From: Ensifer sp. LC163
GTDB taxonomy: Bacteria > Pseudomonadota > Alphaproteobacteria > Rhizobiales > Rhizobiaceae
Length of the DNA: 51,189 nucleotides
Reading direction: 5' to 3'
Assembly: GCF_001695855.1 (NCBI RefSeq)
Contig: NZ_MBSS01000024.1
Location: forward strand, 1 to 51,189
Below, one piece after another: positions 1-51,189 of the stretch. Positions within the stretch are counted from its first letter, which is position 1; each line of letters starts with the position of its first letter. The position numbers were made by a program, and so were the translations under genes. The notes beneath the pieces were generated by a model that did no database searches, was not told the DNA's origin, and was given only the letters and a program-made list of their open reading frames with translations.

Positions 1-78
1 CCGGCCATGGCGTGAGCCGGCGCGTCCTTCTTCACCTCCGCCAAAACACGGCCGTCAAAAACAACCCAATCCGCAAAA
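1..78 (-). other. Possible edge of a leftward gene (unresolved)
   Basis: Read leftward, one frame is open through these bases and gives a protein-like stretch including VVFDGRVLAEVKKD. No convincing start codon with a spaced ribosome-binding site is visible, and a terminator lies just upstream. It may be the 5' part of a gene continuing outside the window, or chance. The assignment is weak. Confidence 0.2.
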
Positions 79-140
79 CAAAACCCGCCGAAAAATCGAC
101 GGGTTTGTCAGCGGTCTGAGCCGGGGACGAGCCCCGGCTT
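79..140 (-). terminator. Double hairpin terminator after the dioxygenase gene
   Basis: Downstream of the stop at 155, the leftward strand has two successive stem-loops. The first pairs AGCCGGGG with CCCCGGCT (about 118-140). The second pairs AAACCCGTCGA with TCGGCGGGTTT (79-106) and runs into a T-rich tail (TTTTGTTTTG). The second has the form of a rho-independent terminator. Confidence 0.75.
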
Positions 141-154
141 TCTGTTTTCGATCG

Positions 155-1108
155 TTACTCCAGCGGCTTCAGCCGCGCCTCGATCTGGGCTCGTTTCGGC
201 TCCAGGAACGGCGGCAGCGAAAGGCTTTCGCCCAGCGTCTCCATCGGTTCGTCGACGGCAAAACCCGGTCCGTCGGTGGCGATCTCGAACAGCACGCCGT
301 TCGGCTCGCGGAAATAGAGCGAACGGAAATAGTAGCGCTCGACCTCACCGCTCGACGGCAGGCGGAAGCCCTGCAGGCGCTCCGTCCACGCCGTCAGCGC
401 ATGCGTATCCGGCGCGCGGAAGGCGACGTGATGCACGGCGCCGGCCCCTTGGCGGGCGATCGGCAGGCCCGGCTGAACGGCAACATGCAGCTCGGCCGCC
501 GGACCACCCTCGCCCATCGAGAACACATGCACCTGGCCCTCGCCATCCGGCGACGGATAGCGTCTCGCTTCGGTCATGTTCATCACCTGAGTCAGCACCA
601 ATTCGGTATTGGTGATGTCAGGCACGCTGATGGTGATAGGCCCAAGACCCTTGATCTGGTGCTCGGCCGGGACCGGGCTTCTCTCCCAGGGGTGCGAAGG
701 CGAAAGACCACCGTCGTCGATCAACCGGAAGCGCTGGCCTTCGCCGTCCTCGAAGTCGAGCGAGGTGCGCCCATCGATTTCGCTCACGTCGCTGGCGGTC
801 ACCTTCATCTCGTCGAGGCGACCCTTCCACCAGCGAACGCTGTCGGCGCTGCCGACGCGCAGGCCGGTGCGCGAGATGCTGTGCGTGCCGCGACCTTCGC
901 GCCCGACCGGCCAGTCGAAGAAGGTCAGGTCAGTGCCGGGCGTCGCTTTGCCGTCGGCATAAAAGAGGTGATAGGCGGTGGTATCGTCCTGGTTGACGGT
1001 CTTCTTGACCAGGCGCAGGCCGAGAACCTTGGTGTAGAAGCGCAGGTTCTCCGGCGCGTTCGCGGTGATCGCCGTCAGATGGTGAATACCCGTCAGTTGC
1101 AAACTCAT
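155..1108 (-). CDS. VOC-family ring-cleaving dioxygenase (MhqO/MhqA-like)
   Basis: Predicted 317-residue member of the vicinal oxygen chelate (glyoxalase/type I extradiol dioxygenase) superfamily, with two VOC modules. The N-terminal module opens with the GIHHLTAIT strand and the C-terminal module with GAVHHVAF; the latter ends in a Glu-containing strand (LFEIATD). The histidines of those strands and that Glu fit the family's His-His-Glu iron or manganese site. Relatives cleave hydroquinone-type aromatic rings. The ATG at 1108 is chosen because GGAGG lies 5 nt upstream; an in-frame TTG 12 nt earlier has no such site. It stands apart from the importer operon, behind a ~100 bp intergenic repeat, so it probably has its own promoter. 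The substrate cannot be told. Confidence 0.85.
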
Positions 1109-1225
1109 GATTGCCTCCAATGTGTGGCTTTTCCGTTGAGCACAATATGGGTCGGCGCTGCGATTGCGAAAGTAGACAATGACGAACGGAATGTTCTTCC
1201 GGAGTGAACGATCTCCGCCCGTCTC

Positions 1226-1326
1226 GGAGCATTTCCAGGAAAAGTGCGAAGCTGTTTTCCGTCAGGAAATGCGTAAACAAGGAGATAGAGCGTTTCCACG
1301 ACTCCGCCCAAACCGGAAACGCTCTA
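1226..1326 (+). repeat. Intergenic ~100 bp repeat, copy 1
   Basis: This stretch matches 21750-21852 in the same orientation. Both copies share blocks such as TTTCCAGGAAAAGT, GGTTTTCCGTCAGGAAATGCGT (here with a C/T change), GAGATAGAGCGTTTC and a final AACGCTCTA. Its edges carry GAGC and GCTC, so the ends can pair. It fills the gap between the amidase and dioxygenase genes. Similar elements are scattered in rhizobial genomes; whether it is mobile or an RNA element is unknown. Confidence 0.8.
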
Positions 1327-2103
1327 AGCGCGGTTCAGGTCACCCAGGTAGGTATTCTCCATTCGCGAGATCGCGAAGCTCGCCGGATTGATGTCGGCGA
1401 AAATCAGCGTTTCGTGACCGGCGTCACCCTTTGCGAGCACCTGTCCGTCCGGCGATGCGATGCGCGACAGGCCGGCAAAGGAAAACAGCGGGTCGGAACC
1501 GCAATGGTTGATATAGGCGACGAAGACCTGGTTCTCGAACGCACGCGTCTGGATCATGTGATCGGTGATGAAGGTGCCCGACCATCCGGCCGGCAACGCG
1601 GTCGGCACCAGCACGGCTTCGGCGCCTGCCAATGCCAGCCTGCGGACATTCTCCGGAAACTCGACGTCGTAGCAGATCAGCATGCCGCAGGTGACGCCAC
1701 GATGGACGAACAGCCCTGTCGACGGTTTCTCGGCCGTAAACAGCGTGCGCTCGTAGTTGCCGTAGAGATGCGATTTTCGGTAGACCGTCGGCGTCGCATC
1801 GCCATCGACATAGACGGCACTGTTATAGATGTCGTTGCCATCGAGCTCGGCAAAACCGGCGATCAGCGCGATGCCGTTTTCCCGCGATATTTGCGCCAGG
1901 CGCTGCACGATCGGCCCGTCCGCCGGCTCGGCGAGATCGCGGATCGCGTCCCCCGCGCCGTAGCCGGTAAGGCCGAGTTCTGGCGTCATCAGCAGCGTCG
2001 CCTCTTTCGCTGCCGCCTCCTTCGCCGCTCGCGCAAGGCGGTCGAGATTGGCGGCGACATCGCCGCAGACAGATTGCATCTGGAGAGCGGCGAGTTTCAT
2101 CAT
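1324..2103 (-). CDS. Nitrilase-superfamily carbon-nitrogen hydrolase (amidase)
   Basis: Predicted 259-residue cytosolic C-N hydrolase of the single-domain nitrilase superfamily. The catalytic triad is visible: Glu42 (PELGLTGYG), Lys110 (YRKSHLYG) and Cys144 (MLICYDVEFPE). It is the last gene of a leftward operon. The upstream permease ends in TGA overlapping this ATG (ATGATG), so translation is probably coupled. Next to a polyamine importer and a ureohydrolase, it may hydrolyse an amide or carbamoyl intermediate. It could also be an R-amidase or omega-amidase-type enzyme. The fold and triad are secure; the substrate is inferred only from context. Confidence 0.88.
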   Translation of the reverse strand: MMKLAALQMQSVCGDVAANLDRLARAAKEAAAKEATLLMTPELGLTGYGAGDAIRDLAEPADGPIVQRLAQISRENGIALIAGFAELDGNDIYNSAVYVDGDATPTVYRKSHLYGNYERTLFTAEKPSTGLFVHRGVTCGMLICYDVEFPENVRRLALAGAEAVLVPTALPAGWSGTFITDHMIQTRAFENQVFVAYINHCGSDPLFSFAGLSRIASPDGQVLAKGDAGHETLIFADINPASFAISRMENTYLGDLNRA

Positions 2104-2900
2104 TTTCCGTCCGACGACATGGCGCCCAGCAGCTTCGGCAGGTCACCGAAGCGGGCGACGAGACCGAAGATCACGGCTGCCGTGGTGACGAACAGGATCG
2201 TCACCGACGCCATCGTCGGCGTGTAGCCGTAGCGAAGCGCGTTGAAGATCTTGATCGGCAGCGTTTCCATGGTGAAGCCGACGGTCATATAGGCGACGAT
2301 ATATTCGTTGAGCGAGAGCACGAAGGCAAACGCATAGCCCGAGACGATATAGGGCAGGATCAGCGGCAAGACGATGGTGCGGAAGATCGTGCGTTCGTCG
2401 GCCCCCATCGTCGCGGCCGCCTCGACCAGCGATCGGTCGATCGAGGTGAAGCCGAGCGACAGCGTCACCAATGGCAGCGTCACGAAGAAGATCGCGTGGC
2501 TGACGACCGCCGTCCAGGGTTGGCCGTAGAAGCCGACCGTCGCCCAGAAAGTGAGCAGGCCCAGCGCCGTGATGACGGGCGGCAGCGTGAAGGGGGCGAC
2601 GCCGAGCAGCTGGAAGATATTGGCCCAGGGCGCGATCCGCCGCCAGAGGAACCAGGCGAGCGGCAGCGCGATCGCAACCGCAAATGCCGCCGACAGCAGT
2701 GCCAGCGTGACGGAGGCGAAAAGCGCGCTGCGCCATTCGGGATTGAGGAAGATCTCGCCATACCAGGACAGCGAAAAGCCCTGCGGCGGAAAGGCGAGCG
2801 TCTGCTTGGCATTGACCGAGACACCGGCCACGACGATCAGCGGCAGCGCCAGGAAGAGCCCGATCAGGAAGAAATAGGCCTTGCGGAAGATCGTGGTCAT
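2100..2900 (-). CDS. ABC polyamine-type permease (PotC-like)
   Basis: Inner-membrane subunit of about 266 residues with around six hydrophobic segments. It has the permease EAA loop (EAAATMGADERTIFRTIVL), which docks on the ATPase. The start at 2900 overlaps the stop of the upstream permease as ATGA. A longer in-frame extension is ruled out because it lies inside that gene. With the neighbouring PotB-like permease, ATPase and binding protein it forms a complete spermidine/putrescine-type importer. Confidence 0.9.
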   Translation of the reverse strand: MTTIFRKAYFFLIGLFLALPLIVVAGVSVNAKQTLAFPPQGFSLSWYGEIFLNPEWRSALFASVTLALLSAAFAVAIALPLAWFLWRRIAPWANIFQLLGVAPFTLPPVITALGLLTFWATVGFYGQPWTAVVSHAIFFVTLPLVTLSLGFTSIDRSLVEAAATMGADERTIFRTIVLPLILPYIVSGYAFAFVLSLNEYIVAYMTVGFTMETLPIKIFNALRYGYTPTMASVTILFVTTAAVIFGLVARFGDLPKLLGAMSSDGK

Positions 2901-3751
2901 GCCGCTTCTCCCTTGCGTCCGGCAATCACGGTCAGCGCCACGAGCCCGAGCGTCACCAGCACCAGGAACACCGCCATGGCCGCCGCGAAAGGCATGTTCG
3001 ACTGGTAGATCGCCTGGTCGGTGATCAGCACCGACAGCGTCCAATGCTGCGGACGACCGAGCAGTTGCGGCAGCAGGTAGGAGCCGAGCGCAAAGATGAA
3101 GACCATGATCAGCGTTGCGGTAATGGTGTTTCTGAGCGCCGGCACGACGACGGTGAAGAAGGCCTTGAGCGGCGATGCGCCGAGCGTCCGGGCCGCTTCC
3201 GTCAGCGTTGGGTCAAGCCGCACAAGCGCAGGGAAGAGCACGAGCACCGTATAGGGGAAAGCCTGGTAGACCATGCCGGTCAACACCGCGCCGAAACTCG
3301 GCGTCAGCGCCTTCGCCTCGCTCATGATGCCGAGCGCCACCAGAATGTTGGTGATGCCGGCCGTGCGCGAAAACAGCGTCGACCAGGCAAAGCCGATGAT
3401 GACTTCCGACAGCGACAGGATCGACAAGAGCGCCACCAGCCAGACCACCTGCACCTTTCGTCCCATCCGCGTCAGCATGTAGGTAAACGGCAACGCCAGC
3501 ACGACGCAGCAGATCGCAACGGTAATCGCCAACAGGAGCGAGAAGCCGAGCACGCCGCCGAAGAAGGCGGAAAGGAAGCGCGCATAATTGTCGAAGACGA
3601 AGGCCGGCGTATAGAAGCCGCCCTGCTGGCGCTGGAAGAAGCTGACGGCGATCATGGTGCCGAAGGGCACGACGAAGAAGATGGTCAGCATCGCCGCGGG
3701 AAAGAGGAGCGGCGCGTAATCGCCAAGGGTTTGGGGCGGTTCGCGTCTCAT
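2897..3751 (-). CDS. ABC polyamine-type permease (PotB-like)
   Basis: Inner-membrane permease of 284 residues whose first membrane segment begins near residue 15. The EAA loop reads EAARTLGASPLKAFFTVVV. The start at 3751 is chosen because it overlaps the TGA of the ATPase gene (ATGA); an earlier in-frame Met would lie inside that gene. It pairs with the PotC-like permease. Substrate specificity is set by the binding protein encoded two genes upstream. Confidence 0.9.
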   Translation of the reverse strand: MRREPPQTLGDYAPLLFPAAMLTIFFVVPFGTMIAVSFFQRQQGGFYTPAFVFDNYARFLSAFFGGVLGFSLLLAITVAICCVVLALPFTYMLTRMGRKVQVVWLVALLSILSLSEVIIGFAWSTLFSRTAGITNILVALGIMSEAKALTPSFGAVLTGMVYQAFPYTVLVLFPALVRLDPTLTEAARTLGASPLKAFFTVVVPALRNTITATLIMVFIFALGSYLLPQLLGRPQHWTLSVLITDQAIYQSNMPFAAAMAVFLVLVTLGLVALTVIAGRKGEAA

Positions 3752-4785
3752 TTCTTCAAGACCACGCAAACGTCAGGGGTAAGCGCGATGCCGACCTCCT
3801 GGCCGACGGTGACGTCCGGCCGGGCGCGCGGCGTCGAGACCGCGACGATCTGCCGGCCGGCAATGTCGACGAAGGTTTCGATCGTGCCGCCGAGATCGCG
3901 CACGAAGGTGACCTTGCCGGTCAATGCGCCGGCACCGGGCGCGGTCAGATGCACATCTTCAGGGCGAACCGACAGCGTGCCCTTGGAAGCGCCAGCCGGC
4001 AGAGAGAGACCGGCGATCGGCTGCCCCAGCACTTCGACACGGCCGGCACTGTCGGCCTGCAGTTCGAGAAGATTGGTCTGGCCGATGAAATCGGCGACGA
4101 AACTATCGGCCGGGCGACGGTAGATCTCGATCGGCGACGCCGCCTGGCGGATCTCGCCGCCATTCATGACGACGACCGTGTCGGCCATGGTCATCGCCTC
4201 GCGCTGATCGTGAGTGACGACAATGGTGGTGATGCCGAGCTTCTGCTGCAGCTGGCGCAGTTCCACCTGCATCGCCTCGCGCAGCTTGGCATCGAGTGCG
4301 GAGAGCGGCTCATCGAGAAGGAAAAGCTTGGGCGAGATCGCAAGCGCCCGGGCAATCGCGACACGCTGGCGCTGGCCGCCGGAGAGCTTGGCGACGGGCC
4401 TGTCGGCGTAGCCGGACAGGTGGATCATCGACAGCAGCTCGTCGACCCGCTTCTTCTGGTCTTCCTTTGCCGCACCGCGGATGCGCAAGGGATAGGCGAT
4501 GTTCTCGCCGACGGTCAGATGCGGGAAAAGCGCCAGCGATTGAAACACCATGCCGAGATTGCGCTTGTGCGTCGGCACATGGGTGATGTCGTCGCCGTCG
4601 AGCTGGATCGCCCCGCCGGTCGGCAGGTCAAGGCCGGCGATCATGCGCAGAAGCGTGGTCTTGCCGCAGCCGGACGGGCCGAGCATGCAGACGAACGTCC
4701 CGTGCGGCACGTTGAGGTCGACATTGTTGACGGCTCTGAAGGATCCGAATTCCTTGACGACGTTTTGAAGGGCAAGTCCGGACAT
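3748..4785 (-). CDS. ABC importer ATPase, polyamine type (PotA-like)
   Basis: Cytoplasmic 345-residue ATPase. It has Walker A GPSGCGKT (36-43), signature LSGGQRQR (134-141), Walker B LFLLDEP with Glu159, and H-loop His192 (THDQREAM). About 130 C-terminal residues form a TOBE-type regulatory region, as in PotA, FbpC and UgpC. It lies between its binding-protein gene (125 nt upstream, separated by a hairpin) and two coupled permease genes. All catalytic motifs are intact. No other ATPase is encoded in this operon, so it might also serve the nearby amino-acid-type permeases, although that would be unusual. Confidence 0.93.
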   Translation of the reverse strand: MSGLALQNVVKEFGSFRAVNNVDLNVPHGTFVCMLGPSGCGKTTLLRMIAGLDLPTGGAIQLDGDDITHVPTHKRNLGMVFQSLALFPHLTVGENIAYPLRIRGAAKEDQKKRVDELLSMIHLSGYADRPVAKLSGGQRQRVAIARALAISPKLFLLDEPLSALDAKLREAMQVELRQLQQKLGITTIVVTHDQREAMTMADTVVVMNGGEIRQAASPIEIYRRPADSFVADFIGQTNLLELQADSAGRVEVLGQPIAGLSLPAGASKGTLSVRPEDVHLTAPGAGALTGKVTFVRDLGGTIETFVDIAGRQIVAVSTPRARPDVTVGQEVGIALTPDVCVVLKK

Positions 4786-4804
4786 TGTCTCTCCGCGGGA
4801 TAGG

Positions 4805-4826
4805 CCCCTCCCGATTGCGGGAGGGG
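4805..4826 (-). other. Intercistronic hairpin after polyamine binding-protein gene
   Basis: A perfect 9-bp stem (CCCCTCCCG/CGGGAGGGG, loop ATTG) lies in the 125-nt gap between the binding-protein stop and the ATPase start. It has no long T tract, so it looks more like an mRNA-stabilising or attenuating element than a full terminator. Confidence 0.65.
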
Positions 4827-4910
4827 TAGTAAGGGGAGATGAAGGCCATGCCCTCCCCTTCGTTTAAGCTCCGGCCCGCCCCGTGGATGGTGGCGGGCCA
4901 ACTCTTGTCA

Positions 4911-5993
4911 TCAGCCGACGATCAGCTCGGTCCACTTCTGGTTCAGCCAATCCGACTTGGTCTGGTAGAGGTCGTAGCGCGGCACGATCGGCTCGATGTC
5001 CGACGAAACGGATGCGAACTCCTTGTCCGTGAGGTCGGTGACTTCGCGCTGGACGGTCGGCGACGTCCCGACCTTGCGCGACAGCGTCGCCTGGATCGAA
5101 GGCTGGCACATGTAGTCGATGAAGATATGGGCTTCCTCGGACTTCTGCGACGCGCGCGACAGCGCCCAGCAACCGGAATCCTGGATGCCGCCTTCCTTCG
5201 GGAAGGTCGAGCGCACCGGATTGCCGTCGGCAGCGGCAAGACCGGTCACGTCGTGGTAGTACTGGCCCATCGGGATTTCGCCCGACTTCAGCGACTGCTC
5301 GAATTGCGCTTCGTCGCGATACCAGAGCCGAACGTTCGGTTTCACTTCGGCAAGCTTTTCGAAGGCCTTGAGAAGGCCCTCTTCGGTATCGAGCGCATTG
5401 GTGCCGCCCATGAAGGTCTTTGCCGTCACTTCGAGCAGGAAGGAGTTGGAGACCAGCGCCAACAGGCCCAGCTTGTCAGCGTTCGCCGGATCCCAGAAGG
5501 CGGACCAGGAGGTCGGCGCTTCCTTGTAGACATCGGTATTGGTCACCAGCGTGATGTACCAGGAGACGGCCCCGATACCAGCGATGCGGCCGTCCGGGTA
5601 CTTGTTGACGAAGCGGTCGAGCAGGTTCGAGCCGTTCTTGATCTTCGCCATATCGATCGGCGTCCACAGATCGGTCGACTGGCCCTTGAGCATTGCCACC
5701 TGCGACATCATCGAAACGTCGGCCGGGGCCTGGCCGGCACGAGCGGCCTGCTCCAGCTGGACGAGCCAGGCTTCGCCGGTCGGCTCGGCGATCGATTCGA
5801 TGGCGATACCCGTCGCCTTGGTGAATTCGGGGAAGATGTTCTTGTCAAACGAGGTTTTGAAATAGCCGCCGTAAACGCCGACCTTCAGCGACTTCTCCTG
5901 GGCGCGCAGCACCGAGGGCATGGCCAGCATCGAGGCGCCGGCAAGGCCAGCACCGAGCAGCGTGCGGCGCTTGATGGAAGTGGTGATCATCAT
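4911..5993 (-). CDS. Periplasmic polyamine-type binding protein (PotD-like)
   Basis: Predicted 360-residue secreted solute-binding protein of the PotD/SBP_bac_8 type. The N-terminus has a KRR motif followed by a hydrophobic stretch and an AQ junction (RRTLLGAG to VLRAQ), so export may use the Tat pathway. The mature part begins KSLKVGVYGGYFKTSFD. There are two adjacent ATG codons (5993, 5990), with GGAG 4-7 nt upstream. It is the first gene of the PotD-A-B-C-amidase block and follows the amino-acid-type permeases by 70 nt. The family binds spermidine, putrescine or related cations; the true ligand is unknown. Confidence 0.88.
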   Translation of the reverse strand: MMITTSIKRRTLLGAGLAGASMLAMPSVLRAQEKSLKVGVYGGYFKTSFDKNIFPEFTKATGIAIESIAEPTGEAWLVQLEQAARAGQAPADVSMMSQVAMLKGQSTDLWTPIDMAKIKNGSNLLDRFVNKYPDGRIAGIGAVSWYITLVTNTDVYKEAPTSWSAFWDPANADKLGLLALVSNSFLLEVTAKTFMGGTNALDTEEGLLKAFEKLAEVKPNVRLWYRDEAQFEQSLKSGEIPMGQYYHDVTGLAAADGNPVRSTFPKEGGIQDSGCWALSRASQKSEEAHIFIDYMCQPSIQATLSRKVGTSPTVQREVTDLTDKEFASVSSDIEPIVPRYDLYQTKSDWLNQKWTELIVG

Positions 5994-6063
5994 CTGTCTC
6001 CTTTGTTTCGGCGGTGATCCGCCTTGTTCCCTGTTCTCTTTGATTTCTTGCACATTTTCGGTC

Positions 6064-6711
6064 TCAGTGCGCGGGCATTTTGCGCTCCAGCGTCCGTGCA
6101 TATTGCGTCAGTGGATAACACAGCACGAAGAAGATCACCGCGACCAGCCCATAGACCGTGAAAGGTTCGAAGGTTGCATTATTGATCGCATTCGCAGTTC
6201 TGAGAAGCTCCTCGAAGCCGATGATCGACGTCAGCGCCGTGCTCTTGATAAGCTGGACGAGAAAGCCGACGGCCGGCGGCCGGGTGATCGCGAACGCCTG
6301 CGGCAGGATCACCAGACGCAGTTCCTGCAGGCGGTGCAGCCCGAGGCTGGCGCCGGCATCCCATTGACCGAGTGGCAGCGCTTCGACGCCGCCGCGCCAG
6401 ATCTCGGCGAGATAGGCGCTGGCATAGAAGGTCAGCCCCAGTGCCGCGGCAGTCCACGGCTCGATGCGAAAGCCGAGCATCGGCAGGCCGAAGAACATCA
6501 GGAACAGTTGCATCAGCAGCGGCGTGCCCTGAAAGAGCGCGATGTAGCCCGAGCCGAAACGGCGCAGCCACGTCTGTTTCGATATGCGCGCGAACAGGAT
6601 CATGAGGCCGACGGCGGCCCCGCCGGCAAAGGCGACGAGGGACAGAAGCAGCGTCCAGCGGGTGGCGAACACCAGGTTGCGCAGGATGTCCCAGAAGGTG
6701 AATTCGATCAT
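6064..6711 (-). CDS. Polar amino acid ABC permease (HisM/GlnP family)
   Basis: Inner-membrane permease of 215 residues, with about five hydrophobic segments. It has the family hallmark GTPLLMQLFLMFFGLP and an EAA-like loop (DAGASLGLHRLQELRLVILPQA region). Its ATG overlaps the TGA of the preceding permease gene (ATGA). The two permeases presumably form a heterodimer. No ATPase of the matching GlnQ/HisP class is encoded next to it. Confidence 0.9.
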   Translation of the reverse strand: MIEFTFWDILRNLVFATRWTLLLSLVAFAGGAAVGLMILFARISKQTWLRRFGSGYIALFQGTPLLMQLFLMFFGLPMLGFRIEPWTAAALGLTFYASAYLAEIWRGGVEALPLGQWDAGASLGLHRLQELRLVILPQAFAITRPPAVGFLVQLIKSTALTSIIGFEELLRTANAINNATFEPFTVYGLVAVIFFVLCYPLTQYARTLERKMPAH

Positions 6712-7376
6712 GACACGCCCGCTCCGAGCATCCGCCGGCCGCTGGCGACGAACAGACGGCGGATCGCCATCGACAGGCCGAGATAGATCAGTGTGACGAC
6801 GAAATAGGTCTCGAACGAACGGAAGGTTCGCGCCTGCAGCAGGTCGGCCTCATGGGCAAGCTCCCGCACCGCGATCTGCGAAACGACGGCCGATTCCAGC
6901 ATCATGATGATCACCTGGCTGACGAGCGCCGGAAAAATGACCTTCAGCGCCTGCGGCAGGATGATCTTGACGAACACTTGCCGTCGCCTGAGGCCGAGTG
7001 CAAACGCCGCCTCGCTCTGGCCCTTCGGCACGGCGTCGAGGCCGGCACCGACGATCTCCGTGGTGTAGGCCGCCATGTTGAGCGTCATCGCCAGGATCGC
7101 GGCGACGATCGGATCGAGCCGGACGCCGATACTCGGCAGACCGAAGAAGATGAAGAACAGCTGCACCAGAAACGGCGTGTTGCGGACCACTTCGACATAG
7201 ACGGCAACCGCCTTGCGCAGGACGCCGTAGCGGCTGCGGCGGGCGGCGGCAAAGAGAATGCTGATCAAAATGCCGAGCACCGTCGTGCAGGCGATCAGAA
7301 AGAGCGTCATCGTGGCGCCATGGGCGATTGCGCCCGCGGCGTCCCGAAGCCACCCGAAATCGAGGCCGTAACCCAT
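6708..7376 (-). CDS. Polar amino acid ABC permease (HisQ/GlnP family)
   Basis: Inner-membrane permease of 222 residues. It has the conserved RNTPFLVQLFFIFFGLP segment and an EAA-like loop (EAAFALGLRRRQVFVKIILP). It follows its binding-protein gene after a 62-nt gap that holds a hairpin, and overlaps the next permease by 4 nt. The pair resembles arginine, ornithine or lysine permeases, which fits the neighbouring ureohydrolase; that link is inference. Confidence 0.9.
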   Translation of the reverse strand: MGYGLDFGWLRDAAGAIAHGATMTLFLIACTTVLGILISILFAAARRSRYGVLRKAVAVYVEVVRNTPFLVQLFFIFFGLPSIGVRLDPIVAAILAMTLNMAAYTTEIVGAGLDAVPKGQSEAAFALGLRRRQVFVKIILPQALKVIFPALVSQVIIMMLESAVVSQIAVRELAHEADLLQARTFRSFETYFVVTLIYLGLSMAIRRLFVASGRRMLGAGVS

Positions 7377-7398
7377 CGTCGCAACCTTCCCCCGAAAA

Positions 7399-7426
7399 GC
7401 CCACGGAGACGCATGTCCCCGTGGGC
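7399..7426 (-). other. Intercistronic hairpin after amino-acid binding-protein gene
   Basis: An 8-bp perfect stem (GCCCACGG/CCGTGGGC, 12-nt loop) lies between the binding-protein stop (7439) and the permease start (7376). The following TTTT is short, so partial termination or 3'-end protection of the upstream message is plausible. Confidence 0.65.
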
Positions 7427-7438
7427 GTCAAGTACTGA

Positions 7439-8233
7439 TTAGTCCTTGAGGTTTTCGGGGTTGAGCGACGTCTTCAGCCAGGTCTCGGAACTGGCGTTCA
7501 GCTTGCCGTCGGCAAGCATCTTGGCGACGGCGTCGTTGACGGCCGTCTTCAGGCCCTCCTCGTTCTTGTTGAGGCCGATATGCGAGGGCGAGGTCAAGAG
7601 CTGGAACTTCTGCTCCGGCTTCAGCGTTTCCTGGCGGGCAAGCACCTGCGCGCCGACGTCGTTGCCGACGACCATCAGCTGGGTCTGGCCGGAGATGAAT
7701 GCCTGGATCACGGCATTGTAGTTGTCGAAGCGCTGAATCTCAGCCGTCGACGGCGCCGCCTCGGTCAGCGAGGTATCTTCGAGCGTGCCGCGGTTGACGG
7801 CGATCGTCTTGTCGGCCAGGTCATCCTTGCCGGCCACTTTGAGTTCGGCCGGGCCGATGACGGCGATGTAGTAAGGCGCGTAAGCCGCAGCGAAGTCGAT
7901 CACCTCGGCCCGTTCCTTCGAGAAGCCGACGCTCATCAGGATGTCGACACGCTTGTCGTTGAGATAGGGAATGCGGTTCTGGCCGGTGACGCTGACCAGG
8001 TTGAGCTTGACGCCGAGGCCGTCGGCAATCTGCTGGGCGACATCGACGTCATATCCCTTGATGCTCATATCGGCACTGGCCGAGGAGAAGGGCGGGAAGT
8101 CCGAGAAGATGCCGACATTGATCTGGCCCGCCGACTTGATGTCGGCCAGCGCGTCGGCACGCGCGATACCGGTTGCCGCGCCCAGCATCAGAGCGGCGGC
8201 GAATGCTGCTTTCATCGTCTTGTGAATTGTCAT
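7439..8233 (-). CDS. Periplasmic amino-acid-type binding protein (SBP family 3)
   Basis: Predicted 264-residue secreted protein. It has a basic N-terminus, a hydrophobic core (AAFAAALMLGAATGIA) and an ARADA cleavage region. The mature part opens DIKSAGQINVGIFSDFPPFSS, typical of family 3 lysine/arginine/ornithine and glutamine binding proteins. ATG 8233 is preferred because AGGGGAA lies upstream; longer in-frame starts would extend the signal peptide by up to 26 residues. It lies 93 nt after the ureohydrolase gene, so the importer may bring in that enzyme's guanidino substrate. Confidence 0.88.
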   Translation of the reverse strand: MTIHKTMKAAFAAALMLGAATGIARADALADIKSAGQINVGIFSDFPPFSSASADMSIKGYDVDVAQQIADGLGVKLNLVSVTGQNRIPYLNDKRVDILMSVGFSKERAEVIDFAAAYAPYYIAVIGPAELKVAGKDDLADKTIAVNRGTLEDTSLTEAAPSTAEIQRFDNYNAVIQAFISGQTQLMVVGNDVGAQVLARQETLKPEQKFQLLTSPSHIGLNKNEEGLKTAVNDAVAKMLADGKLNASSETWLKTSLNPENLKD

Positions 8234-8326
8234 TGTCGTTCCCCTGTCCGGAAGCATTGTTGGTTGTGGCATTTGTTGGCCGGCCGCCGCTTCCAGTCCG
8301 GCAGCCGACAATCTTTTTCTCAGGCG

Positions 8327-9388
8327 TCAGGCGGACTTGCCGGTAACGGCCGGGCTGAAGACCATGAGGCTGAGTATCTCGAACAGAACCTGGGCGCCGG
8401 CATGCGCCGTGTTGGTCGTCGAGTCATACTGCGGCGCGACCTCGACGACGTCGCCGCCAACCAGGTTGACGCCCTTGAAGCCGCGGATCAGTTCCAGCAC
8501 TTCGCGGGTGGTGAGGCCGCCGACCTCAGGCGTGCCGGTGCCCGGCGCAAAGCTCGGATCGAGGCTGTCGATGTCGAAGGAGAGATAGGTCGGGCCGTCG
8601 CCGACAATCTTCTTCGCCTTCTCGATGATCGCGGGAATGCCGAGACCGGTCACTTCCTCCGCATGGATGACGGTCATGCCGGACTCGTAGGAGAACTCCC
8701 AGAGATATTCGGCCGAGCCGCGGATGCCGATCTGCACCACGCGGGTCGGGTCGAGCACGCCGTCGAGCACCGCGTTGCGGAACGGACCGCCGTGGTGGAA
8801 CTTGGTGAGGTCATAGGCGCCGCCGGTGTCGCAATGGGCATCGATATGGATCATGCCGACCGGCTTCTTCTTGCCGACGGCCTTCAGGATCGGATGGGTG
8901 ATCGAATGGTCGCCACCGACCGACAGCGGAATGACGCCGGCATCGACGATCTGGTTAAAGCGCTTTTCGATGTCCTCGTGGCTGAGTTCCAGCCGGTAGC
9001 GGCTCTGGAACGGCACGTCGCCGATGTCGGCAACACGCAGTTCGTGAACCGGCGCGCAGCCGAGCACGTGGTTGTAGGGGCCGATGCGCTCGATCGAACG
9101 CAACGCCCGCGGTCCGAAGCGCGAACCCGGACGGTTGGTGACGCCGAGATCCATCGGAATGCCGACGATCGCGACCTGCAGATTGCCGAAATCAGGCTCG
9201 TCGGCATCGACAGCCATATGCGGCGCGGTCAGGAATGTCGGGATGCCGGAATAGGGCGCAAGGCGCGTGCCGCTCTTGGTGAAGATCTTGTCGGCGACGC
9301 GGCGGAAAGTCGGGTCGAACAGTTCGCCGCCATGGCTCTCGCCGTATTTCGCCTTGAGTTCGCCAAGCTTCTTTTCGTCCCAGGCCAT
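8327..9388 (-). CDS. speB: Ureohydrolase (agmatinase / guanidinobutyrase family)
   Basis: Predicted 353-residue dimanganese ureohydrolase that releases urea from a guanidino compound. The metal ligands are intact: His161 (GGDHS), Asp183/His185/Asp187 (HIDAHCD) and Asp272/Asp274 (SFDIDSLDP). It is longer than E. coli agmatinase (about 306 residues) because of an N-terminal extension, as seen in several guanidinobutyrases and guanidinopropionases, so agmatine is not certain as substrate. The start has GGAGG 9 nt upstream. It is the first gene of the leftward operon and is divergent from a LysR regulator. The downstream amino-acid and polyamine importers suggest uptake and use of guanidino compounds, giving putrescine or GABA. 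Confidence 0.88.
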   Translation of the reverse strand: MAWDEKKLGELKAKYGESHGGELFDPTFRRVADKIFTKSGTRLAPYSGIPTFLTAPHMAVDADEPDFGNLQVAIVGIPMDLGVTNRPGSRFGPRALRSIERIGPYNHVLGCAPVHELRVADIGDVPFQSRYRLELSHEDIEKRFNQIVDAGVIPLSVGGDHSITHPILKAVGKKKPVGMIHIDAHCDTGGAYDLTKFHHGGPFRNAVLDGVLDPTRVVQIGIRGSAEYLWEFSYESGMTVIHAEEVTGLGIPAIIEKAKKIVGDGPTYLSFDIDSLDPSFAPGTGTPEVGGLTTREVLELIRGFKGVNLVGGDVVEVAPQYDSTTNTAHAGAQVLFEILSLMVFSPAVTGKSA

Positions 9389-9545
9389 CCTTGCAAACCT
9401 CCGTCATGTCAGCCGGGGAATGCGCACAAAGGCGCCACAGATCATTATCTGCGGATGGGGCCGGCTCTCTCCGGCGCAATCATGTTCCCCAGGCTTTTTT
9501 GCCCTTGTTGACTAGCATTAGGTGACAAATCCTCTGGAAAATCAA

Positions 9546-9590
9546 TTGACATTGTTATAGCGTTTCGTGTGAGAAAAATTCACATAACAA
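9546..9590. promoter_or_regulatory. Candidate LysR operator in divergent promoter
   Basis: The gap between the ureohydrolase and LysR genes holds a nested inverted repeat: TTGTTAT (9553-9559) with ATAACAA (9584-9590), enclosing GTGA-N7-TCAC. A TTGACA hexamer begins at 9546. An AT-rich dyad next to a divergent LysR gene is the usual place for its binding site. Transcription starts cannot be assigned. Confidence 0.45.
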
Positions 9591-9612
9591 CAGCCCGCCG
9601 GAACTGACCTCC

Positions 9613-10659
9613 TTGTCCAGCCGCCTGCCGCCTTTGAACCCCTTGCGCGCCTTCGAGGCAACGGCGCGCCGTGGCTCCGTGTCGGCTGCCGCGCGTGAAC
9701 TGAACGTGACGCATGGCGCCATCAGCCACCAGATCCGCGCGCTCGAACTGTCGATCAACGCCACGCTGTTCGAGCGCGGCGGCAAGCGGCTGAAACTGAC
9801 GCCGCAGGGCGCGCTATTGCTACCCGCCGTCACCCACGCCTTTGCCGAGATCGCTGCGGCGACAGCCGCCATGACGCGCCCGACCACCAGCGGCGAGTTG
9901 CGCATCACCTGCGTTCCCGCCCTGCTCTCCTTCTGGCTGATCCCGCGTCTGCATCTCTTCACCGAGCAGTTTCCCGACGTGCGCCTGACCCTGATCGCCT
10001 CCAATGACGCCGCCTATCTCGATGCGTCCGATGTCGACGTCTGCCTGATCTACGGCGACGGCAACTGGCCTGGCTGCTGGTCGAAGCTCTGGAGCCGGCT
10101 GGAACTGTTCCCGGTGGTCAGCCCGACATTGCTGAACATGCGGCCGTTGCGCTCCGTGCGCGACCTGCGCGACCATGTGATGCTGCATGGCGACGACGGC
10201 CGCGAATGGAACACCTGGCTGGCGGCAGCCGACGCCAGCGACCTGCAGCGCGGCCGCCAGCATTTCATGAGCGATGCGCGGCTTTCGACCGAAGCGGCGC
10301 TGCACAATCAGGGTGTCGCGCTCGGCGACACCATCACCGCCGGCAGCCTGATCGCGCGCGGCGAACTGATCGCGCCTTTCGACCTGACGGTTCCGGCCAA
10401 CGACGCCTTTTACGTCGCCTGCCGCAACGAGGTACTGGCCGCGCCGATCGTGCGCATTTTCATCGACTGGATGTTCTCGGCGCTGGAAAACGACCCGATG
10501 CCGGAACTCCAGACTTCGGCGCGCACGATTATTCGCAGCCGAGCCTCGAAATCCGATCCGACAGACCGTAAATCGGTAAACGACGGTTTTCAGCCGGTTT
10601 CAGCCCCGGCCCGTGGCCGGCGGCTGGACCGCCCACAGAAACGCAAGAACAAAGCCTGA
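9613..10659 (+). CDS. LysR-family regulator (GcvA-like)
   Basis: Predicted 348-residue regulator. An N-terminal winged HTH (PLNPLRAFEATARRGSVSAA, then VTHGAISHQIRALE) resembles GcvA, and a substrate-binding domain follows from about residue 90. The start is probably TTG at 9613 with only a weak GGA upstream; there is no in-frame ATG before the HTH and the frame closes at 9547. It is divergent from the ureohydrolase operon, which it probably controls. It is followed at 18 nt by an aminotransferase gene that may share its transcript. The tail after residue 300 is polar and longer than usual. Confidence 0.88.
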   Translation: MSSRLPPLNPLRAFEATARRGSVSAAARELNVTHGAISHQIRALELSINATLFERGGKRLKLTPQGALLLPAVTHAFAEIAAATAAMTRPTTSGELRITCVPALLSFWLIPRLHLFTEQFPDVRLTLIASNDAAYLDASDVDVCLIYGDGNWPGCWSKLWSRLELFPVVSPTLLNMRPLRSVRDLRDHVMLHGDDGREWNTWLAAADASDLQRGRQHFMSDARLSTEAALHNQGVALGDTITAGSLIARGELIAPFDLTVPANDAFYVACRNEVLAAPIVRIFIDWMFSALENDPMPELQTSARTIIRSRASKSDPTDRKSVNDGFQPVSAPARGRRLDRPQKRKNKA

Positions 10660-10677
10660 GACATAGGAACACCCGCC

Positions 10678-11856
10678 ATGCCGCATTTCAATCCGCTCGT
10701 CGAAAAGCTCTCGCCGCCGCCCGTGCCGTCGGTGCTTGCCTGGGCGAAAAGCTATGATGGCGCCCGCGGGCCGCTGATCGACCTGTCGCAGGCGGTGCCC
10801 GGCTATCCGGCGCACCCCGACATGCTGGCATGGCTCGGCGAAGCGGCGGCATCGACTGCCTATACCGGCTATGGCGCAATAGAAGGCGAAGCCGTGCTGC
10901 GCGAGGCCTATGCCGCGCATGTGGCAGGCCTTTATGGCTCTGCGATCACGGCCGACAACATCCACATCACTTCGGGCTGCAACCAGGCGTTCATCTGTGC
11001 CGCAATGGCGATTGCCGCGGCCGGCGATACGATCCTGATGACCAACCCCTACTACTTCAACCAGAAAACGACGCTGGCCATGCTCGGCATCAATGTCGAG
11101 CTGGTGCCCTGCGATGCCGGTGCCGGTTTCCTGCCGGAGGTGGACGCAATCACTGCAACGCTGCGCCCGGGTATCCGCGCGCTTGCGCTCGTGTCGCCGA
11201 ACAATCCGACCGGTGCGATCTATCCGCCCGAGCTTCTGTCGCGCATTCACGACGTCTGCCGCGCCAACGGTACCTGGCTGATTCTCGACGAAACCTACCG
11301 CGACTTCCTGCCCGACGCCGCCGCGGCCCCACACGAATTGCTGCAGGCGCAAGGATGGCAGGACAGTTTCATCGGCCTCTACAGCTTCTCGAAATCCTTC
11401 TGCATTCCGGGCCATCGTCTCGGCGCGATCACGGCCGGGCCGGCGCTCGTAGAGCAGGTCACCAAGATCATGGACAACCTGCAGATCTGCGCACCCCGCT
11501 CGGCCCAGGCCGCGGTCGCCAAAGCTATTCCCGCGCTTGCCGATTGGCGCCTTGGCAATCGCGCCGAAATCGCCACGCGTGCCGATGCGCTGCGCGATGT
11601 CATGAGCCGGCTGCCGCAATGGAAGCTGCAGGCGATCGGTGCCTACTTCGCCTATGTCAGGCATCCGTTCCCGGATATCGATTCGCAGTTCGTCGCCGAG
11701 AAACTGGCGAAACTCGCCGGCGTCGTCTGCCTGCCGGGGGACTATTTCGGCGAGGGCCAGGAAAATTACCTGCGCTTTGCCTTTGCCAATGCCGACGCCG
11801 ACACGATCCGCCAGCTGGAAGAGCGGCTCGCCGGCTTCAACCTCCCCGGCCTGTAG
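10678..11856 (+). CDS. PLP-dependent aminotransferase, class I/II
   Basis: Predicted 392-residue fold-type I aminotransferase. The cofactor residues are visible: Asn176 region (SPNNPTG), Asp204/Tyr207 (ILDETYRD), Lys239 as the Schiff-base lysine (YSFSKSFCIPGHR), and the phosphate-contacting Arg in GHRLG. It follows the LysR gene by 18 nt, probably as one operon, and converges on the EamA gene with a 6-nt gap. The substrate is unknown; a role downstream of guanidino or polyamine catabolism is possible from context only. Confidence 0.9.
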   Translation: MPHFNPLVEKLSPPPVPSVLAWAKSYDGARGPLIDLSQAVPGYPAHPDMLAWLGEAAASTAYTGYGAIEGEAVLREAYAAHVAGLYGSAITADNIHITSGCNQAFICAAMAIAAAGDTILMTNPYYFNQKTTLAMLGINVELVPCDAGAGFLPEVDAITATLRPGIRALALVSPNNPTGAIYPPELLSRIHDVCRANGTWLILDETYRDFLPDAAAAPHELLQAQGWQDSFIGLYSFSKSFCIPGHRLGAITAGPALVEQVTKIMDNLQICAPRSAQAAVAKAIPALADWRLGNRAEIATRADALRDVMSRLPQWKLQAIGAYFAYVRHPFPDIDSQFVAEKLAKLAGVVCLPGDYFGEGQENYLRFAFANADADTIRQLEERLAGFNLPGL

Positions 11857-11862
11857 TGGCGT

Positions 11863-12753
11863 CTAACCCCGGCGGGCGATCAGGATGCCGACGAGCACGA
11901 TCGCCCCGCCGATCGCCTGCATCAGCCCGACAGGCTCGGAAAGCAAGATCCAGGCGAGGATCGCAGCGACGACGGGCTGCAGCAGCAGCGTCAGCGACGA
12001 GAAGGCTGGCGGCAGGTAGGCAAGCGCATAAGTGATCGCCACCTGCCCGCCCGCATGGCTGACAAAAGCCAGACCGAACAGCATCGACCAGCCGAAGAGG
12101 GTCGGAGGCAACAATGTCGGCTCGGAGAGAAGCACGATCGGCAGCATGCAGATGGCGGCCGATGCCGTGCTCCAGACCATGATCCGGATGGTGCTGAACA
12201 GGCTACGCAGCCGGCCGATCGCCAGAATGTAGCCGGCATAAAACATCGCTGCGACGACGGCGACGCCATCACCCAGCAGATCACCGTCGCCAAGCGCCAT
12301 CGGCCCGCCCTTGAGGATGACCACGCCGGCGACCGCCGTCACGAGGCCGGCGGCGAAGACGCCGCTGATGCGCGCGCGGAAAAGCAGCCAACTTGCGAGC
12401 GTCACGAAAACAGGCGCAAGGTTGGCAAGCAGCGTGGCGTTGGCAACCGACGTCTTGGTCAGCGCATAGTGCCAGGCGGCAAGGTCGATCGCGAGGAAGA
12501 CACCCGGCAGCACCAGCAGCGCATATTCCGAGAGCCGCTCGGGCCGCCGGTCCGATGCCGGCGCCCCGCGAAACCACGACCAGGCGAGCAGAGGAAGCAG
12601 CGCCAGCGCCACACGCCAGAAGGCAGTCGCCATCGGCCCGACCTCGGACAGCCGCACGAAGATCGGCGAGCCGCCGATCGCAGCCCCGCCGATCAGGAGA
12701 GCGGCCATGGCAAGGCGGTTATGAGACGAAGGGGTTGTTGATGCTGAGGTCAC
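11863..12753 (-). CDS. EamA/DMT-family membrane transporter
   Basis: Predicted 296-residue inner-membrane protein with about ten hydrophobic helices in two EamA repeats. The first repeat contains GGSPIFVRLSEVGPMATAFW and the second runs from about residue 150 to the end. The GTG at 12753 gives the longest form; an ATG at 12708 just before the first helix is an alternative. Members export amino acids or other metabolites. It has no obvious operon partner and converges with the aminotransferase gene. Confidence 0.85.
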   Translation of the reverse strand: MTSASTTPSSHNRLAMAALLIGGAAIGGSPIFVRLSEVGPMATAFWRVALALLPLLAWSWFRGAPASDRRPERLSEYALLVLPGVFLAIDLAAWHYALTKTSVANATLLANLAPVFVTLASWLLFRARISGVFAAGLVTAVAGVVILKGGPMALGDGDLLGDGVAVVAAMFYAGYILAIGRLRSLFSTIRIMVWSTASAAICMLPIVLLSEPTLLPPTLFGWSMLFGLAFVSHAGGQVAITYALAYLPPAFSSLTLLLQPVVAAILAWILLSEPVGLMQAIGGAIVLVGILIARRG

Positions 12754-12868
12754 GTCGATGTCCGGCTGTCTGCTGGCGGGCGGGGACGATCATGGCGCCC
12801 ATGACAACGCAGCTAACAGAAGTGCGGCATCGGCGACAGTCGCAATAAATCGCCCGATGCAACAAAGA

Positions 12869-12896
12869 CGGCCGCCATGCGGAAACACGGCGGCCG
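12869..12896 (-). terminator. Terminator after aldehyde dehydrogenase gene
   Basis: GGCCGCC (12870-12876) pairs with GGCGGCC (12889-12895) across an A-rich loop. Reading leftward it is followed by GTCTTTGTT. It lies about 45 nt after the stop at 12941, consistent with rho-independent termination of the second polyamine operon. Confidence 0.65.
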
Positions 12897-12940
12897 CCAG
12901 ATGGTTCGATTGCGCCTCGCCGGCGCAATGCTTCGTCTCG

Positions 12941-14374
12941 TCAGGCGGCGTCGGGAATATGCACCGTCTTGACCTCGAGGAAATCCTCAAGGCCGAACAT
13001 ACCCCCTTCACGGCCGTTGCCGGATTGCTTGTAGCCGCCAAACGGGCTGCCGTAACGATGCGGCCCACCATTGATGTGAACCATGCCGGCGCGCAGCCGC
13101 GAAGCCACCCGCTCCGCCCGCTTGGGGTCACCGGTCTGCACATAGGCGGCAAGGCCGTAATTGGTGTCGTTGGCGATGGCGATCGCCTCCTCCTCGGTAT
13201 CGAAGGGGATGATCGCCAGCACCGGCCCGAACACTTCCTCGCGGGCGATGCGCATGGTGTTGTTGACGTCGGCAAAAATGGTCGGCTTGACGAAGTAGCC
13301 GGTTTCGAAGCCCTCCGGCTTGCCGGCGCCGCCGACGACAAGACGCGCGCCTTCGGCAATGCCGGCCTCAATCAGCGCCTGGACGCGGCCGAACTGGACG
13401 TCGCTCACCAGCGGTCCGATATGGCTGCCCTCCTTGGTCGGATCGCCGACCTCGGCTCCACGACCGACGCGGCCGGCGATCTCGACGACCTTGTCGTAGA
13501 CGCTGCGCTCGACCAGCATGCGCGTCGGCGCATCGCAGGACTGGCCGGAATTGTTGAAGCATTCGAACACGCTTCCGGCCACCCGGTCTTCGAGGTCGGC
13601 ATCGGCAAAGACGATGTTCGGCGACTTGCCGCCAAGTTCGAGCGTCACGCGCTTCACCGTTTCGGCCGCATCCTTGCTGACGGCGATGCCGGCGCGGGTT
13701 GAACCGGTAAACGACATCATGTCGATATCCCGGTGCTTCGACAGTGCGGCACCGGCATTGATGCCGTCGCCGTTGACGAGGTTGAAGACGCCGGCGGGGA
13801 AACCGGCCTCATCGATCATTTCTGCATAGAGCATGGCGTTGAGCGGGGTGAACTCGCTCGGCTTCAGCACGCAGGTAGAGCCGGTCGCAAGTGCCGGGAC
13901 GACCTTGAGCGCGATCTGGTTGATCGGCCAGTTCCAGGGCGTGATCAGGCCGCAGACGCCGATCGGCTCGCGCAGGATCACGTCGCCGTTCGGCAGCGTG
14001 TCGCGCGTCTTCAGCCGCTTCAGCGCATCGATGAAGCCCTGCAGATGACCGACGCCGACGTCCGCCTGCTGCTCACGCGTCATCGTCGTCGGCGCGCCGA
14101 GCTCCATGGTAATGGTCGCGACCATCTCGTCGTAGCGGCGCTTGTAGATTGCCAGCAGCTTTTCCAGCAGCGCCAGCCGCTCGTCGACGCTGGTGCGGCT
14201 ATAGGTGGCGAAGGCCTTTTTCGCGGCGGCGACGGCGCGATCGATGTCCGCAGCGGTCCCCATCGAGATCACCGCAACCGCCTTCTCGGTCGCCGGGTTC
14301 AGCACCTCCAGATCGTTCGGCGCGATCGGGTCGACCCATCGGCCATCGATATAAAACTTCCTCTTGTCGAGCAT
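12941..14374 (-). CDS. NAD(P)-dependent aldehyde dehydrogenase
   Basis: Predicted 477-residue ALDH-superfamily enzyme. Catalytic residues visible are Asn149 (PWNWP), Lys171 (KPSE), Glu246 (LELGGKSP) and nucleophile Cys280 (NNSGQSCDAP). ATG 14374 is chosen because AAGGAGGAG precedes it; upstream in-frame residues overlap the previous gene. It is the last gene of the second polyamine importer operon, 16 nt after the hydrolase gene. An aminoaldehyde made by polyamine oxidation or transamination is a reasonable substrate; this is inference. Confidence 0.92.
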   Translation of the reverse strand: MLDKRKFYIDGRWVDPIAPNDLEVLNPATEKAVAVISMGTAADIDRAVAAAKKAFATYSRTSVDERLALLEKLLAIYKRRYDEMVATITMELGAPTTMTREQQADVGVGHLQGFIDALKRLKTRDTLPNGDVILREPIGVCGLITPWNWPINQIALKVVPALATGSTCVLKPSEFTPLNAMLYAEMIDEAGFPAGVFNLVNGDGINAGAALSKHRDIDMMSFTGSTRAGIAVSKDAAETVKRVTLELGGKSPNIVFADADLEDRVAGSVFECFNNSGQSCDAPTRMLVERSVYDKVVEIAGRVGRGAEVGDPTKEGSHIGPLVSDVQFGRVQALIEAGIAEGARLVVGGAGKPEGFETGYFVKPTIFADVNNTMRIAREEVFGPVLAIIPFDTEEEAIAIANDTNYGLAAYVQTGDPKRAERVASRLRAGMVHINGGPHRYGSPFGGYKQSGNGREGGMFGLEDFLEVKTVHIPDAA

Positions 14375-14390
14375 GCGCTCCTCCTTCCCG

Positions 14391-15125
14391 TCAGATTGTC
14401 TTTTCTTTCTTCGCGAGCCAGTCCTTGATGAGCGCGCGGTAGCGCTCGCCTGAAAAGCTCGGAAAATGTCCGCCGTGAACGATACGCGCCGGAATGCGCA
14501 GCAACCGTTCCATCGACGCCAGATAGTCGTCGGCATTGGCGTGGTAGGTATCCTCGATCAACGGCCCGTCGTAGAGGATGTCTCCGGAAAAGAGCACGCC
14601 GGTCTTCTCTTCCCAAAGAGCGATGCCGCCGGGCGAATGGCCGGGCGTATGGATCACCTCGAAGCGGCGATCGCCGAGATCGATATGGTCGCCATCGGCA
14701 AGAACGATGGTCGCCGGCGCAGCCTTCACCGCATAGGTGGTCGAGGCATAGGGCTCGGGCGGCAGCGCCTCGAAGATCTCGTCGGCGACATAGGGATCGG
14801 CGAGCGTGTTGGCACGCGTCGGATGCGCCAGCAGTTCGGCCTCCGCCGCATGCACTGCCCGGCAATCGAATTCGTGATGGCAGCCGATATGGTCGAAATG
14901 CGTATGGCTGGCGACGGCGGTCAGCTTGCGCTCGGTGACCAGCGGCACCCACTCGCGCAAGGACACGACCCCCATGCCGCTATCGACCAGCATGTCGCGG
15001 TCGCGCCCGCGCACATGCCACATGTTGCAGCGGTAGAACTCCTGGATGAAGGGTTCGCAGATGTAGGTGACATCGTCGTCGAGACGTTTCACCGCATACC
15101 AGTCTTTCGGAGCAATTCGCCGCAT
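14391..15125 (-). CDS. Metallo-beta-lactamase-fold hydrolase
   Basis: Predicted 244-residue MBL-fold metalloenzyme. The dizinc motif His74-X-His76-X-Asp78-His79 (SHTHFDHIG) is intact, and further ligands are in HTPGHSPGG, SGDILYD and HGGHFPSF. There is no signal peptide, so it is probably cytosolic. The gene starts 4 nt after the ATPase stop with only a weak GGAA upstream, which suggests coupled translation. Inside a polyamine importer operon it may hydrolyse a lactone, thioester or glutathione adduct; the substrate cannot be inferred. Confidence 0.88.
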   Translation of the reverse strand: MRRIAPKDWYAVKRLDDDVTYICEPFIQEFYRCNMWHVRGRDRDMLVDSGMGVVSLREWVPLVTERKLTAVASHTHFDHIGCHHEFDCRAVHAAEAELLAHPTRANTLADPYVADEIFEALPPEPYASTTYAVKAAPATIVLADGDHIDLGDRRFEVIHTPGHSPGGIALWEEKTGVLFSGDILYDGPLIEDTYHANADDYLASMERLLRIPARIVHGGHFPSFSGERYRALIKDWLAKKEKTI

Positions 15126-15129
15126 GTTG

Positions 15130-16230
15130 CTAAAGGGTTCCGCTTGCCGCCGGTAAGGCTACGACGTCGGCAGCCCGCACCGCAAGGGGGATGATCTCGC
15201 CGTCGCGCACGTCGGAGGATTGCGGCAGGTGCGCCACCAGCGCATCGCCGTCGGTCGCGCAAGGCTGGAGATGGCAACGGTAGTGGGTGCCGAAGAAGGC
15301 GCTGCCGGCGACGCGCGCCTCGCCGAGCGTGAACATCGGGCCATCCGATTTGTCCGCGCCGCGAAAATGCTCCGGCCGGATGGTGAGCGTGATCGCGTCG
15401 CCGGCCTTCGGCGCTGCAGCGGTGAAGTTGGCGGCGGGAAGCGCCAGGTTGCCGAGCGATGTTTCGACCTCGGCCGACGATGCGTCGGCGGCCCGCACCC
15501 GGCCGGAGACAAAATTGACCTCGCCCATGAAGCCCGCCGAAAACAGCGACCGCGGCCGCATGTAGATCTGCGACGGCGGACCGAAATCCTCGATCCGGCC
15601 CTGGTTCATGACGACGATCCGGTCGGCGATCGCCATCGCCTCCTCCTGGTCGTGGGTCACATGGACGAAAGTGGTGCCAACCCGCTTCTGGATCGCCTTC
15701 AACTCATCCTGCATCTGCCGGCGAAGCTTCAGATCCAGGGCGCCGAGGGGCTCGTCGAGCAGCAGCACTTCGGGATCGACCGCAAGGGCGCGGGCAAGAG
15801 CCACCCGCTGGCGCTGTCCGCCGGAGAGTTCGTGCGGCCGCTTGCCGGCGGACGCCTTGAGGCCGACGAGATCGAGAAAACCGAGCGCCTTTTTGTCCCG
15901 CTCGGCCTTGCCGAGACCGCGCATCCGGAGCCCGAAGCCGACATTGTCGACAAGCCGCATATGCGGGAACAGCGCATAGTCCTGAAACATCGTCGTCGTC
16001 GGGCGTTTGGCCGGCGTCACGAAGGTCATGTCGCGATCGCCGATCACGACGCGGCCGGAGCTTGGCGACAGGAACCCGCCGAGAATGGAAAGGAGCGTGG
16101 TCTTGCCGCAGCCCGACGGGCCGAGCAGAACGATGAACTCTCCTGCTCGGATGTCGAGCGAAACCTTGTCCAGCGCCTTGAAGTGCCCGAACGTCTTGCT
16201 GACGTTTTCGATCGAGACGGGAGCGGTCAT
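15130..16230 (-). CDS. ABC importer ATPase, polyamine type (PotA-like)
   Basis: Cytoplasmic 366-residue ATPase. It has Walker A GPSGCGKT (37-44), signature LSGGQRQR (135-142), Walker B LLLDEP with Glu160, and H-loop His193 (VTHDQEEAM). A C-terminal TOBE-like region follows residue 240. The start overlaps the permease stop (ATGA). It is the energising subunit of the second PotD-type importer and differs throughout from the first one at 3748-4785, so this is not a recent duplication. Confidence 0.93.
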   Translation of the reverse strand: MTAPVSIENVSKTFGHFKALDKVSLDIRAGEFIVLLGPSGCGKTTLLSILGGFLSPSSGRVVIGDRDMTFVTPAKRPTTTMFQDYALFPHMRLVDNVGFGLRMRGLGKAERDKKALGFLDLVGLKASAGKRPHELSGGQRQRVALARALAVDPEVLLLDEPLGALDLKLRRQMQDELKAIQKRVGTTFVHVTHDQEEAMAIADRIVVMNQGRIEDFGPPSQIYMRPRSLFSAGFMGEVNFVSGRVRAADASSAEVETSLGNLALPAANFTAAAPKAGDAITLTIRPEHFRGADKSDGPMFTLGEARVAGSAFFGTHYRCHLQPCATDGDALVAHLPQSSDVRDGEIIPLAVRAADVVALPAASGTL

Positions 16231-17018
16231 TGTTTCTTCGTCCTTCCGAACAGGGAAAACTCCAGGATCAGCAGCAGCGCCACCGAGGCAAGAAAGACCA
16301 GCGAGCCGATCGCATTGGTCTTGGGGTTGAGGCCGGAGCGCAGCATGCTCCAGATCTCGACGGGCAGGGTCACGTCGAAGCGCGACAGCAGAAAAGCGAT
16401 GATGAACTCGTCCCAGCTGAAGGTCACCGACAGGAAGAAGGCGGCCAGGATCGAGGGCATCAGCATCGGCGCGGTGACCAGCGTCATGACCTTGAAATCG
16501 CTAGCGCCCAGGTCGCGTGCCGCCCGCTCGATGTTGATCTGGTGATCGCCCATCGAGGCATAGATGATCGCAAAGCAGAGCGGCAGGTTGATCACCACGT
16601 GACCGATGCCGACCGTCAGAAGCGACAGCGGCATATGCAGCGCGTTGAGCAGCGCCAGCAGCCCGAGCGCGATGATTAGATAGCTGACCGTCATCGGCGC
16701 GATCAGCAGGCCCCTTTGCAAGGCCGAGCCCGGCAGCTTGTAGCGCGCCAGCGAATAGGCGGCGAGAAAGCCGAGCACGCAGGAGACCACGGATGAAGAG
16801 ATCGCGACCAGCATCGAATTGCCGAGCGCCGCCATCAGCTTGCGGTCGACGAAGACCGCCTCGTACCACTGGGTGGAAAAGCCGTTGAACGGCGGCACCG
16901 GCAGCCGCCCGTCCTGGAAGGAGAACAGCACGAGCACCGCCACCGGAAGGAAGATGAAGGCGTAGACGAGAGCAAGGTAGGCCCAGGACACACCACTGAC
17001 GAGAATTCTGCGCAGCAT
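16227..17018 (-). CDS. ABC polyamine-type permease (PotC-like)
   Basis: Inner-membrane permease of 263 residues. The EAA-type loop reads ERAARDLGASDFKVMTLV and the membrane segments are typical of PotC. The start is ATG 17018, overlapping the upstream stop by one base (TGATG). A much longer open frame upstream is only the shadow of the PotB-like gene. It pairs with the preceding permease. Confidence 0.9.
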   Translation of the reverse strand: MLRRILVSGVSWAYLALVYAFIFLPVAVLVLFSFQDGRLPVPPFNGFSTQWYEAVFVDRKLMAALGNSMLVAISSSVVSCVLGFLAAYSLARYKLPGSALQRGLLIAPMTVSYLIIALGLLALLNALHMPLSLLTVGIGHVVINLPLCFAIIYASMGDHQINIERAARDLGASDFKVMTLVTAPMLMPSILAAFFLSVTFSWDEFIIAFLLSRFDVTLPVEIWSMLRSGLNPKTNAIGSLVFLASVALLLILEFSLFGRTKKQ

Positions 17019-17881
17019 CAGGCCCTCTCGATCTTCAGCCAACGGGCGCACAGCACGTAGGCGGCGGTGACGGCCAGCATCAGAATGATCGACAGCGCCG
17101 CTGCCATCGGAAAATCGGCGCGCCGGCCCAGTTGCAGCATGATGATCTGCGGCAGCACCAGCTCGTTGTTGCCGCCGAGGATCTGCGGCGTGACGTAGTC
17201 GCCGATGCAGAGCACGAAGGTGAGAAATGCGCCGGTCATGATGCCGGGCAAGGTCAGCGGCAACACCACGTGCCAGAAGGTCTGGAAGGCGTTGGCGCCA
17301 AGGTCGGCGGCCGCTCGGCGATAGTTCGGCGAGAGCTGGATCAGGTTCGAATAGATGGTCAGCGTCAAGAGCATGACGAAGAAGTGCACGAAGCCGATCA
17401 CCGTCGCCGTTCGCGTGCTGGCGATCTCCAGCGGCTCGGCTATCAGCCCCAGACCCGTCAGCATCTGGTTGATGACGCCATTCTTCGACAAGACGAGCAG
17501 CCAAGAATACGAGCGGACGACATAGGAAGTCCAGAACGGCAGGATTGCCAGGATCAGAGCCATGCGCTGAAACCCCTTCGGCACGCGCTCGGCAATGATC
17601 CAGGCGAGCGGATAGGCAAGCAGCACCGAAAGCACCGTGACGATGACAGTGATTTCCAGCGAATTGACCAGGCCCTGCAACAGGGCGCTCTCGGAGAAGA
17701 CGCGCAGATAATTGTCGAGATTCCAGACGCGGACGATCTCCCGCCCCTCGCGCTTCCAGAGGCTCATCGCCGCCATGAACAGGAAAGGAACAACGAAGAA
17801 GGCGAGCGTCCACAAAAGTGCTGGGGCGGCAAAGCCCCAGGCTTTCCGGCGGTCGGCATCTTCGAGCGTTGTCGCAGTCAT
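17018..17881 (-). CDS. ABC polyamine-type permease (PotB-like)
   Basis: Inner-membrane permease of 287 residues. The first helix lies at about residues 18-40 (LLWTLAFFVVPFLFMAAM), and the EAA loop is RRAAADLGANAFQTFWHVVL. ATG 17881 is supported by GGAG upstream. A 128-nt gap with two hairpins separates it from the binding-protein gene. Confidence 0.9.
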   Translation of the reverse strand: MTATTLEDADRRKAWGFAAPALLWTLAFFVVPFLFMAAMSLWKREGREIVRVWNLDNYLRVFSESALLQGLVNSLEITVIVTVLSVLLAYPLAWIIAERVPKGFQRMALILAILPFWTSYVVRSYSWLLVLSKNGVINQMLTGLGLIAEPLEIASTRTATVIGFVHFFVMLLTLTIYSNLIQLSPNYRRAAADLGANAFQTFWHVVLPLTLPGIMTGAFLTFVLCIGDYVTPQILGGNNELVLPQIIMLQLGRRADFPMAAALSIILMLAVTAAYVLCARWLKIERA

Positions 17882-17898
17882 GAAAGCTCCAGATTTGA

Positions 17899-17953
17899 GC
17901 GCCCACCATGACAAGGATGATGGGCGCAGTTCAACGTCCCGCCGTCCGGCGGG
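17899..17953 (-). other. Two intercistronic hairpins after binding-protein gene
   Basis: GCGCCCA pairs with TGGGCGC (about 17899-17928), and CCCGCC pairs with GGCGGG (17938-17953, loop GTCC), between the binding-protein stop and the permease start. Neither has a T tract. Confidence 0.6.
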
Positions 17954-18009
17954 GCGGCGATCGGGCTGCCCCACGGATGAACGCCTATACGTTCACCGCG
18001 CGCGGGGCG

Positions 18010-19107
18010 TTACTGCTGCAGCATTTCCGTCCAGGCATCCTGGAACTGCTGATCCAGTTCGGTGGACGGGATCGGGTAGAGCTGTGTCTTCTTCAAGTAT
18101 TCGGCCTGTTGGTTGAAGCGCAGCGCCGCCTTCTGCTGGTCGGTCAGATGCTCGCCCGCCTTGCTGTTTGCCGGCATCGCCCAGTAGCAGGAGGATGTCG
18201 CAAGTCGCGCCTGGCCTTCGGGGCTGACGATGTACTGCACGAACTTCAGCGCCAGATCCTGCTTGGACGAATCCTTCATCACGCCGATCGACTGCGCCCA
18301 GCGCACCGCCCCCTGCTCCGGGATCGTCCAGTCGAGATTGGGTTTGTCGGCCGAAAGCACCGCGGTGATCCACTCGCCGCCGCCGACCAGAATATCGACC
18401 TCGCCCGTCGCCAGCGCCGTCTGCGAGGAGACGACGTCGCTGACCTGCTTCGACACGGCGCGCATCGCCGCCAGCTTTTCCTTGATCGCCGGCATGTCCG
18501 CCTCGGTCAGATCAGCGGTCTTCTTGCCAAGCCCGAGACCGACGAGGCCGATCATCGGCAGGTAGTAGTCGTAAAGCGCGATGCGGCCCTTGTACTTGTC
18601 CGACCAGATCACCGAGAGATCCTGCATGTCCTTCGGATCGACCTTCGACTTGTCGTAGGAGATGGTGTTGTAGCCGAACTTCTCCGTGACGGCATAGGTC
18701 TTGCCGTCCTTCATGTTGTTGGCCTCCATCCGGACCTCGGGGAAGATATCGGCCGTCGGCAGGGCATCGGCCGGCATTTCTGCGAGCAGATCGAGATCGA
18801 TGGCACGGTGCACGTCGACGCCGTCGATCACCAGCACATCCCAATCGCCCGGACGGGACTGGTCGAGGATCGAGAGCGCGGCACCGGTGCCCTCATAAAC
18901 CTTCAGGTTGACCTTGACGTCGTTGGCCTTTTCGAACGGCTCGACCAGGGCCGGATCCGTGTGGTCGCACCAGACGAGCGCGTTGAGTTCTTCGGTGGCA
19001 AAAGCCGGTGCCGGAACCGAGACGAGCGAGGCGGCGACGATCGCGCTTGCGGCGACCGAGGAGAAAAATCGGCGCAGGTGCGCGCCGTCATGAACTGACT
19101 GCATCAT
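18010..19107 (-). CDS. Periplasmic polyamine-type binding protein (PotD-like)
   Basis: Predicted 365-residue secreted solute-binding protein. A signal peptide spans about residues 1-38 (AIVAASLVSVPAPAFA, then TEE). The mature part begins ELNALVWCDHTDPALVEPFE, in the PotD/SBP_bac_8 style. There are two adjacent ATGs (19107, 19104), with GAGGG upstream. It is the first gene of the operon binding protein - permease - permease - ATPase - MBL hydrolase - ALDH and is divergent from a TetR gene. Its ligand need not be a polyamine; other small cations or amino acid derivatives are possible. Confidence 0.86.
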   Translation of the reverse strand: MMQSVHDGAHLRRFFSSVAASAIVAASLVSVPAPAFATEELNALVWCDHTDPALVEPFEKANDVKVNLKVYEGTGAALSILDQSRPGDWDVLVIDGVDVHRAIDLDLLAEMPADALPTADIFPEVRMEANNMKDGKTYAVTEKFGYNTISYDKSKVDPKDMQDLSVIWSDKYKGRIALYDYYLPMIGLVGLGLGKKTADLTEADMPAIKEKLAAMRAVSKQVSDVVSSQTALATGEVDILVGGGEWITAVLSADKPNLDWTIPEQGAVRWAQSIGVMKDSSKQDLALKFVQYIVSPEGQARLATSSCYWAMPANSKAGEHLTDQQKAALRFNQQAEYLKKTQLYPIPSTELDQQFQDAWTEMLQQ

Positions 19108-19154
19108 GCTGTTGCCCTCTTGTTTTGACGCTCGTTTCGGCGCCTTCAAAAAAA

Positions 19155-19184
19155 GATTGAATGAATTCATTTTTTAAGTCAATC
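19155..19184. promoter_or_regulatory. Candidate TetR operator
   Basis: GATTGA (19155-19160) and TCAATC (19179-19184) form an inverted repeat around the 10-bp palindrome ATGAATTCAT (19161-19170). The site lies in the short AT-rich gap between the divergent binding-protein and TetR genes, the usual place for autoregulated TetR control. Confidence 0.45.
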
Positions 19185-19221
19185 TCAATTTTGAGGACAT
19201 TCATAATTCAAGGACATGCAT

Positions 19222-19839
19222 ATGACAGGGCTGCGCGCACGGCAGAAAGCCGACCGGAACAGACGTATCCTGGACGCCGCGGCTCTCCTGTTTCGCGAGG
19301 TAGGTTACGACAGCGCCCGCATCGAGGACATCGCCGAACGGGCCGAAGTTTCGGTCGGAACCTTCTACAACTACTATGAAAACAAGGGCGACATCCTCGT
19401 CGCCACCGTCTCCATGGAAGTGGAGGAAGTTCTCGCCGCCGGGCGGACCATCGTCGACAATCCCCCCTCCTCCGTCGAAGGCGCGCTGGAGGCCCTGATC
19501 GGCCAGTACTACGATCACTCGCTCGTCTATCTCAGCAAGGAGATGTGGCGGACGGCTATGGCAATTTCGATCCAGCAGCCGGAAAGCCCCTTCAGCAAGC
19601 GCTATACCGAGCTTGACCGCCGGCTTTGCGACCAGGTCTCGACGCTCATTCACAAGCTGCAGGTGAAGGGCCTAGTCTCCCCCGGCACCGACGTTCGCGC
19701 GATCGGCGAGATGTTGTTCAACAATCTTAATATGATGTTCATCGAATTCGCCAAGCACGAGGCGCTGCCGCTTGAAGAACTCAAGGCGCGCGTCAGCAGG
19801 CAGAACCGGCCGCTCGCAGCGCTGATCGCGGCGCCATAA
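19222..19839 (+). CDS. TetR-family regulator
   Basis: Predicted 205-residue regulator. The N-terminal HTH (ILDAAALLFREVGYDSARIE, then VSVGTFYNYYENK) is typical TetR, followed by a variable ligand-binding helical domain. ATG 19222 is preferred over 19216 because AAGGA lies 7 nt upstream of it. It is divergent from the second polyamine importer operon and probably represses it. A small SnoaL-like gene follows closely and may share the transcript. Confidence 0.9.
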   Translation: MTGLRARQKADRNRRILDAAALLFREVGYDSARIEDIAERAEVSVGTFYNYYENKGDILVATVSMEVEEVLAAGRTIVDNPPSSVEGALEALIGQYYDHSLVYLSKEMWRTAMAISIQQPESPFSKRYTELDRRLCDQVSTLIHKLQVKGLVSPGTDVRAIGEMLFNNLNMMFIEFAKHEALPLEELKARVSRQNRPLAALIAAP

Positions 19840-19867
19840 TTCAATCCGGACAATGAAGAGAATCTCG

Positions 19868-20260
19868 ATGCAAGACTCCGAACACACGGTGCTCGCCGCT
19901 GCCGATCGACTTGTCGCAGCCTTTGCCCGCCATGACCGCGCGGCCTATTTCTCAGCCTTCGCGCCCAATGCCACGTTCATCTTCCACAATCTCGATCGCC
20001 CCTTGCGCAGCCGGGCGGAATACGAGGCCGAATGGGCGCTATGGGAGACCCGCGACAGCTTCCGCGTCCGCGCCTGCCAGTCCAGCGACCGGCACGTGCA
20101 AGTGATGGGTAACGTTGCCGTCTTCACGCACGGCGTTCAGACCGAACTTGAGATCGGCGGTGAAGCACTGACGTCGCAGGAAAGAGAAACGATCGTCTTC
20201 GAACGGGACGGGACCGGAGCCTGGCTGGCGGTCCACGAGCATCTGTCACCCGCCGGCTAG
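19868..20260 (+). CDS. SnoaL-like / NTF2-fold small protein
   Basis: Predicted 130-residue protein with the pattern of the SnoaL/DUF4440 (NTF2-like) fold. It has an N-terminal helix pair (AADRLVAAFARHDRAAYF), then strands with APNATFIFHN and a C-terminal WLAVHEHLSP. Such proteins bind or transform small molecules, often without a conserved catalytic motif. ATG 19868 has GAAGAG upstream; ATG 19853 is an alternative. It lies 28 nt after the TetR gene. Function unknown. Confidence 0.75.
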   Translation: MQDSEHTVLAAADRLVAAFARHDRAAYFSAFAPNATFIFHNLDRPLRSRAEYEAEWALWETRDSFRVRACQSSDRHVQVMGNVAVFTHGVQTELEIGGEALTSQERETIVFERDGTGAWLAVHEHLSPAG

Positions 20261-20276
20261 CAGTCTCGAAGAGCGT

Positions 20277-20426
20277 TTAGAGGGCGCCGATGACGACGGC
20301 GGAAACGAAACAGAACGCGGCCACGAAGGCGATCGCGTGCGGAAACAGGGTGATGGGCGATCGACGCGGCGGGGCTGCCGCGTAAGACGCATATCGGGAC
20401 TGGATTGTCGGCTTCGCAGCGTTCAT
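20277..20426 (-). CDS. Small single-helix membrane protein (hypothetical)
   Basis: A 49-residue reading frame with a polar, basic first half and one C-terminal hydrophobic helix (AIAFVAAFCFVSAVVIGAL). The ATG at 20426 is preceded by GGAGAG at good spacing, which supports translation. No family is recognised. It lies alone between the SnoaL-like and transglutaminase-like genes. Confidence 0.5.
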   Translation of the reverse strand: MNAAKPTIQSRYASYAAAPPRRSPITLFPHAIAFVAAFCFVSAVVIGAL

Positions 20427-20558
20427 CGCGTCTCTCCGTCGTTCAGGCCGGGAACAGGCCGGCAATAGCCATGTTCTCCGATATTCTCGATTGAGTTTAT
20501 AGATATTAATTTCTCGATTCCACCCCGAAAGTAAAAAATCGTCCGCCGGGCGGCGCCT

Positions 20559-21473
20559 TCAGTGGCGATTGCGGTCGCGTTCCTGCACGTGCCTCGACCA
20601 GCTTTCGCTGAACCATGGCGTCAAAAGTGACACATTGGCATCGCGGTGCGAGCGGCTCAGCCCGCCATCCGCCTCCACGCAGGTCCACACCGTAAACCCA
20701 GTCAGCTCGTGTTTTCCAAAGGTCTGGATGAGCGGGATGTCGGCGGCATCGCGGCCACGGGCGACGGCGATGCGCCCCGCCCGGCGCGCATTGTTCTTGG
20801 CGTCGAACGTGTACCAGCGGTCGCCGAGAAAAACCTCGAACCAGGCATTGAAATCCATCGGCGCCACCCTTTGCTCGGTTTCGAGGTCGGCCATGTAGCC
20901 GTTGACGTATCGCGCCGGCATGTTCATGCAACGGCAAAGCGCGATGGCGAGGTGCGCATAGTCACGGCTGACGCCGAGACGATCCTCATGGGCCTCGAGC
21001 GCGGTCCGCATCGCCTGGGCATAGCCATAGCTGAACACCAGGCGTTCGTGCACATAGTCGCAGATCGCCTGCACGCGCGGCCAGCCGGGTGCCACGTCCC
21101 CGAAAAGCCTCCAGGCAAGCGTGCCCAGCCGATCGGTTTCGCAATAGCGGCTGGCGGCCAGATAGGGCAGCGTGTTCGGCGGTAGCCTCTCGACGGGCAC
21201 AGCCTGCGCCAGCGGATCGGAAACATCGGGCCTGCCGTCGTCTTCGATCACAGCATCATAGCTCAGCTTGAAGTCCCCCTCGGGCGCGATCATGCGCAGG
21301 CATGCATTGCCGTGCGGGTCGACGATCTCCTCCATCTTGACGATCGGTGAGGTCACGGGGCCGCGCTCGCGCCGGATGTCGCGGCGCTTCTCGGCGACGA
21401 CGGAAAGGTAAGTCATCATCGGCGTCGGCTGGGGGCAGCGGATGCCGATCTCATAGCCAAAGCGTACGAACAT
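20559..21473 (-). CDS. Transglutaminase-like protein with altered active site
   Basis: Predicted 304-residue protein. It has an N-terminal beta-rich region (to about residue 130) and a transglutaminase-like core (ICDYVHERLVFSYG through RWYTFDAKNN). In the family the core normally carries GVCRD with the catalytic Cys; here the position reads GVSRDYAHLAIALCR, so Cys is replaced by Ser. The position before AWFEV is Asn (DFNAWFEVFL), while the Asp of TFDAKN is kept. The start has GGAGG nearby (ATG 21473). There is no signal peptide. It may be a non-catalytic family member. It lies alone, leftward. Confidence 0.8.
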   Translation of the reverse strand: MFVRFGYEIGIRCPQPTPMMTYLSVVAEKRRDIRRERGPVTSPIVKMEEIVDPHGNACLRMIAPEGDFKLSYDAVIEDDGRPDVSDPLAQAVPVERLPPNTLPYLAASRYCETDRLGTLAWRLFGDVAPGWPRVQAICDYVHERLVFSYGYAQAMRTALEAHEDRLGVSRDYAHLAIALCRCMNMPARYVNGYMADLETEQRVAPMDFNAWFEVFLGDRWYTFDAKNNARRAGRIAVARGRDAADIPLIQTFGKHELTGFTVWTCVEADGGLSRSHRDANVSLLTPWFSESWSRHVQERDRNRH

Positions 21474-21968
21474 CTCCAACCTCCCTCGTTCGGCAGGAAT
21501 GTTTCGCGAACCCTTTTGTTCCCTCATATGAGGGCGAAATCAGTGCTGCCTGTGCACGCAAGAAACAACTGAAATTGAGACGCGCCGCAGCCGCGACCAG
21601 AGCGCGAAATGTGGATGGCAATGGTCGGCAAAAGACACTTCATCGGGCAGCGCAAACCTCTACTTCGACGAAGCCGGCAGAGCCGTTCATTCCCGCTTTT
21701 CCGTGCCCGATCTTATGCCCGAATGCCGCGGGCAACAACCGGCTTCCCTAGAGCCTTTCCAGGAAAAGTCCGAAGCGGTTTTCCGTCAGGAAATGCGTAC
21801 AAACAAAGAGATAGAGCGTTTCTGCGGCTCCGTCTAAACCGGCAACGCTCTAGCGCCGGCGAGCCGAGAGGAGGCTCCAGAGAGACGGATGCGTTCGGGC
21901 GATCGGGCGACAGGAAACGATCCTGCCGCCTTTTTGTTCCAGGCAAACGAAAAATCCGAAGACGGTTT
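21474..21968. other. 495-bp intergenic region
   Basis: It holds the presumed promoter of the transglutaminase-like gene near 21474-21600 and the second copy of the ~100 bp repeat. No supported gene or clear terminator is seen in the rest; the open frames across it show no family resemblance. Confidence 0.6.
21750..21852 (+). repeat. Intergenic ~100 bp repeat, copy 2
   Basis: Matches 1226-1326 in the same orientation, including the TTTCCAGGAAAAGT and GAGATAGAGCGTTTC blocks and the closing ACGCTCTA. It differs at scattered positions and has small indels, so the two copies are old. Confidence 0.8.
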
Positions 21969-23282
21969 TTACCAGCCAACGGCATCCTTGAACGAATACC
22001 ACCAGGAGCCGATCGTCGAATATTGCGCACGGAACATCCGCCCGCCCGGGAACGGATACCAGGGCAGCTTTTCGAACATGTCGAAGCGCGTCGCGTCGCC
22101 GTCGATCGCCTCGGCGAGCGTGCGTCCGAAAAGGTGGGATCCCGTCACCCCATGGCCGCTATAGCCGTGCGCGAAATAGGTATTCGCACCGATGCGGCCC
22201 ATCTGCGGTACACGGGTGAAGGAGAGCGCGAAGTTGCCGCTCCAGGCATAGTCGATCTTCACGCCCTTGAGCTTCGGGAAGACCTTTTCCAGATTGGGCT
22301 TCAGCTTGGCCACGACGTCGGCCGGATCGGTGCCGCCGTAGACCGTTCCGCCGCCGAAGATCATGCGCTTGTCGGCCGATAGTCTGAAATAATCGAGGAT
22401 GTAGCGCACATCCTCGACGCACATGTCGCTTGGAATGAGCGAATGGGCGAGTTCCTCGCCGAGCGGCGCCGTGGTGATCATCTGGGTGGAAACCGGCATG
22501 ACGCGCGAGACGAGCTTCGGTACCGCGTCGCCGAGATAGGCGTTGCCGCAGAGAACGACGATCCGCGCCGACACTTCGCCGTCGGCGGTATAGACCGTCG
22601 GCCTCGCCGCCTCATGGTCGACCCGCGTGACCGGCGACTGTTCATAGATCGTGCCGCCGAGGCTTTCGAGGGCGCGTGCCTCGCCAAGCACCAGATTGAG
22701 CGGGTGCATGTGCCCGCCCGTCGTATCCAGCATGCCGCCGCAATAGGCATCCGAGTTCACCAGCTTGCTGAGCGCGTCGCGGTCGAGAAGCTGATGGTCG
22801 TCCATGCCGTATTTGCGCCAAAGCACCTGCTTGGCTTCCAGTTCCTTCATATGCGCCGGCGTATAGGCCGCATAGATATTGCCCGGCTTCAGGTCGCAGT
22901 CGATCTGATACTGGCTGACGAGCCGGCGGATGATCTTGCCGCCCTCCTGCACCAGCCCGCCGACGAAGCGGGCCGCATCCTCGCCGTAGCGGCGCTGGAT
23001 GGTGGCAAGGCTGGCGTTCAGGCCATTGACGACCTGGCCGCCATTGCGCCCAGATGCGCCCCAGCCGACCTGTGCGCCCTCGACCACAACGACCTTGTAG
23101 CCCTTCTCTGCGAGATGAATGGCCGTCGACAGGCCGGAATAGCCGGCGCCGACGACGCAGATATCCGTCTCGACGCGTCCTTTGAGCGACACCGGCGTGC
23201 GGATGATGTTGCGGGAGGCGGCGTAGTAGCTCGTGGGGTAGCTGCCGTCGCCGGCGTAGGATTTCTGTTGCGTCGACATCAT
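21969..23282 (-). CDS. puuB: Gamma-glutamylputrescine oxidoreductase (PuuB-like, FAD)
   Basis: Predicted 437-residue FAD-dependent amine oxidoreductase of the DAO family. It has an N-terminal dinucleotide-binding motif GAGYSG (45-50) and the family segment VGWGASGRNGGQVVNG. PuuB oxidises gamma-glutamylputrescine to gamma-glutamyl-gamma-aminobutyraldehyde. The start overlaps the stop of the puuA-like gene (GTATGATG), so the two are co-translated. That coupling supports the PuuB assignment over a generic amino acid oxidase. Confidence 0.88.
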   Translation of the reverse strand: MMSTQQKSYAGDGSYPTSYYAASRNIIRTPVSLKGRVETDICVVGAGYSGLSTAIHLAEKGYKVVVVEGAQVGWGASGRNGGQVVNGLNASLATIQRRYGEDAARFVGGLVQEGGKIIRRLVSQYQIDCDLKPGNIYAAYTPAHMKELEAKQVLWRKYGMDDHQLLDRDALSKLVNSDAYCGGMLDTTGGHMHPLNLVLGEARALESLGGTIYEQSPVTRVDHEAARPTVYTADGEVSARIVVLCGNAYLGDAVPKLVSRVMPVSTQMITTAPLGEELAHSLIPSDMCVEDVRYILDYFRLSADKRMIFGGGTVYGGTDPADVVAKLKPNLEKVFPKLKGVKIDYAWSGNFALSFTRVPQMGRIGANTYFAHGYSGHGVTGSHLFGRTLAEAIDGDATRFDMFEKLPWYPFPGGRMFRAQYSTIGSWWYSFKDAVGW

Positions 23283-24646
23283 ACGATTTCCAGGTAAGCG
23301 CTGAATTCATAGTCCGTCACCTGCTCGGCAAAACCGGCGATCTCCTGTCTCTTGCAGGCGATCAGCATCGAGCGAAGCGTCGGGTCGAAGATTTCGGTGG
23401 CAATCGGCCCTGCCTCGAAGGCATCGACCGCCTGCCCCCAATCGGCGGGAATTTTGGGCAGTTTCTCCGCCGCATAGGCCCGGCCGGTCACCGGCGCCGA
23501 GGGTTTCCACTTGTTGCGGATGCCGACGAGGGCCGCGCCGAGGATCGCCGCGATGACGAGATAGGGATTGGCATCGGCGCCGGCAACGCGGTGCTCGATA
23601 CGGCGTGCCGCCGGATTGCCGCCGGGGATGCGGATCGCCGACGTGCGGTTCTCGTAGCCCCAGCACACCGCCGTCGGCGCGTGCGTGTCCGGGCGCAGCC
23701 GGCGGTAGGAATTGAAATGCGGCGCAAACAGCAACGTCGTTTCCGACATGCCGCGCAGCAGGCCCGCGACTGCGTTCTTGAGGACCGCCGACCCCTCGTC
23801 GCTGCCGTCGTTGAAGACGTTGTTGCCGTCCGCGTCGAGCAGGCTGAAGTGAATGTGCATGCCGTTGCCCGAGCGGGTGCCGTAGGGCTTGGCCATGAAG
23901 GTCGCCGCCAGCCCATGCTTGCGGGCAACCCCCTTGACGATGCGCTTGAAGAAGATCGCGTCGTCGGCCGCCTTCAAGGGATCGTCTGTGTGCAAGAGGT
24001 TGATTTCGAACTGGCCGATGCCGTTCTCGGCGATCGCCGCATCCGCCGGCACGTTCTGGCGGGCACATTCCTTGTAGACGTCGGAGAAGAATTCGCCGAA
24101 ATCGTCGAGTTCGTCGATCGACAGGATCGCATCGGAATCGAGCCGCTTGCCGGTATAGGGCGAGATCGGCGGCACCGCACTGTCGGGTTCCGGATCGATC
24201 AGATAGAATTCCATTTCGGTCGCGACCACGGGGCGCAAGCCCAGTTCTTCGTATTCGCGCACGATCGCCGCCAGCGCCTGGCGCGGATCGGCGAGGAACG
24301 GCTTGCCGTCCTCGAGCAGCAGCCAGAGCGGCACCAGAGCGCTCGGCCGCGAGGTCCAGTTGACCGGCAGCGCCCCGCGCCCGGTGACGGCGCAGATGCC
24401 GTCCCTGTCGCCGCTCGCAAACACCTGCTCGCTGTTGATGATGTCCTCGCCCCAGACGTCGACGCCGACGATCGACAGCGGCATGCGGATGCCGCCGCCA
24501 AGCACCTTGGAGGCCTGCTCCACCGGCACGCGCTTGCCGCGCATGATGCCGTTCAGGTCGCAGACCACGGCCTGGATGCTTTCGATAGGGCCGTTCTGCT
24601 CCAGCCAGGCCTTGAAGGCGCTCGGGTCTTCCGCGTCGAGGGACAT
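23279..24646 (-). CDS. puuA: Gamma-glutamylputrescine synthetase (PuuA-like, GlnA fold)
   Basis: Predicted 455-residue glutamine-synthetase-superfamily ligase. It has the metal and ATP site signatures EMEFYL, NGIGQFEINLLH and GNGMHIHFSL, and the C-terminal ENRTSAIRIP and EHRVAGADANPYL. It lacks the tyrosine-adenylylation region of GlnA-I. PuuA ligates glutamate to putrescine. Coupling to puuB makes this more likely than a true glutamine synthetase. The operon is divergent from a GntR gene. Confidence 0.88.
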   Translation of the reverse strand: MSLDAEDPSAFKAWLEQNGPIESIQAVVCDLNGIMRGKRVPVEQASKVLGGGIRMPLSIVGVDVWGEDIINSEQVFASGDRDGICAVTGRGALPVNWTSRPSALVPLWLLLEDGKPFLADPRQALAAIVREYEELGLRPVVATEMEFYLIDPEPDSAVPPISPYTGKRLDSDAILSIDELDDFGEFFSDVYKECARQNVPADAAIAENGIGQFEINLLHTDDPLKAADDAIFFKRIVKGVARKHGLAATFMAKPYGTRSGNGMHIHFSLLDADGNNVFNDGSDEGSAVLKNAVAGLLRGMSETTLLFAPHFNSYRRLRPDTHAPTAVCWGYENRTSAIRIPGGNPAARRIEHRVAGADANPYLVIAAILGAALVGIRNKWKPSAPVTGRAYAAEKLPKIPADWGQAVDAFEAGPIATEIFDPTLRSMLIACKRQEIAGFAEQVTDYEFSAYLEIV

Positions 24647-24662
24647 ATCGCAAATCTCATTT

Positions 24663-24689
24663 TGTGATCACATTTTCAGAAACTTGACA
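24663..24689. promoter_or_regulatory. Palindrome and -35 box between puuA and GntR gene
   Basis: TGTGATCACA (24663-24672) is a perfect 10-bp palindrome in an AT-rich context, 17 nt before the puuA start. A rightward TTGACA follows at 24684-24689. GntR/FCD proteins often bind short palindromes of this kind, so it is a candidate operator; the -10 boxes are not clear. Confidence 0.4.
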
Positions 24690-24769
24690 CAATTCAGGAG
24701 TTGGAGTCAACCTCGACTGATGCTATCAGCCCGCGACTATTCCCCGTGTGGCAGAAGGAGCCTGCTGAT

Positions 24770-25462
24770 TTGAAGACCCCATCGCTGCCTCTTCTCGAGC
24801 GTCCGGAAGGCATGACCACGCATGACTATGCCTTTGCCAGGCTCCGTCAGGCGATCATGGTCGGCAGCTTCCGCCCGGGCACCTCGGTGACGATCAGGGG
24901 GCTTGCGGAGGCATTGGAAAGCAGCCCGACGCCGGTGCGCGAAGCGCTGCGGCAACTGACCTCCATCGGCGCGCTGCAGTTCCTCGAAAACCGCCGCATC
25001 GTCGTGCCGCGCATTACGCCCGCCCGCTTCGAAGAGCTGATATCGCTTCGCATCGCGCTCGAGAGCCATGCCGCCCGCCGGGCCGTCGCCCATCTCTCCG
25101 AGCGGCAGATCGAACGCATCGTCGCGATCGACGACAGCATCGAAGACGAAATCCGCCGCGGCGACCAGGCGGCGGCGCTGATCGCCAATCAGGCCTTCCA
25201 CCGCACGATCTACACCGCCAACCCCGACCAGATCGTCATGCCGCTGATCGAAAGCGTCTGGTTGCAGCTGGGTCCGATCCTCGGCATCGCCATGGAGCAC
25301 GTCACCGAACTCTATGTCGTCGACCGGCACCGCGAGGCGATCGAAGCCTTGCGCCGCCGCGACGAGGATGCCGTTGCCGATGCCATTGCAGCCGACATTC
25401 GCGAGGGCATCGGCGGCTTCGACCAGCAGGCCGTCGCTCGCCTGCTGAAGCTCGCAGCCTGA
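24770..25462 (+). CDS. GntR-family regulator (FCD type)
   Basis: Predicted 230-residue regulator. The N-terminal winged HTH (FARLRQAIMVGSFRPGTSVT, then SPTPVREALRQL) is typical of the GntR family. An all-helical FCD ligand domain follows, with metal-site-like residues in NQAFHRTIY and DRHREAIEAL. The TTG at 24770 follows AAGGAG by 9 nt and is preferred; a GTG at 24746 or TTG at 24701 is possible. It is divergent from puuAB and probably controls it. Confidence 0.85.
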   Translation: MKTPSLPLLERPEGMTTHDYAFARLRQAIMVGSFRPGTSVTIRGLAEALESSPTPVREALRQLTSIGALQFLENRRIVVPRITPARFEELISLRIALESHAARRAVAHLSERQIERIVAIDDSIEDEIRRGDQAAALIANQAFHRTIYTANPDQIVMPLIESVWLQLGPILGIAMEHVTELYVVDRHREAIEALRRRDEDAVADAIAADIREGIGGFDQQAVARLLKLAA

Positions 25463-25485
25463 CGCTTGAGCTTCGCTGCGCCGGT

Positions 25486-25518
25486 GAAATTTTAGTGTGG
25501 CTAAAATTTCCATTGACA
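25486..25518. promoter_or_regulatory. Candidate XRE-cupin operator overlapping a promoter
   Basis: GAAATTTTAG (25486-25495) and CTAAAATTTC (25501-25510) are perfect 10-bp inverted arms around TGTGG. A TTGACA (-35-like) begins at 25513. The site lies 146 nt upstream of the XRE-cupin start, consistent with autoregulation. Confidence 0.55.
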
Positions 25519-25655
25519 AGCCGCAGTCTCCGCACCAAAGTTCAGAAAATACAAGCGCATAGCCATGAAATCCCTGAGATTTCCGGGCGCGGATGCTTGC
25601 ACCCACGCAGGAGATCTTCCTCGAGCGAAGATGTGGGATCAGGGGGGATTTCGCA

Positions 25656-26342
25656 GTGGATTCGCAGTCTCAGCCAGACGGTGCGGCATCGGAGCTTCCC
25701 CCGCTCGGGGATCGGCTGCGCGAGCGGCGCAAAGCCCTAAAGCTGACGCTCAAGGAAGTTGCGGATCGGGCCGATTTTTCCGTGGGCTTCATCTCCCAGA
25801 TCGAGCGTGGCATCACCGTGCCGTCGCTGACCTCGCTGGTCGCGGTCTGCCGGGTGCTGAAGGTCGAGGTCGGGACGTTCCTGAACTCGCCCAGGGTGGC
25901 CACGCCGTTTACCCGCCATCACCAACGCCGCGCCTATGCACTTGCCGGTTCGCTCGACAACAACGTCTCCTACGAACGCCTGTCCGCTTCCTTTCCCGGC
26001 AGCGTTCTGCGCAGCACCGTGGTGCACACGCCGCCCGGTCACCGCAGCGAGGCCATGACCCATGAGGGCGAAGAGATGTTCTTCATCCTTCAGGGTGCGC
26101 TGACGATCGAGATCGACGGCGAAGAGACGGTGCTGGAAACCGGCGATTCCGCACACTTCCTGTCGGGTCTGACTCACCTCACCTGGAACCACACCAGCGA
26201 ACCGACGGTCATCCTGCACACCTGCACGATGGATGTCTTCGGCGACGCACAGACAGCCGAAACGCCGGAAGGCGCGTTCGCGGTGACACGCGCCGAGAAC
26301 CGCCGCAGTGCCGCGACAACCCCAGGCAAGGGCACCGGATAG
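25656..26342 (+). CDS. XRE-cupin transcriptional regulator (PuuR-like)
   Basis: Predicted 228-residue regulator. It has an N-terminal Cro/CI-type HTH (RERRKALKLTLKEVADRADF and SVGFISQIERG, about residues 20-75) and a C-terminal cupin (HEGEEMFFILQGALTIEIDG, about 130-195). This is the PuuR architecture, which senses putrescine in E. coli. The GTG at 25656 is chosen because AGGGGGGATT lies just upstream. It precedes an Xaa-Pro peptidase gene and lies close to puuAB, so a polyamine signal is plausible. Confidence 0.88.
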   Translation: MDSQSQPDGAASELPPLGDRLRERRKALKLTLKEVADRADFSVGFISQIERGITVPSLTSLVAVCRVLKVEVGTFLNSPRVATPFTRHHQRRAYALAGSLDNNVSYERLSASFPGSVLRSTVVHTPPGHRSEAMTHEGEEMFFILQGALTIEIDGEETVLETGDSAHFLSGLTHLTWNHTSEPTVILHTCTMDVFGDAQTAETPEGAFAVTRAENRRSAATTPGKGTG

Positions 26343-26518
26343 AGCCGGCGCGGCCAAAAGCACAGCCGCCATCAGCGATTGCGCCCTTCAGATCACCAGC
26401 CTTTCGTCCGGGCGCCTGCGCCCGGCGACCGCCGCGCGTCGATCGACGCCCGAACACGAGACCGGCGCGCGGCCCCTCACCTCACTCAAACCCTGCCGGA
26501 ACCAGAACTGGAAACGCC

Positions 26519-27622
26519 ATGAAAGAACAGACGAAAACACGCCTCGCCGCTCTGCGGGCCAAGATGAATGAAACCGACAGCGGGCTGGTTGTGCTCGCCC
26601 CCGGGTCGCACATGGATTGGCTGATCGGTTATCACCCGCATCCTGACGAACGCCCCTGCCTGCTGCTGATCGGCCCGCAGAAGGAAGCCTTCCTGATGCC
26701 GGCGCTCAATGCCGAGGGAACGCGCGAACATACGGATATCGATTTCTACAACTGGTCCGACGCCGAAGGCCCGCTCGAGGCTCTGAGATTGGCGCTTGCC
26801 GGGATCGGTACCGAAAAGCCGGGCCGCGTGGTGATCGACGAGACCATGCGCGCCGATTTCGCGCTGCTGCTCATCGACAACCTGCCCGATGACACCGCCC
26901 GCGACTTCACGCCGGAAACGCTCGGCGCCCTGCGCATGCGCAAGGACAGGAGCGAATACGAACTTTTGAAGATGAATGCCGGCATCGCCGATCGCGCCAT
27001 GCAGGCGGCATTTTCCAAGATCCGCCCCGGCATGACCGAGAAGGAACTGGCCGCAGAAATCCGCGCGCACTTCTCGTCCGAAGGTGCGGCACCGGCCTTC
27101 TGGATTGTCGGCGCCGGCGGCAACGGCGCCTTTCCGCACCATTCCGCCACCGAGCGGCTGATTGAGGAAGGCGATGCCGTTGTCGTCGACATCGGCGGCC
27201 GCAAGCAGGGCTTCCCGAGCGACATCACCCGCATGGCGATCGTCGGCCGTGCACCTGAAGGCTACGGCCAGATCCACACGATCGTCGAGCGGGCCGTTCA
27301 GGCGGCACTCAAGGCCGCGCGCCCCGGCGCTCTCGCCAAGGACGTGGACGATGCGGCGCGCAAGGTGATCGCGGACGCCGGCTACGGCGAATATTTCGTC
27401 CATCGCACCGGTCACGGCATGGGCATCGACGGCCACGAGCCGCCGTATATCACGGCCACTTCGGAAACGGTGCTGGAGGAAGGCATGGTCTTCTCGATCG
27501 AACCCGGCATCTACCTGCCCGGCCGCTTCGGCATCCGACTGGAAGATATCGTCATCCTGCGCGAGGACGGCCCGGAAGTGCTGTCGTCGCTGCCGCGCGA
27601 CGCACATATCGTGCAGATCTGA
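26519..27622 (+). CDS. Xaa-Pro aminopeptidase/dipeptidase family (M24)
   Basis: Predicted 367-residue metallopeptidase with a creatinase-like N-domain (1-135) and a pita-bread M24 domain. All five metal ligands are present: Asp224, Asp235 (SDITRM), His299 (HRTGHGMG), Glu328 (SIEPG) and Glu342 (RLED). It lies 176 nt after the XRE-cupin gene and ends at a strong terminator. The substrate could be a proline dipeptide, or a derivative handled by creatinase-type relatives. The intervening 176 nt show no other feature. Confidence 0.9.
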   Translation: MKEQTKTRLAALRAKMNETDSGLVVLAPGSHMDWLIGYHPHPDERPCLLLIGPQKEAFLMPALNAEGTREHTDIDFYNWSDAEGPLEALRLALAGIGTEKPGRVVIDETMRADFALLLIDNLPDDTARDFTPETLGALRMRKDRSEYELLKMNAGIADRAMQAAFSKIRPGMTEKELAAEIRAHFSSEGAAPAFWIVGAGGNGAFPHHSATERLIEEGDAVVVDIGGRKQGFPSDITRMAIVGRAPEGYGQIHTIVERAVQAALKAARPGALAKDVDDAARKVIADAGYGEYFVHRTGHGMGIDGHEPPYITATSETVLEEGMVFSIEPGIYLPGRFGIRLEDIVILREDGPEVLSSLPRDAHIVQI

Positions 27623-27633
27623 TACAGTATTTA

Positions 27634-27658
27634 GGTGGCGCCCTCGGGCGCCACTTTT
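27634..27658 (+). terminator. Rho-independent terminator after the peptidase gene
   Basis: GTGGCGCCC (27635-27643) pairs with GGGCGCCAC (27646-27654) and is followed by TTTT, 12 nt after the stop. Confidence 0.85.
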
Positions 27659-27678
27659 CTGTACGCTCCGCCTCGCTT

Positions 27679-27782
27679 TACAGCGCCGCGCATCAAATAT
27701 GATGCGCAAAGGACGCTGTAACGCTTTAAACTTGCTGCATAATTTTATCCTTAAATCGATTCCGATTTAAGGAATTATGCAG
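27679..27782 (+). repeat. Composite palindromic intergenic repeat, copy A
   Basis: Two joined palindromes. The first pairs TACAGCG with CGCTGTA (27679-27720) with inner GCGCATC/GATGCGC. The second pairs CTGCATAATT with AATTATGCAG (27735-27782) with inner CCTTAAATCG/CGATTTAAGG and loop ATTC. The same unit recurs inverted at 50472-50570 with paired base changes in the stems. Confidence 0.85.
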
Positions 27783-27805
27783 TAGCAGGATGTAGGCATG
27801 AGCAG

Positions 27806-28051
27806 CTATCGGGTCGGCGGTCTGCGACCCTTCTGCGGTCGACTGTCGTCCGCATCCCTGCCCCGACGCGGCTCATAGGCAGGTTGCCTGTCCTCCGGCG
27901 GCCAGATCCAGAAATAGTGGCCATAGGGCTTACGCTGAATGCCCTCGTAATATTCGCCCTTCCTGGTCCGCATTTGCGCCTGCGTATCGCCGGCGACCGT
28001 CACCGCGCCGATCATTGCGGCAGCGACCAGCAGATATCCCGATTTCATCAT
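27806..28051 (-). CDS. Small secreted hypothetical protein
   Basis: An 81-residue frame with a clear signal peptide (GYLLVAAAMIGAVTVAG, then DTQAQ). The mature part is rich in Arg, Pro, Tyr and Trp (GEYYEGIQRKPYGHYFWIWP, then a basic tail). GGGAG lies 8 nt upstream of ATG 28051. No family is recognised. It is isolated between the composite repeat and a divergent regulator gene. Confidence 0.6.
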   Translation of the reverse strand: MMKSGYLLVAAAMIGAVTVAGDTQAQMRTRKGEYYEGIQRKPYGHYFWIWPPEDRQPAYEPRRGRDADDSRPQKGRRPPTR

Positions 28052-28142
28052 CTTCAAGCTCCCTGCCCCATGTCTACGCCTGCCCGCGGCGAGGTCAACC
28101 GACAGAGGACTTTATAAGTTCCTGCTTGACCAGCACCCATGC

Positions 28143-28173
28143 ATTGGTCATATTGATCAGATGTCAGACCAAT
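28143..28173. promoter_or_regulatory. Candidate GntR/FadR operator
   Basis: ATTGGTC (28143-28149) and GACCAAT (28167-28173) form a 7-bp inverted repeat about 23 nt before the regulator start. Symmetric GGTC/GACC arms are common in operators of FCD-type GntR regulators. Confidence 0.45.
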
Positions 28174-28195
28174 TTGGCGCCGAGGGGGAGGCTGA

Positions 28196-28912
28196 ATGAC
28201 TGAACAAGCAAGAGCAGCGCTTCTGCCACTGCCGCCCGCCGATCGGGCGCAGCAGGTCATTGCCGCGCTTGCCGACTACGTCCAGCATTCAGGCCTGAAA
28301 CCCGGCGATCGGCTGCCGGCGGAACGCGAATTGATGACGGCGCTTGCCGTCGGGCGCTCGACCGTGCGTGAGGTCATCCGCCATTTCCAGGCGCTCGGCG
28401 TCGTCGAGGCGCGCAAGGGCAGCGGCACCTATCTGCTGCGCACCATATCCGCCGCCACCGTACATATGCCGCTCACCCTCGACGCCGGCCATCTGCGCGA
28501 CATCATGCTGATGACGCTCGAGGTTCGCCGCGGCATCGAGGTCGAGGCCAACATGGTCGCTGCGCGCCGGCGCACCGAAGACGACCTGAAGATCATCGAG
28601 ATAAAGCTCAACGAGATGGAGCGCGTGCAACTCGCCAAGGGCACCTCCGGCCCGGAAGACCTCGCCTTCCATCTGGCGATCTACGACGCCACCCACAATC
28701 CCCTGTTCCGGCAGCTGCTCGAACAGATGCGCGAGGCCTTCGAACGCTTCTGGGAAGAGCCCTTCGATCGGTCGGATTTCGCCCGCCGCTCCTTTCCATT
28801 CCACCGCACCCTCTTCAACGCGATTGTCGCACAGGACCCCGAGGCGGCGCGCGAAGAAACACTGAAAATCCTCGCGATCGTCGAGGAAGACATCAAGGAA
28901 ATGTCCAAATGA
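28196..28912 (+). CDS. FadR-type GntR regulator (FCD domain)
   Basis: Predicted 238-residue regulator. The HTH segment reads LKPGDRLPAERELMTALAVG, then STVREVIRHFQALG, and a helical FCD effector domain follows from about residue 85. A strong GGGGAGG precedes the ATG. Its stop overlaps the next gene's start (ATGA), so it is co-translated with the PLP lyase and heads the operon that also holds the CUT1-type importer. It presumably controls this operon through the inverted repeat just upstream. Confidence 0.9.
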   Translation: MTEQARAALLPLPPADRAQQVIAALADYVQHSGLKPGDRLPAERELMTALAVGRSTVREVIRHFQALGVVEARKGSGTYLLRTISAATVHMPLTLDAGHLRDIMLMTLEVRRGIEVEANMVAARRRTEDDLKIIEIKLNEMERVQLAKGTSGPEDLAFHLAIYDATHNPLFRQLLEQMREAFERFWEEPFDRSDFARRSFPFHRTLFNAIVAQDPEAAREETLKILAIVEEDIKEMSK

Positions 28913-30081
28913 ACAACGGCCTCGATCCGTTCGACCATGCCTCGCTGATCGTCGCGCACGACGAAGGCAATGCCTACGACGCCGTCGTACCGCCGATCGT
29001 CCAGACCTCGCTTTTCACCTTTAGGGATTATGACGACATGGTCGCCTCCTACCGGGGCGAGCGCGTGCGGCCGATCTATACCCGCGGCCTCAACCCGACC
29101 GTGCGCATGTTCGAGGAAATGCTGGCGAAACTCGAGGGCGGCGAAGACGCGATCGGTTTTGCCAGCGGCATGTCGGCGATCTCGTCGACCGTGCTGTCTT
29201 TCGTCGAGCCGGGCGACCGCATCGTCGCCGTCAACCATGTCTATCCCGACGCGTTCCGCTTGTTCGGCACGCATCTGAAGCGCATGAAGATCGAAGTGAC
29301 CTATGTCGACGGCCGCGACGAGGAAGCGGTCGCCAGGGCCCTGCCGGGCGCCAAGCTCTTTTACATGGAAAGCCCGACGAGTTGGGTGATGGACACCCAC
29401 GACGTCGCCGCGCTCGCCCGCCTTGCCAAGGAGCAGGGTATCATCACCGCCATCGATAACAGCTGGGCAAGCCCGATCTTCCAGCAGCCGCTGTCGCTCG
29501 GCGTCGACCTCGTCATCCATTCGGCCTCGAAATATCTCGGTGGACACAGTGACGTCGTCGCGGGCGTGGTTGCCGGCTCGAAGGGACTCATCGGGCGGAT
29601 CCGCTCGGAAGCCTATCCCTATCTCGGCGGCAAGCTTTCGCCTTTCGACGCCTGGCTCTTGATCCGCGGCCTTCGCACCCTGCCGATCCGCATGAAGGCG
29701 CACGAGCGATCGGCGCTGACCGTCGCGCAGCGGCTGCAGGCGCATCCGCTGGTCGAAACCGTGTGCCACCCCGGCCTTGGCAACACCCTGCCGCCGGGCC
29801 TTTCCGGCACATCCGGCCTCTTCTCCTTCATCTTCCGCGACGGCGTCGACGTGCGCCGCTTCGCCGACCACCTCGACCTGTTCAAGCTCGGCGTTTCCTG
29901 GGGCGGACACGAAAGCCTCATCGTGCCGGGCGAAGTCGTTCTGGCGCAGAAAGCCCAGCCCAATTCCGCGGCCGCCTTCGGCATCTCACCGCGGTCGGTA
30001 CGGCTCCATGTCGGCCTGGAGGGAACGGAGGCCCTCTGGAGCGATCTTGAAGCGGCGATGTCAACCGCTTCAGCAGGCTGA
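28909..30081 (+). CDS. Cystathionine beta/gamma-lyase-family PLP enzyme
   Basis: Predicted 390-residue Cys/Met-metabolism PLP enzyme. The Schiff-base lysine is Lys208 (HSASKYLGGHSD), with Asp183 (AIDNSWASP) for the pyridine nitrogen and the YTRGLNPTV segment for the phosphate/active-site Tyr and Arg. Family members cleave or exchange C-S or C-gamma bonds. The gene overlaps the FadR-type regulator and precedes a carbohydrate-type importer, an unusual partner for this family, so the substrate could be a sulfur-containing or amino-sugar compound. The exact reaction cannot be read from sequence. Confidence 0.88.
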   Translation: MNNGLDPFDHASLIVAHDEGNAYDAVVPPIVQTSLFTFRDYDDMVASYRGERVRPIYTRGLNPTVRMFEEMLAKLEGGEDAIGFASGMSAISSTVLSFVEPGDRIVAVNHVYPDAFRLFGTHLKRMKIEVTYVDGRDEEAVARALPGAKLFYMESPTSWVMDTHDVAALARLAKEQGIITAIDNSWASPIFQQPLSLGVDLVIHSASKYLGGHSDVVAGVVAGSKGLIGRIRSEAYPYLGGKLSPFDAWLLIRGLRTLPIRMKAHERSALTVAQRLQAHPLVETVCHPGLGNTLPPGLSGTSGLFSFIFRDGVDVRRFADHLDLFKLGVSWGGHESLIVPGEVVLAQKAQPNSAAAFGISPRSVRLHVGLEGTEALWSDLEAAMSTASAG

Positions 30082-30084
30082 CAG

Positions 30085-30125
30085 GAGCGGGATCAGGAAA
30101 GCGCAACGTTTTTCCGCGCCCGCTC
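30085..30125 (+). other. Hairpin before the importer binding-protein gene
   Basis: GAGCGGG (30085-30091) pairs with CCCGCTC (30119-30125), with an internal GAAA/TTTC pairing. It lies in the 85-nt gap between the lyase and the binding-protein gene. It could be a partial terminator or a processing site. Confidence 0.45.
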
Positions 30126-30166
30126 TTCGAATGTGGATCAACCATCAAAAAACAAAGGGAACAAAA

Positions 30167-31426
30167 ATGAGGAAACTGATTACCGCCACTCTGCTTGCCA
30201 CCCTGATGGCAGGAAGCGCGCTGGCCGACACCAAGCTGAAGCTCGTCGAAGTCATCACCAGCCCCGAGCGCACCGAAACGCTGAAGTCGATCGTCGCCAA
30301 GTTCGAGGCGGCAAATCCGGGCACTACGGTCGAGATCATCTCGCTGCCCTGGGGCGAAGCCTTCCAGAAGTTCGCGACCATGGTTTCGGCCGGCGAACTG
30401 CCCGACGTCATGGAGATGCCGGACACCTGGCTTTCGCTCTACGCCAACAACGGCATGCTCGAAAGCCTCGAGCCCTATCTCGAAAAGTGGGAGCACACGC
30501 CGGGCCTGACGGAGCGCACGCTCGAGCTCGGCCGCGACATCAACGACACAGCCTACATGCTGCCCTACGGCTTCTATCTGCGCGCGATGTTCTACAACAA
30601 GAAGCTGCTGTCGGAAGCCGGCGTCAGCGAGCCGCCGAAGACCATGGACGATTTCGTCAAGGCGTCGGAAGCCGTCTCCAAGCTGCCGGGCAAGTCCGGC
30701 TACTGCCTGCGCGGCGGTCCGGGCGGCCTCAACGGCTGGGTGATGTTCGGCGCGACGATGGCCGGCAGCAACACCTTCTTCAACGAGGACGGCACCTCGA
30801 CGATGAACAGCGAAGGCTGGGTCAAGGGTCTCACCTGGGTGATCGACCTCTATAAGAACGGGCTCGCACCGAAGGACAGCGTCAACTGGGGCTTCAACGA
30901 AATCGTCGCCGGTTTCTACAGTGGCACCTGCGCCTTCCTCGACCAGGATCCGGACGCGCTGATCGCCATTGCCGAACGGATGAAGTCGGAAGACTTCGGC
31001 GTCACCACCATGCCGAAGGGCCCGAGCGGCAAGGCCTTCACCACCATCGGCTTTGCCGGCTGGTCGATGCTGTCCGCCAGCCAGAACAAGGACCTCTCCT
31101 GGAAGCTGATCGAAACGCTCGAAGGGCCTGAAGGCAACATTGAATGGAACAAGCGCACCGGCGCGCTGCCTGTGCACAAGTCGGCGGAAAAGGACCCCTT
31201 CTATGCCAGCCCGCAGTTCAAGGGCTGGTTCGACGAGCTTGCCGACAAGGACGTCGTCCTGACGGTGATGCCGACCTACCTCGAAGAATTCGCCTTCTTC
31301 AAGGATTCGCTGGCGATCAAGACGACCCAGGAAGCCCTGCTCGGCGACATCACGCCGACGGATCTGGCCACCCAGTGGGCGGAGTATCTCACCAAGGCGC
31401 AGCAGAAGCACCTCGCCAAGAAGTGA
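30167..31426 (+). CDS. CUT1-type ABC binding protein (SBP family 1)
   Basis: Predicted 419-residue periplasmic protein. The signal peptide is at residues 1-20 (MRKLITATLLATLMAGSALA, then DTK). The mature domain follows the maltose/glycerol-3-phosphate binding-protein pattern (VEIISLPWGEAFQKFATMVS, GELPDVMEM). A much longer in-frame extension upstream lies inside the lyase gene and is not used. AAGGGA precedes ATG 30167. It is the first of four importer genes. The ligand is probably a carbohydrate or polyol, but the lyase next door makes this uncertain. Confidence 0.9.
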   Translation: MRKLITATLLATLMAGSALADTKLKLVEVITSPERTETLKSIVAKFEAANPGTTVEIISLPWGEAFQKFATMVSAGELPDVMEMPDTWLSLYANNGMLESLEPYLEKWEHTPGLTERTLELGRDINDTAYMLPYGFYLRAMFYNKKLLSEAGVSEPPKTMDDFVKASEAVSKLPGKSGYCLRGGPGGLNGWVMFGATMAGSNTFFNEDGTSTMNSEGWVKGLTWVIDLYKNGLAPKDSVNWGFNEIVAGFYSGTCAFLDQDPDALIAIAERMKSEDFGVTTMPKGPSGKAFTTIGFAGWSMLSASQNKDLSWKLIETLEGPEGNIEWNKRTGALPVHKSAEKDPFYASPQFKGWFDELADKDVVLTVMPTYLEEFAFFKDSLAIKTTQEALLGDITPTDLATQWAEYLTKAQQKHLAKK

Positions 31427-31432
31427 GCCTTC

Positions 31433-31462
31433 GACCGGCGGCGGCCCTGACCGCCGCCGGTC
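31433..31462 (+). other. Intercistronic hairpin after binding-protein gene
   Basis: A perfect 12-bp GC stem (GACCGGCGGCGG with CCGCCGCCGGTC, loop CCCTGA) starts 7 nt after the binding-protein stop and has no T tract. It is placed like the malE-malF stem-loop that raises binding-protein expression over permease expression. Confidence 0.75.
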
Positions 31463-31527
31463 ACCCGATGTCTTGAGAACAGGGCACGCCGAGAAAACTG
31501 GCGGCCACACAGGGGAAATTTCGACCG

Positions 31528-32460
31528 ATGGCCTATGCCGCCCACCATGACGGCCTGCCCGTACGCCGGCCGCTGATGAAGAATATCGCCGATGGCGCCG
31601 CGCCCTATCTCTATAGCGCGCCGGCGCTGATCCTGATCGTTACCGTCATGCTCGTGCCGCTGGCGCTGGGCGTTTCCTACGCCTTCCGCGATATCCAGCT
31701 GCTCAATCCGTTCTCCGGTGCCTTTATCGGCCTCGATCACTTCCGGGCCCTGTCGCAGGATCAGGCCTTCTACCGGGCGCTGCGCAACACGCTGTGGTGG
31801 ACCGGCGCCTCCGTCTTCCTGCAGTTCCTCCTCGGGCTCGTCCTGGCGCTGCTGCTCGACAAGCCGTTCTACGGCCGCGGTCTGGCGCAGGCGCTCGTCT
31901 TCCTGCCCTGGGCGGTGCCGAGCTTCCTTGCCGGCCTCAACTGGTCCTGGCTGTTCAATCCGGTCGTCGGGCCGCTGCCGCACTGGTTTTACGCGCTCGG
32001 CATCATGAGTGAGCCGTCCAACATCCTGTCCGACCCACAGCTGGCGATGTGGGGGCCGATCATCGCCAATGTCTGGTGGGGCATCCCGTTCTTCGCCATC
32101 ACCTTGCTCGCCGCACTGCAGGCGATCCCGCGCGATCTCTATGAGGCGGCCAGCATCGACGGCGCCGGCCCGGTGCAGCGGTTCCTGTCGATCACCCTGC
32201 CCTTCCTGGCGCCGACGATCGCCATCACCATTTTGCTTCGCACCGTCTGGATCTCGAACTTCGCCGACCTGATCATCGTCATGACCAATGGCGGACCGGC
32301 CGATCGCACCCAGATCGTCGCCAGCTACATCTTCACCCAGGCCTTCAAGCGGCTCGACTTCGGCTACGCCTCGGCGATCGCGCTGGTGCTTCTGGCACTG
32401 CTGCTCGCCTATTCCATGCTGATCGTCATCCTGCGCCAATGGCTGCTGAGCAAGGATTGA
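31528..32460 (+). CDS. CUT1-type ABC permease (MalF/UgpA-like)
   Basis: Inner-membrane permease of 310 residues with about six helices, the first near residue 32 (APALILIVTVMLVPLALG). The EAA loop reads YEAASIDGAGPVQRFLSITL. GGGG lies upstream of the ATG. It is followed at 5 nt by the second permease gene. Confidence 0.92.
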   Translation: MAYAAHHDGLPVRRPLMKNIADGAAPYLYSAPALILIVTVMLVPLALGVSYAFRDIQLLNPFSGAFIGLDHFRALSQDQAFYRALRNTLWWTGASVFLQFLLGLVLALLLDKPFYGRGLAQALVFLPWAVPSFLAGLNWSWLFNPVVGPLPHWFYALGIMSEPSNILSDPQLAMWGPIIANVWWGIPFFAITLLAALQAIPRDLYEAASIDGAGPVQRFLSITLPFLAPTIAITILLRTVWISNFADLIIVMTNGGPADRTQIVASYIFTQAFKRLDFGYASAIALVLLALLLAYSMLIVILRQWLLSKD

Positions 32461-32465
32461 GACCG

Positions 32466-33299
32466 ATGCGCGCCAAACCTATCCTTCTCGTGACCGCGCA
32501 TCGGCTGGCGATCCTCGCCTATATCGCCTTCGCGCTTTTCCCACTCTACTGGCTGTTGAAAGTAGCCGTGACGCCGAACGATCTGCTTTATTCCGAAGGC
32601 ATTCGCCTCTGGCCGTCGCGCGCCAGTCTCGAGCATTTCGATTTCGTGCTGCGCCACAGCGCCTTCCCGGTGTTCTTCCGCAACAGCCTGATCGTCTCAG
32701 GCTCGACGGCCGTCATCGTCACCATCCTTGCATCGCTTTCCGGCTACGCGCTGTCACGCTTCAATTTCCGCGGAAAATACTGGCTGGTGGCGCTGATGCT
32801 GCTGACGCAGATGTTCCCGCTCGTCATGCTGGTCGCGCCGATCTTCAAGATCCTGTCGCCGCTCGGCCTGACCAATAGCCTGACTGGCCTCGTCATTGTC
32901 TACACTGCCTTCAACGTGCCGTTTGCCACATTCCTGATGCAGTCCTTCTTCGACGGCATTCCGAAGGACCTCGAAGAGGCGGCGATGATCGACGGCGCCA
33001 CCCAGTTCGTGGCGTTCCGCCAGATCATCCTGCCGCTGACACTGCCCGGCATTGCAGCGACACTCGGCTTCGTCTTCACGGCCGCCTGGAGCGAGCTTCT
33101 GTTTTCGCTGATGCTGATCTCGGGCAACGACCAGGCGACTTTCCCCGTTGGATTGCTGTCGTTCGTGTCGAAATTCTCGGTCGACTTCGGCCAGATGATG
33201 GCCGCCGGCGTGCTGGCGCTGATCCCGGCCTGCCTCTTCTTCCTGCTCATTCAACGCTATCTCGTCCAAGGCCTGACGGCCGGCGCGGTCAAAGGCTGA
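32466..33299 (+). CDS. CUT1-type ABC permease (MalG/UgpE-like)
   Basis: Inner-membrane permease of 277 residues. The EAA loop reads LEEAAMIDGATQFVAFRQII and the C-terminus LVQGLTAGAVKG is typical of MalG relatives. The start at 32466 follows the previous stop by 5 nt. It forms a heterodimer with the MalF-like permease. Confidence 0.92.
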   Translation: MRAKPILLVTAHRLAILAYIAFALFPLYWLLKVAVTPNDLLYSEGIRLWPSRASLEHFDFVLRHSAFPVFFRNSLIVSGSTAVIVTILASLSGYALSRFNFRGKYWLVALMLLTQMFPLVMLVAPIFKILSPLGLTNSLTGLVIVYTAFNVPFATFLMQSFFDGIPKDLEEAAMIDGATQFVAFRQIILPLTLPGIAATLGFVFTAAWSELLFSLMLISGNDQATFPVGLLSFVSKFSVDFGQMMAAGVLALIPACLFFLLIQRYLVQGLTAGAVKG

Positions 33300-33309
33300 G
33301 GATTGTTTC

Positions 33310-34377
33310 ATGGCTTCCATCGATATCGCCAACATCCGTAAATCCTATGGTATCCACCCGGTCCTGCACGACGTCGACCTGAAGATCGGCGACGGCGAAT
33401 TCGTCGTGCTTGTCGGCCCGTCGGGCTGCGGCAAATCCACCCTGCTGCGGATGATCGCCGGCCTTGAAAGCGTCACTTCAGGCGAAATCCGCATCGCCGG
33501 CAAGCGCGTCAACGAACTGGCACCGAAGGACCGCGACATCGCCATGGTCTTCCAGTCCTATGCGCTTTATCCGCATATGTCGGTGGCCAAGAACATGAGC
33601 TATAGCCTGAGGCTCAGGAAGACCGCCAAGGAGAAGATCGCCAGCGTCGTTTCGGGCGCTGCCGCCAAGCTCGGGCTCGATCCGCTGCTGGAGCGCCGCC
33701 CGCGCGCCCTTTCCGGCGGCCAGCGTCAGCGCGTCGCCATGGGCCGCGCCATTGTGCGCGAACCCAAGGCCTTTCTCTTCGACGAGCCGCTGTCGAACCT
33801 CGACGCGCGGCTGCGCGAACAGATGCGTGCCGAGATCAAGAAACTGCACAAGGATCTGGGCGCCACTTCTATCTACGTCACCCACGACCAGATCGAGGCC
33901 ATGACGCTTGCCGACCGGATCGTCGCCATGAACGGCGGCTTCGTGCAGCAGGTCGGCAGCCCGCTCGACCTCTACGATCGCCCGGCAAACCTCTTCGTGG
34001 CCGGCTTCATCGGCTCGCCCGGCATGAACTTCTTCGAAGGCACCTATCGCAATGGTGCGACGCCACGCTTCGAGACACATGGCGGCGTGACCATTCCGGC
34101 GCAAGTGCACGCACAACTGACGGATGGCGCCCGCGCGACGCTCGGCATCCGTCCGGAACATGTCGAGATCGGCACCACGGCACCGGATGCGCTGAAGGCG
34201 ACCGTCGAACTGGTTGAGCCGACCGGCTTCGGCATCATCCTGCATCTGTCCTTCGGCAAGGCGAGCTTCAAGGCCTTTACCAACGACCGCACCTTTCTTA
34301 AGGCAGCGGGCGAGATCCCCGTGCGGCTGCCGCCCGAGCGGCTGCACTTCTTCGACGCCGCCGGGAATCGGGTCTGA
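33310..34377 (+). CDS. CUT1-type ABC ATPase (UgpC/MsmK-like)
   Basis: Cytoplasmic 355-residue ATPase. It has Walker A GPSGCGKS (37-44), signature LSGGQRQR (134-141), Walker B FLFDEP with Glu159, and His192 (THDQIEAM). An OB/TOBE regulatory region follows residue 240 (GIRPEHVEIG). It closes the importer operon. No clear terminator is seen in the 214 nt that follow; a TTGACA at 34446 may belong to the cytochrome promoter. Confidence 0.93.
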   Translation: MASIDIANIRKSYGIHPVLHDVDLKIGDGEFVVLVGPSGCGKSTLLRMIAGLESVTSGEIRIAGKRVNELAPKDRDIAMVFQSYALYPHMSVAKNMSYSLRLRKTAKEKIASVVSGAAAKLGLDPLLERRPRALSGGQRQRVAMGRAIVREPKAFLFDEPLSNLDARLREQMRAEIKKLHKDLGATSIYVTHDQIEAMTLADRIVAMNGGFVQQVGSPLDLYDRPANLFVAGFIGSPGMNFFEGTYRNGATPRFETHGGVTIPAQVHAQLTDGARATLGIRPEHVEIGTTAPDALKATVELVEPTGFGIILHLSFGKASFKAFTNDRTFLKAAGEIPVRLPPERLHFFDAAGNRV

Positions 34378-34591
34378 TTGCAGCGTCGCCCGTAGTGTTT
34401 GCCGGAGACTGACGCGGCGCAGACGGTATCGCCCAAGTCCGGAGATTGACATCTTACGGACGAGGCGTACCGTCATGCCGTCGCAAGTATCAACCGCCCG
34501 TGGCGCCCAATTGAGAGAAGCAAGTACCGCCAAGACGACGAATTGACGATAGCCTTCCTTGCCCCGCGCCCGGCGATTTTGAGGAAGTATC

Positions 34592-34978
34592 ATGCGAAAC
34601 TTTGTTGTTGCCCTTGCCTTTTCGACAGCGTTGCTCTGTCCCGTCGCCGCCCTCGCGCAAGAGGGCGATGCGGACGCCGGCGCCACCGTCTTCAAGAAAT
34701 GCGCGATCTGTCATGTCGTCGACAGTGATACCAACAAGGTGGGCCCGTCGCTCAACCATGTGCTCGGCCGCACCGCCGGCACGCATCCCAGCTTCAAATA
34801 TTCGCCGGCGATGATCGATGCCGGCAAGGGTGGGCTTGTCTGGGACGAGGCAACGTTGCGCGACTATCTCCACAATCCGAAGGCGAAGGTGAAGGGCACC
34901 AAGATGGTCTTTCCCGGCCTGAAGGACGAGGACGATATCCTCAACCTGCTTGCCTATCTCAAGCAATATTCGCAATAG
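34592..34978 (+). CDS. Class I c-type cytochrome (c550/c2-like)
   Basis: Predicted 128-residue periplasmic cytochrome c with a signal peptide (residues 1-22, ending ALAQ). It has one heme site CAICH with the axial Met in KGTKMVF. It has the length and layout of small soluble cytochromes c that carry electrons from the bc1 complex to an oxidase. A cytochrome oxidase operon starts 141 nt downstream, so it is the likely electron donor for that enzyme. TGAGGAAG precedes the ATG. Confidence 0.92.
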   Translation: MRNFVVALAFSTALLCPVAALAQEGDADAGATVFKKCAICHVVDSDTNKVGPSLNHVLGRTAGTHPSFKYSPAMIDAGKGGLVWDEATLRDYLHNPKAKVKGTKMVFPGLKDEDDILNLLAYLKQYSQ

Positions 34979-35119
34979 ACGAGACGGTCGGAAACGCCGC
35001 ACTGGCGCTCAACCGAACGGTCAATTGCGAGCGTTTTCCGTTCGTGCAATAATTGCATTTAGAACTCTACGGATTGCGTATTCATGCCCACAGCCGCGAG
35101 CGGCGAGGAGGGACAAGAA

Positions 35120-35962
35120 ATGGCCGTGGTGGTTATTCTGGTTTTGCTGGCCGCCGGATCGGTGTTGTTCCATTTGTTGAGCCCGTGGTGGTGGACGCCG
35201 ATCGCGTCCAACTGGAACTACATAGACAATACGCTTATCATCACCTTCTGGATCACCGGCGTCGTCTTCGTTGCCGTCGTGCTGTTCATGGCGTACTGTG
35301 TCCTGCGTTTTCAGCACCGCCCGGGAAACCGGGCGGCCTATGAACCGGAAAACAAGAAGCTGGAAAGCTGGCTTGCCGCCGGCACGACGCTCGGCGTCGC
35401 CGCGATGCTGACGCCCGGCCTGTTCGTCTGGCATCAGTTCGTCACCGTGCCCGCGGGTGCCAGCGAGGTCGAAGTCGTCGGCCAGCAATGGCTGTGGAGC
35501 TACCGCCTGCCCGGCGTCGACGGCAAGCTCGGCACCTCCGAGACGCGCGACATCTCGCCGGAAAACTCGCTCGGCCTCAACCGCAACGACACGGCCGCCC
35601 TCGACGACATCGTCATCGAAGGCGGCGAGCTGCACCTCGAGATCGGCAAGCCGGTCAAGGTGCTGCTGCGCTCGGTCGACGTGCTGCATGATTTCTACGT
35701 GCCGGAGTTCCGCGCCAAAATGGATATGGTGCCCGGCATGGTCACCTATTTCTGGATGACCCCCACGCGCACCGGCACCTTCGAGGTGCTCTGTGCGGAG
35801 CTCTGCGGCGTCGGCCACCCGCAGATGCGCGGAACCGTCGTCGTCGACAGCGAAGCCGATTACCAGACCTGGCTCGCAAGCCAGCAGACCTTTTCGCAGT
35901 TGATGGCAGCAGCGCAAACGAAGGAAACGGCACAGGCAGAAAATGCCGCCCCGGCGCGGTAG
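35120..35962 (+). CDS. ctaC: Cytochrome c oxidase subunit II
   Basis: Predicted 280-residue subunit with two N-terminal membrane helices (about 1-20 and 38-62) and a periplasmic CuA cupredoxin domain. The CuA ligands are His190 (VLHDFY), Cys225-X3-Cys229 (CAELC), Glu227, His233 and Met236 (GHPQM). ATG 35120 is chosen because GGAGGG lies upstream; the frame is open 12 codons further. It shows no C-terminal fused cytochrome c domain and no lipobox, so it is aa3-type. It accepts electrons from the cytochrome c. Confidence 0.92.
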   Translation: MAVVVILVLLAAGSVLFHLLSPWWWTPIASNWNYIDNTLIITFWITGVVFVAVVLFMAYCVLRFQHRPGNRAAYEPENKKLESWLAAGTTLGVAAMLTPGLFVWHQFVTVPAGASEVEVVGQQWLWSYRLPGVDGKLGTSETRDISPENSLGLNRNDTAALDDIVIEGGELHLEIGKPVKVLLRSVDVLHDFYVPEFRAKMDMVPGMVTYFWMTPTRTGTFEVLCAELCGVGHPQMRGTVVVDSEADYQTWLASQQTFSQLMAAAQTKETAQAENAAPAR

Positions 35963-35997
35963 GAGGCGCCCCGACGGCCATTGTTGGGAGAGTTTAG

Positions 35998-37776
35998 ATG
36001 GTCGATATCCGGTTAGGCACAGATGGGGCGCTTGAACACGCCGAGGTGGAGGATGTTGAACTCTACCATCCCCACAGCTGGTGGACGCGATACGTCTTCA
36101 GCCAGGACGCCAAGATCATCGCCGTACAATATGCCTCGACCGCCATCGCCATCGGCATGGTCGCGCTGGTTCTCTCTTGGCTGATGCGCCTGCAACTCGG
36201 CTATCCCGGAGCCTTCGCCTTCATCGATGCGGAGCGCTATTACCAGTTCATCACCATGCACGGCATGATCATGGTGATCTATTTGCTGACCGCACTGTTT
36301 CTCGGCGGCTTCGGCAACTACCTCATCCCGCTGATGCTCGGCGCACGCGACATGGTGTTTCCCTACGCCAACATGCTGAGCTACTGGATCTATCTGCTTG
36401 CCGTGCTCGTGCTCGCCGCCAGTTTCTTCGCACCCGGTGGGCCGACCGGCGCGGGCTGGACGCTCTATCCGCCGCAAGCGGTGCTCTCAGGCACCCCCGG
36501 CGGCAAGGACTGGGGCATTCTCCTGATGCTCTCCTCGCTCATCCTCTTCATCATCGGTTTCACCATGGGCGGGCTCAACTATGTCGTCACCGTTCTCCAG
36601 GGCCGCGCGCGCGGCATGACTCTGATGCGCATGCCGCTGACCATCTGGGGCATCTTCACTGCGACCGTGATGGCGCTGCTCGCCTTCCCCGCCCTCTTCG
36701 TCGCCTGCGTCATGATGATGTTCGATCGGGTGCTCGGCACCAGCTTCTTCATGCCGGCGATCGTCGAGATGGGCGAACAGCTGCAGCACGGCGGCGGCAG
36801 CCCGATCCTGTTCCAGCATCTCTTCTGGTTCTTCGGCCACCCCGAAGTCTACATCGTCGCGCTACCCGCCTTCGGCATCGTCTCCGATCTCATCAGCACC
36901 CATGCCCGCAAGAACATCTTCGGCTACCGCATGATGGTCTGGGCAATCGTCATCATCGGTGCGCTCTCCTTCGTCGTCTGGGCGCACCACATGTATGTCA
37001 GCGGCATGAACCCCTATTTCGGCTTCTTCTTCGCCACCACGACGCTGATCATCGCCGTGCCGACGGCGCTGAAGGTCTACAACTGGGTGCTGACGCTGTG
37101 GCGCGGCGATATCCACCTCACTTTGCCGATGCTGTTTGCGCTCGGCTTCATCGTCACCTTCGTCAATGGCGGCCTGACCGGCCTCTTCCTCGGCAATGTC
37201 GTCGTCGACGTGCCGCTTTCCGATACGATGTTCGTGGTTGCCCATTTCCATATGGTCATGGGTGTAGCACCCATCCTCGTCATCTTCGGTGCCATCTATC
37301 ACTGGTATCCGAAGGTCACCGGCCGGATGCTCAACGAGGCGCTGGGCCAGCTTCACTTCTGGGTCACCTTCGTCGGGGCTTACCTCATCTTCTTCCCGAT
37401 GCACTATCTCGGCCTGATCGGTGTGCCCCGGCGCTACTACGAAATGGGCGAAACCGCTTTCGTCCCGGCCTCCGCCCACACGCTCAACGAGTTCATCACC
37501 ATCGCCGCCCTCATCGTCGGCGCAGCACAGATCGTCTTCCTCTTCAATCTCGTCTGGAGCATCCGCCACGGCCGTGATGCCGGCGGCAACCCCTGGCGGG
37601 CAACCACGCTCGAATGGCAGACGCCGGAAACGCCGCCACGCCACGGCAACTGGGGCAAGGACCTGCCGGTGGTCTATCGCTGGGCCTATGACTACAGCGT
37701 GCCGGGCGCGCCGGAAGATTTCATCCCGCAGAACCAGCCCGGCCCCGGCAACCTGACGCGGGAGGCGGCGACATGA
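35998..37776 (+). CDS. ctaD: Cytochrome c oxidase subunit I
   Basis: Predicted 592-residue catalytic subunit with twelve helices. All redox ligands are present: His88 and His418 for heme a, His416 for heme a3 (HFHMVMG), and His281, His330 and His331 for CuB, with cross-link Tyr285. Glu283 (FGHPEVY) and Lys359 mark intact D and K proton channels, so it is an A-type oxidase. The acidic N-terminus and the tail after residue 540 are soluble. It overlaps the next gene by 4 nt. Confidence 0.95.
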   Translation: MVDIRLGTDGALEHAEVEDVELYHPHSWWTRYVFSQDAKIIAVQYASTAIAIGMVALVLSWLMRLQLGYPGAFAFIDAERYYQFITMHGMIMVIYLLTALFLGGFGNYLIPLMLGARDMVFPYANMLSYWIYLLAVLVLAASFFAPGGPTGAGWTLYPPQAVLSGTPGGKDWGILLMLSSLILFIIGFTMGGLNYVVTVLQGRARGMTLMRMPLTIWGIFTATVMALLAFPALFVACVMMMFDRVLGTSFFMPAIVEMGEQLQHGGGSPILFQHLFWFFGHPEVYIVALPAFGIVSDLISTHARKNIFGYRMMVWAIVIIGALSFVVWAHHMYVSGMNPYFGFFFATTTLIIAVPTALKVYNWVLTLWRGDIHLTLPMLFALGFIVTFVNGGLTGLFLGNVVVDVPLSDTMFVVAHFHMVMGVAPILVIFGAIYHWYPKVTGRMLNEALGQLHFWVTFVGAYLIFFPMHYLGLIGVPRRYYEMGETAFVPASAHTLNEFITIAALIVGAAQIVFLFNLVWSIRHGRDAGGNPWRATTLEWQTPETPPRHGNWGKDLPVVYRWAYDYSVPGAPEDFIPQNQPGPGNLTREAAT

Positions 37777-38477
37777 GCATCACGCTCATCTTCCTTGCCG
37801 TCGTCGCCGCGATCGCCGGCTGGTGGCTGTCGCAGCAACGAATGATGTCGAAACCCTGGCTTGAGGTCGGCCATCATCACGATCCGCGCCCGCAGGGCCG
37901 GCACCCGATCGAGCCGGCCAAACTTGGGCTCGGCGTCTTCCTCGCCGTCGTCAGCGCGCTGTTCACCCTGTTCATCAGCGCCTACTTCATGCGCATGGCA
38001 TCGACCGACTGGTGGTCGACACCGATGCCGAAGCTCCTGTGGGTGAACACCGCGGTACTTGCAACCGGAAGCCTGCTGCTCCATGCCGCCAAGGCCTCTG
38101 CCGAACACCATCGTGACGAGAAAAGCCGCTCGGCGCTCATCGCCGCGCTCGCCGCGGGCCTCGCCTTCCTCGTCGGCCAGGTCCTCGCCTGGCGCGAACT
38201 CACCGACGCCGGCTATCTGCTCACGGACAATCCGGCCAACAGCTTCTTCTACATGATCACCGGCATGCACGGCCTGCACATCGTCGGCGGCCTGGTCGCA
38301 CTTACCCGCACCATCCTTGCGACACGCGCGCGACCGATCGACGAAAGAGCAACCCTGTCGATCACGCTTTGCGCCACCTACTGGCATTTCATGCTCGCTG
38401 TCTGGCTCGTGCTGTTTGCACTGTTCTCCGGCTGGGCGAACGACTTCATCGACCTCTGCCGGCAAATCTTGAGCTAG
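37773..38477 (+). CDS. Cytochrome c oxidase subunit III-like protein (first copy)
   Basis: Predicted 234-residue membrane protein of the subunit III family. It has about six or seven helices, the family segment FFYMITGMHGLHIVGG and the C-terminal ATYWHFMLAVWLVLFALF. A histidine-rich loop (GHHHDPRPQGRH) follows the first helix. The gene overlaps ctaD by 4 nt (ATGA). A second, divergent subunit III gene follows at once; which one occupies the usual site is unknown. Confidence 0.88.
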   Translation: MSITLIFLAVVAAIAGWWLSQQRMMSKPWLEVGHHHDPRPQGRHPIEPAKLGLGVFLAVVSALFTLFISAYFMRMASTDWWSTPMPKLLWVNTAVLATGSLLLHAAKASAEHHRDEKSRSALIAALAAGLAFLVGQVLAWRELTDAGYLLTDNPANSFFYMITGMHGLHIVGGLVALTRTILATRARPIDERATLSITLCATYWHFMLAVWLVLFALFSGWANDFIDLCRQILS

Positions 38478-38487
38478 GAGCCGTCCC

Positions 38488-39210
38488 ATGTCCGCGCCGA
38501 CACACGCACCAGTCACAGAGCCCTTGCCCCGGCCCTCGGGTCTGGTCGGCTTTGCCGCCGATTGGGCATCGGATCAGCGCACATTCAAGAATGTCTCCTG
38601 GGGAAAGGCCATGATGTGGATCTTTCTGCTCAGCGACACCTTCATCTTCGGCTGCTTCCTCGTCGCCTATATGTCGGCGCGCATCTCGACCGCCGTGCCC
38701 TGGCCGAACCCGAGCGAGGTGTTTGCGCTGCATATCGGCGGCTCGGACGTCCCCCTGATCCTGATCGCCATCATGACCTTCGTGCTGATTTCATCGAGCG
38801 GCACCATGGCCATGGCGGTCAACTACGGCTATCGCCGCGACCGGCGCAAGACGGCTGCGCTCATGCTTCTGACCGCGCTCTTCGGCGCCACTTTCGTCGG
38901 CATGCAGGCGTTCGAATGGACGAAGCTGATCTCCGAGGGCGTGCGCCCCTGGGGCAACCCATGGGGTGCGGCCCAATTCGGCTCCACCTTCTTCATGATC
39001 ACCGGTTTCCACGGCACACACGTGACGATCGGCGTTATCTTCCTGCTGATCATCGCGCGCAAGGTCTGGCGCGGCGACTTCGAAACGGGCAAGCGCGGCT
39101 TTTTCACCAGCCGCAAGGGGCAATACGAGATCGTTGAAATCACTGGGCTCTACTGGCACTTCGTCGACCTCGTCTGGGTCTTCATCTTCGCATTCTTCTA
39201 TCTCTGGTGA
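38488..39210 (+). CDS. Cytochrome c oxidase subunit III (second copy)
   Basis: Predicted 240-residue subunit III. It has the segments FFMITGFHGTHVTIGV and LYWHFVDLVWVFIFAFFYLW and the conserved Glu in QAFEWTKL. It keeps the canonical C-terminal helix better than the preceding copy. It starts 10 nt after that gene, with GGAG upstream. Confidence 0.9.
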   Translation: MSAPTHAPVTEPLPRPSGLVGFAADWASDQRTFKNVSWGKAMMWIFLLSDTFIFGCFLVAYMSARISTAVPWPNPSEVFALHIGGSDVPLILIAIMTFVLISSSGTMAMAVNYGYRRDRRKTAALMLLTALFGATFVGMQAFEWTKLISEGVRPWGNPWGAAQFGSTFFMITGFHGTHVTIGVIFLLIIARKVWRGDFETGKRGFFTSRKGQYEIVEITGLYWHFVDLVWVFIFAFFYLW

Positions 39211-39219
39211 GGAACGGCC

Positions 39220-39564
39220 ATGACTGATACACCGGCACATACCGCGGTGACAGAGCACCAGCAGCACCCGATCAGTCTTTACCTGCTCGTCTGGGGCCTG
39301 CTCTTCGTGCTCAGCGCCTGTTCCTATCTGGTCGACTATGTCGGCCTGCAGGGCTATCTCAGGTGGTCGTTGATCCTGCTTTTCATGATGCTGAAAGCAG
39401 GACTCATCGTTGCCGTTTTCATGCATATGGCCTGGGAGCGCCTGGCGTTGATCTACGCAATCCTGCTGCCACCACTTCTGGTGCTGGTTTTCGTCGCACT
39501 GATGGTATCGGAATCGCACTATGTGCTCTTCAGCCGCCTCGCCTTCTTCGGTGCCGCGCCGTAA
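39220..39564 (+). CDS. Cytochrome c oxidase subunit IV-like small protein
   Basis: Predicted 114-residue membrane protein with three hydrophobic helices and the LKAGLIVAVFMHM segment of bacterial subunit IV (CoxF/CtaF) proteins. It is the last gene of the oxidase operon, 9 nt after subunit III. It probably stabilises the complex. No heme A synthase or CtaG/Sco assembly genes follow. Confidence 0.87.
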   Translation: MTDTPAHTAVTEHQQHPISLYLLVWGLLFVLSACSYLVDYVGLQGYLRWSLILLFMMLKAGLIVAVFMHMAWERLALIYAILLPPLLVLVFVALMVSESHYVLFSRLAFFGAAP

Positions 39565-39582
39565 GCGGCGGCCAAGAACCGG

Positions 39583-40818
39583 TCAGAGCAACAGCAGTTT
39601 CTTGAGAACCGAGAACACTTCCTTGTAGGGAAGAATGGTAGCCCCGGCAGCGGCGATCGGCAGGAGTGCCGCCGCCGCGACCGGGACGATCGCGGTACGG
39701 CTCAGCAGCATCGCCGACAGCTTGCGCGTCGTCTCATACTGTTTTGTCGGGTCGGCGATGTCGTCGGCCTGCTGCTGCACCTCGTCGGCACTTGCCGCCG
39801 CCACGTTCGTCCCGATGATCTTGCGCTCGTTCAAACGTTGATAGCGGGTGGCCTGCGTGCCCAGCATCAACAGGCTGCGTTCCTTCAATTCCGCAAGCGG
39901 CTTCGAGAAGGCCGAGAGCGGATAGGCAAAGAGAGCAATCACGATCACCAGCCAACCGGTTGCGATCATGCTGAAAGTTGTAGTCGTCAGGCTTTCCTGC
40001 AGCAGATGTTTGGCGATTGCCGCGCCGATCGCCGCGCTGACGCCGAAGATGAAAAGAACATACGCGTTGGGATAGCCTGCAAGAAAGCCGAGCCCGCCAT
40101 TTCCGTCCGGATGAGTTGCGACCAGCCGGAGTTCCAGCCGTGCGATCCGGCGCAAAAGCTGCGCCCACACCAAGTGGCGCCACAACCCACGCAACAGCAG
40201 GAAAACAAACAGCGGCTGGCTGACGAAGACCATCCACCAGGCGGTCGCCGTAAGACGGTTGCCGTCAGGCGAAACCTCGACTGCCCAGGAAGACACGGTC
40301 GCCGTGTGGGTATGGGCAAAGGCCAACACTGCGGCGGCAATGGCCAGGACTAGGCAAACGGCCTCAGCGATCCGTGAATCGCGCCGTTTGAGCGCCGTCG
40401 TCACGGCATCGCCGAAAGAAGCGACGGAACCAGGCGCGATCAGTGGGGCTTTCAGGAACTGCCCGAGCTTGATGCGCAATCCGCGCTCCACCTGCTGCTC
40501 GGCAAGTACGAAGGCACCGATACCGAGCACGAAACGGCCCCAAATACCGAGATCCCCGAGGTAAGAGCCCGGCGTGTCTGCGGCGAGGAAACTGCGCGGC
40601 AGGCCGAGCAGGAGCGGCACGAACCAGGCAAGCGCAACGAAAAGCAATGCCCGTCTTCCGGTTTTCAGCGAATGTTCGTGAAGCAGCCCAAGCCGTCGCT
40701 GCAATTCGAAGAACGGCCCGCCGTGAGCGGCAAGATACTCGCCTGGCAAAAGGTCGTGGCGCGGTGACGTTTCCGTCACCTGGCCGGCACTCTTGCTAAT
40801 CTTGTCTTCAATACTCAA
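39583..40818 (-). CDS. Unknown polytopic membrane protein
   Basis: A 411-residue protein with roughly six or seven hydrophobic helices. They include ALLFVALAWFVPLLLGL, AVCLVLAIAAAVLAFA, AYVLFIFGVSAAIGAAIA and SMIATGWLVIVIALFAYPL, and a C-terminal AIVPVAAAALLPIAAAGATI. A long polar region after residue 310 could be a coiled segment. No family is recognised. The probable TTG start lies 6 nt after the DUF2950 gene, with GAGGA upstream inside that gene's end, so it is coupled to the DUF3300-DUF2950 pair. Confidence 0.75.
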   Translation of the reverse strand: MSIEDKISKSAGQVTETSPRHDLLPGEYLAAHGGPFFELQRRLGLLHEHSLKTGRRALLFVALAWFVPLLLGLPRSFLAADTPGSYLGDLGIWGRFVLGIGAFVLAEQQVERGLRIKLGQFLKAPLIAPGSVASFGDAVTTALKRRDSRIAEAVCLVLAIAAAVLAFAHTHTATVSSWAVEVSPDGNRLTATAWWMVFVSQPLFVFLLLRGLWRHLVWAQLLRRIARLELRLVATHPDGNGGLGFLAGYPNAYVLFIFGVSAAIGAAIAKHLLQESLTTTTFSMIATGWLVIVIALFAYPLSAFSKPLAELKERSLLMLGTQATRYQRLNERKIIGTNVAAASADEVQQQADDIADPTKQYETTRKLSAMLLSRTAIVPVAAAALLPIAAAGATILPYKEVFSVLKKLLLL

Positions 40819-40824
40819 TAGCGC

Positions 40825-41781
40825 TCAATCCTCGGTAATGGTCCAGTTGTCATTGGGATTGAACTGCTTGATATCGCGCGCCATCGTATCCGTTCCCGCG
40901 CCGAGATCCGCCTGATAGACGGTGCCGTTCCGGTTGACGACGAAGGTATGGATGCCCGTCTCGCCATATCGAACCGGCCAGGCAACAAGCCCAAAACCTG
41001 CGATCATGTTGCCGTTGATCACGTAGTCGTAGGCGCCGCCGGCGATGTTTCCCCCCTGGCGCGTCAGGATCTTGAAGCGATAGCCGTAGTAACCTTCGTT
41101 CGCTTTGGCTTTATCCAACTGAGCTTGTGAAAGATCTCCTGCGGGACTGTCGCCATCCCCCTGCTCTGCGGGCCAATAGAGGCCATCCGTCTGTCCTTCA
41201 CTCGATATCAGTTTCTGGGCATACTCGAACACGCCATCGCCATCGTGATCTTCCTGGGTGTATTCCTCCTGTGCGTCCACATAGGCTCGCACCGTGTTGA
41301 TCGCCTCAAGCTCATTCTCACCGACGCGGCGATTGATGATCTCTTCGATCCCGGCATAGGTGTCAAAGGCCCACTTGCCGTCTTCTCCCTTGGTAATCGG
41401 GAAGGGCAAAGGCCAGAGCTGGTCGCCGATCTCGATGATCTTGTTGTCGCCCGCGTCCGTCAGGGTCACCTTCTTGGCGGCGCCCGCCTTGATCTGCTCA
41501 TAGGTGTTCATCACCCCTTCGCTCGTTTTGAGCTTTTCAGCATCAAGGCCCAGCAACGCGGCTAGCTTGCCCATGTCGCCCGAATTCACTGCCTCCTTGA
41601 AGGCAGTCAGCGCCTTGTCCGGATCGTCGAAGGTGGGCGGATCGGTCGGCGAGATATAGTCTGCAAGTTCAGCCGGCTCGCTCTCAGCCGCCAACGACAC
41701 TCCAGCGTAGGCCGACAGGCCGAGCAGCAACAGCCCGACACCCGAACGGAAAATCATGCTCTGACGATGATGCTTGGTCAT
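40825..41781 (-). CDS. DUF2950 family periplasmic protein
   Basis: Predicted 318-residue exported protein with a signal peptide (FRSGVGLLLLGLSAYAGVSLAA). It matches my recollection of DUF2950: DDPDKALTAFKEAVNSGD near the N-terminus, then GYYGYRFKILTRQG, and YGETGIHTFVVNRNGTVYQ near the C-terminus. ATG 41781 is preferred over 41787 by spacing from GGAGGG. Function unknown. It lies 25 nt after the DUF3300 gene, a pairing also met in other proteobacteria. A much longer open frame upstream is a shadow of that gene. Confidence 0.85.
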   Translation of the reverse strand: MTKHHRQSMIFRSGVGLLLLGLSAYAGVSLAAESEPAELADYISPTDPPTFDDPDKALTAFKEAVNSGDMGKLAALLGLDAEKLKTSEGVMNTYEQIKAGAAKKVTLTDAGDNKIIEIGDQLWPLPFPITKGEDGKWAFDTYAGIEEIINRRVGENELEAINTVRAYVDAQEEYTQEDHDGDGVFEYAQKLISSEGQTDGLYWPAEQGDGDSPAGDLSQAQLDKAKANEGYYGYRFKILTRQGGNIAGGAYDYVINGNMIAGFGLVAWPVRYGETGIHTFVVNRNGTVYQADLGAGTDTMARDIKQFNPNDNWTITED

Positions 41782-41806
41782 GATCATTCCCTCCCGTTTC
41801 GCGCGC

Positions 41807-43270
41807 TCAACGACGACGTCCGCCACCACCGCGTCCGCCGCCACCATGACGGGCCCCGCCGCCACCGCCGTGCCGGGCCATAGACCGACCGCCACCGCCG
41901 CCGTGGCTGATGGAGCGATGCGGCGGGCGCCCGCTGCGGGCGCCGCCACCGAGGGCCTGGCCGCCGCGCCGCGACTGGATCTGCGTCGCCTTGCCGGAAC
42001 GCACTTCTCCGAGACCTGACGGTTTGCGCGGACGATTGTCGACTTTGCCTGCCGGACGCGGCTTGCTCGCCGGCCGATTGATCTTGCCGCCGGAACCGGC
42101 GCCGGGTTTTGAGACATTGCCGGCTCGCTTTGCCGCCGCGGCGGCACCGGCCTGCCTGTTGGCCGCCCCCGCGTTCGGCCTTGCGGCCGCCGCTCGGTTC
42201 TTTGCGCCATCGATCTTGTTGGCCCGAACATCCTTCAGATCCTTGAAGGAACCCGTGTCGACCTTCTGCCGCAGGCTTGCGCTCGCATTGCTTCGGGTGA
42301 TTTTGGCCTTGTCGCGAATATTGTTGTGACCGTTGGCTTCGAGCCTGTTCTTCATGTTCGTTCGGTCGAGCTTGGCGAACTGGCTCTTGTCGATGTTGAT
42401 CTTGCTCCGGTCGACGTTCTTCCAGTCGATGTCGTTGAACTTGACCTTGCCGGTGATATCGATGTCGTTGAAGCAACGATTGCAGTCCACATCGATGTCT
42501 CCATCGAACCGACCGCCCCACACGCCCCAGTCATCCCAGTCGACAATCGCACCGAACACCGCTCCGGTCACCGCACCCGCAAAGAACGTCGCCGCCGGAT
42601 AATAGTAGCTCGGATATGGCTCCGGATAATACGACAGCGGCTCCGGCGCATAGTCCGGCACGTAGAGCATCTCCGGCTCGTATTGGGGCACGTAGATCTT
42701 TTCCGGATTGGCCGCCTGGATGATGACGTTGTCGTTCTCCTGAACGACCTTCATCTTGTCGTCGGTCTTCAGCACGCCCGAAGCAACCGCCTTGTCGCGA
42801 AGCTGCTGAATGGCGATCAGCACATCCTTCTGCTGATAGGCCATGGCGTCAGACAGCGATTGCGTCCAGTCGAGATCCTCGCTCATCATCATGACGAGCT
42901 CGGGATAGTTCAGCAACGAGATGACGCTGCCGTCCCAGCTGTCCTTAGGCTTCAGATCCTTGTTCTTCTTGAGGTTTTCAAGATAGCGCTCCGCTTCGAC
43001 GATCTGCAAAGGAAAGAGCGAGGCTGAGGCGATGAGCGCGACCAACTCGTCAGGGTAGAGCGCGATACGGGCGACAAGGACTTCGAGTTCATCCTCGCTG
43101 AGGGGCGCAGGCCTATCCGCGTCATCCTGCTGAGCCGCCGAAGGATCGGCAGCAGCTTGCTCCTGCGCAAACGCCCGAAAATTGTAGGTGTAGGGCTCCG
43201 GGATCAGCAAGCAGGCCGTGGCCAGAAAGCAGATCGATCGATGCAAACGGATGACACTCAGAACTGCCAT
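41807..43270 (-). CDS. DUF3300 family exported protein with Gly/Arg-rich tail
   Basis: Predicted 487-residue exported protein. An N-terminal signal is followed by the DUF3300 core (LVARIALYPDELVALIASAS, QIVEAERYL, and tyrosine-rich YPEPYPSYYYPA). The last ~200 residues are low-complexity: a basic Asn/Lys/Ala region, then GGGGGRSMARHGGGGG and a terminal GGGGRRR. ATG 43270 is supported by GGAGGGG. It is the first gene of a three-gene leftward operon. The basic glycine-rich tail suggests an envelope or nucleic-acid/polyanion-binding role, but no function is known. Confidence 0.87.
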   Translation of the reverse strand: MAVLSVIRLHRSICFLATACLLIPEPYTYNFRAFAQEQAAADPSAAQQDDADRPAPLSEDELEVLVARIALYPDELVALIASASLFPLQIVEAERYLENLKKNKDLKPKDSWDGSVISLLNYPELVMMMSEDLDWTQSLSDAMAYQQKDVLIAIQQLRDKAVASGVLKTDDKMKVVQENDNVIIQAANPEKIYVPQYEPEMLYVPDYAPEPLSYYPEPYPSYYYPAATFFAGAVTGAVFGAIVDWDDWGVWGGRFDGDIDVDCNRCFNDIDITGKVKFNDIDWKNVDRSKINIDKSQFAKLDRTNMKNRLEANGHNNIRDKAKITRSNASASLRQKVDTGSFKDLKDVRANKIDGAKNRAAAARPNAGAANRQAGAAAAAKRAGNVSKPGAGSGGKINRPASKPRPAGKVDNRPRKPSGLGEVRSGKATQIQSRRGGQALGGGARSGRPPHRSISHGGGGGRSMARHGGGGGARHGGGGRGGGGRRR

Positions 43271-43647
43271 TTCCCCTCCCGATCGGACGCATTCTCGCGT
43301 CACCTGTCCTGTCTGCTGGTGCGTCGCTCTCTGTCTGCCTAGCTGCTGGTCTGATATGTCGGCAGCGCCTCGGCTGCCTCAAGTGTGCGCGGATACTACT
43401 GCATAAGGTCTTTCTTTTTCAATGCACAAATGATGTCGCTGCGAAGGCACCTTCTCTGGGTTGTGGCAAACGACCTCTCCAGGCCTGCGATGCTACCGCC
43501 AAACGGCTAGGTCCTGCCCAAATGGATATAGACGAATTGCAGGCTCTTCTTTTCCCGCAACTGGCTACAGAATAGCCGTTCAATTCGGGCCCATGTTCTG
43601 CGCGATGTCGCAGGGCCTGTGCTGAAAGGTGGATTGGAGAGACGGCG
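43271..43647. other. 377-bp divergent intergenic region
   Basis: It separates the leftward DUF3300 operon from the rightward secretion cluster and must hold both promoters. GGAGAG lies just before the rightward start. I see no strong hairpin, no clear sigma-70 pair and no supported gene; short frames across it show no family resemblance. Confidence 0.5.
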
Positions 43648-44733
43648 ATGACGGAAACTCGTCCCTTGTCGGAAGAAGCGCCGAACACGAACACCAATCA
43701 GAACACGGTCGCGACAGCTGCCGGCGGACATCTGGCGCTGGTCCCCACCTGGCTCCCCCTTGAGCTTGTCCCCGACCCGGATGGTAATTCGGCCGGAAGC
43801 GGCGGCGACGGTACGAGCATCGGCACGCTCAGCAGCAATACCCTGGCTGTATTCATGCCCTCCAACGCAGCCATCACCGGCCCTCACTCGGCGGCAGATG
43901 CCCAGCAGGGCAATAACGCCCTGATCAACCAACATGCAACCGAAATGGCCGGCATGGGCGGAGATGGCGGCAACGGCAACATGGCCGGCAGCGGTGGCGG
44001 CAATGCCGGCGGCGGCGGCAGCGGCACCTTCATCGGCGGCCTCGTCAGCACGGACGTGGGCGTGTTTGCCCCGGTGAACACCGCCGTTGCAGCAGGACCG
44101 GAATCGACAGCCACGGCCACCCAGACCAACAACGCAGCGATGCTGCAGGGTGCGACCCAGATCGGCGGCATCGGCGGTTCGGGTGGCGACAACAACATTA
44201 GCGGCGGTGGCGGCGGCTCATCTGCCAGCCACGGAACATCCATCACCTTCACCGGCGACAATTTCGCCGGACACGGCGGCGATGGCACCTTCATCGGCAG
44301 CATGATCGACGTGAACGTCGCGGTCTTTTCGCCGATCAACATCGCAATTGGCGCTGCCGGCGGGGACGCCCAAGCCCACCAGACCAACAACGCCATCTTC
44401 GATCAAGGCGGCATGCAGATCGCCGGTATCGGCGGCGCCGGCGGCGGTTTCAACCTGTCGTCGGACACGATCTTCACCGGCGGCCAGATGGCCGGCGGCG
44501 GCGGATCGGGCTATTCGAACGGGAGCATGGTCGATGTCAGTATCGGCTATTTCCACCCGATCAACATTGCCGTTCCGGCCGGCGGCACGGCGGATGCGCA
44601 ACAGCTCAACACCGTCCTATACGACCAGCACGCATTGCAGGTCGGTGGCATCGGCGGGCTTGGCGGCGAAGGCAACCTGTCCGACGCGCACTCGGCCCTC
44701 GTCGACGATATCCTGACTTTCGTGGACGGCTGA
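43648..44733 (+). CDS. Glycine-rich tandem-repeat protein, likely type I secreted
   Basis: A 361-residue acidic protein without an N-terminal signal peptide. Four repeats occupy about residues 50-345. Each has a hydrophobic strand motif (AVFMPSNAAI at 67, GVFAPVNTAV at 138, AVFSPINIAI at 225, GYFHPINIAV at 300). A Gln/Asn block ending in GG-rich turns follows (ADAQQGNNALINQ at 83, ATATQTNNAAMLQ at 155, AQAHQTNNAIFDQ at 241, ADAQQLNTVLYDQ at 315). The C-terminus LVDDILTFVDG is acidic and hydrophobic, like uncleaved type I secretion signals. Genes for an ABC exporter and an adaptor follow. No known family is recognised. It may form a beta-helical or adhesive surface layer (inference). Confidence 0.8.
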   Translation: MTETRPLSEEAPNTNTNQNTVATAAGGHLALVPTWLPLELVPDPDGNSAGSGGDGTSIGTLSSNTLAVFMPSNAAITGPHSAADAQQGNNALINQHATEMAGMGGDGGNGNMAGSGGGNAGGGGSGTFIGGLVSTDVGVFAPVNTAVAAGPESTATATQTNNAAMLQGATQIGGIGGSGGDNNISGGGGGSSASHGTSITFTGDNFAGHGGDGTFIGSMIDVNVAVFSPINIAIGAAGGDAQAHQTNNAIFDQGGMQIAGIGGAGGGFNLSSDTIFTGGQMAGGGGSGYSNGSMVDVSIGYFHPINIAVPAGGTADAQQLNTVLYDQHALQVGGIGGLGGEGNLSDAHSALVDDILTFVDG

Positions 44734-44991
44734 CATCCCCGGCTGTGCCCTTGGTGGCTTCTCCTGGCGCATATATGGCGTGGTGGCGATTGCCAACCTG
44801 TGCGCGCCAAGCCTTTGTGGCCGGATCGGCACCTATACATACCCCACCCAAAAGAACGTCCCCGAATGTCCGGCTGGTTCGCGCAGGCGATCACGCGCAC
44901 CATCTGTCTGCGGGTACCCCGTCTGCGACAACGTCGCATCCTACCGAAACCGCTCGAGAACACGGGGTAAGCTACATAGAGGAGCAACGCT

Positions 44992-45603
44992 ATGCCTATT
45001 CCGCAAGCATCTGACACGATCAATCTCAGCAATTCCGATGCTGGCGACGCGAGTGCCGGCAACGGCGGCGACGGCTTCAACTATGGTGATATCTACTACA
45101 ACCCAGTGGCCTATGTCGCCAACACGCAGACCGTCGAAGGCGCCTATACCAACCTCTACAATGGCGACGATGTCTGGCAAAACGCTGGCTGGGGAACCGG
45201 CAGCGCTGACGGCGGCGGTCTTGTTCAGGTACCGATCGCCGTCTTTGCGACCCTCACCAATAGCGGTGCGGGCGGCGCCGGCGGCAATCCCACATCGAGT
45301 GGCGACCAGAGCAACTCGAGTGGTGGCAATGTAGCGGCCGTGGCAGCCGACACCACCGCAACGCAGAACACGCAATTGGTTGCTGATCAGAGCGCCACCA
45401 TTCTCGCCGGCGTCGGCGGCGGCGGCGGCAACGGCAACTTTGCTCAAGGCGGCAACATATCGTCGGCCCTGGTGCACACGAATCCGTGGACCGAAACCAA
45501 CACGAGCACATCAACGAACACCGAAACCGCGACGGTTTCGAATGCGCTCGCCAACTTCAGTAACGAATTCGGCACCATCGACCTGAGCGATATCGGGACG
45601 TGA
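44992..45603 (+). CDS. Small Gly/Asn/Thr-rich protein, likely second secreted cargo
   Basis: A 203-residue protein with no signal peptide and good GAGGAG spacing. It carries one degenerate copy of the upstream protein's repeat: PIAVFATLTNSGAGGAGG (81-98), then TATQNTQLVADQSATILAG and VGGGGGNGN (122-149). The region before it is rich in Tyr and Asn (YGDIYYNPVAYVANTQT). The C-terminus (NEFGTIDLSDIGT) is again acidic and hydrophobic. It lies between the large repeat protein and the exporter gene and ends at a strong hairpin. No family is recognised. Confidence 0.75.
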   Translation: MPIPQASDTINLSNSDAGDASAGNGGDGFNYGDIYYNPVAYVANTQTVEGAYTNLYNGDDVWQNAGWGTGSADGGGLVQVPIAVFATLTNSGAGGAGGNPTSSGDQSNSSGGNVAAVAADTTATQNTQLVADQSATILAGVGGGGGNGNFAQGGNISSALVHTNPWTETNTSTSTNTETATVSNALANFSNEFGTIDLSDIGT

Positions 45604-45611
45604 AGTCAGCC

Positions 45612-45645
45612 ATGAGGATCGCCGGCTTCGGCCGGTGATCCTCAT
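45612..45645 (+). terminator. Strong hairpin between cargo and exporter genes
   Basis: ATGAGGATC (45612-45620) pairs with GATCCTCAT (45637-45645), with inner CCGGC/GGCCGG pairing. It starts 8 nt after the cargo stop. The T tract is short (TCTT), so partial termination would give more cargo than exporter mRNA. Confidence 0.7.
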
Positions 45646-45705
45646 CTTCCCGTGCCTTGGCCGATACCCTTGCCTTGTCAGAATCGATTGCACCGAGATC
45701 TGATA

Positions 45706-47421
45706 ATGACAGCGAAATCTACACCATTGCAGCGCGAACCGACGCATCTGGTCATGGCCCTTCGGGCTTGCGCCGGGGCCTTCGGCTTGGTCTTCCTCTA
45801 TAGCTGTGGCTACAACCTCTTTCTTCTCGCCCCGTCCATCTATCTGCTGCAGATCTACGATCGGGTTCTGTCGAGCCGCAGCGCTGATACGCTGGTGATG
45901 CTGACGCTGATCATCGCGATCGCGGTCGTGGTCGGGTCGCTGCTGGATATCGTGCGCCGCGCCGCCCTTTCACGCATTGGCAGTTGGCTTGATCATCGGT
46001 TGCGGCCGGTGGTTCTCACCGCTTCCTTCGAATATGGCGCGCGCACCGACGCGGGTGTCGCGACCGAGTGCTACAAGGACCTGTCGATCCTGCGCCAGTT
46101 CCTTGATTCGCCTGCCAGTTCCCTGCTTTTCGACATTCCCTGGGCGCCCGTCTTCCTGTTATTGCTCTTTCTCGTTCATCCTCTGCTCGGCGTCATCGGG
46201 CTTCTGAGTGCGCTCACCCTGCTTTTGCTTGCCATCTTGACAGAGATGGCGACGCGGCGGCCGCTGGCCCACGCCAACCTTACCTTGGCCCGCAGCTACA
46301 CGCGCTTTTCCAGCGCCCTCAAATACATCCAGGTGATCCGCGCGATGGGTATGCAGGATGGTGCCGCACAGATCGTCTACCGCGACGCCGAGACGGCGCG
46401 AAAGGCGCAAGACAACGCAATGCATCGCACGGAGATCATTCTGGGCTTGTCGAAATCCGTCAGGACGCTTACGCAAATTCTGATGATGGGTGCGGCCACC
46501 TTGCTTGTGCTCGAGGAGAACAGCAGCCCCGGCATCATCTTTGTCGCAAGCTTGCTGCTCGGGCGCGGGCTTGCGCCTGTTGAAGGGGCGATCGGCGCCT
46601 GGAGGTCCTTCGCCTTTGCGCGCAACTCCTTCAACAGGCTCAATGCCATGTTGATCGCCGTCGCGGCGGACAGTGGCGCACGCATGGTTCCGGTCCCCGA
46701 ACCCAGCGGTCTCGTTCTCGAGGGCGTCGGCTATACGCTCCCCTTCGCAGATCGCCAGATATTGCAGGGCGTGACGCTTCGGCTGGCGCCGGGCGATTGC
46801 GTCGCCCTGATTGGGCCGTCGGGATCGGGAAAATCGACGCTCGGTCGTATCATCGCCGGCGTCGAGCCGGCGACGAGCGGCTGCGCACTTCTTGGCGGTG
46901 TCGACATCTCCGCCCTGCGCCTGTGCGCAGGCACATGTCATGTCGGTTACTTGCCGCAGGACATCGAGCTCTTCGGCGGCGCCGTCAAGGACGTCATCGG
47001 CCGGCTGGACGGAGCGGATCCCGGCAAGGCGATCGAGGCAGCCAAGCTCGTCGGGCTGCACGAAACGATCATGCGCCTGCCCAAGGGCTACGACACCGAT
47101 ATCGGCGAAGGCGGCGGCCTACTCCTGCGGGCGCAGCGCCAGCAGCTTGGGCTGGCGCGTGCCGCCTACGGCAATCCGTCACTGGTGGTGCTTGACGATC
47201 CGAACTCGAGCCTCGACTACGACGGCGAGCGCAAGCTGTTCACCGCCATATCGCGAATGAGATCCCGCGGCATGATTGTCGTCATCATCACCCATAGGAT
47301 GGGAATTCTGCCCGTTACCAACAAGATCGCCATTCTGCGCAACGGCACGGTCGACGCCTTCGGAGACAGCGAGCAGATCTTCGAAACCCATCTTCAGCCT
47401 CCGGCGCGAACCGGAACGTAG
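45706..47421 (+). CDS. Type I secretion ABC exporter (PrtD-like) with degenerate motifs
   Basis: Predicted 571-residue exporter. Its N-terminal membrane domain (about 1-320) has the PrtD-like segments LLAPSIYLLQIYDRVLSSRS and LFDIPWAPVFLLLLFLVHPL. The C-terminal ATPase has Walker A GPSGSGKST (370-378), Q-loop Gln418 and H-loop His530. The ABC signature, normally LSGGQ, reads LLRAQ (473-477). Walker B reads LVVLDDP, with Asp498 in place of the catalytic Glu. As a homodimer both ATP sites would carry both changes. ATG 45706 is chosen; an in-frame start 54 nt earlier is possible. The adaptor gene follows at 15 nt. Confidence 0.88.
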   Translation: MTAKSTPLQREPTHLVMALRACAGAFGLVFLYSCGYNLFLLAPSIYLLQIYDRVLSSRSADTLVMLTLIIAIAVVVGSLLDIVRRAALSRIGSWLDHRLRPVVLTASFEYGARTDAGVATECYKDLSILRQFLDSPASSLLFDIPWAPVFLLLLFLVHPLLGVIGLLSALTLLLLAILTEMATRRPLAHANLTLARSYTRFSSALKYIQVIRAMGMQDGAAQIVYRDAETARKAQDNAMHRTEIILGLSKSVRTLTQILMMGAATLLVLEENSSPGIIFVASLLLGRGLAPVEGAIGAWRSFAFARNSFNRLNAMLIAVAADSGARMVPVPEPSGLVLEGVGYTLPFADRQILQGVTLRLAPGDCVALIGPSGSGKSTLGRIIAGVEPATSGCALLGGVDISALRLCAGTCHVGYLPQDIELFGGAVKDVIGRLDGADPGKAIEAAKLVGLHETIMRLPKGYDTDIGEGGGLLLRAQRQQLGLARAAYGNPSLVVLDDPNSSLDYDGERKLFTAISRMRSRGMIVVIITHRMGILPVTNKIAILRNGTVDAFGDSEQIFETHLQPPARTGT

Positions 47422-47436
47422 GAGGGGGACGGCACC

Positions 47437-48879
47437 ATGCACCTTGTTCAGATCGAACCGCCGTCCGCGCGGATCATTGCCACCCCGAATACGGCCAACC
47501 GCTCGGCAAAGGCGCAAGGTCCGATCGGAAAATTGCTGACCTATTCACCGCAGGACGGCATCAACCCGATCGAGCTCGCAGCCGCCTCGCCGCTGTCCAG
47601 GCTGCGCTCCGTCGCTTGGACCGGCAATCTCCTGATCGGCTTCTTCGTCATCGGTCTTGGCACGTGGTCGGCACTGGCGCCGCTCAGCAGTGCGGCAATC
47701 GCCTCCGGCGTCGTCGAGCCGGAAAGCAGCCGCAAGACCATTCAACATCTGGAAGGCGGGATCATCCGGCAGATCCGCGTGAAGAACGGCGATGCCGTCA
47801 CCTCCGGCCAGGTCCTGATCGAACTGGACGACACCAAATTCCGCTCGGAACGCGACAGCCTCCAGGGGCAGCTCTGGGACGCAGAGGCCAGGCGCGCGCG
47901 CCTGCTGGCCGAGCAGGATGATGCCGACAACATAACCTACCCGACCGAGATGCTGGCCGTCATGGCCGACAATCCCTCGGTCAAGGCGATCGTCATCGGG
48001 CAGCAGCGGATTTTCGAGACCCGTCGCCAGGTCATGCTGTCCGAGATTGCGATCACCCAAGAAAGAATGAAGCAGGTTCAGCAGGAAGTCGTCGGCCTTG
48101 CCGCCCAGAAGGCAGCGCTGAGCGAACGGGTCGAAATCTCCAGGCAGGAGCTTGAGAGCGTCACGACGTTGACCGCCAAGGGGCTCGAGAAGAAAAGCCG
48201 TGTCCTCAACCTGCAGCGCGAAAAGGCCGATATCAGCGGGCGGCTGGGAGAAATCGCCGCCCAGATTTCTCGTGCCTACCAGGTGATCAGCGAAGCCCAG
48301 GCCTATCTCGTCAAACTTCGAAGCGACCGGCTAAACGAAGTCGCGCAGACGATGCGCGAAACGGAAACGCAGATCCTGCAACTGAGCGAAAGGTTGCGCG
48401 CGATCGATGATCAGCTTGCCAGAACCGAGATCAAGGCGCCTGAAGACGGCGTGATCATGGATTTGCGGATCCATACCAACGGCGGCGTCATCGGTGCCGG
48501 CGAGCCGCTCGTCGACCTCGTCCCACGCAAGGGCCGCCTGATCGTCTCGGCCCGGGTGCGGCCCGAGGACATCAATCTGGTGCATCCGGGACTTGAGGCA
48601 CAGGTCCACCTGCTGCCTTACAACCAGCACCGTGTACCGCTTCTGAAGGGCAAGGTGGAATATGTCTCGGCGGACCGTCTGGTCGATAAGCAAACCGGCC
48701 AGTCCTACTATGCCGCAACGATCCATGTGGTCGACGAGCGGCTGGCGACGATGAGCGACGTCGAGCTTGTGCCCGGCATGCCGGCCCAAACGCTGATCGA
48801 GACCGGACGCAACAGCGTTGCCCTCTATGCGCTGAGACCGCTGCTGGACAGTTTCAACAGAGCATTTCGTGAGGACTGA
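47437..48879 (+). CDS. Type I secretion membrane-fusion protein (HlyD/PrtE-like)
   Basis: Predicted 480-residue periplasmic adaptor. It has a cytoplasmic N-terminus of about 60 residues, one membrane helix (62-80), a first biotinyl/lipoyl half-motif (GGIIRQIRVKNGDAVTSGQV), a long alpha-helical hairpin (about 135-340), the second half (RTEIKAPEDGVIMDLRIHTN) and a beta-barrel end (VELVPGMPAQTLIETG). It links the ABC exporter to an outer-membrane TolC protein, which is not encoded here. The cytoplasmic N-terminus is somewhat long. Confidence 0.92.
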   Translation: MHLVQIEPPSARIIATPNTANRSAKAQGPIGKLLTYSPQDGINPIELAAASPLSRLRSVAWTGNLLIGFFVIGLGTWSALAPLSSAAIASGVVEPESSRKTIQHLEGGIIRQIRVKNGDAVTSGQVLIELDDTKFRSERDSLQGQLWDAEARRARLLAEQDDADNITYPTEMLAVMADNPSVKAIVIGQQRIFETRRQVMLSEIAITQERMKQVQQEVVGLAAQKAALSERVEISRQELESVTTLTAKGLEKKSRVLNLQREKADISGRLGEIAAQISRAYQVISEAQAYLVKLRSDRLNEVAQTMRETETQILQLSERLRAIDDQLARTEIKAPEDGVIMDLRIHTNGGVIGAGEPLVDLVPRKGRLIVSARVRPEDINLVHPGLEAQVHLLPYNQHRVPLLKGKVEYVSADRLVDKQTGQSYYAATIHVVDERLATMSDVELVPGMPAQTLIETGRNSVALYALRPLLDSFNRAFRED

Positions 48880-48984
48880 AACATGCTGTAGCCGGCTGCT
48901 CTGTGCGCGATGCGAATGGAGGTTCGTGCTCCATTGATGCCCGATGCCCCTTGCATCCCTGGCTTGGTTCCACCGAAGGATACC

Positions 48985-49257
48985 ATGATGGGCAAGCGAA
49001 AATTCGATGACGATGAGATCATGGACATCCTCAGGGAGCATCAGGCCGGCGCAACGGTGGTGGAGGTCTGCCAACGTTATGGCATCAGCGAACCGACCTT
49101 CTATCGCTGGCAATCCTCGCAGCTTCGAACCGTCGGTTTCGACGTCAAACGCATACGGGCGCTCGAGCAGGAGAACCAAAAGCTGAAGAAGCTGCTTGCC
49201 GAAGCCATGCTGACGGCGGCGACACTGAGCGAGATGTTGGAGAAAACCTCGAAATGA
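48985..49257 (+). CDS. Solitary IS3-family OrfA-like HTH protein
   Basis: A 90-residue protein with the layout of IS3/IS911 OrfA. An HTH (DDEIMDILREHQAGATVVEV, then YGISEPTFYRWQ) is followed by a leucine-zipper-like coiled coil (IRALEQENQKLKKLLAEAML). No OrfB/DDE integrase follows; the next gene, in opposite orientation, begins its stop 6 nt later. No terminal inverted repeats or target duplications were found. AAGGA precedes ATG 48985. It is either an IS remnant or an OrfA kept as a DNA-binding regulator of the secretion cluster. Confidence 0.8.
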   Translation: MMGKRKFDDDEIMDILREHQAGATVVEVCQRYGISEPTFYRWQSSQLRTVGFDVKRIRALEQENQKLKKLLAEAMLTAATLSEMLEKTSK

Positions 49258-49263
49258 CAACGG

Positions 49264-50001
49264 CTACGTTACCGCCGCTCCATTGCCGGACGAGGGCCTG
49301 CCGCCCAGTCGCGCGACGACCTCCGTGCGGTTCTGCACCTGAAGCTTGCGCATGATATGCTGGAGATGCATTTTCACCGTGTGGCCCGACAGGTTAAGTT
49401 TGCCGGCGATAACCTTGTTGGAAGAGCCGCATTGCAGCTCGGCCAGCACGTCGGCTTCCCGTGGCGTGAAGTCGGCCAGAATCAGTTCGTCGGCGCGCGA
49501 CCGCCTGATCTCTCGGTCCGCATGCTCGGGCACCACGTGCAGCGTCGCGCCGTCGGTAAACGCACCCAGCGGATGCGGACAGAACACCCCGCCTGCCAGC
49601 ACCAGTCGCAAACCAGCCAGGGCAATCTCAATCGGCAGCGATGTGGTAAAGAAGCCGCGGATGCCCATCTGGAGCGCCTGCGCCGCTATCGAGCTGTCGT
49701 CTGTATCCGACAACAAAGCGACCGGCGCCTCAGGAAAGCGAGCCGCAACGGCGGCAAGGTCGGCCAGCAGACCACCGCTTCGCACCCCCCTCCCCGCCAG
49801 ATCAAGCGTGATCAGGCGCACGTCCATGCCCAGAGCCCGATCGAGGCTCGCTGTCGAGATCATATCGATGAAGTTCCATCCCGCAAGTTCGCGCTCGAGG
49901 AGCGTGACGATGGCGGTGCGGGCAAGCGTGTGCGGTTCGATGACGATGCCGGTCGGTGCATTGCGCCCTTTGCGGCGCACCGTTCCTGAACTGATGGACA
50001 C
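49264..50001 (-). CDS. LuxR-type regulator with atypical receiver
   Basis: Predicted 245-residue regulator. The C-terminal LuxR/FixJ HTH is clear (FTPREADVLAELQCGSSNKV and SGHTVKMHLQHIMRKL, about 178-230). The N-terminal domain resembles a response-regulator receiver with a possible phospho-acceptor Asp67 (LITLDLAG). The acidic pocket reads IVIEPHT, and the usual conserved Lys position is in GFFTTSLP without Lys. It may therefore work without standard phosphorylation. It converges on the OrfA-like gene at 6 nt and is the obvious candidate regulator of the secretion cluster. Confidence 0.87.
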   Translation of the reverse strand: MSISSGTVRRKGRNAPTGIVIEPHTLARTAIVTLLERELAGWNFIDMISTASLDRALGMDVRLITLDLAGRGVRSGGLLADLAAVAARFPEAPVALLSDTDDSSIAAQALQMGIRGFFTTSLPIEIALAGLRLVLAGGVFCPHPLGAFTDGATLHVVPEHADREIRRSRADELILADFTPREADVLAELQCGSSNKVIAGKLNLSGHTVKMHLQHIMRKLQVQNRTEVVARLGGRPSSGNGAAVT

Positions 50002-50471
50002 GAGTCGACCCCCAGGATGTTTGCAACCTCTAAGGGGGCATACTAGGCCCGAACATGCATCATGTCATGAGAAAATGGGGATTAATCCGATTGGACCAAT
50101 TTCACGAAGCTATTGAGGAAAAAAGCTTTTTTTGACTGAACTTTCCGAATTGGTCGGTTGTAACATATCTTGAGTAGTGAAACTCGCGTTGTTCATCGAG
50201 ACAATGATGCAACGCGTATCGATCGCATGGCGATATTTTGCAACTGGATTTGGCGGCGTTCCTCGTGTGCCAACCAGCAGACACTTCGTGGGCGGCCCCT
50301 GGTCGCCTGCCCAGGAGGCCGCAAGCTTTCGGCTGAGTATAGCGGCGAAACGTCCCCTATTGCGGTCGCCGAGGGCGGTTGCAAGCCGCTTGCGACCCGA
50401 GCCTCGGAGTTGAGCCTGTCCGGCTCGCCTGGCGCATCTTGGAGGGCTTCGCATCATCGCGCACCTGCCTA
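50002..50471. other. 470-bp intergenic region upstream of the LuxR gene
   Basis: It holds the presumed promoter of the LuxR-type regulator. Visible features are the palindrome ATTGGACCAAT (50090-50100), GACCAATT (50094-50101) with AATTGGTC (50148-50155), and a 14-bp A/T palindrome AAAAAAGCTTTTTT near 50119-50132. Short open frames on both strands have no supporting ribosome sites or family resemblance. No gene is called. Confidence 0.5.
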
Positions 50472-50570
50472 CTGCGTAATTCCTTAAATCGGAATCGATT
50501 TAAGGAATTACGCAGCAACTCAAAGTGTTACAGCGACCTTTGCGCGTCTAAATAGACGCGCGGCGCTGTA
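50472..50570 (-). repeat. Composite palindromic intergenic repeat, copy B (inverted)
   Basis: Reverse orientation of the unit at 27679-27782. CTGCGTAATT pairs with AATTACGCAG (50472-50515), with inner CCTTAAATCG-type pairing. Then TACAGCG pairs with CGCTGTA (50529-50570), with inner GCGCGTCTA/TAGACGCGC. Differences from copy A are mostly compensated within the stems. Confidence 0.85.
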
Positions 50571-50699
50571 GGCCCAAGCGGGCGCGTTCTCTTTCGGCAC
50601 GGGGGGCGACGCGGCGTTCATCTGCCTTTGAAGGTGGCATTTTTGTTGATTTTGTTTTGTGCTTGCTTGGGGGCGCGGATTTGAGGGCTCCAGAACGGC

Positions 50700-50734
50700 A
50701 AAAAGCCCGCGGACATTGCTGTCCTGCGGGCTTT
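50700..50734 (-). terminator. Rho-independent terminator of the rRNA/tRNA-fMet transcript
   Basis: Reading leftward, GCCCGC-A-GGAC pairs with GTCC-GCGGGC and is followed by TTTTT (50700-50704). It starts 8 nt after the tRNA 3' end. Confidence 0.85.
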
Positions 50735-50742
50735 GTTTGATC

Positions 50743-50819
<77 letters not shown>

Positions 50820-50828
50820 CCATCGCGG

Positions 50829-50915
50829 TAAACCGCTTTGCGGTTTATCCGCTTTCTCCCGGGTTTTGCCTTCGGCAAAATCCCGTTTGTCCGGTCCGAG
50901 TTTTGCGAAGCAAAA
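50829..50915 (-). repeat. Three small hairpins in the 5S-tRNA spacer
   Basis: TAAACCGC/GCGGTTTA (50829-50847, loop TTT), TTTTGCC/GGCAAAA (50864-50880, loop TTC) and TTTTGC/GCAAAA (50901-50915, loop GAA) stand in series between the tRNA and 5S genes. They may be processing or stability elements of the rRNA precursor. Confidence 0.6.
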
Positions 50916-50950
50916 TCTCGTTTGTTTCTGAGTTTTCAGTCTAACCAAAC

Positions 50951-50974
50951 AAAAGGGCCGCTTGAGGGCGGCCC
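50951..50974 (-). terminator. Hairpin with T-rich tail downstream of 5S
   Basis: GGGCCGC (50955-50961) pairs with GCGGCCC (50968-50974). Reading leftward it is followed by TTTTGTTTGG. It looks like a terminator or partial terminator between 5S and tRNA-fMet, although the tRNA probably needs some read-through or its own promoter. Confidence 0.65.
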
Positions 50975-51096
50975 ATTGTTCGGCTGGGCCGAGGTTTGTG
51001 TGTGTCGAGAAGAGTTTATCTGCGCCGCTACCTTGTCCTTCTCGGCGTTGCCTCGAAGGGGAGCGGCGTATCCGGTTGTTTTTCTTGCGCTTTGCA

Positions 51097-51189
51097 GACC
51101 TGGCAGCGACCTACTCTCCCGCGTCTTAAGACGAAGTACCATCGGCGCTGGGGCGTTTCACGGCCGTGTTCGGAATGGGAACGGGTGCA
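51097..51189 (-). rRNA. rrf: 5S ribosomal RNA, 3' part (runs off the window)
   Basis: Read leftward from the window edge, the sequence contains the 5S core CCCGTTCCCATTCCGAACAC, then GCCCCAGCGCCGATGGTACT and the 3' end GGGAGAGTAGGTCGCTGCCA. The 5' end lies outside the window. The 3' boundary near 51097 is set by comparison with typical rhizobial 5S (ending CCAGGTC). It is the tail of a leftward rRNA operon. Confidence 0.95.

Follow-up and report, generated by a model that had tools for sequence, protein, structure and literature searches.

Six genes lying together at positions 43648-50001 of the window, a single whole contig of 51,189 bases that was analysed here from a genome of 6.5 Mb, probably form a dedicated type I cassette that exports two Gly-rich repeat proteins, cargo1 and cargo2, whose repeats would act as surface or matrix beta structure and whose genes would share their regulation (Table 1). 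The first-pass annotation had proposed this gene set, and all six genes were confirmed at these positions, with dN/dS values of 0.04-0.18 over all of them in three comparisons. Its PrtD-like ABC exporter and HlyD-type adaptor were borne out by profile searches, in which the exporter scored 535.6 bits against TIGR01842 PrtD (cut-off 510.15) and the adjacent adaptor 371.2 bits against TIGR01843 (cut-off 208.65). The same applied to the OrfA-like HTH protein and the LuxR regulator, which scored 54.1 bits against HTH_Tnp_1 (cut-off 24.1) and 62.6 bits against GerE (cut-off 23.5), respectively. The exporter frame is also opened by a GTG at 45652, the ATG at 45706 being the likely start. The HTH gene was considered as an IS3 OrfA and rejected as such, since no OrfB transposase follows it and the LuxR gene on the opposite strand ends 6 bp further on. 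Additionally, two TolC-type outer-membrane proteins matched TIGR01844 above its cut-off in the genome, both encoded outside the cassette, and one of their genes adjoins another ABC gene.

Table 1. Window positions of the cassette genes and of the sequence features discussed in the text.
Feature	Position	Strand	Length or start residue
Conserved operator-like block before cargo1, 130 bp upstream of its start	43518-43545	+	
cargo1: Cys-free Gly/Asn/Gln-rich protein, candidate TobDE substrate	43648-44733	+	361 aa
Repeat core 1 of cargo1	43906-43971	+	residue 87
Repeat core 2 of cargo1	44122-44187	+	residue 159
Repeat core 3 of cargo1	44380-44445	+	residue 245
Repeat core 4 of cargo1	44602-44667	+	residue 319
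C-terminal element of cargo1 that may serve as secretion signal; helix predicted with low confidence	44680-44727	+	
Conserved operator-like block before cargo2, 144 bp upstream of its start	44848-44875	+	
cargo2: cargo1-related Gly/Asn-rich protein, candidate TobDE substrate	44992-45603	+	203 aa
Repeat core of cargo2	45364-45429	+	residue 125
TobD: PrtD-type type I ABC exporter	45706-47421	+	571 aa
LLRAQ replacing ABC signature LSGGQ	47122-47136	+	
Asp replacing catalytic Glu after Walker B	47197-47199	+	
TobE: HlyD-type periplasmic adaptor	47437-48879	+	480 aa
HTH gene: orphan OrfA-like HTH protein, accessory	about 48985-49257	+	
LuxR-type (GerE) regulator that may activate the cassette	49264-50001	-	

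The exporter pair could be traced to a system that already bears a name. Three exporter matches at E≤1e-60 were found in Rhizobium leguminosarum 3841, at 91.5 kb, 670.9 kb and 3.854 Mb, of which the second is 83% identical to the exporter of the window. The excerpted text of a 2008 study gives the exporters of this strain as RL0072 (ToaD), RL0623 (TobD) and RL3658 (PrsD) (PMC2275737), and the exporter was identified as TobD because the middle of the three matches in genome order fits RL0623. According to the same excerpts, TobDE (RL0623/RL0622) was named and mutated with no substrate assigned, strain 3841 with a tobD::Tn5 insertion was unchanged in its supernatant bands, biofilm rings, motility and nodulation, no known type I substrate was encoded within 10 kb of tobDE, and TobD of B. 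japonicum was 52% identical, with synteny (PMC2275737). Both toaDE and tobDE were termed enigmatic there, the latter because no tobD-dependent protein had come to light, and the authors allowed the possibility that TobDE secretes something other than protein (PMC2275737). The gels are described in these excerpts as covering TCA-precipitated supernatant from one medium only (PMC2275737) and could therefore have missed insoluble or unexpressed proteins. The same exporter stands beside the same neighbours in R. leguminosarum bv. viciae 3841 (locus L047), where no substrate was named, and the literature searched (open-licence PMC, supplementary files excluded) named no TobDE substrate. Thus, the earlier description of the system as undescribed fails for the exporter pair, which is TobDE, and holds for the candidate substrates. 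New in this analysis are the likely substrates, the resemblance between the conserved blocks preceding cargo1 and cargo2, and the altered signature of the ATPase. The PrsDE system of rhizobia is likewise a PrtD/HlyD-type type I exporter found in the same genomes, but TobD shares 34% identity with PrsD of strain 3841 and belongs to a separate clade, and a tree built from 21 exporters grouped the TobD proteins together; the known PrsDE substrates are, in the excerpted text, largely RTX or cadherin-like proteins (PMC2275737).

The linkage between cargos and exporter was observed in both directions. Starting from cargo1, a species-level genome collection was surveyed in one scan with a five-row cargo1 alignment and two peptide patterns, which finds only relatives keeping one of these patterns, and 78 loci were obtained, the Bradyrhizobium-like relatives not being among them. 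The conserved gene set belongs to soil and root bacteria, and the named genera were Rhizobium, Ensifer/Sinorhizobium, Phyllobacterium, Brucella/Ochrobactrum and Aminobacter. The ABC, HlyD and cargo2 genes adjoined cargo1 in 75/78 loci and the LuxR gene in 74/78, and the HTH gene was present in 67/78 (67 of the 75 with an exporter). The exporter set was missing from L030 and L097, where the contig ends about 200 and 115 bp past cargo1, and from L103 (Aminobacter sp. AP02), where cargo1 is broken and no TobD, HlyD or cargo2 of the set occurs within 11.4 kb; L050, which has the exporter and no LuxR gene, lies near a contig end. Gene order was divergent in 46 loci and collinear in 29, with constant content. 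Among 199 family genomes, which overlap the 78-locus set and are not an independent sample, cargo1 was matched in eight: the genome of the window, four others that also carry exporter and cargo2 (and, in three of them, the HTH gene), that of Aminobacter and two weak matches that were dropped.

In the search that started from the exporter, a Bradyrhizobium-like genus, which belongs to another family of the same order, had TobD at E≤1e-140 in 52 of its 146 genomes, and a Rhizobium-type genus in 52 of 100. The cargo2 gene lay directly upstream of the exporter in all 61 loci examined (30 Bradyrhizobium-like, 30 Rhizobium-type and L113). Three longer Bradyrhizobium-like loci contained cargo1, cargo2, ABC, HlyD and LuxR genes, with identities of 43-61% for the set, 44-47% for LuxR and 37-44% for cargo2, and the HTH gene found no match in these three. 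On the other hand, such cargo was lacking, bar two weak matches, from six further PrtD-type loci, namely those of ToaD and PrsD, two additional ones in the window's genome and two from another genus. Because cargo and exporter adjoin each other when approached from either side and in two families, the central idea of the first-pass annotation, a type I system devoted to a family of Gly-rich repeat proteins outside the RTX class, survived the test of whether homologues neighbour this exporter pair. The HTH gene, which it had listed with the other five, is not a core member of the cassette.

The ATPase of this exporter is unusual. TobD retains Walker A, the Q-loop and the H-loop and departs from both LSGGQ and the catalytic Glu, two features that lie outside the curated PrtD-family definition. 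Across 75 Rhizobiaceae loci, the signature was LLRAQ in 73, LLRSQ in one and LLRAE in one, and Asp replaced the catalytic Glu in all 75; a Rhizobium exporter set, which overlaps these loci in species, gave LLRAQ in 29/30, LLRSQ in 1/30 and Asp in 30/30. In 31 Bradyrhizobium-like loci (30 parsed, L131 by eye) the third signature residue was Arg and the Glu was retained, and six other exporters had the canonical signature, or LSAGQ in PrsD, with Glu in all. The change in TobD does not represent decay, because the exporter dN/dS was 0.07-0.09; caution over a plain ATP-driven exporter is nevertheless warranted, mainly because the signature and the catalytic Glu are altered. The atypical ATPase also speaks for the alternative that fares best, namely that the repeat proteins stay unexported and act inside the cell or as exporter partners, with TobDE exporting something else. 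This alternative would also agree with the lack of a tobD-dependent supernatant protein and with the non-protein cargo considered by the authors in the excerpted 2008 text (PMC2275737), but it is improbable, considering that the repeat sequences are Cys-free and very acidic, that the exporter falls within the protein-exporting PrtD subfamily and that those gels were restricted to one supernatant preparation.

The cargos themselves matched no Pfam family at its cut-off, the best being DUF4774 with 15.9 of 25 bits, and nothing in NCBIfam at E≤1, and Pfam searches with 58 cargo2 and 9 cargo1 relatives returned weak scattered matches only (best E 0.0037). When the cargo1 and cargo2 profiles were compared, hhalign gave 97.1% and an E value of 4.7e-11, and the two proteins are, judged by their sequences, homologous to each other. 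Among named relatives, the one closest to cargo1 comes from Ensifer adhaerens SD006 (96%), and the first four relatives show 64-77% identity to the cargos of the window. In counts that leave out the broken L103 copy, no Cys was present in any of the 77 cargo1 and 75 cargo2 proteins, whose mean net charges were -26 and -17, respectively. A repeat core, Q-x7-Q-x6-G-x-[GA]-G-x-G-G, occurred in four copies in 70/77 cargo1 proteins, in three copies in the remaining seven and in one copy in 75/75 cargo2 proteins, against one match in 3,040 shuffled proteins, the pattern having been composed once the sequences had been viewed and a stricter earlier one had missed copies. The repeat that both cargos had been said to share is therefore present in all of these proteins, cargo1 containing four units of roughly 75-85 residues each and cargo2 one.

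These repeats bear on the idea that the cargos are diverged RTX proteins folding on calcium. RTX cargo is common for PrtD-type exporters, every repeat contains Gly-rich turns, and the looser motif GGxGxD occurs at least once in 73/77 cargo1 and 47/75 cargo2 proteins. However, in agreement with the claim that the cargos are devoid of RTX nonapeptides, the strict GGxGxDxUx was found in one of the 152 proteins (0/77 cargo1, 1/75 cargo2), no Pfam RTX match was obtained, and fixed Gln and Gly positions within about 75-85 residues are not a 9-residue period, so that this origin is very improbable. In the excerpted text of another study, RTX proteins are described as ending in [FLI][VAI] at the C-terminus (PMC8861453), and this ending was seen in 0/77 cargo1 and 2/75 cargo2 proteins. 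The acidic-hydrophobic C-terminus attributed to the cargos was recovered for cargo1, in 74/77 proteins, by a pattern made for this analysis. At the other end, the maximum 15-residue Kyte-Doolittle mean of the first 60 residues, used instead of a signal-peptide predictor, was 1.15 for cargo1 and 0.22 for cargo2, with family maxima of 1.87 and 1.13 and a value of 2.20 for CsgA; the cargos thus have no strongly hydrophobic N-terminus, consistent with their description as signal-less.

The AlphaFold model of cargo1 predicted four like units of four strands each and a C-terminal helix (mean pLDDT 61.5, pTM 0.53), with moderate confidence overall and pLDDT below 50 for most of the helix; that of cargo2 was unusable (mean pLDDT 41.1). 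Foldseek, comparing folds with this moderate-confidence prediction, returned FapC in its first row and a CsgA fibril among the VIA rows. The cargos may resemble the functional amyloids CsgA of curli and FapC in having Gly/Asn/Gln-rich repeats with a predicted stacking of strands. Curlin_rpt (PF07012) gave no match at E≤1 in the cargos and none in the genome, with E. coli positive. A bolder version, in which TobDE would serve to assemble two co-regulated Cys-free subunits, a major cargo1 and a minor or capping cargo2, into a beta-solenoid or amyloid-like fibre or coat outside the cell, with an ATPase whose signature and catalytic residues are adapted to slow or gated export, is unlikely.

Antagonistic bacteriocin-like proteins are often variable, whereas the cargos are conserved at the identities given above. 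That the cargos are such proteins, as might be thought from the exit of rhizobial bacteriocins by other type I systems in the excerpted 2008 text (PMC2275737), is scarcely credible, since the Pfam matches include neither a C39 peptidase domain in the exporter nor a toxin domain in the cargos or their relatives, and no immunity gene was seen in the cassette.

The block upstream of cargo1 is among the most conserved bases of that region and resembles the one upstream of cargo2. The most conserved 30-bp blocks begin at 43524 (cargo1) and 44848 (cargo2), and the best-matching 30-bp profile pair, beginning at 43509 and 44839, scored 21.6, a value reached by none of 1000 shuffles (mean 11.5, maximum 20.9). 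With up to three mismatches, the common pattern was present in 76/78 cargo1 and 74/76 cargo2 upstream regions and in 1/655 background pieces, and with up to four it occurred at two places only in the window; it was derived from an alignment of 15 of the tested regions, which makes these counts partly circular and the profile test less so. Before cargo1 of three Bradyrhizobium-like loci the block was unrecognisable, with 6-7 mismatches to the pattern. The similarity of the blocks suggests that one regulator switches on cargos and exporter together; the simplest candidate for it would be the LuxR protein encoded in the cassette, with the HTH protein, where present, as an alternative.

In the proposed mechanism, cargos and exporter would be turned on by a single regulator, for which LuxR is the simplest choice, and TobD and TobE, together with an outer-membrane protein of TolC type whose gene lies elsewhere, would export both cargos through C-terminal signals. 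Outside the cell, the repeats would form stacked beta structure and serve as non-RTX surface or matrix material. Export of the cargos by TobDE is quite likely, and the chances of a structural surface role are about even; the secretion signal, the outer-membrane partner, the regulator and the extracellular role are what we infer from the computed evidence. Points counted against this reading, and calling for caution, are the 2008 tobD mutant with no missing band, the near absence of the [FLI][VAI] end, the altered ATPase, the limited AlphaFold confidence, the position of one TolC-type gene beside another ABC gene and the upstream block unrecognisable in the Bradyrhizobium-like loci.

Two records of cargo2 relatives bear the label PE-PGRS, which is probably driven by composition: the likeness to PE-PGRS proteins lies in Gly-rich low-complexity composition, and neither cargo2 nor 58 aligned relatives had a PE domain or related Pfam match at E≤0.1. 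In the excerpted text of a study on R. leguminosarum sv. viciae, 17 genes were associated with nodulating pea cv. Afghanistan, including a chromosomal 'PE-PGRS FAMILY PROTEIN' (PAFN15) and the hypothetical PAFN16, which has the same presence pattern (PMC8457355). PAFN15, as described there, shares the PE-PGRS label with the two records, a likeness of label that offers a lead.

With two conserved neighbours across two families and an existing tobD mutant, the question of the TobDE substrate is directly testable. If the proposed reading is true, the type I secretion of plant-associated bacteria would gain a non-RTX repeat cargo class, and the label 'PE-PGRS family protein' in rhizobia could conceal secreted candidates. 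Additionally, an ABC exporter clade with an altered signature would raise the question of how its ATPase works.

The HTH gene of the cassette resembles the OrfA gene of IS3 elements and is an orphan, since it is present without OrfB. It was retained beside the gene of the HlyD-type adaptor TobE in 67 of the 75 cargo1 loci possessing the exporter, and its dN/dS was 0.04-0.10. This OrfA-like gene looks domesticated, and its product perhaps acts as a regulator.

Features of the contig and of related loci
Feature	Locus	Position	Strand	Remark
DUF3300 and DUF2950 genes	Window	40825-43303	-	adjoining each other; immediately upstream of cassette
Orphan IS3 OrfA-like HTH gene	Window	48985-49257		
tRNA-Met and truncated end of 5S rRNA gene	Window	50743-51189	-	
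Broken cargo1 gene	L103 (Aminobacter sp. AP02)	344-1368		
ToaD-type exporter	L125 (R. leguminosarum 3841)	9473-11770		
ToaD-type exporter	L027	6865-9369		

On the upstream flank, the DUF3300 gene occupies an equivalent position in five Ensifer-group loci (L028-L032). At the other end, the tRNA-Met and cut 5S rRNA genes point to an rRNA operon as the probable place where the contig stops. In Aminobacter sp. AP02, neither exporter nor cargo2 was found near the broken cargo1 gene, as if the cassette had decayed at that locus. Both tabulated exporters of the ToaD type, another PrtD-type exporter, carry a long N-terminal extension, within which ToaD of R. leguminosarum 3841 has a Gly-rich stretch.

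In the tob region of the latter strain (L047), RL0626 lies near tobDE by gene number; its disruption is listed as impairing growth (PMC5118466). Additionally, one study associated genes including PAFN15, a chromosomal 'PE-PGRS family protein', and PAFN16, a hypothetical protein with an identical presence pattern, with nodulation of pea cv. Afghanistan (PMC8457355). PAFN15 might be cargo2 and PAFN16 cargo1, the related Gly-rich candidate substrates of TobDE.
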